Positions 1 through 45,337 of a stretch of DNA of 45,337 nt are shown piece by piece. This stretch comes from an uncultured Pelagibacteraceae bacterium. Its GTDB lineage: Bacteria > Pseudomonadota > Alphaproteobacteria > Pelagibacterales > Pelagibacteraceae. Location: positions 1 to 45,337 of the forward strand of contig CACDSN010000012.1 in NCBI GenBank assembly GCA_902555465.1. Direction: 5' to 3'. Position numbers and translations under genes: made by a program. Below the pieces are notes generated by a model. The model made no database searches. It saw nothing but the letters and a program-made list of their open reading frames with translations, and was not told the DNA's origin. Positions within the stretch are counted from its first letter, which is position 1. The number at the start of each line of letters is the position of its first letter.

Positions 1-115
1 TTCAGAAATTATAGGTGGAAAAGGCGGTGGTGGAAGACCAGATTTTGCTCAAGCTGGTGGAGTTGATAGTTCAAAAATAGGTGAAGCTTTAGATAAGCTT
101 AAATTATTAATTTAA
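1..115 (+). CDS. alaS: Alanyl-tRNA synthetase, C-terminal end (partial)
   Basis: The window opens inside a plus-strand reading frame (codons start at base 2) that ends with a TAA at 113-115. It encodes about 37 residues containing [16 protein letters not shown], the glycine-rich signature of the C-Ala/DHHA1 domain at the very end of alanyl-tRNA synthetases. The enzyme charges tRNA-Ala in the cytoplasm. Nothing upstream is visible, so the start, catalytic and editing domains cannot be judged. The gene converges on icd and their ends overlap by 9 bases (107-115), leaving no room for a separate terminator. Confidence 0.93.
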
Positions 116-1321
116 TTTCTTTTTTAATCTACCATCTAACTCATTTAAGAATTGATTAGTGGTTAAAAATTTTGTTGATGGACTTAATAGAATTGCTAGG
201 TCTTTTGTCATTGATCCATCTTCAACTGAATCTATACAAACTTTTTCTAGAGTATCTGAAAACTTAATTAATTCATTATTGTTATCTAGTTTTCCTCTAT
301 GCGCTAAACCTCTTGTCCATGCAAAGATTGATGCAATTGGATTTGTTGAGGTTTCTTTACCTTGTTGATGCATTCTATAGTGTCTTGTTACAGTTCCATG
401 TGCTGCCTCTGCTTCCATTGTTCTTCCGTCAGGAGCTAATAATACACTTGTCATCAATCCTAAAGATCCATAACCTTGTGCAACTGTATCTGATTGAACA
501 TCTCCATCATAGTTTTTACATGCCCAAATATACTTCCCACTCCATTTCATGGCGCACGCAACCATGTCATCGATTAATCTATGTTCGTAAGTTATTTTAT
601 TTTTTTCAAAATCAGACTTAAACTCTTCATAAAAAACTTTCTCAAAAATATCCTTAAATCTACCATCATATTTTTTTAAAATTGTATTTTTAGTTGAAAG
701 ATAAACTGGCCATTTTTTAATCAATCCATAATTTAAACAAGATCTGGCAAAATCCTCAATTGATCTATCTAAGTTATACATAGACAATGCTACTCCAGGT
801 CCTGTAAAATTAAATACTTCAAATTTTTTTTCATCATTGCCATCTTCAGATGTCCACTTAAGTTCTAATTTACCTTTTCCTGGAACTAAGAAATCAGTGG
901 CTCTATATTGGTCTCCAAAAGCGTGTCTTCCGATAACAACTGGATCAGTCCAAGAAGGAACTAATTTTGGAATATTTTTACAAATAATTGGTTCTCTAAA
1001 TACTGTTCCACCAATAATATTTCTTATAGTCCCATTTGGTGAACGCCACATTTTTTTTAATTTAAATTCTTCTACCCTTTCCTCATCAGGTGTTATTGTT
1101 GCACATTTAATACCAACTCCAGTTTTTTTTATAGCATTGGCACTATCAACAGTAATTTGATCATTTGTTTTATCTCTACTTTCCATACCAAGATCGTAAT
1201 ATTCGATACGAATATCTAAATAAGGAAGGATTAGTTTATTCTTAATAAATTCCCAAATAACTCGGGTCATTTCATCGCCATCTAATTCGACGACAGGGTT
1301 TTTAACCTTAATTTTGCTCAT
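107..1321 (-). CDS. icd: NADP-dependent isocitrate dehydrogenase
   Basis: This 404-residue protein oxidatively decarboxylates isocitrate to 2-oxoglutarate in the TCA cycle, making NADPH. It is of the eukaryote-like homodimeric subfamily common in alphaproteobacteria: it opens with a [11 protein letters not shown] motif, then has [12 protein letters not shown], the substrate-binding SPNGTIRN segment (about residues 94-101), and [13 protein letters not shown]. The C-terminal part carries [12 protein letters not shown] and the NADP-site stretch [12 protein letters not shown]. Length is normal for the group. The ATG at 1321 faces psd across a 68-base divergent gap that must hold both promoters. 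The 3' end overlaps alaS. No defect is visible. Confidence 0.96.
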
Positions 1322-1389
1322 ATTTTAGGTATATCTTTTAATAGACAGTGATTTATATACATGTTTAAAAAAAATTAGCAATAAAGGTT

Positions 1390-2037
1390 ATGATAAGTAA
1401 AGTTTTTCCAAAAATACACGCAGAGGGATATAAGTTTATAGTTATATTCGGTATAGCGACGTTGGTATTATATTTTATAAGTTCTTTTTTAGGAATTATA
1501 GGTTTGGTATTAACTATCTGGTGTTATTATTTCTTTAGAGATCCAGAAAGACAATCAATTAACAATGAAGATTATCTTATTAGTCCAGCGGATGGTGAAG
1601 TCATTAAAGTAGAAGAAGTTAATGGACCAAAAGAATTAGGTTTAGAAAATAAGAAAATGACAAAGATTAGTGTATTCATGAATGTATTTGATTGTCATGT
1701 AAATAGATCTCCATGCTCAGGAACAATTTCAGAAATAAATTATGTAGCAGGTAAATTCATTAATGCTTCTATGGATAAAGCAAGCGAAGATAATGAAAGA
1801 TGTTACTACAGAATTAAAAACTCATTTGGTGAAGATGTAATTGTTGTTCAAATAGCAGGTCTAATTGCTAGAAGAATTGTAACAGAATGTTCTAAAGATG
1901 AAGTTGTTCAACAAGGATCAAGAATTGGCATGATTAGATTTGGAAGTAGAGCAGATATATATTTTGAAAATTATAAACCTCTTGTTAAGTTAGAGCAAAG
2001 ATCACTAGCAGGAGAAACTTTATTAGCAAAAAGATAA
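1390..2037 (+). CDS. psd: Phosphatidylserine decarboxylase proenzyme (short type)
   Basis: Psd converts phosphatidylserine to phosphatidylethanolamine at the inner membrane. The 215-residue product matches the short PSD form of alphaproteobacteria. Two hydrophobic segments lie at about residues 15-48. The catalytic parts follow: SPADGE with Asp68, DCHVNR with His103, and the self-cleavage site RFGS, where Gly185-Ser186 would be cut to leave the pyruvoyl group on the small subunit. The stop (2035-2037) abuts the ATG of pssA, so the two consecutive steps from CDP-diacylglycerol to phosphatidylethanolamine are co-transcribed. It is probably the first gene of a long plus-strand operon that starts in the 68-base gap upstream. 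Confidence 0.94.
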   Translation: MISKVFPKIHAEGYKFIVIFGIATLVLYFISSFLGIIGLVLTIWCYYFFRDPERQSINNEDYLISPADGEVIKVEEVNGPKELGLENKKMTKISVFMNVFDCHVNRSPCSGTISEINYVAGKFINASMDKASEDNERCYYRIKNSFGEDVIVVQIAGLIARRIVTECSKDEVVQQGSRIGMIRFGSRADIYFENYKPLVKLEQRSLAGETLLAKR

Positions 2038-2832
2038 ATGGAACCAAAAAAGAATTTTAAAATTGTACCACCAAAAAATCCAAGAGTATTGTTACCAAAT
2101 ATTTTTACTTTAGTGGGTGTTTGTATTGGACTTACATCAATTAAATTTGCATTTGATGGTAGGTTTGAAATGGCAGTCATAGCAATTATAGTTGCAGGTA
2201 TCATTGATGGTTTAGATGGGAGAATTGCTAGATTAATCGGGGGTGCATCAAAAGTTGGAAAAGAATTAGACTCTCTTACTGATGTAATAAGTTTTGGAGT
2301 TGCACCTGCATTCATAATGTATTTTTTTGTTATGAAAGATTTGGGAAGAATAGGTTGGTTAATTTCTCTTATTTATGTTGTCTGTGTAGCTTTGAGACTG
2401 GCTAGATTTAATGTAAGTTCTAATGCAGATCCATCTTGGAGAGATAATTTTTTTGAAGGAGTTCCCTCGCCAGCAGGAGGTATTTTAGTTTTAATACCAT
2501 TAATATATAGTTTTAGTGAAATTCAATTTTTGAATTTAAACTACAATATCTTCGTTCCGGTCTTCTTTTTAACCATATCTGTGCTTTTAATAAGTAAAAT
2601 TCCAACATATTCACTAAAGAAAATTGTAGTTAAAAGAAGTACCACAATATTTTTATTGTTTGGTATAGTTTTGTTTTTTGGTTTACTGCTTATCTTTACA
2701 TTTAACACTATTTTAATTTCAGCTTTAATATATCTTTTGATTATACCTATAAGTTCAATGCATTATCTTTCATCAAAGAAAAAATTTTCGACACAATTTG
2801 ATGATAGTGATGATCATGAAGATATACTTTAA
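2038..2832 (+). CDS. pssA: CDP-diacylglycerol-serine O-phosphatidyltransferase
   Basis: This 264-residue integral membrane enzyme makes phosphatidylserine from CDP-diacylglycerol and serine, feeding Psd. The CDP-alcohol phosphotransferase signature D-G-x2-D-G-x-x-A-R-x8-G-x3-D-x3-D is present at about residues 57-82 (DGLDGRIARL ... GKELDSLTD), with all four aspartates. Several hydrophobic helices surround it (about 20-35, 45-57, 85-130, 160-240). The C-terminus is unusually acidic (DDSDDHEDIL). It starts directly after the psd stop without a clear Shine-Dalgarno sequence, suggesting translational coupling, and its stop overlaps the next ATG by one base (TAATG). Confidence 0.93.
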   Translation: MEPKKNFKIVPPKNPRVLLPNIFTLVGVCIGLTSIKFAFDGRFEMAVIAIIVAGIIDGLDGRIARLIGGASKVGKELDSLTDVISFGVAPAFIMYFFVMKDLGRIGWLISLIYVVCVALRLARFNVSSNADPSWRDNFFEGVPSPAGGILVLIPLIYSFSEIQFLNLNYNIFVPVFFLTISVLLISKIPTYSLKKIVVKRSTTIFLLFGIVLFFGLLLIFTFNTILISALIYLLIIPISSMHYLSSKKKFSTQFDDSDDHEDIL

Positions 2833-3746
2833 TGAAAGAAAATACGATAGTTTCACTAGCTGACTCAAATTATTTTGAACTTTTAAATGAATTAATTGAT
2901 TCAATTAAAAAATTTGATCAATCAAAATCTATTGCTATTTGCATACTTGATGCTGGACTAACAGAAGAACAAAAAAAAATATTATCAGTAAAAGTTGATG
3001 AAATAAAAAATGCTGAATGGGATATAGAAGTACCTGGATTTAAGGTTAGGGGGAAAGAATGGTTAAAAAGCCAAGTTTCAAGAGCTTTTCTACCTAATTA
3101 TTTCCCAAACTATAAAAAGTATTTATGGATTGATTGCGATGCTTGGGTTCAAGAGTGGTCATCAGTTGAACTATATTTCAAAGCATGTGAAGATGGCAAA
3201 CTTGGAATTACTCAAACCATGGCTCCTGGTTATAGAATAATGTCAAAAGTAAAATGGCTCTTTGGTAAATTAGCAGTAATAAAATCTCAAAACTTTAAGC
3301 ATGCTATTAGTTCTAAAATTGGAATTGAAAAAGCTAGAAAATTAGCTTTCGCCCCCCATATCAACATTGGTATCTTTTCTTTAGAAAAAAATTCAAAATG
3401 TTGGAATGTTTGGCAAGAAAATTTAAAACAAACTTTAAGCGCGGGTCAAATATTTGGTTCTGAAGGATTGGCAATAAATATGAGTGTTTATATAGATGAA
3501 GTTGAAACAGAATTTTTGCCCATAAACTGTAATTGGATTGCTAGTAATTTACTTCCAAAATTTGATGAAAATAAAAGTAAATTTGTAGAACCATTTCTCC
3601 CAAATCTTTCAATAGGAATAATGCATCTTGCTGCTGGTATTTGGAGAGAAGGAAAAGATATGAGAATAGACAAGTCTGTCAAAGTAGAAATCATAACATT
3701 GGGTAAAAATAAAGTGTCAAAAAGTCTAAGGTATTCGTCTAATTGA
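2832..3746 (+). CDS. Putative glycosyltransferase, GT8-like
   Basis: This 304-residue soluble protein looks like a nucleotide-sugar glycosyltransferase with a GT-A fold. It starts with a beta strand typical of GT8 proteins (TIVSLADSNYF), has a conserved SRAFLPNYFPNYKKYLWIDCD segment ending in a DxD-type motif (Asp101-Cys-Asp103) expected to hold the metal and nucleotide, and later INIGIFSLEKNS and GSEGLAINM, which resemble acceptor-pocket strands. Substrate and acceptor cannot be told from sequence. Its place inside the phospholipid operon, overlapping pssA by one base and rlmE by four, suggests a cell-envelope target, but that is inference. Confidence 0.7.
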   Translation: MKENTIVSLADSNYFELLNELIDSIKKFDQSKSIAICILDAGLTEEQKKILSVKVDEIKNAEWDIEVPGFKVRGKEWLKSQVSRAFLPNYFPNYKKYLWIDCDAWVQEWSSVELYFKACEDGKLGITQTMAPGYRIMSKVKWLFGKLAVIKSQNFKHAISSKIGIEKARKLAFAPHINIGIFSLEKNSKCWNVWQENLKQTLSAGQIFGSEGLAINMSVYIDEVETEFLPINCNWIASNLLPKFDENKSKFVEPFLPNLSIGIMHLAAGIWREGKDMRIDKSVKVEIITLGKNKVSKSLRYSSN

Positions 3747-4354
3747 AAAAAAACAAAATATCAAAAGAGTGGATCAATCGACAACACAGAGATATTTACT
3801 TTAAAAAATCAAAACAAGAAGGTTTTAGGTCAAGAGCAGTTTATAAATTACAAGAAATCAACGATAAGCATAAAATTCTTAAAAATGGTTTATCAGTAAT
3901 TGATTTAGGAGCTGCACCTGGAGGATGGTCACAATTTGTAATTCAGAAATATAAAAAATGTAAACTGTTGTCCATAGATTTAAAAGAAATGGAGGCAATT
4001 GGTAATTCATATCAAATTATTGGAGATTTTAATGAAAAAAGTTCAAAAGAAAAAATTATAACTTATTTCAATGAAAAAGTTGATCTTGTAATGTCTGACA
4101 TGGCTGTAAATACTACAGGAAATAAAAATTTAGACTCTGTTGTCACAGGTGAATTATGTTTAGAGGCTCTAAGATTTGCTAAAGATCAACTTAAACCAAA
4201 CGGCTCATTTGTATCAAAAATATTCATGGGATCTACATTTAATGAGATTATAGGTGAGGCAAAATTGACCTTTAAAGAAACAAATATTTATAAACCACCA
4301 TCAAGCAGAAAAGAGTCAAAAGAAAGTTTCATAATTTGTAAAAATTTGAGATAG
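3743..4354 (+). CDS. rlmE: 23S rRNA (uridine-2'-O-)-methyltransferase RlmE (FtsJ/RrmJ)
   Basis: RlmE methylates the 2'-OH of U2552 in the A-loop of 23S rRNA. The 203-residue protein has the FtsJ SAM-binding loop VIDLGAAPGGWSQF (about residues 52-65) and the catalytic K-D-K-E tetrad: Lys35 (RAVYKLQE), Asp119 (SDMAVN), Lys159 (FVSKIF) and Glu194 (SKESF). The start is a TTG at 3743-3745 forming a TTGA overlap with the stop of the glycosyltransferase; no ATG precedes the conserved N-terminal RSRAVYKL region in a suitable place. A 38-base gap separates it from guaB. Confidence 0.94.
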   Translation: MKKNKISKEWINRQHRDIYFKKSKQEGFRSRAVYKLQEINDKHKILKNGLSVIDLGAAPGGWSQFVIQKYKKCKLLSIDLKEMEAIGNSYQIIGDFNEKSSKEKIITYFNEKVDLVMSDMAVNTTGNKNLDSVVTGELCLEALRFAKDQLKPNGSFVSKIFMGSTFNEIIGEAKLTFKETNIYKPPSSRKESKESFIICKNLR

Positions 4355-4386
4355 ACCACTTTTAATTATAAAAGAATCGTATATAA

Positions 4387-5456
<1,070 letters not shown>

Positions 5457-5888
5457 ATGATCAAAAAAATTGTTATAACATTAGTATTTAGCTTATTTTT
5501 AATTGAAAATTCATATTCAAAAGAAAGTTTTTTTGATGAAGCTAAAAAACTGTTTGATAAAGAGAAATACGGTGAGTCTAAATTTCTATTTCAGAGAGAT
5601 ATAGTTTTTAATCCAAAAAAAGCGGGATCATATTTATATTTAGCTAAAATTTTTAAAGTAGAAGAAAATTTAAAAGAGGAAGAAAAAAATCTTAAGACTA
5701 CGCTATTATTGGATCCAAAAAATGAAGAGGCAATTTACCTTTTAATGGATATTGAGATAGAGCGATCAAATTTTACAAAAGTGAAAGAATTAAAAGAAAA
5801 TTTTGAAAAAGTATGTTCGAAATTGTGTCCAAAAATTTCATCTATAAATGAGAAATTGAAAAATTTTGATACAAAAAATGAATCTTAA
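5457..5888 (+). CDS. Small exported TPR-repeat protein
   Basis: This 143-residue protein begins with a cleavable-looking signal peptide (charged MIKK, then a hydrophobic stretch to about residue 17, then ENSYS). The rest is alpha-helical with TPR-like features: [27 protein letters not shown] and a second copy-like unit ending [18 protein letters not shown]. It probably acts in the periplasm as a protein-interaction scaffold; no enzymatic motif is seen. Its ATG directly follows the guaB stop and its end overlaps guaA by 11 bases, so it is locked between two steps of GMP synthesis by co-transcription. No functional link to purines is evident. Confidence 0.75.
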
Positions 5889-7440
5889 AGACGATCTGTC
5901 TAAAATCTTGATTATAGATTTTGGTTCGCAGTATACACAACTTATAGCGAGAAGAATTAGGGAATTTGGTGTTTATTCTGAAATTGTAAGTCATAAAAAA
6001 ATAAATTCAAAGTTTGATAAGAAAAATATAAAAGGAATAATTCTATCCGGCGGTCCTTTAAATGTTTATCAATCAAATAAAGTCAAATTTAATAAAGAAA
6101 TATTTAAATGTAATATTCCAATCTTAGGAATTTGTTTTGGACATCAGGTAATTTCAAAAGAGCTAGGTGGTAAAGTTAAACAAGCTAAACGCAGAGAATT
6201 TGGTTTAGCAAAACTAAAAAAATTAAACAAAAGTAAATTGACAAATAATTTTTTCAACAAAACTGGAATAAATAATGTCTGGATGAGCCATGCTGATGAA
6301 GTATCAACATTAGCAAAAGGATTTAAAGTTATTGCAAAAACAACTACTTCAAAGTTTTCTATTATAGAAAATAGATTCAAAAATCTTTACGGAATTCAAT
6401 TTCATCCAGAGGTCTCGCATACAGAAAAAGGCAAAATCATAATTAAGAATTTTATTTTCTCAATCTGTAAAATGAAAAGAAATTGGACATCAAAAAATCA
6501 AAAACAGGCATTAGTTAGAGAAATAAAAAAAAAAGTTGGTAACTCAAAAGTAATTTGTGCTTTATCAGGAGGTGTTGACAGCACTGTTGTTGCTAAGTTA
6601 ATTCACAATGCTATAGGCAACCAACTAACATGTATTTTTGTAAATACAGGTTTATTAAGAAAAAATGAAGAATTCCAAGTTGTAAAAACATTTAAAAAAA
6701 AATTTAAAATTAATCTAATCTACGTTGATGCTAAAACATTATTTTTAAATAAACTAAAAAATATTAAACATCCTGAAAAAAAAAGAAAAATTATTGGAAA
6801 TTTATTTATTAAGATCTTTGAGAAATACTCAAAAAAAATTAAAAATGTTAAGTTTTTAGCTCAAGGTACTCTTTACCCTGATTTAATAGAAAGCAGATCA
6901 GTAACAGGCAGTCAAACTTCTAAAATTAAATCTCATCATAATGTTGGAGGATTACCAAAAAAAATGAAACTCGAATTAGTCGAACCTTTGAGATTACTTT
7001 TTAAAGATGAAGTGAGGAAATTAGGTTTAGAGCTTAAACTTTCAGAAGATATTGTATTAAGACACCCCTTTCCAGGTCCAGGTTTAGCAATAAGAATGCC
7101 AGGCGAAATTACAGAAATTAAAATCAACATTTTGAAAGAAGCTGATAATATTTTTATAAACTCTTTGAGAGAGCACAAATTATATAACAAAATATGGCAA
7201 GCTTATGCTGCTCTTCTTCCAATTAAAACAGTAGGTGTAATGGGGGATAATAGAACATATGAATACATGTGTTTACTAAGAGCTATTACATCGGAAGATG
7301 GCATGACTGCTGATTTTTTTAATTTCTCAAAAGATTTTATGCAGGTTGTTTCAAATAAAATAATCAATAATATAAAAGGTATTAATAGAGTGGTTTACGA
7401 TATAACTTCTAAACCACCAAGTACTATAGAGTTGGAATAA
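5878..7440 (+). CDS. guaA: GMP synthase (glutamine-hydrolysing)
   Basis: GuaA aminates XMP to GMP using glutamine and ATP. The class I glutamine amidotransferase domain has the nucleophile in GICFGHQ and the His-Glu pair in [11 protein letters not shown]. The ATP-pyrophosphatase domain follows with the PP-loop [14 protein letters not shown], then the dimerisation domain with [11 protein letters not shown] and the C-terminal KPPSTIELE typical of GuaA. I place the start at the ATG 5878 (520 residues); the TTG at 5866 would add only four residues. The gene overlaps the TPR gene by 11 bases, and its TAA shares one base with the panB ATG. Confidence 0.96.
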
Positions 7441-8216
7441 TGAATAATAAAATTAGAAATATTATTAAAAAAAAAAATAAATCAAAAATTGTTTGTTTAA
7501 CAGCGTACTCAAAAAACATAGCTGAAATCATAGACAATCATGTAGATATAGTTTTAGTTGGAGATTCTTTAGGATCTGTTCTTTACAATTATAACACTAC
7601 AAGAAAAGTTAATTTAAAAATGATGCTCGAACACACAAAAAGTGTAAGGATGGGAATTAAAAAAAGCCTATTAGTAATTGACCTCCCATATAATACATAC
7701 AGAAATAAATCAGAGGCTTTAAAAAATTCAAAAAAAGCATTAAATGTTACTAAATGTGATGCAGTAAAAATTGAAGGCGGAACTAGAGTTAAAGATATAG
7801 TTAATCATTTAGTTAAAAATAAAATACCTGTATTAGGACATATAGGTATCACTCCACAAACAGTAAAAGGAAAATTTAAATCTAAAGGCAAAACTGAAAT
7901 AGAAAAAAAGAAATTAATTAAAGATGCAGAGGCACTAGAGAAAAGTGGTGCTTTTGGTATGGTACTGGAATGTGTTTATAGTGATATATCAAAAAAAATT
8001 ACCAAATTAATTAAAATTCCTACTATTGGAATAGGCGCTTCAGTTCATTGTGATGGTCAAGTCTTAGTTACAGATGATATTTTAGGATTAACAGATGCTA
8101 AAATTAAGTTTGTAAAAAAATATGCGAATATCAGAAAAATAATAAATTCTGCTGTATCGAAGTTTAAACAAGAAGTAAAATCTGGAAAGTATCCAACAAA
8201 AAAATATTCTTACTAG
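7440..8216 (+). CDS. panB: 3-methyl-2-oxobutanoate hydroxymethyltransferase
   Basis: PanB transfers a hydroxymethyl group from CH2-THF to 2-oxoisovalerate, giving ketopantoate for pantothenate and CoA. The 258-residue protein shows the family motifs in order: VCLTAYSKNIAEI, the metal-binding VLVGDSLGSVLY, LLVIDLPYNTYRN, AVKIEGG, PVLGHIGITPQ, FGMVLECV with the metal/acid region, and IPTIGIGAS. Length is normal. It uses CH2-THF, the product of the glycine cleavage system encoded at 12.8-17.1 kb. The TAG stop interlocks with the stop of the convergent TerC gene in a CTAG (8213-8216). Confidence 0.94.
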   Translation: MNNKIRNIIKKKNKSKIVCLTAYSKNIAEIIDNHVDIVLVGDSLGSVLYNYNTTRKVNLKMMLEHTKSVRMGIKKSLLVIDLPYNTYRNKSEALKNSKKALNVTKCDAVKIEGGTRVKDIVNHLVKNKIPVLGHIGITPQTVKGKFKSKGKTEIEKKKLIKDAEALEKSGAFGMVLECVYSDISKKITKLIKIPTIGIGASVHCDGQVLVTDDILGLTDAKIKFVKKYANIRKIINSAVSKFKQEVKSGKYPTKKYSY

Positions 8217-8824
8217 AAGTATTTCAAAAATTGCTCATTTATTTTTAATATTTCTAAATCTGCTAATCCGCCTATTACTAATTGTAATGCAACAATTAAA
8301 ATGAAAGCAAGACCTACATACGCAATCCATAAATGTTTTTGAATATAATTTGCCAAATATGTTGCTAGTGCCCCAGTCAATATAACTGACAATACAAGAC
8401 CAAATATCATGTATTCAAAATAACCTTTTGAGGCACCAACTACTCCAATAACGTTATCAAAACTAATTGTAATATCAGCAAATAAAACTTTATAGACACT
8501 TTGAATGTAAGATGGTTCTTTGGATTTTTTAGTTGGAGATTTAATTTTTTTAATTTCAAATAAATCTTTTCTTAAATCATTAACAATCCAGATTAAAAGC
8601 AATCCACCTAATATTTTAATAAAGTAAAATTTAAATAAATAAGTTGCAAACAAAGCAAATATAATTTTAAAAATTAATGCTCCACCAACTCCCCATAAAA
8701 TTATTTGTTTCCTGTTTTTGGGGACAAAGTTGGCAGCGATTAATCCAATTATAATTGCATTATCCGCAGCTAAAATTATATCTATAAATATAATTTGTGT
8801 AATTATAACAAGTTCTTCAACCAA
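8213..8824 (-). CDS. TerC/YjbE-family integral membrane protein
   Basis: The 203-residue protein is almost entirely hydrophobic, with about six or seven membrane segments. It carries the TerC hallmarks: IDIILAADNAIIIGLI near residues 14-29 and a second acidic/Asn motif VLFADITISFDNVIGVVGA at about 113-131. TerC proteins export metals, manganese in the best studied cases, at the cytoplasmic membrane; a role in Mn2+ homeostasis is the likeliest guess but the ion cannot be read from sequence. The gene follows the TPR gene on the minus strand after a 9-base gap and converges on panB. Confidence 0.82.
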   Translation of the reverse strand: MVEELVIITQIIFIDIILAADNAIIIGLIAANFVPKNRKQIILWGVGGALIFKIIFALFATYLFKFYFIKILGGLLLIWIVNDLRKDLFEIKKIKSPTKKSKEPSYIQSVYKVLFADITISFDNVIGVVGASKGYFEYMIFGLVLSVILTGALATYLANYIQKHLWIAYVGLAFILIVALQLVIGGLADLEILKINEQFLKYF

Positions 8825-8833
8825 AGTTCCTTA

Positions 8834-9319
8834 TTAATACTTAGATTTTTTCTTTCCTTCAATAATTTCTTTCAATTCTTCAAATTCTACACAATTACAA
8901 TTTTTCAGTATATTTAACCGTTCTTTTGCAAGGTCTATTCTTCCTGTTGCAACATATAATTCTCCTAAATATTCGTTAATTCCTATGTGGCCAGGTTCAA
9001 TTGCAAGTCCCTCTAAATAATATTTTTCTCCAGTTTCAAAATCACCAAGTTTCCTAGTAGTAAAACCTAAATAATTTAAAGTGTCTGCTTTATTAGGAAT
9101 TTCAGCATTTGATGCTATTAAAAGTTTTTGCGCCTTTTGATATCTTTTTTGAGCTTTATCGGTTTTACCTTTTTCCTCATATTTTTTTGCTTGCTTTACA
9201 TATTTAACAGCTTTTTCGTAGTCAGTTTTCGTAGCACTACTGTCACCACTTGAACCAGCTGAAAAAGACGGTTGAATAAGTGTTAAAACAAGCAAACTCG
9301 CTAATAATAAATTTTTCAT
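8834..9319 (-). CDS. Exported TPR-repeat protein
   Basis: This 161-residue protein has a clear signal peptide (MKNLLLASLLVLTLIQPSFSA) followed by a Ser/Gly-rich linker and lysine-rich helices. TPR units are visible: YVKQAKKYEEKGKTDKAQKRYQ, ADTLNYLGFTTRKLGDFETGEK with YLEGLAIEPGHI, and INEYLGELYVATGRIDLAKE. A Cys-Asn-Cys pair lies near the end. It is probably a periplasmic interaction protein. It overlaps pxpA by four bases (ATGA type) and sits before the TerC gene, so the three form one minus-strand transcript. Confidence 0.78.
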   Translation of the reverse strand: MKNLLLASLLVLTLIQPSFSAGSSGDSSATKTDYEKAVKYVKQAKKYEEKGKTDKAQKRYQKAQKLLIASNAEIPNKADTLNYLGFTTRKLGDFETGEKYYLEGLAIEPGHIGINEYLGELYVATGRIDLAKERLNILKNCNCVEFEELKEIIEGKKKSKY

Positions 9320-10095
9320 ATTTGTCTAAATTTCTCCATCTTATTTAAAGGTTTAAGTATCAATCCATTTTTGACTAAATTATCTTTAATAGATCTTGCA
9401 GTTTCTAATGAACTAATATTATCCCCATGTATACACACGGAGTCTATTTCACAAGGTATCTGCTTCCCAGAGAGACAATTTATCGCTTGGTTTTTTACCA
9501 TGCTTAAAACGTGCTTTTTGGCTTGCTCAGGATCTGTAATTAAGGCATTTGGTTTAGATCTAGATACAAGATTCCCATTGTCCTCATAATTTCTATCTGC
9601 AAATATTTCGCAAGCTATTTTCATATTTAGTCTTTTTGCAGCCGTTTCCATTTTAGATCCAGTCGGGACAAGATAAATTATATCTTTACCAATTTCATTT
9701 ACCGCTTTAGCCACAACTAAAGCCAACTCAAAGTCCTCACACGCCATATTATTTAATGCACCATGAGGCTTGATATGCGTGACGTTTTCATTATGGTTAA
9801 ATGCAATTCTTTGAAGTATTTCATACTGATCAATTATTAGTTTTCTTATTTCTGAGGAAGATAAATTCATTCTTTTTCTACCAAAGTTTTCTGGATCGTT
9901 AAATGATGGATGCGCTCCAATACTAACGTTGTTTTCTTTTGATATTTTTACAACCTGATCCATAGTTTCCTCGTCACCCGCATGATACCCGCAAGCTACA
10001 CTAGCAGAATTTACAATACCTAAAAGAAAAGTATCATTTTCGTTATTATGGAGCTTCGATTTTTCTCCTAAATCACAGTTGATATTAATTTCCAT
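9316..10095 (-). CDS. pxpA: 5-oxoprolinase subunit A (LamB/YcsF family)
   Basis: PxpA works with PxpB and PxpC to hydrolyse 5-oxo-L-proline (pyroglutamate) to glutamate at the cost of ATP. The 259-residue protein has the LamB/YcsF signature throughout: NINCDLGEKSK at the start, SASVACGYHAGDEETM, SIGAHPSFND, HIKPHGALNN, and the C-terminal VCIHGDN. It is transcribed away from pxpB and pxpC, which start 28 bases upstream on the other strand, so both halves of the enzyme are driven from a very short shared promoter region. No defect is seen. Confidence 0.94.
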   Translation of the reverse strand: MEININCDLGEKSKLHNNENDTFLLGIVNSASVACGYHAGDEETMDQVVKISKENNVSIGAHPSFNDPENFGRKRMNLSSSEIRKLIIDQYEILQRIAFNHNENVTHIKPHGALNNMACEDFELALVVAKAVNEIGKDIIYLVPTGSKMETAAKRLNMKIACEIFADRNYEDNGNLVSRSKPNALITDPEQAKKHVLSMVKNQAINCLSGKQIPCEIDSVCIHGDNISSLETARSIKDNLVKNGLILKPLNKMEKFRQI

Positions 10096-10123
10096 AGCTT
10101 TTAAATATTCATTATAACATAGG

Positions 10124-10798
10124 ATGATTAAAAATATAATAAATCTTGGAGATGCGTCAGCATATTGCGATTTTGGTAAGGACGTTAATAAAGAAATAAA
10201 TAGTAATGTTATTAGCTACTTTAACAATCTTAAGGATAAAAATATTGAAGGAATAACAAATATTACACCATCATATAATAAGCTAATTATATCTTTTGAT
10301 TTAGATGTTATAAATTTTTTTAAAGTAAAAAAAATAATCGAAAATTTAGAAATAAAAAATGGAAATGAAAACAAACAAAAATTAATTGAAATACCAATAT
10401 GCAGTGAAAAAAAATTTACATTAGATAGCAATAGGTTGGAAAAAGTTCTTAAAATTAAATTTGATAAAATATTAGATATTTTTTTTAATAAAGAATATTT
10501 TTGTTATATGACTGGTTTTATTGCGGGCATGCCTTTTTTAGGAGATATAAGTGAGAAACTTAGGGCAAAAAGATTGGAGACACCTAGGGTAAAAGTTCCG
10601 AAAGGATCTATAGGATTAACAGAACAGTTTTGCAATATTTATACATATGAAAGTCCAGGTGGATGGAATATTATTGGCAACACTCCTTTAGATATTTTCA
10701 ATAAAAATAATCAAAAAAATCCTGCTTTAATTAATCCAGGAGATACAGTTAAATTTAAACAAATAACACAGAATGAATATGACAAAATTAAAAAATAG
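10124..10798 (+). CDS. pxpB: 5-oxoprolinase subunit B (KipI-like)
   Basis: This 224-residue protein belongs to the KipI/allophanate hydrolase C-terminal family. It is recognised by the first-half GDASAYCDFG and by FYMTGFIAGMPFLGD-like text (here YFCYMTGFIAGMPFLGD), RLETPRVKVPKGSIGL, and YESPGGWNIIGNTPLDIF near the C-terminus, all conserved in PxpB. Together with PxpC it forms the ATP-dependent part of 5-oxoprolinase. It overlaps pxpC by 26 bases, and the pair is translationally coupled. The codons are very A-rich, as in the neighbours. Confidence 0.93.
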   Translation: MIKNIINLGDASAYCDFGKDVNKEINSNVISYFNNLKDKNIEGITNITPSYNKLIISFDLDVINFFKVKKIIENLEIKNGNENKQKLIEIPICSEKKFTLDSNRLEKVLKIKFDKILDIFFNKEYFCYMTGFIAGMPFLGDISEKLRAKRLETPRVKVPKGSIGLTEQFCNIYTYESPGGWNIIGNTPLDIFNKNNQKNPALINPGDTVKFKQITQNEYDKIKK

Positions 10799-11735
10799 TT
10801 ATTTCGAGATCGAGAGGGCAGGAGTAAATACAACGTTTCAAGACTATGGAAGACAAAATCTTAATCATATTGGCATTCCAGTAAGTGGAGCGATGGATAA
10901 AAGAAACTATATACTTTCAAATGCTTTGTTAAAAAAGAATTTAAACTCACCTGCTATTGAATTTGCTTATCAGGGTCCATTATTAAAATATAAAGGTGAG
11001 GAAATATTTATTGTAATTACGGGAGATGTTAAATTTCAAATTGTTAGAGATAACAAAAAAAAGATAATTGGAGAACCCTACCATGTATATCTTATCCAGA
11101 ATAATGATCAAATTGATATACAATCTACAAATAGATCAGTTTATGGTTATATTTCAATCAGTGAAGATTTTATTCTGGATAAAACCTGGGGCAGTTATTC
11201 AATAAATACAAAAGCAAAAATTGGTTCAAATAACGGGGAAAAATTATCTAATAATCAAAAAATTGATATCGAACATAAAAAAAAAAAATTAACAATAACT
11301 AATTTAAATTATGTAAACTCTAAAATTGAGTATATAAGAGTTTTAAAATCAATAAACTTTGATTTTTTTTCTGAAAAATCAAAGAATATTTTTTTTAATA
11401 AAGAATTCAAGGTTACAAAATTATCTGACAGAATGGGTATGAGATTAGAAGGTCAAGTTTTAGAAAATGTTGTTAACTCAAATATTAAATCTGAAGGTCT
11501 AGTAAAAGGAGTAATCCAAGTTCCAAGCGATGGCAACCCAATAATTATGCTTTCTGATCATGGTACGATAGGTGGTTACCCAAAAATTGCAAATGTAATA
11601 AGTGCAGATTTTGATAAACTTGTCCAAATGATACCAGGTTCAGTTATAAAATTTAAACAAGTAAGTTTAGATGAAGCTGAAAAATTATTTAAATTTTATA
11701 AACTTGAAACTGATAATTTAATTAATCAGATTTAA
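10773..11735 (+). CDS. pxpC: 5-oxoprolinase subunit C (KipA / AHS2 domain)
   Basis: The 320-residue AHS2-domain protein completes 5-oxoprolinase. Family motifs are FEIERAGVNTTFQDYGRQNLNHIGIPVSGAMDKRNY-like (ending at about residue 45), AIEFAYQGP, DRMGMRLEG, and the strongly conserved SEGLVKGVIQVPSDGNPIIMLSDHGTIGGYPKIA region at about 242-275. Two ATG codons, at 10773 and 10779, are both possible; I give the upstream one. It sits inside the end of pxpB and its stop shares a base with the following transporter gene. Confidence 0.93.
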   Translation: MNMTKLKNSYFEIERAGVNTTFQDYGRQNLNHIGIPVSGAMDKRNYILSNALLKKNLNSPAIEFAYQGPLLKYKGEEIFIVITGDVKFQIVRDNKKKIIGEPYHVYLIQNNDQIDIQSTNRSVYGYISISEDFILDKTWGSYSINTKAKIGSNNGEKLSNNQKIDIEHKKKKLTITNLNYVNSKIEYIRVLKSINFDFFSEKSKNIFFNKEFKVTKLSDRMGMRLEGQVLENVVNSNIKSEGLVKGVIQVPSDGNPIIMLSDHGTIGGYPKIANVISADFDKLVQMIPGSVIKFKQVSLDEAEKLFKFYKLETDNLINQI

Positions 11736-12607
11736 TGAATATATTATTTAAGATTCCTGGATTTATCCTAGTGTTTTTAGGAGCAATCACTTTAAGTTTT
11801 GGTGGATTGATAGTTAAATCATTTGAAGGTGCAAATCTATGGCAGATCTTATTCTGGAGATCTGTATTTTTTTGCTTTGTTATTATTATTTTTTTATCAA
11901 TTACATATAAAAGAGAGTTTTTTAAAACTTTTATAAATTCTGGACTTCCAGGAGTTATAGGTGGAATTATTTTAGGTTTTGGTTTTTTTAGTTATGTGTT
12001 TGCCATGTACAACACAACTGTTGCGAATGCCAATTTTATAATTCAAACACAAACTTTATTTCTTGCTATCTTTGGATATCTTTTTCTTAAAGAAACTATT
12101 TCTAAAATTACTTTAGTTTCAATAATATTAGCAATTTCTGGAATTACACTTATGTTGGGAGATTCTTTGAGCTCAGGACAAATGATCGGAAATGTTATTG
12201 CATTTATAATGCCAATCTCTTTTGCTGTACTTATTATTATTGTTAGAAAATATCCTAGCGTAGACATGATACCTCTACAATTCATTGCTGGCATTGTTGC
12301 TATGATTATAGGATATGTAGTAGCTGGAAGAGTAGATATCTCTTTACATGATATATTTTTAGGTTTTTTAGCAGGTTTTTTTCAGGTTGGTTTTGGTTTT
12401 ATTTTTATAACCATTGGTGCAAGAACAACTCCCTCTGCTGTAGTGGGAATCATTATGATGTCAGAGGCAATTTTTGGACCCCTTTGGGCTTGGATATTTA
12501 TAAATGAGAAGCCACCTCTAATTGTTTTGATTGGTGGATCAATTGTTTTATCTGCTGTTTTGCTACAATTTGTAAGCAAATTCTTTATAAAAAAAGAGGT
12601 AAATTAA
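11735..12607 (+). CDS. DMT (EamA) family transporter
   Basis: The 290-residue protein has about ten membrane helices in two homologous halves of the EamA type: GAITLSFGGLIVKSFEGANLWQILFWRS near the start and the second-half NEKPPLIVLIGGSIVL at the end. The characteristic TTVANANFIIQTQTLFLAIFGYLFLKE segment, about residues 88-114, is typical of drug/metabolite transporters. It is joined to pxpC by TAATG, so it may move 5-oxoproline or a related amino acid, but direction and substrate are inference. Its 3' end lies just before the glycine riboswitch. Confidence 0.85.
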   Translation: MNILFKIPGFILVFLGAITLSFGGLIVKSFEGANLWQILFWRSVFFCFVIIIFLSITYKREFFKTFINSGLPGVIGGIILGFGFFSYVFAMYNTTVANANFIIQTQTLFLAIFGYLFLKETISKITLVSIILAISGITLMLGDSLSSGQMIGNVIAFIMPISFAVLIIIVRKYPSVDMIPLQFIAGIVAMIIGYVVAGRVDISLHDIFLGFLAGFFQVGFGFIFITIGARTTPSAVVGIIMMSEAIFGPLWAWIFINEKPPLIVLIGGSIVLSAVLLQFVSKFFIKKEVN

Positions 12608-12614
12608 TTAATTT

Positions 12615-12630
12615 ATGTTATATTTAATTG
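12615..12630 (+). promoter_or_regulatory. Possible extended -10 promoter of the gcv leader
   Basis: TGTTATATT at 12616-12624 is an extended -10 element (TG, one base, then TATATT). Transcription starting about seven bases further on would begin at the first pairing strand of aptamer 1 (12630). I do not see a good -35 hexamer at the usual spacing, and in such A/T-rich DNA similar strings occur by chance. The support is mainly its fit to the start of the riboswitch. Confidence 0.35.
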
Positions 12631-12770
12631 CGGAAGAGACTACTTCGATGTAGAGCCGAAGGAGCAACCACCCCGGAATCTCTCAGGCAAAAGGACCGCG
12701 CATATTAACTCTGGAAAAAGAACCAAAGTTCTTGCCGAAGGAGCAAAACTCTCAGGCCAATAGACAGAGG
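12630..12770 (+). promoter_or_regulatory. Tandem glycine riboswitch
   Basis: Two glycine aptamers stand in a row before gcvT. Aptamer 1 spans about 12630-12699: GCGG (12630-12633) pairs with CCGC (12696-12699), and the interior holds GCCGAAGGAGCAA and TCTCAGGCAAAAGGAC, the conserved core. Aptamer 2 spans about 12709-12769: CTCTG (12709-12713) pairs with CAGAG (12765-12769), with GCCGAAGGAGCAA and CTCTCAGGCCAATAGACAG inside. The linker between them is only about nine bases. Glycine riboswitches upstream of gcvT are established and usually raise expression of the cleavage system when glycine is plentiful. Confidence 0.96.
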
Positions 12771-12789
12771 GGGCGAAAGAGTTAATATG
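12701..12789 (+). promoter_or_regulatory. 12-bp inverted repeat pairing inter-aptamer linker with the gcvT start codon
   Basis: CATATTAACTCT (12701-12712) is the exact reverse complement of AGAGTTAATATG (12778-12789), whose last three bases are the gcvT ATG. The helix would enclose the whole second aptamer and bury the start codon and the weak AGAG ribosome site. Its four innermost pairs use 12709-12712, which also form the base of aptamer 2, so the two pairings compete there. This looks like the expression platform of the riboswitch, acting on translation. The pairing is seen in the sequence; the regulatory direction is inference. Confidence 0.75.
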
Positions 12790-13890
12790 ATAAAAAAAAC
12801 ATCGTTATTTAATCTTCATAAAAAGCATAATGCTAAGCTTGTAGAGTTTGCAGGCTATGAAATGCCAATTCATTATAAAGATGGAATTATCCAAGAACAT
12901 AAATTTACGAGATCTAATTGTGGAATTTTTGATGTATCTCACATGGGACAACTATTTATATATGGCAAAGAAAATCTTACTCAAGATCTTGAAAATATTT
13001 TCCCAATAGACCTAGAAAAATTAAATCTAAATCAAAGCAAGTATTCTTTTTTAATGGATGAGAATGCGTGTATTCACGATGATTTAATAATAACTAAAAT
13101 TTTAGAAGGATATTTAATAATACTTAATGCTGCATGTAAAGAAGATGATTTAAGAATAATTAATAAAAAATTAAATAATAAATATGATTTACAATTAAAG
13201 GAGGATCTTTCATTAATTGCTCTACAAGGGCCAGAGGCAAAAAATATTTTAGAAAAAAAAGTAGAGGGAGTAAGTAAATTAAAGTTTATGAATGGAGGAA
13301 ATTTTAAATTTTCAGATATTAATATATTTATTACAAGATCAGGATATACAGGAGAAGATGGTTTTGAAATTTCTATTAAAAATAATTATGCAGAAAAATT
13401 TGTTGAGGAAATGCTTAGTAACGGATCTAAAATGATTGGATTAGGAGCTAGAGATACACTTAGAATGGAAGCAGGATTATGTCTTTATGGCAATGATATT
13501 GATAAGAACACAACTCCTATAGAAGCAAATCTCAAATGGGCGATTTCCAAAAATAGAATTGATACAGACTATCCTGGATCAAAAATTATTAAAAAACAAA
13601 TTCAATTAGGTGTAGAAAAAATTAGAGTAGGAATAAAGCCAGAGAATAGAGTAATAGCTAGAGGAGATACAAAAATTTTTAGCAATGATGATAAAGAAAT
13701 CGGAAAAATTACAAGTGGCACTTTTGGTCCAAGTGTTGATCATTCAATAGCAATGGGTTATGTTGATAGACAGTATTCAAATTTAAATACAAAATTATTT
13801 TTAGAGGTAAGAGGAAAAAAAATACCTGCAAATGTTTGTAATTTACCATTTTATAAAAAAAACTATGTCAAAGGAGAAATAAATGTCTGA
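12787..13890 (+). CDS. gcvT: Glycine cleavage system T protein (aminomethyltransferase)
   Basis: GcvT takes the aminomethyl group from lipoylated GcvH to tetrahydrofolate, releasing ammonia and CH2-THF. The 367-residue protein starts [27 protein letters not shown]-like text with the conserved FAGYEMP at about residues 20-26, then [54 protein letters not shown] (folate pocket region) and [12 protein letters not shown] near the end. Length is normal. The ATG is buried in the riboswitch helix. It overlaps gcvH by eight bases, and an AGGAG lies before the gcvH start inside gcvT. Confidence 0.97.
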
Positions 13891-14263
13891 TGTAAAATAT
13901 TCAAAAGAGCACGAATGGTTAAAGCTTGATGGAGATATAGCCACTATTGGGATTACAAAACATGCAACAGAAATGTTAGGAGATATTGTATTTACTGAAT
14001 TACCAGAAAAAGGTACAAGTGTAGAAAAAGATGGTACAGCAGGTGTTGTAGAATCAACTAAAGCAGCGAGCGATGTATATACTCCAGTGAGTGGCGAAGT
14101 GATTGATACAAATCAAGCCATAGTAGATGACCCATCTAAAATTAATCAAGACCCAGAAAACTCAGCATGGTTTTTTAAACTTAAAATAAAAGATCCTTCA
14201 GAAATAGAAACACTAATGAATAAAGACGATTATGATAAATTTGCAAAGGAGACATCAGCATAA
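13883..14263 (+). CDS. gcvH: Glycine cleavage system H protein
   Basis: GcvH is the lipoylated shuttle between the P, T and L proteins. The 126-residue product has [21 protein letters not shown] at the start, [13 protein letters not shown], and the lipoylation motif [10 protein letters not shown] with Lys60 as the modified residue, followed by [10 protein letters not shown] and NSAWFFKLK. The AAAGGAGAAATAAATG start context is one of the better ribosome binding sites in the window. Its TAA overlaps the gcvP ATG by one base (TAATG). The L protein gene is not in the window, as expected since lipoamide dehydrogenase is shared with other complexes. Confidence 0.97.
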
Positions 14264-17133
14264 TGTTACCAAATTCAGAAAAAGATTTTATAAAAAGACA
14301 CATTGGACCTTCTAAAGAAGATCAATCGAAAATGTTAAAAGAATTAAATTATCAATCATTAGATGATTTAATTGACAACACTGTTCCAGAAAAAATAAAG
14401 TTTAAAGGTGAATTAAATATCGGCGAGTCGAATTCAGAATATGAAGCGTTAAGAAAATTAAGAGCAATATCAAAGAAAAATCAAGTTTACTCGAATTTTA
14501 TTGGTATGGGTTATTATGGAACGTATACTCCATATGTTATTTTAAGAAATATATTAGAAAATCCAGGTTGGTATACTTCATATACACCTTATCAGCCTGA
14601 GGTAGCTCAAGGAAGACTTGAGATGTTGTTAAATTTTCAACAAATGATTGTTGATTTCACAGGAATGGATATTGCTAATGCTTCTTTGTTAGATGAAGGT
14701 ACAGCAGCAGCTGAAGCTATGGGGCTTAGTCACAGATTAAATAAAAAAGATAGTAATTTAGTTTTTGTATCTGAGGATTGTCATCCTCAAACAATAAATG
14801 TAATTCAAACAAGAGCTGAACCAATGGGTTTAAAAGTTTTAGTTGGTAAAGAAGATGAAGTTTTAGACCAATTAAAAGAAGATCTAGTTTGTGGAATTTT
14901 ACAATATCCTGGAACATTAGGAGATATTAAAGACCCCAGTGAAGCAATTAGTAAAATTCATAAAAAAAATGGGAAGGCTGTATTAGCTTGTGATCTACTG
15001 GCATTAGCTAAATTAAAAACACCAAGAGAGCTTGGTGCTGATATAGCAGTTGGGAGCTCTCAAAGATTTGGTATTCCAATGGGATATGGAGGTCCACATG
15101 CAGCCTTTTTTGCAACTAAAGACGAGTATAAAAGATCGATGCCTGGAAGGATTGTCGGGGTATCAGTTGATAGACATGGCAATAAGGCATATAGATTATC
15201 ATTACAAACTAGAGAACAACACATTAGAAGAGATAAGGCGACAAGTAATATTTGTACTGCCCAAGCTCTATTAGCAATAGTGTCAGCAGCATATGCTATA
15301 TATCATGGTCCAGATGGAATTAAAAATATTTCTGAAAGAGTTTCTCAATTAGCAAAAAGTTTTGCTGATAAAATAAAACAGTCTGGATATGAACTTTATT
15401 CCAATTATTTTTTTGATACTGTTACAATTAAAACTAAGGAAAAGACTGATCAAATTTATAAAAATGCTTTAAATCAAAAAGTTAATATACGAAAAGTGAA
15501 TTCTGAGATGCTTGCTGTTTCTTTTGATGAGAGAAAAAATGTTTATAGAGTAAATCAACTATTAAAAATTTTTAATGCAGCAGAATCAATTAAAAAAGAG
15601 GACCCATCGGTAAGTTTGCCTAATTTACCAAAAAGTTTATTAAGAACTTCAAAATATTTAGAACATCCAGTTTTCAACTTATATCATTCAGAGACTGAAA
15701 TGCTTAGATATTTAAAAAGGTTAGAGGATAAGGATATAGCATTGAATAGAACTATGATAGCACTTGGTTCATGCACAATGAAGTTAAATGCTGCTGCTGA
15801 AATGATTCCAATTTCTTGGAAAGAATTTGCAGAGCCTCATCCGTTCGTTCCAATTGAACAAATGGAAGGGTTTAGGGATTTATTTACAGATCTAAAAAAT
15901 TGGTTGAGATCTATAACTGGTTTTTCAGGTGTTTCGTTACAACCCAACGCAGGTGCTCAAGGTGAATATGCAGGTTTAATGGTTATTAGAAAATATCACT
16001 TAAATAGAGAAGAGGCTAATCGTAATATATGTTTAATTCCAAGTTCAGCACATGGCACTAATCCAGCAAGCGCACAAATGGTTGGAATGAGAGTAGTTGT
16101 TGTTAATTGTGATAAAGAGGGAAATGTTGATTTTGATGATTTAAAGAAAAAAGTAGAACAACATTCAGAAAACCTTGGAGCATTAATGGTAACTTATCCA
16201 TCTACCCATGGAGTATTTGAAGAAAAAATAATTGATATTTGTGATTTAGTTCATAAGCATGGTGGTCAGGTCTACATGGATGGGGCAAATTTAAACGCAT
16301 TAGTCGGAGTTGCAAAGCCTGGAAACTTTGGTCCAGACGTTTGTCATATTAATTTGCATAAAACATTTTGTATTCCCCATGGTGGTGGAGGACCTGGAAT
16401 GGGCCCCATTGCTTGTAAAAAACATTTGCAAGTTTATCTGCCTAATCATCCAGTAATAAAAGATTGTGGACCAACAACAGGTATTGGAGCAGTGTCAGCA
16501 GCTCCCTGGGGAAGTTCAAGTATTCTATCAATCTCTTGGATGTACATTAAAATGATGGGATCGGCAGGATTAAAGTATGCTACTCAAGTTGCAATATTAA
16601 ATGCAAATTATATTGCTCATAGACTAAAAGATCACTTTCCAATTTTGTATAAAGGGTCGAATGGCAATGTTGCGCACGAATGTATTATTGATATTAGAAA
16701 TATTAAATCAGAAACAGGTGTAACAGAGGAGGACATTGCAAAAAGATTAATAGATTTTGGATTTCATGCACCAACTATGTCATGGCCAGTAGCTGGCACA
16801 ATGATGATAGAACCTACTGAAAGTGAAGGCTTGTCTGAAATTGATAGATTTTGTGACACTTTAATTAAGATTAAACAAGAAATTGAAAAAATTAAATCAG
16901 GTCAATTTGATAAAATAGACAATCCAATTAAAAATGCTCCCCATACAGACTCTGAGCTTACTTCAGATAATTGGCAACACAAATATACGAGACAAGAAGC
17001 AGCTTATCCATCAAAATTTTTAAGAGCTAATAAATTTTGGCCACCAGTTGCAAGAGTTGACAACGTATATGGTGATAAGAATATTTTTTGTACATGTCCA
17101 AGTATGGATGAATTCAAAGAAGATGCTGCATAA
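14263..17133 (+). CDS. gcvP: Glycine dehydrogenase (decarboxylating), P protein
   Basis: GcvP is the PLP enzyme that decarboxylates glycine and loads the aminomethyl group on GcvH. The 956-residue single-chain form carries both halves fused: the N-terminal half with FIKRHIGPS, YYGTYTPYVILRNILENPGWYTSYTPYQPE-like text and LDEGTAAAEAM, and the C-terminal half with ALGSCTMKLNAAAEM, SAHGTNPASAQM, and INLHKTFCIPHGGGGPG, where Lys700 is the PLP lysine. It is the last gene under the glycine riboswitch; the next gene starts seven bases after its stop but belongs to a different function. Confidence 0.97.
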   Translation: MLPNSEKDFIKRHIGPSKEDQSKMLKELNYQSLDDLIDNTVPEKIKFKGELNIGESNSEYEALRKLRAISKKNQVYSNFIGMGYYGTYTPYVILRNILENPGWYTSYTPYQPEVAQGRLEMLLNFQQMIVDFTGMDIANASLLDEGTAAAEAMGLSHRLNKKDSNLVFVSEDCHPQTINVIQTRAEPMGLKVLVGKEDEVLDQLKEDLVCGILQYPGTLGDIKDPSEAISKIHKKNGKAVLACDLLALAKLKTPRELGADIAVGSSQRFGIPMGYGGPHAAFFATKDEYKRSMPGRIVGVSVDRHGNKAYRLSLQTREQHIRRDKATSNICTAQALLAIVSAAYAIYHGPDGIKNISERVSQLAKSFADKIKQSGYELYSNYFFDTVTIKTKEKTDQIYKNALNQKVNIRKVNSEMLAVSFDERKNVYRVNQLLKIFNAAESIKKEDPSVSLPNLPKSLLRTSKYLEHPVFNLYHSETEMLRYLKRLEDKDIALNRTMIALGSCTMKLNAAAEMIPISWKEFAEPHPFVPIEQMEGFRDLFTDLKNWLRSITGFSGVSLQPNAGAQGEYAGLMVIRKYHLNREEANRNICLIPSSAHGTNPASAQMVGMRVVVVNCDKEGNVDFDDLKKKVEQHSENLGALMVTYPSTHGVFEEKIIDICDLVHKHGGQVYMDGANLNALVGVAKPGNFGPDVCHINLHKTFCIPHGGGGPGMGPIACKKHLQVYLPNHPVIKDCGPTTGIGAVSAAPWGSSSILSISWMYIKMMGSAGLKYATQVAILNANYIAHRLKDHFPILYKGSNGNVAHECIIDIRNIKSETGVTEEDIAKRLIDFGFHAPTMSWPVAGTMMIEPTESEGLSEIDRFCDTLIKIKQEIEKIKSGQFDKIDNPIKNAPHTDSELTSDNWQHKYTRQEAAYPSKFLRANKFWPPVARVDNVYGDKNIFCTCPSMDEFKEDAA

Positions 17134-17139
17134 TTCTTA

Positions 17140-18378
17140 ATGAAAATAGCTGTAATTGGATCTGGCATATCTGGATTAAGTGCAGCCTACTACCTATCAA
17201 AAAACCACAAAGTTGATTTATTCGAAAAAGATAATCATTTTGGTGGGCATTCACACACATTAGACTTAAATTTAAACAATAAAAAAATATCAGTAGACAT
17301 TGGTTTCATAGTTTTTAATTATAAGACTTATCCAAATCTAATTAATTTTTTCAAAGATAATTCAATCGAGATTGAAAAAAGCAATATGTCATTTTCAGTA
17401 TCTGTGAAAGATACTAATTTTGAATATTGTGGCAAGGGTATTTCAGGGATGTTTAGTAATAAATCAAATATATTTAACTTAAAATTTTTAAATATGTTTT
17501 TTGATTTAATAAAATTTTATAAAAAAAATAATAATTTAACAATATATGATAATAATTTAACTCTTGGAGATTATCTTACAAAGGAAAAATTATCAAAAGA
17601 GTTTACCGATTATCATATTATCCCAATGGTTGCTGCAATATGGTCTATGCCACCTTATGAGGCTAGCCAAATGCCATTAAGTTTTTTTTTGAAATTTTTT
17701 CAAAATCATGGCTTATTTAAATTAAAAAATAGACCTCAATGGTACACAGTCAAAAATAGAAGTAGAACATATGTTAATAAAATTCTCAATAAGGTAAGTG
17801 GTGAACATTATAAAAATTATAAAATAAATTTAATTAAAAGATACAAAGAAAATATTAAAATATTTTATGGAGAAAAAAATGAATTCTTCATTTATGACAA
17901 AGTAGTTATAGCAACACATGCAGATGAAGCCTTATCAATTTTAGAAAATCCGACAGATGAAGAAAAAAATTTACTTTCAAATTTTAAATATAAAAATAAC
18001 TTAGCTGTAATACATACTGATAAAAATCAAATGCCTAGAAATAAAAAGGCATGGAGTGCATGGAATGCAAAACTGAGTAAAAATGTTAGAGAAAATTCAT
18101 CTGTAACATATTGGCTCAATCTTTTACAGAATCTAAAGTTTGATGAAGATATTTTTTTATCACTGAATCCTTTTGATAAAATTGATGAACAAAAAATCTT
18201 AAAAAAAGTAATGTTTACACACCCATATTATGATAAATCGGCACTTGAAAACCAAGCTAAACTAAAAAAAATACAAAACATTAATAATACCTTATTTTGT
18301 GGTAGTTATTTTGGATATGGTTTCCATGAAGATGGAATTACTTCTTCAATAGATATGTTAAATTCAATTAATGATTAA
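17140..18378 (+). CDS. FAD/NAD(P)-binding amine-oxidase-like protein of the lipid cluster (COG2907 type)
   Basis: The 412-residue flavoprotein opens with a Rossmann FAD motif, IAVIGSGISGLSAAYYLS, followed by an acidic strand end and GGHSHTLDL, typical of COG2907 proteins. Further family text includes SVDIGFIVFNYKTYPNL, VAAIWSMPPYEASQMPLSFFLKFFQNHGL-like sequence at about residues 165-195, and the C-terminal GSYFGYGFHEDGITSS that closes the FAD site. Such proteins sit beside DUF1365 and a CFA-synthase-like gene, exactly as here, and are thought to desaturate or oxidise a fatty acyl chain; I recall a related gene (ufaD) in furan fatty acid synthesis in Rhodobacter. It overlaps the next gene by eight bases. 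Confidence 0.82.
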   Translation: MKIAVIGSGISGLSAAYYLSKNHKVDLFEKDNHFGGHSHTLDLNLNNKKISVDIGFIVFNYKTYPNLINFFKDNSIEIEKSNMSFSVSVKDTNFEYCGKGISGMFSNKSNIFNLKFLNMFFDLIKFYKKNNNLTIYDNNLTLGDYLTKEKLSKEFTDYHIIPMVAAIWSMPPYEASQMPLSFFLKFFQNHGLFKLKNRPQWYTVKNRSRTYVNKILNKVSGEHYKNYKINLIKRYKENIKIFYGEKNEFFIYDKVVIATHADEALSILENPTDEEKNLLSNFKYKNNLAVIHTDKNQMPRNKKAWSAWNAKLSKNVRENSSVTYWLNLLQNLKFDEDIFLSLNPFDKIDEQKILKKVMFTHPYYDKSALENQAKLKKIQNINNTLFCGSYFGYGFHEDGITSSIDMLNSIND

Positions 18379-19147
18379 GTACTCTAGGATTTATTCAGGA
18401 CAGGTAACTCATACAAGATTTAAACCGAAAAAACATTACTTTAAGTACAAAGTGTTCAGCCTATTAATTGATTTAGACGAAATTAATAAAATAAATAATA
18501 ATTTAAATTTTTTTTCATATAATAAATTTAATTTAATTAGTTTTTTTGACAAAGATCATGGAAATAGAGATGGAAGCAATGTTAAGGAATGGGTAAAAGA
18601 AAATTTAATTAAAAAAAATATCAAATTTCAAAATATTAGAGTAGAAATTCTATGTTATCCAAGAATACTTGGTTACGTGTTTAATCCACTTTCAATCTTA
18701 TATGTTTATAACGAAAAAGATGCGTTGATATCAATTTTTTACGAAGTAAAAAATACATTTGGAGAACAACATACTTATATTTTTGAAACTCAAGATCAAA
18801 AAATAATAAAAAATAAATGCGATAAAAAGTTTTATGTATCTCCTTTTATCGATATGGAATGTGAATATAATTTTAGTGTGACAAAGCCTGGAGACTCGAT
18901 ATCTGTAATAATTAACCAAAATGATAAAGAAGGTAAGCTGTTATTCGCCTCACAAGATGGAAAAAGTCAGGATTTAACCTCTAAAAACCTACTACTTAAT
19001 TATTTAAGACATCCACTAATGACATTTAAAGTAATAGTTGCAATACATTATGAAGCATTCAAACTTTGGTTTAAAAAAGTAAAATTAGTAAAAAAAAAAA
19101 TAAAAATTTTAAATAAAATAACTTTTGAAACCAATAAGTATAAATAA
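18371..19147 (+). CDS. DUF1365 family protein
   Basis: The 258-residue protein matches DUF1365: SRIYSGQVTHTRFKPKKHYFKYKVF at the start, the FFDKDHGNRDG motif at about residues 58-68, LCYPRILGYVFNPLSILYVYN, VKNTFGEQHTYIF, KKFYVSPFIDMECEYNF and the HPLMTFKVIVAIHYEAFKLW end. The biochemical role of the family is not established; its near-constant linkage to a COG2907 oxidoreductase and a CFA-like methyltransferase implies membrane lipid modification. The start overlaps the previous gene and the end overlaps the next by 23 bases. It is lysine-rich like its neighbours. Confidence 0.88.
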   Translation: MIKYSRIYSGQVTHTRFKPKKHYFKYKVFSLLIDLDEINKINNNLNFFSYNKFNLISFFDKDHGNRDGSNVKEWVKENLIKKNIKFQNIRVEILCYPRILGYVFNPLSILYVYNEKDALISIFYEVKNTFGEQHTYIFETQDQKIIKNKCDKKFYVSPFIDMECEYNFSVTKPGDSISVIINQNDKEGKLLFASQDGKSQDLTSKNLLLNYLRHPLMTFKVIVAIHYEAFKLWFKKVKLVKKKIKILNKITFETNKYK

Positions 19148-20285
19148 TATTTCAGACAAAATAGTTTTCAGCATGTTGAAGCACATTAAACATGGTGTGT
19201 TAGAACTCACAAATCACGATAACGAAAAACATATCTTTGGAACAGATTCTACTGGATTAGATGTAAGTCTAAAGATTAATAAGCCAGGCTTCACTTACAA
19301 AATAATTAAAAGTGGAAGTGTGGGATTAGCAGAAGCTTATATGAGGGGAGATTTTGAAACAAATAATCTTTCAAACTTAATAGAATTAACAGCGAAAAAT
19401 ATAAATATAATTTATAAATTTTCTGGAATTTTTGATTTTCCATTAATTAACATGATTAAGAATTTTCTCATAAAGAATACCAAAACTAAAAGTAAAGAAA
19501 ATATTGCTAAACACTATGATCTTGGAAATAATTTTTTTTCTTTGTGGTTAGATAAATCTTTAACTTATTCAAGTGCAATTTTTGATAATGAAAAAAAAGA
19601 TTTAGAATCTGCGCAATATAATAAATATTTAAAATTAATTAATTTAATTCAACCAAAGTCAGGAGATAAAATTTTAGAAATAGGATGTGGCTGGGGTGGA
19701 TTTGCTGAATATGTAGGTAAAAATTTAGATGTAAGGTTAGACTGTATAACAATTTCAAAAAAACAATATGAATTTGCAAAGGAGAGAATTTATAAAAACA
19801 ATTTGAATCATAAAATTAATGTAGAATTAAAAGATTATAGAGATGTAAATAAAAAATATAATTCAATAGCATCTATTGAAATGATTGAAGCGGTAGGCCA
19901 AAACTATTTGGACAGTTATTTTAAAACAATTAAAAATAATTTAACTATTAATGGTACAGCCGCCATTCAAGCAATTGTAATCGATGATAAGCTATATAAA
20001 AGATATAAGACAAAAGAAGATTTTATTCAAAAATATATATTTCCAGGGGGGTTTTTGCCGTCAAAAAATAGTTTAGAACAACTCTCAACAAAAAATGGTT
20101 TGACACTTGATTTGATGAACTCATATGGCGAGCATTACTCAGACACTTTAAGAATTTGGCGAGATGAATTTCAAAAAAAATGGGATTTAATTTCAAAGCA
20201 AGGATTTGACTTAACTTTTAAAAAATGTGGGATTTTTATTTGTCATATTGTGAAGCAGGTTTTAAATCAAAAAATATTGATTTGA
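19125..20285 (+). CDS. CFA-synthase-family fatty acid methyltransferase
   Basis: The 386-residue SAM-dependent enzyme belongs to the cyclopropane-fatty-acid synthase family: HYDLGNNFFSLWLDKSLTYSS, LEIGCGWGGFAEYV (SAM loop, about residues 184-197), ITISKKQYEFAKERI, and YIFPGGFLPS. By eye-alignment with the E. coli enzyme, the cysteine in its YSCAYW motif is Ser150 here and the histidine in its LLHTIG motif is Gln282, while the glutamate of EHVG is kept (Glu255). Those residues line the bicarbonate site needed for ring closure, so this member may add a methyl or methylene without making cyclopropane. The start is a TTG at 19125; an ATG at 19173 is an alternative. Confidence 0.88.
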   Translation: MKPISINNISDKIVFSMLKHIKHGVLELTNHDNEKHIFGTDSTGLDVSLKINKPGFTYKIIKSGSVGLAEAYMRGDFETNNLSNLIELTAKNINIIYKFSGIFDFPLINMIKNFLIKNTKTKSKENIAKHYDLGNNFFSLWLDKSLTYSSAIFDNEKKDLESAQYNKYLKLINLIQPKSGDKILEIGCGWGGFAEYVGKNLDVRLDCITISKKQYEFAKERIYKNNLNHKINVELKDYRDVNKKYNSIASIEMIEAVGQNYLDSYFKTIKNNLTINGTAAIQAIVIDDKLYKRYKTKEDFIQKYIFPGGFLPSKNSLEQLSTKNGLTLDLMNSYGEHYSDTLRIWRDEFQKKWDLISKQGFDLTFKKCGIFICHIVKQVLNQKILI

Positions 20286-20318
20286 TACAATTCTCACTAC
20301 AAAACAAATAAATATTTT

Positions 20319-20867
20319 ATGAAAATTAATAAATTTTTTAAGTTAATTTTATTGATAATTATTACCCAATTTATTACAAGTTGTTCATCAAATAGTTCTA
20401 TGAAACCAGAAGATTTTAAAGATAAAAAACCGAGATTAATAATTGAGGAATATTTAGCTGGTGAAGTAAAAGCTTGGGGTATTTTACAAAATAGATCAGG
20501 CAAAGTTACAAGACAATTTTCTGCAACCCTAAATGGAAAATGGGACGGAACACAATTGATTTTAGATGAGACATTTAACTGGGATGACGGAGAAATTCAA
20601 AATAGACGGTGGAAAATTAATAAAATTGATGAACATAATTACGAAGGAACTGCAGGTGATGTGGTTGGAAAAGCAAAGGGATTTTCATATGGACCAGCAT
20701 TTAAATTTGAATATGTTTTATTAGTTCCAGTAAAAGGCAAAGAAATGAAAATAACTTTTGATGATTGGATTTTTATGCAAGATGAAAAAGTTGCTATCAA
20801 TAGAGCAAAAATGACAAAATTTGGAATTAGAGTTGCTGATCTAACAGTAGTTTTTGTAAAAGATTAA
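20319..20867 (+). CDS. DUF3833 lipoprotein
   Basis: The 182-residue protein has a lipoprotein signal peptide: MKINKFFKLILLIIITQFITSCSS, with Cys22 as the lipidated residue. The mature part matches DUF3833: IEEYLAGEVKAWGILQNRSGKVTRQFSA, LDETFNWDDGEIQNRRWKI, GTAGDVVGKAKGFSYGPAF and DDWIFMQDEKVAINRAKMTKFG. The beta-rich pattern with W-rich motifs suggests a lipocalin-like barrel that could handle a lipid. It follows the CFA-like gene by 33 bases and belongs to the same conserved neighbourhood. Its TAA interlocks with the stop of the convergent SDR gene (TTAA at 20864-20867). Confidence 0.88.
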   Translation: MKINKFFKLILLIIITQFITSCSSNSSMKPEDFKDKKPRLIIEEYLAGEVKAWGILQNRSGKVTRQFSATLNGKWDGTQLILDETFNWDDGEIQNRRWKINKIDEHNYEGTAGDVVGKAKGFSYGPAFKFEYVLLVPVKGKEMKITFDDWIFMQDEKVAINRAKMTKFGIRVADLTVVFVKD

Positions 20868-21625
20868 TCTTTTTTTTGAAACTTTGTTCCTTTTTTTACT
20901 AGATTAAAATACAATTTACTTGGCAACAATTTAAAAAATTTAAGAGTTAAAGTTAGTTCTTTAGGAAAATGGATTTCAAAATTATTTTTTTTAACTAATC
21001 CCTCAAATATTTTATCTGCTGCAAATTCTGGAGTTTTTAAAAATGGCATTTTAAAATCATTTTTATCTGTCATTGGCGTTTTTATAAAACCAGGTGAAAC
21101 TAAACATACTCTTACATTATGTCTTTCAAAATCAAAATACAAACTTTCTGCTAAGCTAATTAATGCAGATTTTGATGGTCCATATCCTGTTGTATTTGGT
21201 AAGCCTCTGTAGCCGGCAATAGAAGATACTATAGTTATTATTCCAGCCTTTTTATTTTTAAAATATTCTTCAACAGCTTTAATGCAATACAAAGTACCGA
21301 AAAAATTTACTTTAAAAACATTCTCTATTTGTTCAACGTCTATATCTTTTTCTTCTTTTGGGCTCCAAGTCCCTGTTGAGAAAAAACAAATATCTATATT
21401 TCCAAAATGTTTATTTATTTTGTTAAATACTTCTATACATTTATCTTTATCAGTAACATCTAATGGAAATGGTTTTATATTTTCATTAGATTCGGAAATT
21501 TCATTTAATAAATTTTCTCTTCTAGCCGAGATTGCGACATTCCAACCCTCTTTGGCAAATTTTAAGGCTAATGATTTGCCAATACCGCTACTTGCGCCAG
21601 TTATCCACACAACTTTTTTATTCAT
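20864..21625 (-). CDS. Short-chain dehydrogenase/reductase
   Basis: The 253-residue classical SDR has the cofactor loop WITGASSGIGKSLA (TGxxxGxG, about residues 7-18), an ARR motif at the end of beta 2 that favours NADP(H), DVTDKDKC, and the catalytic Ser-Tyr-Lys: IVSSIAGYRG, then TGYGPSKSALISL, with Tyr-x3-Lys. SPGFIKTPMTD follows. The C-terminus is lysine-rich and hydrophobic (LTLKFFKLLPSKLYFNLVKK), perhaps a membrane contact. It faces the lipid cluster and similar SDR genes accompany that cluster elsewhere. Its promoter lies in the 53-base divergent gap shared with the DAO-family gene. Confidence 0.88.
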   Translation of the reverse strand: MNKKVVWITGASSGIGKSLALKFAKEGWNVAISARRENLLNEISESNENIKPFPLDVTDKDKCIEVFNKINKHFGNIDICFFSTGTWSPKEEKDIDVEQIENVFKVNFFGTLYCIKAVEEYFKNKKAGIITIVSSIAGYRGLPNTTGYGPSKSALISLAESLYFDFERHNVRVCLVSPGFIKTPMTDKNDFKMPFLKTPEFAADKIFEGLVKKNNFEIHFPKELTLTLKFFKLLPSKLYFNLVKKGTKFQKKD

Positions 21626-21678
21626 AAGTTAATATTGTATTTAATTATTATTTTAATTTATACTAGTAATTTATTTTT

Positions 21679-22782
21679 ATGGATGATGTTGTAGTTATAG
21701 GAGGAGGAATTATTGGTGCTTCTGCTGCTTATTTTCTTTCAAAAGAAGGTCGAAAAGTAAAAGTTATTGAGAGAGATCCGACGTATAAAAATGCATCTTT
21801 TCCTCTATCTTTGGGCGGTTTCAGAAGACAATTTTTTCAAAAAGAAAATATTCTATTAGGAAAATTTGCTAAAGAATTCATATTTAATATATCAGAGACT
21901 TTAAAAACAGAAAAAAATCCAAATCCAACAGCAAGCATGGTTGCAAATGGATATTTATTAATGTTTGGTCCAGAACATGCTGATGAACAATATAAAGCAC
22001 TTGAAAACCATAAAGCATGTGATGCAGGTACAAAAAATATTAAAGGAACCGAACTCTCAAAATATTTTCCATACGTAAATTCTGATGGAATTGAAACTGC
22101 AACTTTTACAGACAATAAAACTGAGGGTTGGATTGATCCTTTTATGTTTCATGCAGCTTTAAAGAGTAAGGCAATTGAATTAGGGGCAGAATTTATTAAG
22201 GGTGAAGTCAAAAGTTTAAATGAAATTAATGCAAAAACAATTGTCTCAGCAGCTGGTTGTTGGACAAAAGAATTGTTAGACGATATTCCGGTAGTTCCCC
22301 AAAAACATACAGTTTTTAGAGTAAAGTGTCCTAAACATATTCCAGAGATGCCATTAACTGGAGATTTAACTACAGGAGTTTATTGGAGACCAGAGGGAAA
22401 AGAATATTTAGCAGGATCACCTATTTCAGTATTTGATGCAAATGATTTAGAACCTGCGTGGAATGATTTTGAAGAACTTGTATGGCCAGCATTAGCTAAG
22501 AGAATACCTGCCTTTGAAGAACTGAAATTAACTGGAGGTTGGGCTGGATATTACGATTGTAATAAACTCGATAATAATGCAGTTGTAGGAAAGCATCCAA
22601 AATATGAAAATGTTTATATGGCTACAGGGTTTACAGGCAGAGGATTGATGCAAGCCCCAGGAATAGGGAGAGCTTTAACGGAGCTGATAACAACCGGTTC
22701 ATATCAAACTATAGATATAAGTGCTTTTTCTGTTGAGAGAGTTTTAAACAGTGAAGTTAGACACGAACCCTACGTATTATAA
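21679..22782 (+). CDS. FAD-dependent oxidoreductase, DAO family
   Basis: The 367-residue protein has the FAD-binding start VVVIGGGIIGASAAYFLSKEGRKVKVIE and a DAO (D-amino acid oxidase / sarcosine oxidase) fold with SLGGFRRQFF, a TIVSAAGCWTKELL flavin-contact strand, and the end signature GGWAGYYDCNKLDNNAVVGKHPKYENVYMATGFTGRGLMQAPGIG (about residues 285-335). The family oxidises secondary or tertiary amines such as sarcosine, dimethylglycine or amino acids. With BHMT and the glycine cleavage system nearby, a methylated glycine is a good candidate substrate, but the sequence does not fix it. Its TAA abuts the stop of the small minus-strand ORF at 22777. Confidence 0.85.
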   Translation: MDDVVVIGGGIIGASAAYFLSKEGRKVKVIERDPTYKNASFPLSLGGFRRQFFQKENILLGKFAKEFIFNISETLKTEKNPNPTASMVANGYLLMFGPEHADEQYKALENHKACDAGTKNIKGTELSKYFPYVNSDGIETATFTDNKTEGWIDPFMFHAALKSKAIELGAEFIKGEVKSLNEINAKTIVSAAGCWTKELLDDIPVVPQKHTVFRVKCPKHIPEMPLTGDLTTGVYWRPEGKEYLAGSPISVFDANDLEPAWNDFEELVWPALAKRIPAFEELKLTGGWAGYYDCNKLDNNAVVGKHPKYENVYMATGFTGRGLMQAPGIGRALTELITTGSYQTIDISAFSVERVLNSEVRHEPYVL

Positions 22783-22950
22783 TTTTTTTACATATATTCC
22801 CATAACTCCATTGAATGTAGAAACACTGAATATTATTAACTGTCCTTTAAAAGTATAAAAATCAAACATTGGATAAGATCCAAGAGCTATACTTAATAAA
22901 ATATATGTAATTGTAAAAGGTTTATAAAATTTTTTTAATAAATTTACCAT
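22777..22950 (-). CDS. Small two-helix membrane protein (57 residues)
   Basis: This minus-strand ORF runs from an ATG (complement of 22948-22950) to a TAA (complement of 22777-22779). The product begins MVNLLKKFYKPFTITYILLS, followed by two hydrophobic stretches (about residues 12-28 and 36-54) joined by a YPMFDFYTFKGQ loop. It starts 10 bases after the formate dehydrogenase alpha gene and its stop abuts that of the convergent DAO gene. The tight fit into the gap, and the transmembrane pattern with Lys at both ends, argue that it is real. I do not recognise the family. Confidence 0.6.
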   Translation of the reverse strand: MVNLLKKFYKPFTITYILLSIALGSYPMFDFYTFKGQLIIFSVSTFNGVMGIYVKKL

Positions 22951-22960
22951 TTAGGTATAT

Positions 22961-25729
22961 TTATCTTACTTCTGCTTCTTTTTCTTTTGGAGTTATTTCA
23001 GTTTTAAATTTGTTTGATATTTTTTGAACATTAACAGCAGATACTTTATATTCTGCACATTTAGTTTCTTCATCTTTACCATCACCTGTAACCATATTAA
23101 CCATATGTTCTGGGAAATGAAATGTTGTGAAAACAATTCCTTCTTTTACTTTATCAGTAACTTCAACTTTTAATGATACCTCACCTCTACCAGAATATAG
23201 CCTTGCAATATCCCCACTATTTAACTCCCTACTTTTAGCATCACTTGGGTGTAATAATAAAATATCTTCGTCAACTATTTTTAAGTTTTTTGTTCTCCTA
23301 GTCATTGTTGCAGCATTATAATGTTGCAAAACTCTACTTGTTGTTAAAATTAGAGGATATTCTTTTTTATTATTTTTTAACTCAGTGGATTCTTGCCAGT
23401 TGAAAGATTTTAGTCTTCCTTTTCCTAATTTAAATTCTTTTTCATGTAAAATTTTTGTATCTGTTCCGTCCTCTTTAACCGGCCATTGTAAACCTAATTT
23501 ACCGAGTCTTTCTCGAGTAATACCTTTAAAGAATGGAACAACATCAGCTACTTCAGCTAATACTTGGTCTGCGTCGTATGTGGGTTGATCATACCCTAGT
23601 TTTTGCATCATATCGGTTACAATAACCCCATCAGGTTTAGTTCCTGGTAAAGGCTCTGCTGCTTTATTCACTCTTTGAACTCTTCTTTCAGTATTAGTAA
23701 AAGTTCCATCTTTTTCTAAGAAAGTAGTCCCTGGCAATACTACATCAGCTAATTTCGCAGTTTCACTCATAAAAATTTCTTGTACTACTAATAAATCTAG
23801 AGACTCCATTGCTTTTACAACATGAGCACTATTAGGGTCAGTTTGAACAATATCTTCACCAATTATCCATAACCCTTTAACCTCCTTATTTATAGCTGCA
23901 TCAAAGATTTCAGGAATTTTTAATCCTGCTTTAGTTGGATGTACTACTCCATATTTTTCTGTATAAAATTCTTGAATTTTTTTATCTGCTACTGGAAAAT
24001 AACCAGCACCCTGATGTGGTTGACACCCCATGTCTGCAGCACCTTGAACATTATTTTGTCCTCTTAGTGGATTAACTCCAACACCCCTTCTACCAATGTT
24101 TCCTGTTATCATAGCAAGGTCTGCAATAAGCATTACTGTTTTTGAACCCTGTTCATGTTCTGTAACCCCTAATCCATGAAATTCCATTGAATTATTTGCT
24201 GTTGCATATGCAATTGCAGCTTCTTTAACTAATTGTTTCTCAACACCCGCTACATTTGCTAGATGATCAATATCTAAACTATTTATATGATTTAAAAATT
24301 CTTCGAACCCTTCTGTTCTCTTTTCAACAAAATCTTTATTTAATAAATTTCCTTTTACTATGAAGTATAGCATCATATTAAGTACAGCTACATTTGAACC
24401 AGGTTTTAATTTAATATGATAGTCAGCTAGTCTTGCAAGCTCAGTTGTTACTGGATCTAATACAATCAATTTTTTACCCTTCATAACTTGTTGTTTAATT
24501 TTTGCTCCAGTCACTGGATGAGCATTGGTTGGATTTGCACCAATTACGATAAATAAATCTGCATGATAAATATCTTCTGTGGAATTTGTTGCTGCTCCTG
24601 TACCAAAAGTTTGCTGCATGCCCCATGCAGTTGGTGAGTGACAAATTCTTGCACAACAGTCTATATTATTCGTTCCAACTACAGCTCTTATCATCTTTTG
24701 GAACACATAATTTTCCTCATTTGTACATCTAGCGGAAGAAATTCCTGCAATTGCATCAGGACCGTCTTCTTTTTTAATTTTTTCTAATTTATTTTTAATA
24801 TACTCATAAGCTTCATCCCAGGAAGCTTTTTCAAATTTCCCACTTCTTTTAATAAGTGGACTTCTTAATCTATCAGGATGGTCATAAAAACCAAAGGCAT
24901 ATCTACCTTTAATGCATGTATGTCCTGCATTAACTTCTGTTTCTTTTGGTGTATCAATTGCAACAACTTTTCCATCTTTAATTGACGCCTCTAGATTACA
25001 TCCCACTCCGCAATAAGAACAAGTTGTTCTAACTTTTTTATCTACTTTTGCAGATTTTGATTGAAATACATCAGATATAGCATCTGTTGGGCACGTATGT
25101 GCGCATGCTCCACAAGATACGCATGACGAATCTCCAAACATCATATCATTATCCGTGGTTATCCTTGACTCAAATCCTCTTCCACTCATTGTTAAAACAA
25201 ATGAACCTTGTATTTCATCACAAGCTCTTACGCATCTACCACAGTTTATACAGTTATCTAAATTCATTCTCATGTATGCATGAGAGGTATCTTTTGGAAT
25301 TCCTTTGTGTTGTTTTGGATTATTGTATCTATGTTCTTTAATACCTAGATCATTTGCTACAGTTTGTAGCTCACAGTTTTGATCAACTTCACATGTGCTA
25401 CAATTCATTGGATGGTCAGAAATTACAAGTTCTACAATGTTTTTTCTTAAACCTTCCAATGTTTCATTATTTGTAAACACATGCTGATTTTCACCTATTG
25501 GTGTATGACAAGAAGCAACAACTTTTGTGGGACCATCTTTTTCTAAAGCAACCTCTACCGAACAAACTCTACATGCACCGTAAGGCGCTAAATTCGGATC
25601 ATCACATAGTGTAGGTACTTTTTTCTCTCCAAGGTAACTTTTTACAAATTTTAAAATAGAAGTATGGTTTGGACCTATTTCATAAGGTTTTCCATCTATA
25701 TATGCAATTTTTCTTTTTTCAGAGCTCAT
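22961..25729 (-). CDS. fdsA: NAD-dependent formate dehydrogenase, molybdenum catalytic (alpha) subunit
   Basis: The 922-residue protein oxidises formate to CO2. Domains in order: a [2Fe-2S] ferredoxin domain (Cys42, 53, 56, 74); a NuoG-like His-Cys3 cluster (HPMNCSTCEVDQNC, about 106-119); two [4Fe-4S] sets (CINCGRCVRAC at 160-170, CVSCGACAHTC at 203-213); a [4Fe-4S] in the molybdopterin domain (CSYCGVGC, 237-244); and the bis-MGD domain. The Mo ligand is Cys363 followed by His364 (ARICHSPTAWG), so this is a cysteine, not selenocysteine, enzyme. The C-terminal molybdopterin-binding domain is complete. It overlaps the beta subunit gene by one base. Length is normal for the FdsA class. Confidence 0.96.
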   Translation of the reverse strand: MSSEKRKIAYIDGKPYEIGPNHTSILKFVKSYLGEKKVPTLCDDPNLAPYGACRVCSVEVALEKDGPTKVVASCHTPIGENQHVFTNNETLEGLRKNIVELVISDHPMNCSTCEVDQNCELQTVANDLGIKEHRYNNPKQHKGIPKDTSHAYMRMNLDNCINCGRCVRACDEIQGSFVLTMSGRGFESRITTDNDMMFGDSSCVSCGACAHTCPTDAISDVFQSKSAKVDKKVRTTCSYCGVGCNLEASIKDGKVVAIDTPKETEVNAGHTCIKGRYAFGFYDHPDRLRSPLIKRSGKFEKASWDEAYEYIKNKLEKIKKEDGPDAIAGISSARCTNEENYVFQKMIRAVVGTNNIDCCARICHSPTAWGMQQTFGTGAATNSTEDIYHADLFIVIGANPTNAHPVTGAKIKQQVMKGKKLIVLDPVTTELARLADYHIKLKPGSNVAVLNMMLYFIVKGNLLNKDFVEKRTEGFEEFLNHINSLDIDHLANVAGVEKQLVKEAAIAYATANNSMEFHGLGVTEHEQGSKTVMLIADLAMITGNIGRRGVGVNPLRGQNNVQGAADMGCQPHQGAGYFPVADKKIQEFYTEKYGVVHPTKAGLKIPEIFDAAINKEVKGLWIIGEDIVQTDPNSAHVVKAMESLDLLVVQEIFMSETAKLADVVLPGTTFLEKDGTFTNTERRVQRVNKAAEPLPGTKPDGVIVTDMMQKLGYDQPTYDADQVLAEVADVVPFFKGITRERLGKLGLQWPVKEDGTDTKILHEKEFKLGKGRLKSFNWQESTELKNNKKEYPLILTTSRVLQHYNAATMTRRTKNLKIVDEDILLLHPSDAKSRELNSGDIARLYSGRGEVSLKVEVTDKVKEGIVFTTFHFPEHMVNMVTGDGKDEETKCAEYKVSAVNVQKISNKFKTEITPKEKEAEVR

Positions 25730-27387
25730 TAATTGTCTTTAAGTATATCATTTTTCATTTCATCACCAAAATATTTTAAGATGTTCATTATAGGCGTTGG
25801 TATAGCTCCACAAAGTGCGCATAAACAACCTTTTTTCATAGTGATTAACAGTTCATTTAGTAATTTTAATGGAATTTTTGATGTTCCTTTTTTTAATTGA
25901 TCGAACATTTCCTTTCCTCTGTAAGATCCGAGTCTACCTGGGAAACATTTGCCACATGATTCTTCAGCTGAAAATTCAAATAAATGATGAATATATTCAG
26001 CCATGCTAAAATTTTTCGGTATACTAACAACACTAGCATGTCCTAACATAAAGCCTGCAGCTGTAAATTCTTGAAAATCTAAATTTAATTTTTCAATTTC
26101 TTTTACTGGAACAACTCCTCCTAAAGGTCCACCAATTTGAAATGCTTTTACTTCTTCTTTTAATCCTCCACCAAATTCTTCAAATATTTTTTTCATTGGA
26201 GTTCCCATATCTATTTCATATACACCTGGTTTATTAAAAAAACTATCTAGACATACAAGTTTAGTTCCTGCAGATTTTTTGTTTCCTATTGATGAAAATT
26301 TTTCAGCACCATTTAATAATATTCCAGTAGCTGCTGCTAAAGTTTCTACATTATTTACTACTGTTGGTTTTTTATATAACCCTTCTGTTACAGGAAACGG
26401 TGGTCTAACATCTACTTCAGCTCTTCTTCCTTCTATTGAAGCTATTAATGCAGTCTCTTCACCACATATATAAGCTCCCTGGCCTATACATATATTTAAA
26501 TCAAAAGAAAAATTAGTGCCTAAAATTTTATCACCTAATAATCCTGCTTGTTTTAATGCATTAATACTTCCATTAATTGCTTCAATTGATTTTGGATATT
26601 CGCCTCTGATGTAAAGTACTCCCTCATCACTTCCAATTACATAACCACAGATAATCATCCCAAATAAAACTTTTAAAGGTTGATCTTCTAATAAATATCT
26701 GTCGGAAAAGGCTCCTGAGTCACCTTCATCTGCATTACACACTACGTATTTTTTTTCAGACTTTGCTTTGCTACAGAAATCCCATTTCATTCCAGTTGGA
26801 AATCCAGCGCCACCTCTTCCAGTTAAATTTGATGATAATAGCGAGCTTACAATTTCCTTTTTATCAGTTTTGATGAATTTATTTAAACTATCTTTAAATT
26901 GATCAAGATTTGATAATTTATCATCCATCAGAAAACTTGTTGTTGCAAAACTCTTAGAAAAATATTTTTCTTGTTTTATATTTTTTCCACTAATAATTTT
27001 ATCTATTTGATTAATATCTTTTCCGGCATAATTCTCCCCATCATAATGAAATGCATGATTTTCATAACAATGACCTAAGCAAAACATCTCTCCAACTTTG
27101 TCTTTACCAAGTTTTTCTTGTAATTTTTCCTTTAAAGATTCTTGTGTGCCAGCACACATACATGCACTACCATTACAAACAAATGCTTTTTTTTCCCTAT
27201 GAGATGGTCTTAAAAATTCATAAAAACTTTCAGCCCCATGTATTGTGGAAACGCCCATTTTATATTCATTAGCAATTTCCTTCATACCACTGTCATTTTT
27301 CGATTTAAGTGATCTTTCTGATATTTTTTGGAAAAGGTTATTCTTTAGACCAATTCTCCCAGATAGATTGCTTATATTTTTTGACAT
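25729..27387 (-). CDS. fdsB: Formate dehydrogenase beta/gamma fusion (NuoE-NuoF-like)
   Basis: The 552-residue protein fuses two diaphorase modules. The first ~150 residues resemble NuoE/FdsG, with a thioredoxin-like [2Fe-2S] site formed by Cys71, Cys76, Cys103 and Cys107 (CNGSAC, FCLGHC). The rest is NuoF/FdsB: GRGGAGFPTGMKW (FMN/NADH site), CNADEGDSGAFSDRYLLE, GAYICGEETALIASIEG, and the [4Fe-4S] set ESCGKCFPGR followed by a later Cys in KKGCLCALCG. It passes electrons from FdsA to NAD+. In better-known fds operons G and B are separate genes. The gene lies between fdhD and fdsA, eight bases after fdhD. Confidence 0.93.
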   Translation of the reverse strand: MSKNISNLSGRIGLKNNLFQKISERSLKSKNDSGMKEIANEYKMGVSTIHGAESFYEFLRPSHREKKAFVCNGSACMCAGTQESLKEKLQEKLGKDKVGEMFCLGHCYENHAFHYDGENYAGKDINQIDKIISGKNIKQEKYFSKSFATTSFLMDDKLSNLDQFKDSLNKFIKTDKKEIVSSLLSSNLTGRGGAGFPTGMKWDFCSKAKSEKKYVVCNADEGDSGAFSDRYLLEDQPLKVLFGMIICGYVIGSDEGVLYIRGEYPKSIEAINGSINALKQAGLLGDKILGTNFSFDLNICIGQGAYICGEETALIASIEGRRAEVDVRPPFPVTEGLYKKPTVVNNVETLAAATGILLNGAEKFSSIGNKKSAGTKLVCLDSFFNKPGVYEIDMGTPMKKIFEEFGGGLKEEVKAFQIGGPLGGVVPVKEIEKLNLDFQEFTAAGFMLGHASVVSIPKNFSMAEYIHHLFEFSAEESCGKCFPGRLGSYRGKEMFDQLKKGTSKIPLKLLNELLITMKKGCLCALCGAIPTPIMNILKYFGDEMKNDILKDN

Positions 27388-27395
27388 ATTTTAAT

Positions 27396-28238
27396 TTAGC
27401 TACTTAATATAATTCTTTTCTCATTACTATAAATATTAAAGCTACTCTCTTTTACAAAACCTAACAGAGTCATGTCAAAACGTTTAGCAAGATCAATGGC
27501 GAGACTCGTGGGCGCACCCACACCAGCCATAACCCCAATATTGCCCATTAAACCTTTCTGAACTAATTCAAAATTCAACCTTCCAGAGCAAGCAATGAAT
27601 TGTTTCTCTGGATTAAGTATTTTTTTAGAAATCGAATGACCAATAAGCTTGTCCAATGCGTTGTGTCGACCAATATCCTCCTTGATTGCAATGACATTTC
27701 CATTCACATCAATTAAGGCACTAGCGTGTATGCCTCCTGTTTTTGAAAATTCGGATTGTTTATTCATCAATAATTTAGGCGACTGTAATATAATTTTTTC
27801 ATTAATTAGTGGGAATGTTAAATCTAGTTTATTTTCTTTAACTACCTGTATGGCATCTAGTGAAGTTTTTCCACATACCCCACATGAAGAGTTTGTGACA
27901 AAATTTCTTTTCAATTTTCCTATTTCTATATTATCGATATTGCCAATTGTTGCTTCAATTACATTTTGCAAATCATAGTCACCAGAAACTTCCCCTTTAT
28001 GTTCTATAGACTCAATATCATTAATATTTTTAATTATTCGCTCATTAAATAAAAAACCTTTAATTAAATCTTCATCATTACCAGGCGTCCTCATTGTAAT
28101 TGAAATATTTTCTACTTCCCATTTATTATTTTTTTTATATTTAAGTCGCATCTCTAAAGGCTCTTCAACAGAAACAGAATCTTTTATCTCTTCTAATTTT
28201 GAATTTTTCAATTTTGAGACGTTATATTTAATATCCAT
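27396..28238 (-). CDS. fdhD: Formate dehydrogenase accessory sulfurtransferase FdhD
   Basis: FdhD carries sulfur from a cysteine desulfurase to the molybdenum cofactor, which is required for formate dehydrogenase activity. The 280-residue protein has the essential CxxC (Cys119-Gly-Val-Cys122 in NSSCGVCGK), TMRTPGNDEDLIKGFLFNE, SKTGGIHASALID, KEDIGRHNALDKLIG and GVGAPTSLAIDLAKRFDMTLLGF near the end. Length is normal. It sits upstream of fdsB in the same transcript, one base downstream of the HPP gene. Its presence supports the molybdenum assignment of the dehydrogenase. Confidence 0.95.
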   Translation of the reverse strand: MDIKYNVSKLKNSKLEEIKDSVSVEEPLEMRLKYKKNNKWEVENISITMRTPGNDEDLIKGFLFNERIIKNINDIESIEHKGEVSGDYDLQNVIEATIGNIDNIEIGKLKRNFVTNSSCGVCGKTSLDAIQVVKENKLDLTFPLINEKIILQSPKLLMNKQSEFSKTGGIHASALIDVNGNVIAIKEDIGRHNALDKLIGHSISKKILNPEKQFIACSGRLNFELVQKGLMGNIGVMAGVGAPTSLAIDLAKRFDMTLLGFVKESSFNIYSNEKRIILSS

Positions 28239-28239
28239 T

Positions 28240-28704
28240 TTATTTAGGGTATTTTTTTTTTAATACAAATCTATTTAATACTACGCCAAATACTAAAACA
28301 ATAATTGAACCAAGTATTATTGGACTAATTAAATATTCAAAAGATACACCGCCAATAATAACAATAATAGGATTTCCACCTGCAGGTGGGTGAGTAACAT
28401 TTAATAAAATCATAAAACAAACTCCCAAACCTGTAGCTAAAGGAATTATAATATATATAGGCAGAGGAACAAATTTTAAAACTATTATACCTATAAAGGC
28501 GGTTAAAAAATGTCCAAAGAAAATATTTTTAGGTTGAGCAAACGGACTTTCTGGATATCCATATAGTAAAACCATAGATGATCCAAATGATGCAATTAAA
28601 AATAAGCCAAATGGTGTTTTGTAAGTAAGATATGTTAAAGCACCAATAGTAATAGTCGAGAAAAGGCCTGCTAAAATTGATTTCAATAAATGATCTTTTT
28701 CCAT
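28240..28704 (-). CDS. HPP-family integral membrane protein
   Basis: The 154-residue protein has four membrane helices and the family signature THPPAGGNPIIV (His105-Pro-Pro), with LLYGYPESPFAQPKNIFFGHFL (about 47-68) as the other conserved segment. Some HPP proteins have been reported to transport nitrite in cyanobacteria and chloroplasts. Here the gene lies between a scaffold gene and fdhD with gaps of one base on each side, so it is part of the formate dehydrogenase operon. Formate and nitrite are similar small anions, and a formate carrier role is my inference. Confidence 0.85.
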   Translation of the reverse strand: MEKDHLLKSILAGLFSTITIGALTYLTYKTPFGLFLIASFGSSMVLLYGYPESPFAQPKNIFFGHFLTAFIGIIVLKFVPLPIYIIIPLATGLGVCFMILLNVTHPPAGGNPIIVIIGGVSFEYLISPIILGSIIVLVFGVVLNRFVLKKKYPK

Positions 28705-28705
28705 T

Positions 28706-29104
28706 TTATAATTTTAAAGCTTTTGTAACAGTTTTGAAAGGTAATAGAATACATTCTTTTCTTGAAATATTTTTCTTATCAAAAAGTTTTTCAAAAGGTT
28801 TCCATTCTTTATTAAATTTTAAATTAGTGTTTTTAAAAAAAATATTTACAAATTCTATTAGTTCATTAACTTTAATCAAAGATTTATTTATTGATAATTT
28901 AGATAATAAACTAGCAGACGCTTGGCAGTAAATACAAGATTTGCATTGATAACCCATATCTAAGATTTTTTGATCTTTGACTATTAGGCTTATTTCAATT
29001 TCATCGCCACACATTTTACTTTTATATTTTGATTTATGCGTAAAATTTTTAATATCTTTATTGTTTTTTGTATCTGCTGCTATTTGTAAAATTTCAAGAT
29101 TCAT
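28706..29104 (-). CDS. SufU/IscU-like iron-sulfur scaffold protein
   Basis: The 132-residue protein carries the three cysteine positions and the aspartate of the IscU/SufU fold: Cys32 in MCGDEIEI (with Asp34), Cys60 in CQASASLLS, and Cys118 in RKECILLPFKTV. Two extra cysteines precede the second (Cys54 and Cys57 in CKSCIYC), which ordinary IscU lacks. It is the first gene of the formate dehydrogenase operon, whose enzyme needs at least seven Fe-S clusters by motif count. A dedicated assembly role is inference. The ATG at 29104 faces mobA across 45 bases. Confidence 0.8.
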   Translation of the reverse strand: MNLEILQIAADTKNNKDIKNFTHKSKYKSKMCGDEIEISLIVKDQKILDMGYQCKSCIYCQASASLLSKLSINKSLIKVNELIEFVNIFFKNTNLKFNKEWKPFEKLFDKKNISRKECILLPFKTVTKALKL

Positions 29105-29149
29105 TTATAAAACTTTAATTAAAAAATTATTTGATTTATATTTCTTTTA

Positions 29150-29758
29150 ATGAAAGAGCACAATATTTTAGGTGTTATTTTAGCAGGCGGCAAATCGTCA
29201 AGATTTGGAAGCAATAAGTCTTTATCCAACTTGTCAAACTCAAAATTAATTGAACATGTTATAAATAAAATAAATAAATATTTTTCAGAAATTTTAATTA
29301 TATCAAATGATAGTAAATTAATATTAGACGATACAAATATTAAAATTATTAAAGATTGTAAAGAGGGATATCTAGGACCTTTAGTTGGAGTTTTGTCAGC
29401 AATGAAATATGCTAATCAAAATAAAAAATATAATTGGATAATAACTTTCCCATGTGACACCCCTTTCTTCGATGAAATAATAATTGAGAAGATGATACAA
29501 AAAACATCTTCAAAAAAAGAAAAAATATTTTTAATTAAAGAAAAAAAACAAAGACATAATATTTTTGGTACTTGGTCAACAAGTCTAGAAAAAGTTTTAG
29601 AGCAAGATTTAAACAATAATTTTAGAAAAGTTGATTTATGGGCAGATAAAATTGGCTGTAGCTATATAGAAAAAGATATAAAAAAAGAAAATGAATTTTT
29701 AAATATTAATACAAAAGAAGATTTAGAATTAGCTGAGAAAATGTATAATAAAAAATGA
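29150..29758 (+). CDS. mobA: Molybdenum cofactor guanylyltransferase
   Basis: MobA attaches GMP to molybdopterin, forming the guanine dinucleotide cofactor used by formate dehydrogenase. The 202-residue protein starts with the nucleotide loop VILAGGKSSRFGSNKSL, and has ISNDSKL, IKDCKEGYLGPLVGVLSAM and TFPCDTPFFDE, with the metal-binding aspartate in the last. It is divergent from the fds operon and overlaps moeA by four bases (ATGA), so the last two cofactor steps are encoded next to the enzyme that needs them. Confidence 0.94.
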   Translation: MKEHNILGVILAGGKSSRFGSNKSLSNLSNSKLIEHVINKINKYFSEILIISNDSKLILDDTNIKIIKDCKEGYLGPLVGVLSAMKYANQNKKYNWIITFPCDTPFFDEIIIEKMIQKTSSKKEKIFLIKEKKQRHNIFGTWSTSLEKVLEQDLNNNFRKVDLWADKIGCSYIEKDIKKENEFLNINTKEDLELAEKMYNKK

Positions 29759-30996
29759 TTTCATATAAAACGGCTATAAATAAATTAAAAAAATTTCATC
29801 TTTCAACAAAGTCTGAAACAATACTTTCTAGAGATTCGTTATATCGTATTTGCTCTGAAAACATTTATAGTAAATCTAATTACCCAAATTCAGATAATAC
29901 TGCATTAGATGGTTTTGCAATAAATTCATTTGAAACTAAATATGCAAGTAACGCAAACAAAATTAAATTAAAAATATTAAAAACAGTTGCTGCTGGCGAT
30001 AATCCAAAAATTAAAAAAATTACCAAAAGAACATGTATTGAGGTTATGACTGGTGCAGTTATAAAGAAACCTTTTAACACAATAATTCCTTATGAAAAAT
30101 CAAAAGTAATTAGAATTAAAAATTCCAATTATTTAGTTGTAAATAAAAAAATTAATAAATTTAATAATTTTAGATTTGCTGGTAGTGATTACAAAAGAGG
30201 TCAAGTAGTTATTAAAAAAGGTCATATAATAAAACCATCAGATATTTTAATTTTAAAAACTCTTGGTATTAAGAATATTAAAGTAAAGAAAAAATTAAAT
30301 ATTATAATTTTTGCCACTGGAAATGAAATTTCAAATCAAGAAAAAATTACAAATTGGAAAGTTAGAAATTCAAACGGAAGTTATATAAAATCTTTTTCAA
30401 AAATTTTACCATTAAAAATAATTGAAAAATCAATTTTAAGAGATAATGATGAAAAAAAGTTTTTGAATGAAGTTTATAAAAATATTAAAAGCAAAACAGA
30501 TATAATTATTACTATTGGTGCAGTTTCCGCAGGAAAATATGATTATGTTCCACGAATCATAAATAAATTTAAGGGCAAGGGTTTTTTTAAAGGTGTAAAA
30601 ATTAGACCTGGAAAACCAATATTATTCTCAAAATTAAAATCAAATACAGCTTTTTTTGGACTACCAGGAAATCCAGTTTCAACTGCGGCTTGCTTTAGAT
30701 TTTTTGTTTTGCCTTACGTATTTAGATCAATTGGATATTTAGGCAATTCTCCAATTAAAGCAAAATTAAAAAATAAATTTGAAAAGAAAAAAGAATTTAC
30801 AAGGTTCGCTAAAGGAAAAATTACAGTTTCAAATAGGGGAAATTTGGAGTTTGAAGTCTTAAAAGGTCAAGAATCTTTTAGATTAAAACCGTTATCCAAA
30901 TCCAACGCTTGGGGACAATTTAATAGTGGTCAAGTTAGGTTTAAAAAAGGAGCTTTAATAGATTGCTATACAACTTTTGGTATTAATTTCTTATAA
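29755..30996 (+). CDS. moeA: Molybdopterin molybdenumtransferase
   Basis: MoeA inserts molybdate into adenylated molybdopterin. The 413-residue protein has SNYPNSDNTALDGFAI (the conserved DGxA region), VAAGDNPK, IEVMTGAVI, RFAGSDYKRGQVV, ATGNEIS, the MPT-binding TIGAVSAGKYDYV, and KIRPGKPILFSKL followed by FFGLPGNPVS. The GAVSAGK motif replaces the more usual GGVSxG, a minor change. It is very lysine- and asparagine-rich, following base composition. The downstream DMT gene starts after 51 bases. Confidence 0.94.
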   Translation: MISYKTAINKLKKFHLSTKSETILSRDSLYRICSENIYSKSNYPNSDNTALDGFAINSFETKYASNANKIKLKILKTVAAGDNPKIKKITKRTCIEVMTGAVIKKPFNTIIPYEKSKVIRIKNSNYLVVNKKINKFNNFRFAGSDYKRGQVVIKKGHIIKPSDILILKTLGIKNIKVKKKLNIIIFATGNEISNQEKITNWKVRNSNGSYIKSFSKILPLKIIEKSILRDNDEKKFLNEVYKNIKSKTDIIITIGAVSAGKYDYVPRIINKFKGKGFFKGVKIRPGKPILFSKLKSNTAFFGLPGNPVSTAACFRFFVLPYVFRSIGYLGNSPIKAKLKNKFEKKKEFTRFAKGKITVSNRGNLEFEVLKGQESFRLKPLSKSNAWGQFNSGQVRFKKGALIDCYTTFGINFL

Positions 30997-31047
30997 TTTT
31001 AAAATTAATTTTGTTGTTAAAAAAATTAATAAATAATAGAAATTGTT

Positions 31048-31953
31048 ATGCTTGATATAAAAGATGCAAAAGTTGCTATTCCTGTAGTTTTAATTGCCGG
31101 TCTTTTCTGGTCTTTTGGTCCGTACGTTGTTAGACATATTGATGAAGCCCAACAAGTTCCTTGGCAATATTTATTTACAAGAGGAATTGTAATTTTTTTA
31201 ATTTTGAATTTATTTTTGTACCTAGAAGAGGGTAAAGATTTTTTTTATAACTATAAAAAAGTTGGTATTTCAGGTTTAATAGGTGGTGTTGGACTTGGAA
31301 TTGCAATGATTTCATTTATTTATTCCATTACAAATACATCAGCCGCTGTAACTTTACTTTGTCTTGCTGCCATGCCTTTTATTACTGCATTACTTGGCTT
31401 TATGTTTCTAAAAGAAGAAATATCAATAAATGTATGGGTTGCGATATCGATTGCTGCAGTTGGAATATTAATAATGGCCATTGATAATACTGGTCAGAAC
31501 ACCGTAGTCGGTTTAATTTTTGGACTTCTTTCTTCTATTGGATTTGCAGTTTTTTCAACAACTTTAAGATGGAAAAAAGAAACGCCAAAATTTACAACAG
31601 TAGCTATAGCTGGTTTATTTTGTTGTTTTTTTTCAGGAGCAATGATTATCTTTAACGACTTAAATTTTTTATCAACTGGTAAAAATCATGCTTTATTTGC
31701 AACACATGGAACCTTAGTTTGCCTAGGTTTAATTTTATACTCAATTGGATCAAAACATATACCTGCTGCTGAACTAACTCTTTTGTCTTTAACAGAAGTA
31801 ATAGGTGGTATTTTTTGGGTATGGGTTCCTCTATTAGGTATTAATGAAATTCCTTCACAAAGTACAATTATTGGTGGATTTTTTATATTTCTTTCAATTA
31901 TTTATTATAGTTTAATAATTAGAACCAATAGAAGATTTATTGGACTAAATTAA
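31048..31953 (+). CDS. DMT (EamA) transporter next to creatinase
   Basis: This 301-residue protein has about ten membrane helices in two EamA-type halves, recognised by VLIAGLFWSFGPYVVRH, the TNTSAAVTLLCLAAMPFITALLGFMFLKEEIS segment at the end of the first half, and AAELTLLSLTEVIGGIFWVWV in the second. It probably moves a small metabolite across the cytoplasmic membrane. The creatinase gene starts six bases after its stop and the amidinotransferase follows directly, so arginine, creatine, guanidinoacetate or ornithine are natural substrate candidates; this is inference from position. Confidence 0.84.
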   Translation: MLDIKDAKVAIPVVLIAGLFWSFGPYVVRHIDEAQQVPWQYLFTRGIVIFLILNLFLYLEEGKDFFYNYKKVGISGLIGGVGLGIAMISFIYSITNTSAAVTLLCLAAMPFITALLGFMFLKEEISINVWVAISIAAVGILIMAIDNTGQNTVVGLIFGLLSSIGFAVFSTTLRWKKETPKFTTVAIAGLFCCFFSGAMIIFNDLNFLSTGKNHALFATHGTLVCLGLILYSIGSKHIPAAELTLLSLTEVIGGIFWVWVPLLGINEIPSQSTIIGGFFIFLSIIYYSLIIRTNRRFIGLN

Positions 31954-31959
31954 ATTTTT

Positions 31960-33177
31960 ATGGAAAGACCAGATTTTTTAGAATTAAAAAATGGTGAAAA
32001 GGTAAAGCTACCATTCACAGAAAAAGAATATCAAAATAGATTAAAAAAACTTAGAAATACAATGTCTGAACAAGGTATGGACATGGCAATCTTAACATCA
32101 ATGCATAATGTAGCATATTACACTGGTTTTATTTATTGTTCATTTGGTAGATCTTATGGATGCTTAGTTACACAAAAAAAAATTGTAACAATTTCCGCAA
32201 ATATCGACGCAAGTCAACCTTGGAGGCGATCACATTGTGATAATGTGATTTATACTGATTGGAAAAGAGATAATTTTTTAAGAGCAATTGTATCAATTAT
32301 AGGTAGAGATGACCCTCCAAAAACTATAGGTATTGAAAATGATCATGTAACTTTAGATATAAAAGAAAAATTAAATTCTATTTTTTATAATTCAGTTTTT
32401 AAAAATATTGCGGATCATCTTATGAAATTAAGAATGATTAAATCTGATGAAGAAATAGAAATTATTAAAAATGGAGCAAGAATTGCAGATTTAGGGGCAG
32501 AGGAAATTATAAAACATATAAAACCAGGACAAACAGAAATTGAAATAGCTATTGCTGGAAGAGATAGAATGGAAAGAGAGATTGCAAATTCATATCCAAA
32601 TGCAGAATACATGGATACATGGGTATGGTTTCAATCAGGAATTAATACAGATGGCGCACATAATCCTAAAACAAATAGAGCCTTGAAAAAAGGAGATATA
32701 TTGTCATTAAATACTTTTCCGATGATATCAGGTTACTATACTGCTTTGGAAAGAACATTATTTGTTGATGAAGTAGATGATGACTCCCTTAAAGCTTGGG
32801 AGGCGAACGTAAAAGTCCACAAGAGAGGTTTAGAATTAATAAAACCTGGTATTAAATGCTCAGAAATTTGTGAGGAATTAAACGATTTATTTGCTCAACT
32901 TGGATACCTTCAATACAGAACTTTTGGTTATGGTCACTCATTTGGAATGCTATCTCATTTTTATGGAAGAGAAGCGGGTTTGGAGCTCCGAGAAGATATT
33001 GATACTGTGCTTGAGAAAAACATGGTTATATCAATGGAACCAATGATAATGATACCAGAAGGTAAACCAGGAGCAGGAGGATATAGAGAGCATGATATTT
33101 TAATAATTACTGAAAAAAGTGCAGAAAATATTAGTAAATTTCCTTTTGGACCTGAAAACAATATCATTAAAAATTAA
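31960..33177 (+). CDS. Creatinase (creatine amidinohydrolase) or guanidinoacetate-hydrolysing homologue
   Basis: Creatinase splits creatine to sarcosine and urea. The 405-residue pita-bread protein aligns from memory along its whole length with Pseudomonas creatinase (about 403 residues), for example YCSFGRSYG, SANIDASQPWRR, WFQSGINTDGAHNP and SMEPMIM. Active-site residues known from that enzyme are all kept: Phe62, Arg64, His234, Glu264, His326, Arg337, Glu360 and His378. The two aspartates that bind metal in M24 aminopeptidases are Asn251 and Ala262 here, as in creatinase, so it should not be a peptidase. It follows the DMT gene by six bases and abuts the amidinotransferase start. Guanidinoacetate is an alternative substrate given that neighbour. 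Confidence 0.88.
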   Translation: MERPDFLELKNGEKVKLPFTEKEYQNRLKKLRNTMSEQGMDMAILTSMHNVAYYTGFIYCSFGRSYGCLVTQKKIVTISANIDASQPWRRSHCDNVIYTDWKRDNFLRAIVSIIGRDDPPKTIGIENDHVTLDIKEKLNSIFYNSVFKNIADHLMKLRMIKSDEEIEIIKNGARIADLGAEEIIKHIKPGQTEIEIAIAGRDRMEREIANSYPNAEYMDTWVWFQSGINTDGAHNPKTNRALKKGDILSLNTFPMISGYYTALERTLFVDEVDDDSLKAWEANVKVHKRGLELIKPGIKCSEICEELNDLFAQLGYLQYRTFGYGHSFGMLSHFYGREAGLELREDIDTVLEKNMVISMEPMIMIPEGKPGAGGYREHDILIITEKSAENISKFPFGPENNIIKN

Positions 33178-34290
33178 ATGACTGAAAAAATAAAAGTAAA
33201 TAGTTGGAATGAGTGGGATCCTTTAAAACATGTAATTGTTGGAAGAGCGGATGGAACATGTATTCCCGCACCAGAACCAGCATTAGATGCAAAAGTCCCA
33301 GAAGACTCTGATATGAGAGGTCATTATGGTCCAAGAACTAAAGATACTGTTGATAAAGCAAATGAACTTTTAGATAATTTTTCATCCATGTTAGAAAAAC
33401 GTGGAATAAGAGTTGATCGACCAACACCAATTGATTTTAACCAACCAACCTCAACCCCGGATTGGAAAGCAGAAACAATGTTTGGCTGCATGCCTCCAAG
33501 AGATGTTCTTTTGACGGTAGGAAATGAAATTTTAGAAGCTACAATGAGTTATAGATGTAGATGGTTTGAATACCTTTGTTATCGGCCTTTATTAAAAAAA
33601 TATTACAATGAAGACCCTAACATGAGGCATGAATCTGCTCCAAAACCAAGACTAACTGATGCTGATTACAGAAAAGATTATCTGTCAGACAAAATTGGAG
33701 TTCAAAAAAGATTAGAATGGACAGAAAAAAAGTTTTTTGTAACAACAGAAGAAGAACCATTGTTTGATGCAGCTGACATTCTAAGATTTGGAAAAGATTT
33801 GGTTGTACAACATGGATTTACTACAAATTTAAAAGGTATTGATTGGATAAAAAGACACTACAAAGATCATAGAGTTCATGCTGTTAATTTTCCAGGAGAC
33901 CCTTATCCTATTCATATTGATGCAACTTTTACTCCAATTAAAGAAGGTTTAATCATAAACAATCCTCAAAGAAGGTTACCAAAAGAACAAAGAAAGTTAT
34001 TTGAAGATAATGGATGGAAGATAATAGACTCAGCTCAGCCAGCTCATAATTCTCCTCCACCTCTATGTTATTCATCTGTTTGGTTATCAATGAATGTTTT
34101 GGTTTTAGATCCTAAGACAGTATGTGTCGAAAAAAGTGAAGTTTATCAAGCTGAGCAATTGGATAAATTAGGAATGGAAGTTGTTTCTGTAGAACTTAGA
34201 GATGCTTACGCATTCGGAGGAGGACTTCATTGTTGTACAGCAGATGTATATAGAGAAGGTGGTTTAAAAGATTATTTTCTAAAACAATAA
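33178..34290 (+). CDS. Glycine amidinotransferase (L-arginine:glycine amidinotransferase-like)
   Basis: AGAT moves the amidino group of arginine to glycine, giving guanidinoacetate and ornithine; the reaction is reversible. The 370-residue protein resembles the vertebrate enzyme throughout: SWNEWDPLKHVIVGRA, DVLLTVGNEILEATMSYRCR, FDAADILRFGKD, YPIHIDATF, SSVWLSMNVLVLD and AFGGGLHCCTADV. The catalytic triad is present as Asp197, His246 and Cys352, and the serine pair (Ser299-Ser300) near the substrate is kept. Family relatives act on other amino acceptors, so glycine is probable, not proven. The start directly follows the creatinase stop; the end abuts a convergent small gene. Confidence 0.88.
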   Translation: MTEKIKVNSWNEWDPLKHVIVGRADGTCIPAPEPALDAKVPEDSDMRGHYGPRTKDTVDKANELLDNFSSMLEKRGIRVDRPTPIDFNQPTSTPDWKAETMFGCMPPRDVLLTVGNEILEATMSYRCRWFEYLCYRPLLKKYYNEDPNMRHESAPKPRLTDADYRKDYLSDKIGVQKRLEWTEKKFFVTTEEEPLFDAADILRFGKDLVVQHGFTTNLKGIDWIKRHYKDHRVHAVNFPGDPYPIHIDATFTPIKEGLIINNPQRRLPKEQRKLFEDNGWKIIDSAQPAHNSPPPLCYSSVWLSMNVLVLDPKTVCVEKSEVYQAEQLDKLGMEVVSVELRDAYAFGGGLHCCTADVYREGGLKDYFLKQ

Positions 34291-34518
34291 CTAGCTTGGA
34301 TTTTGTTTTAAAAATTCAATATATTTTATAACCTCATTAAATTTTTCATCAGGTATATCTTTATAACTTGCGGAAAATTTACTTTTTATACAAATTGCAA
34401 CGTGAGCATATGGATTTCTCCCTTTAGGGTGATTTGGATGATTAGGTAATTGTCCTAGCAAATAATCGCCAGCTTCCTGAATAATTTTCCAGAGTTTAAC
34501 TGAATTTTCTTTGTTCAA
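34291..34518 (-). CDS. Small conserved-looking hypothetical protein (75 residues)
   Basis: The protein is compact and non-repetitive: an N-terminal helix (SVKLWKIIQEAGDYLLGQL), a motif with two HP pairs (PNHPNHPKGRNPYAHVAI) and a C-terminal helix after SYKDIPDEKFNEVIKYIEF. The last segment faintly recalls short C-terminal domains of phage antirepressor-type proteins, but I cannot name a family. It lies three bases after the coiled-coil gene in the same transcript, and its TAG stop abuts the stop of the amidinotransferase gene. Codon use matches the neighbours. Confidence 0.65.
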   Translation of the reverse strand: MNKENSVKLWKIIQEAGDYLLGQLPNHPNHPKGRNPYAHVAICIKSKFSASYKDIPDEKFNEVIKYIEFLKQNPS

Positions 34519-34521
34519 ATT

Positions 34522-35232
34522 TTAATGTTCAGAAGATTTATCTACATCAAAAGTTTCTAATTTTGAGCTTAATTCATTTCTCAGATCGGATTCTTCGGAA
34601 TTCAATTGGCTTAATTCTCTTTGCTTTAATCTTTCATCTTTTAGTATCTCTCTTCGTTCTTTCATTTTTTGCTCTCGATCAAATTGTTCTTCCCATTCTT
34701 TTAATTTCATAGACTCAATCTTCTTTTGTTCTTCTTCTTGGATCATTATTTCTTTTAAAAATTTTTCTTTTTTTCTTCTTTCTTTTAATTCCTTTTTATT
34801 TTGCTCTTCTTCACGAGCTTTAAGGTCAATATCTTTTCTAAATTGTTCCTCGCCTTTAATTTTTAATTCTTTTTCTTTTAATCTTAAGTCTTTATCGATT
34901 AGACCCAAATCTTCATCTTTTTTTACTAATCTTTTATTTTCAATTTTTAGCTGTTCCTCACGAATTTTTAACTCTTTTTCTTTTAGTTTAAGCTCCTCTT
35001 CTTTAAATTTTATTTTTGTATTTTCTTTACTTAATCTTTCTTCCCATGATCTTAATTCTTTTCTATCTTTTAAAAGTTGATTGTTCTCTGCAAGTTTTTT
35101 TAGTTTAATTTCCCTAATTTTCTTCTGTTCTTTATTTTTTTTGTAATTATTTAAAACATTTCTAAAACTTTTAGACGAAAATAATGATACGCTTTCAACG
35201 TTTTTGTTTTTAATTTTTTTACTTTTTCTCAT
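34522..35232 (-). CDS. Highly charged coiled-coil protein
   Basis: The 236-residue product is almost wholly charged: Lys, Glu, Arg and Leu make up most of residues 30-220, in heptad-like spacing typical of a long coiled coil. A repeated unit (EELKLKEKELKIREEQL, then LRLKEKELKIKGEEQ) appears at about 78-95 and 116-130. There are no cysteines, signal peptide or membrane helices. It starts with a basic cluster (RKSKKIKNKN), which might bind nucleic acid or membrane. Function is unknown; a structural or scaffold role is inference. Gene context gives little: an MFS gene ends 94 bases upstream, and the small hypothetical follows. Confidence 0.65.
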   Translation of the reverse strand: MRKSKKIKNKNVESVSLFSSKSFRNVLNNYKKNKEQKKIREIKLKKLAENNQLLKDRKELRSWEERLSKENTKIKFKEEELKLKEKELKIREEQLKIENKRLVKKDEDLGLIDKDLRLKEKELKIKGEEQFRKDIDLKAREEEQNKKELKERRKKEKFLKEIMIQEEEQKKIESMKLKEWEEQFDREQKMKERREILKDERLKQRELSQLNSEESDLRNELSSKLETFDVDKSSEH

Positions 35233-35326
35233 AACTTTTTTTTATAAATTTTATTTGACCAAAGAATTTAAATTTTTTCAATGGTGCTTTTAATAATTTT
35301 CTTGACTATGACTATTTTGAGTTCAA

Positions 35327-36628
35327 CTAAGAATTGTTTTGATGAACCTGATTATTATCCAATGTTTCTGGCGTATCTGGATCTAATTCCAACCCTGCAG
35401 GAGTAATTGTTGCAGGCATTGGTGTAAACGTTGAGTCAGGATTTTCTACTGATTTTCTTACTCTCATTCTATGTATTCCAAATACTCCAATTAATGTATG
35501 TATTAAAATTAAAAAAATAAAAAAGCCATTTAACCCAAACCACCCCATAAATATTGAACAAATAATAGGACCACTTATCGCACCTATTCCAAAAATTAAT
35601 TGAAGCCCACCGCCTGCTGCAACAAATTTTTCTTTAGGCACAAAATCATTTGTATGAGCAAGGTTGAGAGAGAACAAAGGCAAGCATAACGAAGTATAGG
35701 CCCCAACAAATAGAAAAAATAATATTTTTTTAAATGCAAATTCATTCATATAATAAGTATTTTGTAAAGGATCGCTCGAAGATAAAATTGAAAGAAATGC
35801 CAAAACAGACCCACCAAGTGTAGTTATTACAATAACCTTTCTTCTATCATACAAATCAGAAAAGTATCCAATCGGACCTTGTCCAACAACTCCAGAAATA
35901 GTAGCTATAAATAAAAGAATTGATGTTTCTAGAAGTGTAAATCCTGCTTTTGTTGCATAAACTGATATTAGGGAAAAAAATGCAGCATGAATCATTCCAG
36001 TCGCAAAAGAACTTACAGAACCCAAAGGTGAAATTTCGTATAATTCTTTGACACTAATTGTTCCAATTTTTTTAAATTTGGGAGCTGGTCTTTTTGTTAA
36101 AAGTATAGGTACTAATGCTAAAGATAATAAAACTGAAACTAAAATAAATGGTTCATATGCTTCTGGCTCACTTACATTCAATAACAACATTCCTAAAGCT
36201 AAACCAAAATAAAGAACTATCATGTAAGCAGATAATAGCTGACCTCTATTTTTGTTATTTGCTCTATCATTTAGCCAACTTTCAGAAACTACATAGCAAC
36301 TAACTAAACTTATTCCAGTGATAAATCTACTAATCGTCCACATTAATGGATTAACATACGCAACTGCAACTAATGCACTCAATGATGCTAAAGATGCAAA
36401 AGCAGCAAAGACTCTTATATGACCAACCTTTTGAACTAAATTTGGTGTTGTTTTAGATCCAATGAAGTATCCCACATAATATCCTGACATAAATACACCT
36501 GTAGTGAGTACACTAAAATCTTCTAACACAGATCTAATTCCCATTATTTGCATTTGAAGACCATGAGCAATCATCATAGTTCCTATACCTAAAAATAAAG
36601 CCCAAGATTTTTTTACTTCTTTTTGCAT
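35327..36628 (-). CDS. MFS transporter (YcaD-like)
   Basis: The 433-residue protein has twelve predicted membrane helices in two six-helix halves. The first half has GIRSVLEDFSVLTTGVFMSGYYVGYFIGS and SRFITGISLVSCYVVSESWLNDRA, the YcaD-like MFS signature; the second opens with PLGSVSSFATGMIHAAFFSL and has the loop FSDLYDRRKVI (MFS motif A type). The C-terminus ends in a long polar tail (about residues 395-433, proline-rich). Substrate is unknown. It lies 16 bases after the DMT gene on the minus strand. Confidence 0.87.
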   Translation of the reverse strand: MQKEVKKSWALFLGIGTMMIAHGLQMQIMGIRSVLEDFSVLTTGVFMSGYYVGYFIGSKTTPNLVQKVGHIRVFAAFASLASLSALVAVAYVNPLMWTISRFITGISLVSCYVVSESWLNDRANNKNRGQLLSAYMIVLYFGLALGMLLLNVSEPEAYEPFILVSVLLSLALVPILLTKRPAPKFKKIGTISVKELYEISPLGSVSSFATGMIHAAFFSLISVYATKAGFTLLETSILLFIATISGVVGQGPIGYFSDLYDRRKVIVITTLGGSVLAFLSILSSSDPLQNTYYMNEFAFKKILFFLFVGAYTSLCLPLFSLNLAHTNDFVPKEKFVAAGGGLQLIFGIGAISGPIICSIFMGWFGLNGFFIFLILIHTLIGVFGIHRMRVRKSVENPDSTFTPMPATITPAGLELDPDTPETLDNNQVHQNNS

Positions 36629-36644
36629 AATAGTTATTTCGAGG

Positions 36645-37520
36645 CTAAGTAGATTTTAATTGTGTTTTTTTAATGGCTAATAAGGAATGAATTGCAATTG
36701 TTAAAATGATAACTAAACCACCTTGTATAGTTTCTAGGGAAGGTTGCTCTTTGATAACTAGCCATACCCAAATTGGACCAAATACAGTCTCTAATAAAAA
36801 AAATAAGTTTACTTCTGCACCAGTAATATATCTTGGAGCAATAGTTACTAAGACAAATGGGATAGCAACACAAAGTATACACATAGCTGGGATAATATAA
36901 ATATCGTTATTCTTTAATTCAAAACTATCAATGAAGAATAATGCTACAACAGCAACCACCAATTTACCAATTACTGCAGATGGTACTAAACTTACTTTTT
37001 TACCTGCTCTAATGATAGTAGCACCAGCAGCGAGACCCGCGGCAGTAATAAACCCTAAAACATCTCCAAATATATTCCCAAGTTTTAATGAGTCATAAAA
37101 AATATAAAGAACACTTATAAATGTTATAAAAATTGCAATTAAAGTATTTCTGTCTGGCTTCTCTTTTAAAAAAATAGTTCCAAAAATTGCAGAAAGCATT
37201 GGCGCTAATGCAATCATTACCAATGTATTTGCGACATTTGTATTTTGAATAGACAATACAAAAGTTATATTAGTTAGAGAAAAAGTAACAATATAAGCAG
37301 CGCCATAGACAGAATTACCTAAAAGTAACTTAAAAAAACTTAATCTATAAATAATTAACATTCCAAATAGCACAACAACAAAGGGTATCGCACCTCTATA
37401 AAAAACTAAGCCCCAAGTTTCTAGATTTGAAAGTCTTATAAAAAGAGAGTCAGGTGTAATAAAAATCACAGCTACAAACGCCATTAATGAACCTTTTTGT
37501 TGGTTTGTAAAATTATTCAT
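36645..37520 (-). CDS. DMT (EamA) transporter of the glutathione cluster
   Basis: This ten-helix EamA-type protein has FITPDSLFIRLSNLETWGLVFYRGAIPF at the N-terminus, the TNVANTLVMIALAPMLSAIFGTIFLKEKPD segment closing the first half, and GAEVNLFFLLETVFGPIWVWLVIKEQPS in the second. I choose the ATG at 37520 (291 residues) because it makes an ATGA overlap with the gshB stop; an in-frame ATG at 37538 would add six residues. Being coupled to gshB it may export or import a thiol or peptide, but this is not shown by sequence. Confidence 0.84.
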   Translation of the reverse strand: MNNFTNQQKGSLMAFVAVIFITPDSLFIRLSNLETWGLVFYRGAIPFVVVLFGMLIIYRLSFFKLLLGNSVYGAAYIVTFSLTNITFVLSIQNTNVANTLVMIALAPMLSAIFGTIFLKEKPDRNTLIAIFITFISVLYIFYDSLKLGNIFGDVLGFITAAGLAAGATIIRAGKKVSLVPSAVIGKLVVAVVALFFIDSFELKNNDIYIIPAMCILCVAIPFVLVTIAPRYITGAEVNLFFLLETVFGPIWVWLVIKEQPSLETIQGGLVIILTIAIHSLLAIKKTQLKST

Positions 37521-38440
37521 GATTTTATTTCTTTCCAAAAAGTTTTTGCTAGATTTATACCAGTTAAATCAAAATAATTTTTTAATCCAGTTGGAGAAGT
37601 AACATTTATATCACCATTCAGCTTTTCTGATATAAAGTCTATTCCAGCAAAATAAATTCCATCTTTTTTTAATTTTTTTGCAATTAAATTTGAAATCCTT
37701 TTTTCTTTTATTGTGAGTTTTGAAGAGCTAACAGTTCCACCTTTGCTTAGATTACTTAAAAAAGAGCCTTTTTTTGGTATTCTAGAAAAAGATCCTACTA
37801 CTTTACCATTTATTATAAACACTCTTTTATCTCCATTTACAATTCCAGTTAAAAACTTTTGACACATAACATAGCCATGTTTTTTTAAATATTTATTTAA
37901 AAAGGTTTTATTAATCCTGCCTTTTAAAAGTTTTATATTATTGCCACCATGGCCATTGATTGGTTTCAAAACTGACAATTTATTTTTTTTTATAAAACTA
38001 ATTATATCCGAATTTCTTGATGTAAAGATTGTTGGAGGCATATATTTTTTAAATTCATAAGAATATAGTTTTTCAGATACGTTTCTAATTGATGTAGGAT
38101 TATTTATGATTTTAACACCTTTTAACCTATCTAAAAAATAGGTAGTGGTTACATAATTTATATTGAAAGGAGGGTCCTGTCTTACAAGTAAATAACTAGA
38201 TTTTTCTAAATTTATTTTTTTTTTACTAAGTAATTTATAAAATTTTTTTTGATCATAAAGTTTTATAAAGTTTCCATGTGCATAAATTTGATTATTTATA
38301 ATAAATATATTTTTTGGTTCATAATAGAAAATTTTAGATCCTTGTTTTTGCGCTTCGAGCGCTAAAAAGATTGTTGTATCGTTTTTGTAATTAATTTTTT
38401 TTAAATTATCCCCTTGGATAGCTAATATTTTATTTTTCAT
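37517..38440 (-). CDS. gshB: Glutathione synthetase
   Basis: GshB joins glycine to gamma-glutamylcysteine with ATP. From the ATG at 38440 the protein has 307 residues, close to the usual 315; the upstream extension to 38512 lies inside gshA and lacks family similarity. Motifs: SYLLVRQDPPFNINYVTTTYFLD, VLKPINGHGGNNIKLL (ATP-grasp glycine loop), CQKFLTGIVNGDKRVFIINGKVVGSFSRIP, and the end signature INVTSPTGLKNYFDLTG. The gene overlaps gshA by 11 bases and the transporter by four, forming a gshA-gshB-DMT transcript. It consumes glycine, linking it to the glycine theme of the window. Confidence 0.92.
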   Translation of the reverse strand: MKNKILAIQGDNLKKINYKNDTTIFLALEAQKQGSKIFYYEPKNIFIINNQIYAHGNFIKLYDQKKFYKLLSKKKINLEKSSYLLVRQDPPFNINYVTTTYFLDRLKGVKIINNPTSIRNVSEKLYSYEFKKYMPPTIFTSRNSDIISFIKKNKLSVLKPINGHGGNNIKLLKGRINKTFLNKYLKKHGYVMCQKFLTGIVNGDKRVFIINGKVVGSFSRIPKKGSFLSNLSKGGTVSSSKLTIKEKRISNLIAKKLKKDGIYFAGIDFISEKLNGDINVTSPTGLKNYFDLTGINLAKTFWKEIKS

Positions 38441-39707
38441 TAATATTGAAAAAATTTTTATCTTTTTGATATTGAGCCATGATTGCCTCTGCATTAGTGC
38501 TACTAGTTTCAATAATATTTTTAATATGATCTAAGAATTTAACTTCATTTTGTTTTTTACTATTTAATTCATTTCTATTTTCCAATCCTTTTTTTGATAT
38601 TTCAAATAAATCTTTGGACCAATCTAAAATTGATTTTTTTCCTAAAATTGTTTTTAAACCTTTTTTTGGTGAGTCCTTATAAGCAGATATTATCTCATCT
38701 ATATTCCATCTTTTTACAACATCAAATACTTCATCAAGGTTTCCATACAACAACCCAATAAAAAATGCAGGACCAGCACACAAACAATCCCATCCACAAG
38801 CATCCATTGAACGAATCTCAATATATTTTTTTAATCTATTTTCTGTAAAGATTGTGCTTAAATGGTCTGCAACATCTTCTTCATAAGGAGAAACTTTTTC
38901 AATATCACCATCTATAAAATTTTGGAATGTTTTATTTTTTGCATCTATATATTTGTCATTTCTTTTTACGAAGAGCATAGGATAGTTTAAACTAAAGTCT
39001 GCATACTTTTCAAAATCCATATTCTCTAAAAATATTTTTGGTAATCCACCTCTATAAGTATTTTGCCAAGCGTAAGATCTATAAGATAAATAACCACTTT
39101 TATTTTTTTCAACAATTCCTGAATTTGCAAATAGTGCAATTGTTATTGGAACCAACCTATTAACTATATAAAATTTTTTACAAAAATCTTTCTCAGATGT
39201 GTAATCTATATTTATTTGAGTTCCACACGTTCTATACATCATGTCTAAACTTAATTTTCCAAAAAGCGGCATAATTTTGGTCATTAGTTCATATCTATTC
39301 TTTGGATTAGATGGAACTTCTTCAATTCTGGATATTGGATCAAAGCCAGAACTAATTAAATTTAAATTTAATTTTTTTAATGATTGATTTAATTCAAATA
39401 TATATTCTTGAGACTCACCACAAGTTTGATGAATACTTTTTAATTTTTCCCCAGATAGCTCTATCTGATTACCTGGTTCTAAAGTTATATTCTTATTTCC
39501 TTTTTTAAGAGCTATTATATTTTTGCCTTCCTTTACAGGCTCCCAGCCAAATTCATAGAGTTTTTCAAATAAATTTAATATTGATTGATAATCTGCTCTT
39601 TTATTTTCCAAAAAAACAAATTTTTCATGTTCAATACCTATCCCACAATCATTAGTTTCTTTAATACCAGATCTAAAATAATTTATAAAACTTTCTTTTG
39701 TTATCAT
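38430..39707 (-). CDS. gshA: Glutamate-cysteine ligase (plant/alphaproteobacterial type)
   Basis: The 425-residue enzyme makes gamma-glutamylcysteine. It has the class with GIGIEHEKFVFLE at the start (metal-binding glutamates), LEPGNQIELSGE, RYELMTKIMPLFGKLSLDMMYRTCGTQINIDY (about residues 137-170), YRSYAWQNTYRGG and EIRSMDACGWDCLCAGPAFFIGLLYG. This is the form found in plants and alphaproteobacteria, not the enterobacterial GshA. It overlaps both neighbours: four bases with the DUF255 gene upstream and 11 with gshB. No defects seen. Confidence 0.93.
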   Translation of the reverse strand: MITKESFINYFRSGIKETNDCGIGIEHEKFVFLENKRADYQSILNLFEKLYEFGWEPVKEGKNIIALKKGNKNITLEPGNQIELSGEKLKSIHQTCGESQEYIFELNQSLKKLNLNLISSGFDPISRIEEVPSNPKNRYELMTKIMPLFGKLSLDMMYRTCGTQINIDYTSEKDFCKKFYIVNRLVPITIALFANSGIVEKNKSGYLSYRSYAWQNTYRGGLPKIFLENMDFEKYADFSLNYPMLFVKRNDKYIDAKNKTFQNFIDGDIEKVSPYEEDVADHLSTIFTENRLKKYIEIRSMDACGWDCLCAGPAFFIGLLYGNLDEVFDVVKRWNIDEIISAYKDSPKKGLKTILGKKSILDWSKDLFEISKKGLENRNELNSKKQNEVKFLDHIKNIIETSSTNAEAIMAQYQKDKNFFNINEK

Positions 39708-41644
39708 AAATTTTTAAAATAATTTTCTAATTCTTCTAAATTTTTTAATTTAGGTGAACATGTTTGTTTTTTACAAAAAATAAAATAATCCTCACTACTA
39801 TCCTCCTTATATATAATTGAAGCTTTATCCATAAATTTTTTGACCACCAGTTCTCTTATTTTCTTGATTGTATCAGTATTTTTTGAATTAATTGTGATGG
39901 TAATGTTATCCTCACATATGTCTAAAATTTTAATATAGCTAAACATTTGAGCGAAATTTGAGTTTATGTGTGAGTGAAAAGATTTAGACAATATATCTAT
40001 TCTTTCCTTCCATTTAGTCTCAGGAACAATATTGTTTAACTTATTGGAAATTAATAAATAAACACTATTTCCATTTGGTATATTATTATCGTTTAGATCA
40101 ATGGGTTCTACAAACAGATCATTTGATTGAGTTTTATTTTTTTGTAAAATGCCCTCATTAGAATTAAAAAAGTTACCCCAGGCTTCATTCATTAAATTAA
40201 TACATTTTTCTAATGATGATTGTTTTTTTGTAAACTCATAATTACTCAGTAAAAGTAAAGAAAAATAAACATAATCTTCTAAAAAAACATCAATTTGTTT
40301 GTTATCATTATAACAATGAAATAATTTATTTTGATAAATTTGGTTAAGATTTTCAAAATTTTTAATTGATTTATCAAACAAAGCTTTATCATCCAGAATT
40401 ATTGAGGAATATAGATTTGTATATACCCAGAATGAATTCAAATCAGTTTGAGATTTATCATCAAAAAAAGGTTTAATTCTTTTTTTTCTGATTTCTAAAA
40501 GTTTTTTTTCTATTTCTGTAATTTTTTTATCTGCACTTACATTTGAATCGAAATTTTCAACTAAAATATTTGATCCTTCAAAATTTCCTTGTTCAGATAT
40601 TTGGTATTTTTTTTTAAAGATCTCTAAATCATTTTTTAAAATATCTTTTAATTCTTGGTATTTCCAAACATAGTATTTTCCCTCAACCCCATCACTATCT
40701 GCATCATAAGCTGAACCAAGTAAATTATTTTTTACTATAAATTCAGAATTTATAAAATTAATAGTTTGTATTAGTTTCTGTTTTAAATAATTATTTTCTT
40801 TATTGCTAAGATAATTATTAAGCAAATTTACATATTGAATATTGTCATAAAGCATTTTTTCAAAGTGAGGCACGATCCATTTTTCATCAACTGTATACCT
40901 TGAAATTCCTCCCTCTAAATGATCGTAAATACCTTTTGATGATAAATTTAGTAATAATTTTTCTACAACATCTAAATACTTTTTATTTTTTGTTTTGTTG
41001 TAAAAATGTAAAATTGTATCAAAAATATAAAATTGTGGAAATTTAGGAGCACCTTTAAAGCCTCCATTTATTTCATCTGTATAATTAATAATTTTTTCAA
41101 CGTAGGGCTCTAAATCTTGTTTAAGAACAGCATTTTTTTTATTAAGTTCTCTAAAAATCATTTTCATCTGATCAGCTTGATTTAGAATTTTATCTCTATT
41201 TTCTTGATATACTTTTGAAACATTTTCTAAAACACTATTAAAACTAGGTCTACCTTGGAGTTCTCGTGGTGGAAAATAAGTACCTCCTGTAAAAGGAACA
41301 GCATTTTCATCTAAAAACATTGATAATGGCCATCCACCTTGAGCTCCAGTTAATATTGATAAACTTTTTTGAAATATAAAATCAAGATCAGGCCTTTCTT
41401 CTCGATCAACTTTAATATTAACAAATTTTTCATTCATTATTTTTGCTGTTTCATTATTTTCAAAGCTTTCATGGGCCATTACGTGACACCAATGGCAACT
41501 GGCATAGCCAACGCTTAAAAATATTGGTTTTTTTTCTTCTTTAGCTTTTTTTAAGCTTTCTTTATTCCAGGCTAACCAATAGACAGGATTGTCTTTGTGT
41601 TGTTTTAAATAAGGGCTTTGTTCATTTTTTAATTGATTTTCCAT
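39704..41644 (-). CDS. DUF255 thioredoxin-fold protein (YyaL / SPATA20 type)
   Basis: The 646-residue protein has a thioredoxin-like N-terminal domain (NEQSPYLKQHKDNPVYWLAW, then FLSVGYASCHWCHVMAHESF with CHWC at about residues 51-54, VKVDREERPD-like text and GGWPLSMFLDENAVPFTGGTYFPP), followed by an (alpha/alpha)6-type domain similar to cellobiose epimerase folds (YDHLEGGISRYTVDEKWIVPHFEKMLYDN, AYDADSDGVEGKYYVW). The family is widespread but its function is unsettled. It lies first in the transcript leading to gshA-gshB, so a thiol-related role is plausible. The last part is poorly conserved. Confidence 0.9.
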   Translation of the reverse strand: MENQLKNEQSPYLKQHKDNPVYWLAWNKESLKKAKEEKKPIFLSVGYASCHWCHVMAHESFENNETAKIMNEKFVNIKVDREERPDLDFIFQKSLSILTGAQGGWPLSMFLDENAVPFTGGTYFPPRELQGRPSFNSVLENVSKVYQENRDKILNQADQMKMIFRELNKKNAVLKQDLEPYVEKIINYTDEINGGFKGAPKFPQFYIFDTILHFYNKTKNKKYLDVVEKLLLNLSSKGIYDHLEGGISRYTVDEKWIVPHFEKMLYDNIQYVNLLNNYLSNKENNYLKQKLIQTINFINSEFIVKNNLLGSAYDADSDGVEGKYYVWKYQELKDILKNDLEIFKKKYQISEQGNFEGSNILVENFDSNVSADKKITEIEKKLLEIRKKRIKPFFDDKSQTDLNSFWVYTNLYSSIILDDKALFDKSIKNFENLNQIYQNKLFHCYNDNKQIDVFLEDYVYFSLLLLSNYEFTKKQSSLEKCINLMNEAWGNFFNSNEGILQKNKTQSNDLFVEPIDLNDNNIPNGNSVYLLISNKLNNIVPETKWKERIDILSKSFHSHINSNFAQMFSYIKILDICEDNITITINSKNTDTIKKIRELVVKKFMDKASIIYKEDSSEDYFIFCKKQTCSPKLKNLEELENYFKNL

Positions 41645-41654
41645 AAAAAAAAAA

Positions 41655-41683
41655 TTGTTGAATATATTTAATAGTGTGATAAT
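41655..41683 (+). promoter_or_regulatory. Predicted promoter of the bhmt leader
   Basis: TTGTTG at 41655-41660 and GATAAT at 41678-41683 are separated by exactly 17 bases, and TG at 41675-41676 provides an extended -10. Transcription would begin at about 41690, where the SAM-II aptamer starts. The agreement between promoter geometry and riboswitch start raises confidence; it remains a prediction. Confidence 0.55.
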
Positions 41684-41690
41684 GTAATAA

Positions 41691-41742
41691 CAAGCGCTGA
41701 TTTATATCAAATTGCAGGCGCTATATAAAACCTGCTAAAGCG
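41691..41742 (+). promoter_or_regulatory. SAM-II riboswitch aptamer
   Basis: The stretch has the compact H-type pseudoknot core of SAM-II: CGCT (41695-41698) pairs with AGCG (41739-41742), the conserved TGATTTA follows, GCAGG (41714-41718) pairs with CCTGC (41731-41735), and GCTAAAGCG closes the motif. SAM-II binds S-adenosylmethionine and is known in front of methionine genes in alphaproteobacteria. Here it is followed directly by an intrinsic terminator, so it should control transcription of bhmt: high SAM lowers read-through. Confidence 0.88.
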
Positions 41743-41750
41743 ATGCCATC

Positions 41751-41780
41751 AACCACCGCGTTAGTAGGTGGTTTTTTTTT
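41751..41780 (+). terminator. Intrinsic terminator controlled by SAM-II
   Basis: AACCACC (41751-41757) pairs perfectly with GGTGGTT (41767-41773) around a nine-base loop, followed by an uninterrupted run of T to 41780. This is a classic Rho-independent terminator, and the only clear one I see in the window. It lies nine bases after the SAM-II aptamer and before SAM-V. The sequence between aptamer and hairpin should hold any anti-terminator pairing, but I could not identify one with confidence. Confidence 0.85.
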
Positions 41781-41794
41781 ACCAAAATAAAAAG

Positions 41795-41850
41795 AAACCG
41801 GGTTATTTGAGCCATATTGTGCACCCTGCATAATGCTAAAGCACTAAAAA
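41795..41850 (+). promoter_or_regulatory. SAM-V riboswitch aptamer
   Basis: A second SAM aptamer follows the terminator. GGGT (41800-41803) can pair with ACCC (41823-41826), and GTGC (41819-41822) with GCAC (41841-41844); the core TTATTTGA and GCTAAAGCAC match the SAM-V class, which shares its ligand core with SAM-II and is known from marine bacteria including Pelagibacter, where a tandem SAM-II/SAM-V arrangement has been reported. The aptamer runs straight into AAAAAGGAG, so SAM binding should block ribosome access there and control translation. Confidence 0.82.
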
Positions 41851-41864
41851 GGAGAAGGGGTTTC

Positions 41865-41936
41865 ATGCTTATTTGCCCTCATTTAATTTATGGGCTTCTT
41901 CTCCTAAATATTAAAGGAGAAGAATATGTCGAATGA
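41865..41936 (+). CDS. Candidate leader ORF (23 codons) between SAM-V and bhmt
   Basis: An ATG at 41865-41867 stands 10 bases after AGGAG (41850-41854), which is the ribosome site next to the SAM-V aptamer. The frame encodes 23 residues starting MLICPHLIYGLLLLN and ends with TGA at 41934-41936, past the bhmt start and in another frame. Its codons run through the hairpin that masks the bhmt ribosome site. It could act as a coupling leader peptide: ribosomes would open the hairpin. I cannot rule out that the ATG is unused. Confidence 0.5.
   Translation: MLICPHLIYGLLLLNIKGEEYVE
41896..41924 (+). promoter_or_regulatory. Hairpin sequestering the bhmt ribosome binding site
   Basis: TTCTTCTCCT (41896-41905) is the exact reverse complement of AGGAGAAGAA (41915-41924), with a nine-base A/T loop. 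The second strand contains the bhmt Shine-Dalgarno AGGAG, two bases before the ATG context. The same CTTCTCCT can instead pair with an upstream copy AGGAGAAG at 41850-41857, just after the SAM-V core. Two mutually exclusive pairings of one strand are the sign of a switch. The pairings are seen; the switching is inference. Confidence 0.72.
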
Positions 41937-42987
41937 AAGTTTAAAAGATAGATTAGATAAAGGTCCAGTAATATGTGCTGAAGGATTTTTATTTGAAATT
42001 GAGAGAAGGGGATACATGGCTTCAGGCGAATTTGTTCCTATGGTTTCTCTAGACCATCCAGAGGTTTTAGAAAATTTACACAAAGAATTTCAACATGCCG
42101 GCTCTGACATTGTGGAAGCTTTTACTTACAATGGTCATAGAGAAAAAATGAGAGTAATTGGAAAAGAAGAATTGCTCGAGCCTTTAAACAGAGCTGCTTT
42201 GAAAATAGCAAAGAAAGTTGCACTTAATACACCAAAAGGCATTAAGCCAAATTTAATGGCTGGTAACATTTCTAATTCAAATATCTGGAAAGATGGAGAC
42301 AAACAATCACAGCTTGAAGTAGAAAAAATGTTTGATGAAATGATAGGATGGGCAGTCGATGAAGGAGCCGATTTTTTAGTTGGCGAAACATTCTACTATG
42401 CAGAAGAGGCATTTAAAGCATTGGAAGTAATGAAAAGATCTGGTTTGCAAACTGTTCTTACTATTTCCCCAATGGGCGAAAATATTATGAGAGATGGAAA
42501 ATCAGTTATTGATACTTGCAAAGAATTAGAACAAAGAGGTGCAGATGTTGTTGGCATGAACTGTTTCAGAGGTCCTAACACAATGTTTCCATATTTAAAG
42601 GAAATTAGAAAAACCGTTAAATGTCATGTTGGAGCTCTCCCTATTCCGTATAGAACAACAAAAGAAAGTCCAACGTTCTTTAATCTACCAGACAATAACG
42701 GATGTAATTGTGATGCACCACATGGAAGAACTTTTCCTACAGCATTAGACCCAATGTTTTGCAATAGATATGAAATTGGAAAATTTGCAAAAGAAGCTTA
42801 CGAACTTGGTATTAATTATATAGGTGTTTGTTGTGGGGCAAATCCAATGCTAATAAGAGAAACAGCAGAAGCAGTTGGGCTAAAAGTTCCTGCAAGCAAA
42901 TATAGAGAGAATATGTCTAATCATTTTATGTACGGAACAAATAAAAGAATTCCAAAACATATGACTGACTATGGAGATAAAGCTTAG
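41926..42987 (+). CDS. bhmt: Betaine-homocysteine S-methyltransferase-like protein
   Basis: BHMT moves a methyl group from glycine betaine to homocysteine, making methionine and dimethylglycine. The 353-residue protein has the homocysteine methyltransferase barrel with the zinc cysteines: one in GMNCFRGP (about residue 206) and the pair in GVCCGANP (about 298-299), plus EAFTYNGHREKM and VGETFYYAEEA. Regulation by SAM through two stacked riboswitches agrees with a methionine role. The ATG at 41926 follows AGGAGAAGAAT. The TAG stop interlocks with the stop of the convergent HD gene (42984-42987). Confidence 0.92.
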   Translation: MSNESLKDRLDKGPVICAEGFLFEIERRGYMASGEFVPMVSLDHPEVLENLHKEFQHAGSDIVEAFTYNGHREKMRVIGKEELLEPLNRAALKIAKKVALNTPKGIKPNLMAGNISNSNIWKDGDKQSQLEVEKMFDEMIGWAVDEGADFLVGETFYYAEEAFKALEVMKRSGLQTVLTISPMGENIMRDGKSVIDTCKELEQRGADVVGMNCFRGPNTMFPYLKEIRKTVKCHVGALPIPYRTTKESPTFFNLPDNNGCNCDAPHGRTFPTALDPMFCNRYEIGKFAKEAYELGINYIGVCCGANPMLIRETAEAVGLKVPASKYRENMSNHFMYGTNKRIPKHMTDYGDKA

Positions 42988-43538
42988 ATACTAAAAGGTG
43001 TTCTAGAAAAAACTCGTTTTACCATTGGAGCAAAGTGGTCTAATGGTAAAGATTTATAATTTGGATCAAAACAATCTTGGTCGTAGTTTTCACAAAAATC
43101 TATTGTTGCTTGGTAATATTTATGATCTTTATATTTTTCTCTTTGATGCTTATCCCCTCCGAGATGATGAGCGTAATAATATGTTTGAAATAATCCATGC
43201 ATTTTAACTATCCAATATGTTTTTTCACTTACATAAGGTCTTAAAACAGCCGCCGCGTACTCAGAATGATTCATTGGTGCTAACTCGTCACCTATGTCAT
43301 GAAGAAGTGCAGCAACAATCATTTCTTCATTTTCTCCATTTTTAAATGCTTTGGTTGCACTTTGAAGTGAGTGCTCTAGTCGTGAAATTTGATAACCTTC
43401 GAGCGTCTCATTAAGTCCTGAAATAAATTTTAGTATTCTATCAGCTGTTCCAGCAGCATATGCCTTTTCATGTTTGTCCAGAAATAAATAATCTTCCTTA
43501 GTCCCATGTTTCATTTCTGTAAAACTGACTTTTTTCAT
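42984..43538 (-). CDS. HD-domain protein resembling PhnZ/MIOX diiron oxygenases
   Basis: The 184-residue protein has an HD fold: LEHSLQSA with His56, AALLHDIGDE with His80-Asp81, MNHSEYAA with His91, KMHGLF with His114 and ENYDQDCF with Asp153. A set of four histidines and two aspartates is what mixed-valence diiron oxygenases such as PhnZ and myo-inositol oxygenase use, and the 24-residue spacing of the first two matches PhnZ as I recall it. A plain phosphohydrolase is the alternative. Its neighbours are bhmt (convergent) and purF, whose stop lies one base upstream, so it may share purF's transcript. Confidence 0.75.
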   Translation of the reverse strand: MKKVSFTEMKHGTKEDYLFLDKHEKAYAAGTADRILKFISGLNETLEGYQISRLEHSLQSATKAFKNGENEEMIVAALLHDIGDELAPMNHSEYAAAVLRPYVSEKTYWIVKMHGLFQTYYYAHHLGGDKHQREKYKDHKYYQATIDFCENYDQDCFDPNYKSLPLDHFAPMVKRVFSRTPFSI

Positions 43539-43539
43539 A

Positions 43540-45009
43540 CTAATTATTTGATCCTGTGCTTAATAATGATAGTTGAGTTATTTTATTTTCTCCTAGTTCA
43601 TCGATAATTTCAACTGGATAATCACCTGTAAAATAATGATCAGTTAATTGAGGATATGTATCATTTCTTTTTTCATAGCCCATAGCTTTATATAAACCAT
43701 CTATTGATAAAAATTTTAAAGAGTCTGCCCCTATATAATCTCGAATTTCATCAACTGTTTTATTTGCAGCTAACAATTCATCTTTTGTTGGCATATCAAC
43801 TCCATAAAAATCAGGGAATTTAATTTCTGGACTTGCAATTCTTACATGTATTTCTTTTGCACCGGCGTCGTAAAGCATCTTAACAATTTTATGTGATGTT
43901 GTTCCTCTAACAAGAGAGTCATCAATTAATATTATTTTTTTATCTTTTATAGAGCTTTTATTTGCATTTAATTTTAATTTAACCCCAAGACTTCTAATTT
44001 TTTGTGCAGGTTCAATAAATGTCCTACCTACATAATGATTTCTTATTAAGCCAAGATCAAAATTAATTTTAGTTATTTGACTATATCCGAGAGCAGCAGC
44101 ATTTCCTGAGTCTGGAACTGGAACTACAAGATCAGCTTTAATATTATCCTCATTTGCTAATTGTTCCCCAAATTTTTTTCTAAACTCATAAGTAGTTTTT
44201 CCATTTAAAATACTGTCAGGTCTTGAAAAATAAATATATTCAAAAACACAAGGTCTAGATTTTTTATCAGGAAAAGGTTTTATACTTTGAAGTTGATCAT
44301 TTTCTATTACTACTATCTCTCCATTTTCAACTTCTCTTAAAAATTTAGCACCAATTATATCTAAAGCACATGTTTCAGATGATAATACATAAGAATTTTT
44401 TAACTTTCCTATAATAAGAGGTCTTATTCCCAAAGGATCTCTTACTCCTATAAGTTTATTTTGGGCAAGCATTACGAGTGCATAACCACCTTGAATTTGA
44501 AAAATTGCATCAGTTATTTTTTCTACTGTTGTAGATCTTTTTGATTTGGCAATTAATTGAATAATTACCTCAGTATCAGATGTAGAGTAAAAAATTGCAC
44601 CACCTTTAACGAGTTTTTGTCTTAATGTTAAAGCATTTGTAAGGTTTCCATTATGAGCAACTCCAATGCCTCCTGCATGTGTATCTGCAAAAAAAGGTTG
44701 GATATTTCTTAATGTTGTTCCACCAGTTGTGCTGTATCTATTATGGCCAATTGCAAAATTTCCCGGTAAACTCTTTAATACTTTTTCATTATTAAAATTA
44801 TCACCAACTAAACCGAATTTTTTTTCTGAGTAGTAATTGTTTCCATCAAAAGATACAATCCCACAACCTTCTTGACCTCTGTGTTGTAATGCATGAAGAC
44901 CTAGAGCTGTTAATGCAGAAGCATCTTCAAAATTACTTATTCCAAATACTCCACACTCTTCTTTCAGTTTTGGGTTATAGTTCTTGAACTTTTTCTTTAG
45001 CATCTTCAT
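43540..45009 (-). CDS. purF: Amidophosphoribosyltransferase
   Basis: PurF makes phosphoribosylamine from PRPP and glutamine, the first step of purine synthesis. The 489-residue protein has an 18-residue propeptide before the nucleophile Cys19 (EECGVFGI), then ALQHRGQEGCGIVSF, GHNRYSTTG, the glutaminase domain, and the PRPP loop KKIILIDDSLVRGTTS. The C-terminus has FTGDYPVEI without the two cysteines that hold an Fe-S cluster in the B. subtilis enzyme, so no cluster is expected. The start overlaps cvpA by 35 bases; the ATG at 45003 is another possibility. Confidence 0.95.
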   Translation of the reverse strand: MKMLKKKFKNYNPKLKEECGVFGISNFEDASALTALGLHALQHRGQEGCGIVSFDGNNYYSEKKFGLVGDNFNNEKVLKSLPGNFAIGHNRYSTTGGTTLRNIQPFFADTHAGGIGVAHNGNLTNALTLRQKLVKGGAIFYSTSDTEVIIQLIAKSKRSTTVEKITDAIFQIQGGYALVMLAQNKLIGVRDPLGIRPLIIGKLKNSYVLSSETCALDIIGAKFLREVENGEIVVIENDQLQSIKPFPDKKSRPCVFEYIYFSRPDSILNGKTTYEFRKKFGEQLANEDNIKADLVVPVPDSGNAAALGYSQITKINFDLGLIRNHYVGRTFIEPAQKIRSLGVKLKLNANKSSIKDKKIILIDDSLVRGTTSHKIVKMLYDAGAKEIHVRIASPEIKFPDFYGVDMPTKDELLAANKTVDEIRDYIGADSLKFLSIDGLYKAMGYEKRNDTYPQLTDHYFTGDYPVEIIDELGENKITQLSLLSTGSNN

Positions 45010-45337
45010 ATTCTTTTTTGTCTGGAAATTCTTTTATAAGATAGTTACTTCCTTTTTCAACTAAATGAAAGCTTAAGGAATTATCCAAGTCAATTGGCCA
45101 CTTATCTGAATTATAAATTATATCTATGGTTGCAAAAATACATACAGAAATTACATAACCTCTGATAAAACCAAAAAAAAAAACCAAATATTTTATCTAA
45201 ACTACCTATACCTGTATAAGTGACTACTTTGCTGATTCCTTTATTTATTAATAGAATAATAAAAATAACAACTATAAATAAACAAATTCCCAAAGATATA
45301 TCTAAAACAAATTCGTTATCAATTATATCTTCAACAT
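44975..45337 (-). pseudogene. cvpA: CvpA-family membrane protein, partial and frameshifted
   Basis: CvpA-family genes often precede purF, and the two reading frames here are parts of one such protein. The upstream part enters at the window edge (frame ending in TGIGSLDKIFGFFF) and the downstream part carries GFIRGYVISVCIFATIDIIYN to VQEL at 44975. They are joined through a run of eleven T on the minus strand (45173-45183); with ten T the frame would read straight through as GFFFGFIRGY. A one-base homopolymer error is likely, though a true mutation cannot be excluded. CvpA is a membrane protein with a role in colicin V production or envelope stress in other species. The start is outside the window. 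Confidence 0.82.

Follow-up and report, generated by a model that had tools for sequence, protein, structure and literature searches.

A candidate guanidino-acid scavenging operon joining transporter, creatinase and amidinotransferase genes in a SAR11-like marine bacterium

In an uncultured, SAR11-like marine bacterium of the Pelagibacteraceae, genes encoding an EamA-type transporter, a creatinase and an amidinotransferase of the L-arginine:glycine amidinotransferase (AGAT) type form one operon on the plus strand, and the association of creatinase with AGAT in other genomes is beyond chance. The reading favoured here, to which we give a probability of about one half, is that the operon serves to scavenge guanidino acids, as in the second of two readings put forward in an earlier note on this DNA (guanidino salvage yielding glycine and sarcosine). 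Animals and some plankton make creatine and guanidinoacetate, and SAR11 bacteria are reported to need glycine. The EamA-type protein would bring in creatine and related guanidino acids, creatinase would convert creatine to sarcosine and urea (a step strongly indicated by homology), and sarcosine would be oxidised to glycine and one-carbon units, ending in formate oxidation, a route suggested by the neighbouring genes and by published SAR11 annotation. AGAT, with a presumed direction, partner and acceptor, would transfer an amidino group to ornithine, the donor being a guanidino acid and most probably guanidinoacetate, and would so yield arginine and glycine and keep nitrogen otherwise lost as urea. 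More tentatively, the SAR11-type AGAT might pass the amidino group of creatine (or guanidinoacetate) to ornithine and so convert a foreign phosphagen directly into arginine and sarcosine or glycine, with creatinase as an optional urea-discarding overflow.

Operon layout and surrounding genes

The window, i.e. the whole stretch of DNA that was analysed (45,337 nucleotides), contains the following features.

31048..31953, plus strand: EamA/DMT-family transporter (ORF1), 301 aa; Pfam EamA
31960..33177, plus strand: creatinase (creatine amidinohydrolase, M24 fold; ORF2), 405 aa; match to 1chm
33178..34290, plus strand: AGAT-type amidinotransferase (ORF3), 370 aa; match to human AGAT
29150..30996, plus strand: mobA- and moeA-like molybdenum-cofactor genes; ORFs named by eye and clustering
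22961..28238, minus strand: NAD-dependent formate dehydrogenase-like subunits and an fdhD-like gene; ORFs named by eye
21679..22782, plus strand: FAD oxidoreductase of the glycine/sarcosine-oxidase type; TIGR02352 77 bits and TIGR01377 58 bits, both below their cut-offs
12621-12708, plus strand: glycine riboswitch; Rfam RF00504, 59.9 bits
12787-17133, plus strand: gcvT-gcvH-gcvP glycine cleavage genes; ORFs, gcv names given by eye

As the earlier note had claimed, the creatinase and AGAT genes abut behind the transporter gene, the intergenic gaps being 6 and 0 bases; a search for a promoter excess and a credible terminator found neither. The mobA/moeA-like genes end 51 bases upstream of the transporter gene and are possibly part of the same transcript. 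Clustering places such genes next to the creatinase-bearing copies of the operon in L079, L080, L081 and L130 as well, while in L129 a single-chain formate-dehydrogenase-like gene stands in their place; this spot of the chromosome is thus variable, both its flanks and its type of formate dehydrogenase differing between genomes. The formate dehydrogenase-like genes are a plausible sink for one-carbon units from sarcosine. Creatine-to-glycine genes of SAR11 have been described together with formate dehydrogenase (annotation by Sun et al., 2011, cited in PMC3686209), and the likeness to the present locus extends to genes for creatinase and for sarcosine and formate oxidation. The difference lies in the third gene of the operon, the word amidinotransferase occurring 0 times in the available text of that paper.

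The two enzymes

The earlier assignment of both enzymes was borne out. ORF2 matches three creatine amidinohydrolases at E 2e-156 (1chm), 1.2e-150 and 1.1e-143, the next match being a prolidase at E 2.7e-27, and shares 227 of 399 aligned residues (57%) with the solved Pseudomonas enzyme (EC 3.5.3.3; PDB 1chm). It keeps all eight residues checked (F62, R64, H232, Y258, E262, R335, E358 and H376 in 1chm numbering), which we take to have ligand or catalytic roles, and these are identical in 101/101 extracted rows (overlapping loci counted twice). That the creatinase lacks the metal ligands of aminopeptidases seems true in part: in an alignment with prolidase 1pv9, whose metal-ligand numbers are assumed here, three of the five ligand positions of the M24 site are replaced (N251, A262 and H378) but two are still H326 and E360. 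ORF2 is strongly predicted to hydrolyse creatine to sarcosine and urea; for guanidinoacetate, no data on creatinase specificity were found in the accessible portions of the literature searched. DddP (28.8 bits; cut-off 600) and ectoine hydrolase (78.7 bits; cut-off 613) were rejected as identities of ORF2. In contrast to the known bacterial creatinase, the gene sits between an EamA transporter and AGAT, and a creatininase-family gene is absent from this genome and 60 relatives (0/61, controls positive).

ORF3 matches human AGAT (GATM; EC 2.1.4.1; PDB 1jdw) at E 7.7e-86, with 155 of 351 aligned residues (44%) identical. The Asp-His-Cys triad is kept, human D254, H303 and C407 corresponding to D197, H246 and C352, and in 195 extracted rows (overlaps included) D197 is present in 194 and H246 and C352 in 195. 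The contention that all active-site residues are kept therefore holds for those checked in both enzymes but not for the AGAT 300-flap, where human N300/M302 are replaced by Y243/I245 and the human-type flap is absent. This is not decisive against an AGAT identity since CyrA/AoaA, too, depart from the human residues at both flap positions and yet, according to the available part of the source, use arginine and glycine (PMC3684758). It leaves the acceptor open, however, because the related AmtA is described in the sections available as accepting neither glycine nor guanidinoacetate (PMC4887976), which counts against the scavenging reading. The same sections call the reaction of this family reversible and report that AmtA forms arginine from homoarginine and ornithine, which counts in its favour (PMC4887976). 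CyrA/AoaA and AmtA, although of the same family as ORF3, belong to biosynthetic clusters, whereas here the neighbours are catabolic. ORF3 is named only as an AGAT-type amidinotransferase, with glycine as putative acceptor and arginine as putative donor. Dimethylargininase or arginine deiminase was rejected for ORF3 (22.6 bits against 300, Pfam ADI being barely over its cut-off). A second AGAT paralogue lies on another contig of this genome; in G004, a SAM methyltransferase (L076:7304-7933), a generic Methyltransf_11, adjoins the second AGAT. ORF3 also departs from human GATM in lying in a bacterial operon with creatinase and in that, as the earlier note had remarked for this DNA, guanidinoacetate methyltransferase (GAMT) was not found: the human type had no match in 111 genomes (0/111), an empty answer that alone shows nothing, the search having no positive control.

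Distribution of the genes in other genomes

The association of creatinase with AGAT is real. Creatinase was detected in 28 of 150 related genomes and AGAT in all 28 (hypergeometric 3e-4, relatedness ignored), the two genes adjoining in 27. They also adjoin in 10/80 named loci and in G524; outside the genus, such neighbours occur in SAR116, in Rhodobacteraceae and in one unclassified alphaproteobacterium, with divergent orientation in SAR116 and convergent orientation in Rhodobacteraceae and L184, and the creatinases concerned come from two lineages. This side-by-side arrangement across marine bacteria points to shared scavenging of animal- and plankton-made guanidino compounds.

ORF1 is an EamA/DMT protein (Pfam EamA, E 1.7e-19) that scores 64 bits, below the cut-off of 230, with the carboxylate/amino acid/amine transporter family TIGR00950. 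Its gene lies directly upstream of creatinase in 26/26 creatinase genomes whose contig extends that far, and directly upstream of AGAT in 20/20 creatinase-less genomes of the genus examined. Within the genus, transporter and AGAT form the stable core, and the presence of creatinase varies. On the AGAT tree, 4 changes within the genus are required to account for the presence of creatinase, of which only 1 is imposed by well-supported branches (two trees were built, both by a quick method only), so that repeated gain or loss is unsupported. We propose that the EamA protein is a carrier for guanidino acids, with putative substrate and import direction. An ABC transporter of one subtype (49-81% identical) stands next to creatinase in the absence of AGAT in L131, L134 and L137, next to AGAT in the absence of creatinase in L197 and L222, and next to both in L184, as expected if the two enzymes serve one imported substrate class.

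Several observations count against the scavenging reading. EamA proteins are often exporters. Neither creatinase nor ureohydrolase occurs in the fetched flank of 67/80 named AGAT loci, so that most of those AGATs stand apart. The threonine-aldolase-like genes found just 3' of AGAT in 24/36 genomes of the genus could equally supply glycine as acceptor, and in a sister family a Lys/Arg/Orn-type ABC transporter is encoded close to AGAT (5/5 loci where visible), which fits imported arginine as donor.

Alternative explanations

The other reading of the earlier note was an arginine-to-urea cycle carried by glycine (or another amine), in which AGAT produces a guanidino acid from arginine, urea is freed from it by a hydrolase (creatinase, or an agmatinase-family ureohydrolase encoded elsewhere) and the amine is returned, the net reaction being that of arginase. 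In accord with it, AGAT adjoins a urea-releasing hydrolase in 13/80 named loci (creatinase in 10, agmatinase-family ureohydrolase in 4, both in L184), and an arginase-type ureohydrolase is absent from this genome by profile cut-off, its two arginase-superfamily members being agmatinase-type and far below the arginase threshold. A formal precedent for coupling an amidinotransferase with a urea-releasing hydrolase exists in humans, where GATM makes guanidino acids that are cleaved by guanidino acid hydrolase; that hydrolase, however, is of a different family from creatinase and, in the available part of the source, cleaves neither guanidinoacetate nor creatine (PMC9772407). Moreover, creatinase is undetected in 88/116 AGAT-bearing relatives, and neither creatinase nor an arginase-superfamily gene (PF00491) is present in at least 15 AGAT genomes, of which five have a completeness of at least 90%; these may carry a hydrolase of another family. 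Agmatinase-family ureohydrolases are also frequent in AGAT-less genomes (e.g. G015, G017 and G018). A full urease match, none of which occurs in this genome, was found in 2/21 creatinase carriers of the set searched, leaving 19/21 without a detected urea sink, so that the cycle would lose nitrogen in most carriers. By our own judgement urease was counted only at E 4e-56 or better (18 genomes), matches at E 4e-8 or weaker, spanning about 40-50 positions, being set aside; the raw tally is 45/111 genomes at E 0.001 or better, 40 of them over the cut-off. The cycle is therefore not favoured as the main role of AGAT and seems rather unlikely as an account of the operon, though it may operate in genomes that carry both enzymes. 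In the 61 genomes, argininosuccinate synthase is over its cut-off in 51, indicating that ornithine-to-arginine flow exists, and ornithine cyclodeaminase over its cut-off in none (6/61 at E 0.001 or better). Both results, like the rarity of urease, count in favour of the scavenging reading.

AGAT might instead act on creatine itself (creatine + ornithine giving arginine + sarcosine), making GAMT unnecessary and leaving creatinase and AGAT as alternative exits from a single substrate, of which the first wastes nitrogen and the second saves it. This would agree with the same transporter accompanying AGAT alone or with creatinase, with flap residues unlike those of human AGAT, and with genes resembling those for sarcosine oxidase and formate dehydrogenase that lie no more than about 6 kb from the pair even at loci lacking creatinase (L062, L064, L065, L067 and L068); but a link to creatine is absent at most named AGAT loci and we know of no use of creatine or sarcosine by animal AGAT, which makes it improbable. 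Also unlikely is a forward AGAT making guanidinoacetate or another guanidino acid that is exported by EamA or kept as a solute, with creatinase a separate catabolic gene sharing the transcript. The pairing of transporter and AGAT without creatinase, the possible glycine supply by threonine aldolase and the frequency of EamA exporters would all suit it, but creatinase was never found without AGAT in this genus and adjoins AGAT in other groups and orientations. That two unrelated catabolic genes were joined by chance is easiest to imagine in so variable a chromosome spot, yet the adjacency recurs, with three different orientations and with creatinases of two lineages, which makes this very improbable.

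Implications

If guanidino-acid scavenging is indeed the function of the operon, uptake followed by amidino transfer into arginine would constitute a nitrogen pathway so far unrecognised in oligotrophic water, and would supply very abundant marine bacteria with a second source of glycine. A creatine/guanidinoacetate:ornithine transfer, if true, would bypass three steps of arginine synthesis. AGAT, an enzyme known from creatine and natural-product synthesis, would thereby gain a catabolic, nitrogen-saving role, and its recurring linkage to creatinase in several marine groups puts the question within direct experimental reach.

Operon and enzymes

Three co-directional genes, separated by gaps of 6 and 0 bases, make up the operon, confirming the abutting arrangement and the homologies read earlier from the sequence alone:

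31048-31953, co-directional with ORF2 and ORF3: ORF1, EamA/DMT transporter (family match)
31960-33177, co-directional: ORF2, creatinase (solved Pseudomonas creatinase 1chm, E 2e-156)
33178-34290, co-directional: ORF3, AGAT-type amidinotransferase (human AGAT, E 7.7e-86)

The creatinase is identical to 1chm at 227 of 399 aligned residues, its best non-creatinase match being a prolidase (E 2.7e-27), and in the alignment it retains the eight ligand or catalytic residues of 1chm that were compared. The amidinotransferase (hereafter AGAT) shares 155 of 351 aligned residues with human AGAT and keeps its catalytic triad (D197, H246, C352). The earlier statement that all active-site residues are kept holds for these positions but not for the 300-flap, where N300 and M302 of the human enzyme correspond to Y243 and I245. 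This flap is described as shaping substrate use (PMC3684758, PMC4887976). The flap residues of CyrA/AoaA are also unlike those of human AGAT, yet glycine is used (PMC3684758), whereas AmtA, from the same family, rejects it (PMC4887976), so that the acceptor cannot be read from sequence.

The window's genome (1.16 Mb, 39 contigs, 91.7% complete) has a glycine and a SAM-V riboswitch, and we infer from its size and content, these two included, that it belongs to SAR11. The SAM-V riboswitch (window 41791-41857, 72.8 bits) lies upstream of a homocysteine-methyltransferase-like gene (41926-42987). The genome also encodes a second AGAT on contig C29 (L003:671-1780, minus strand), a paralogue with 74% identity to the first across 367 residues and a further EamA-type gene after it. 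Paralogues like this one in G073 and G025 neighbour 2OG-oxygenase and luciferase-like genes. In G073, the second AGAT also has tandem SMR-family transporter genes close by (L077:9965-10637), which match Qac/EmrE/SugE models, all under cut-off; guanidinium export by these is only a thought.

Distribution and linkage

A sample of 150 genomes (the window's own, 90 of the same genus, 53 of the same order and six of the same class, by kinship of handles) contained creatinase (E <=1e-60) in 28 and AGAT (E <=1e-30) in 116, or 5 and 27, respectively, of the 34 genomes at least 90% complete. AGAT accompanies creatinase in every one of the 28 (hypergeometric 3e-4, kinship among genomes ignored). The two genes adjoin in 27, lying on separate contigs in G093, and the transporter is on the other side of the creatinase in 26 of these pairs, the contig ending there in the 27th (L031). 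The transporter-AGAT pair occurs without creatinase in 20/20 creatinase-less genus genomes inspected, a subset of all such; the pair is therefore the stable core and creatinase an optional part.

Farther afield, AGAT was found in 9/385 genomes of a class sample (E 1e-60; creatinase in 45/385, E 1e-100) and in 16/398 of a phylum sample. Four of the six extra-genus AGAT genomes in the class sample also have creatinase (G431, G446, G509 and G524), as a divergent neighbour in G524. By title, most of the best 80 AGAT loci on named contigs (at least 2 kb on both sides in 70) come from Rhodobacteraceae, and the others include SAR116 and unclassified Alphaproteobacteria. Ten of these 80 have a creatinase 52-62% identical to that of the window, separated from AGAT by 23-1215 bases: divergent in two SAR116 loci (L157, L158), and convergent in L184, titled only Alphaproteobacteria, and in seven Rhodobacteraceae, some so placed by genus name (L204, L212, L229, L231, L232, L233, L236). 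In a quick tree, the L184 creatinase groups with that of G356 (L131) at 100% and falls outside the lineage (99%) that contains the remaining AGAT-linked creatinases, so the linked enzymes represent at least two lineages. Because the linked loci are related, they do not count as separate events, and the association is better gauged by its three orientations and two lineages. Neither creatinase nor ureohydrolase was found in the fetched flanks of 67 of the best 80 loci, which counts against tight coupling.

Four of these 80 loci (L174, L184, L197, L222) have an agmatinase-family ureohydrolase at a distance of 96-292 bases from AGAT; those of L174, L184 and L222 pass the NCBIfam agmatinase cut-off, two narrowly, and fall far below the arginase cut-off. 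A single subtype of ABC transporter, which has an SBP_bac_8 binding protein and shows 49-81% identity to its L222 representative, stands beside creatinase in 3/9 stand-alone creatinase regions among L131-L139 (L131, L134, L137), beside AGAT in L197 and L222, and beside both in L184, where PhyH, ureohydrolase, AGAT, creatinase and transporter genes cluster together. The PhyH-family dioxygenase gene recurs near creatinase/AGAT/ureohydrolase clusters, possibly for oxidation of a guanidino compound:

L184:3802-4590 and L131:14435-15256
L130:11206-12033 and L080:1337-2149, near the SAR11 operon

In G304 (L127:8283-16857), an AGAT 61% identical, with flap pair I/T, opens a gene series similar to those for ectoine utilisation (EutA, EutB, EutC, M20 amidohydrolase, M24 protein and trans-3-hydroxyproline-dehydratase-like genes); the cyclodeaminase exceeds one curated cut-off and the remainder are mostly under. 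A DoeA-like M24 hydrolase directly follows AGAT at L074:6668-8949 (445 bits, cut-off 613).

Possible function

We favour, at about even odds (0.5), a guanidino-compound salvage module with AGAT working towards arginine. The imported substrate is probably a guanidino compound, because the same transporters accompany creatinase or AGAT, and AGAT in this direction would retain nitrogen that creatinase throws away. Argininosuccinate synthase is above cut-off in 51/61 genomes, so an ornithine-to-arginine flow exists; no ornithine cyclodeaminase exceeded its cut-off among the 61, and a search of 111 genomes, run with no positive control, detected no GAMT. Several neighbours belong to glycine and C1 metabolism: directly 3' of AGAT in 24/36 genus genomes a beta-eliminating-lyase/threonine-aldolase-like gene, two kinds of formate dehydrogenase (named by eye) and, around a second AGAT paralogue in G004, genes resembling BHMT, a sarcosine/dimethylglycine-dehydrogenase-type protein and a GbcA-like oxygenase, all under cut-offs. 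Glycine as AGAT acceptor also fits these neighbours, and in a sister family a Lys/Arg/Orn-type ABC transporter (223 bits against a cut-off of 256 in the one scored) lies near AGAT in 5/5 loci where visible, which fits imported arginine. Confidence in salvage is set no higher for these reasons. As a side observation, the formate dehydrogenase near the operon differs among close relatives, being either a multi-gene molybdenum type accompanied by mobA/moeA or a single-chain NAD enzyme (window 22961-30996 versus L062-L065, L067-L068 and L129).

The earlier note's headline, an arginine-to-urea cycle of AGAT and hydrolase, is possible where both genes occur; as a general role it fares worse. It needs a hydrolase wherever AGAT serves it, but creatinase was not found in 88/116 AGAT genomes, nor in 22/27 of those at least 90% complete. 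Arginase-superfamily ureohydrolases (PF00491) occur in 90/111 genomes, and in at least 15 AGAT genomes a search covering these two families, at completeness below 100%, detected neither hydrolase; five of these genomes are at least 90% complete (G004, G037, G095, G098, G102). Full urease matches, by our own match cut, occur in 18/111 genomes and 2/21 creatinase carriers, and none was found in the window's genome, so the cycle would route arginine nitrogen into urea unusable by most carriers. A precedent for such coupling is human GATM, whose products taurocyamine, guanidinobutyrate and guanidinopropionate are cleaved by a human ureohydrolase, but that hydrolase cleaves neither guanidinoacetate nor creatine (PMC9772407). 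In the window's genome, both of the two PF00491 proteins exceed the agmatinase cut-off and fall below half of the arginase cut-off. The second adjoins, and therefore probably serves polyamine synthesis with, a 1,9-bis(guanidino)-5-aza-nonane synthase gene. The first has guanidinopropionase and guanidinobutyrase as closest PDB matches and adjoins aldehyde dehydrogenase and NCS1-type permease genes (contig C7, L254:3773-7836), possibly a second guanidino-acid locus.

For SAR11, genes of a creatine-to-glycine route, creatinase among them, have been described (PMC3686209, citing Sun et al. 2011); for another marine clade, creatine catabolism has been proposed (PMC11366302). In open PMC text, which excludes most subscription literature and so cannot prove novelty, no report was found of a bacterial link between creatinase and an amidinotransferase, or of glycine amidinotransferase in SAR11. 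The enzymes, and the creatinase part in SAR11, are thus known, while the AGAT-creatinase-transporter module is apparently undescribed.
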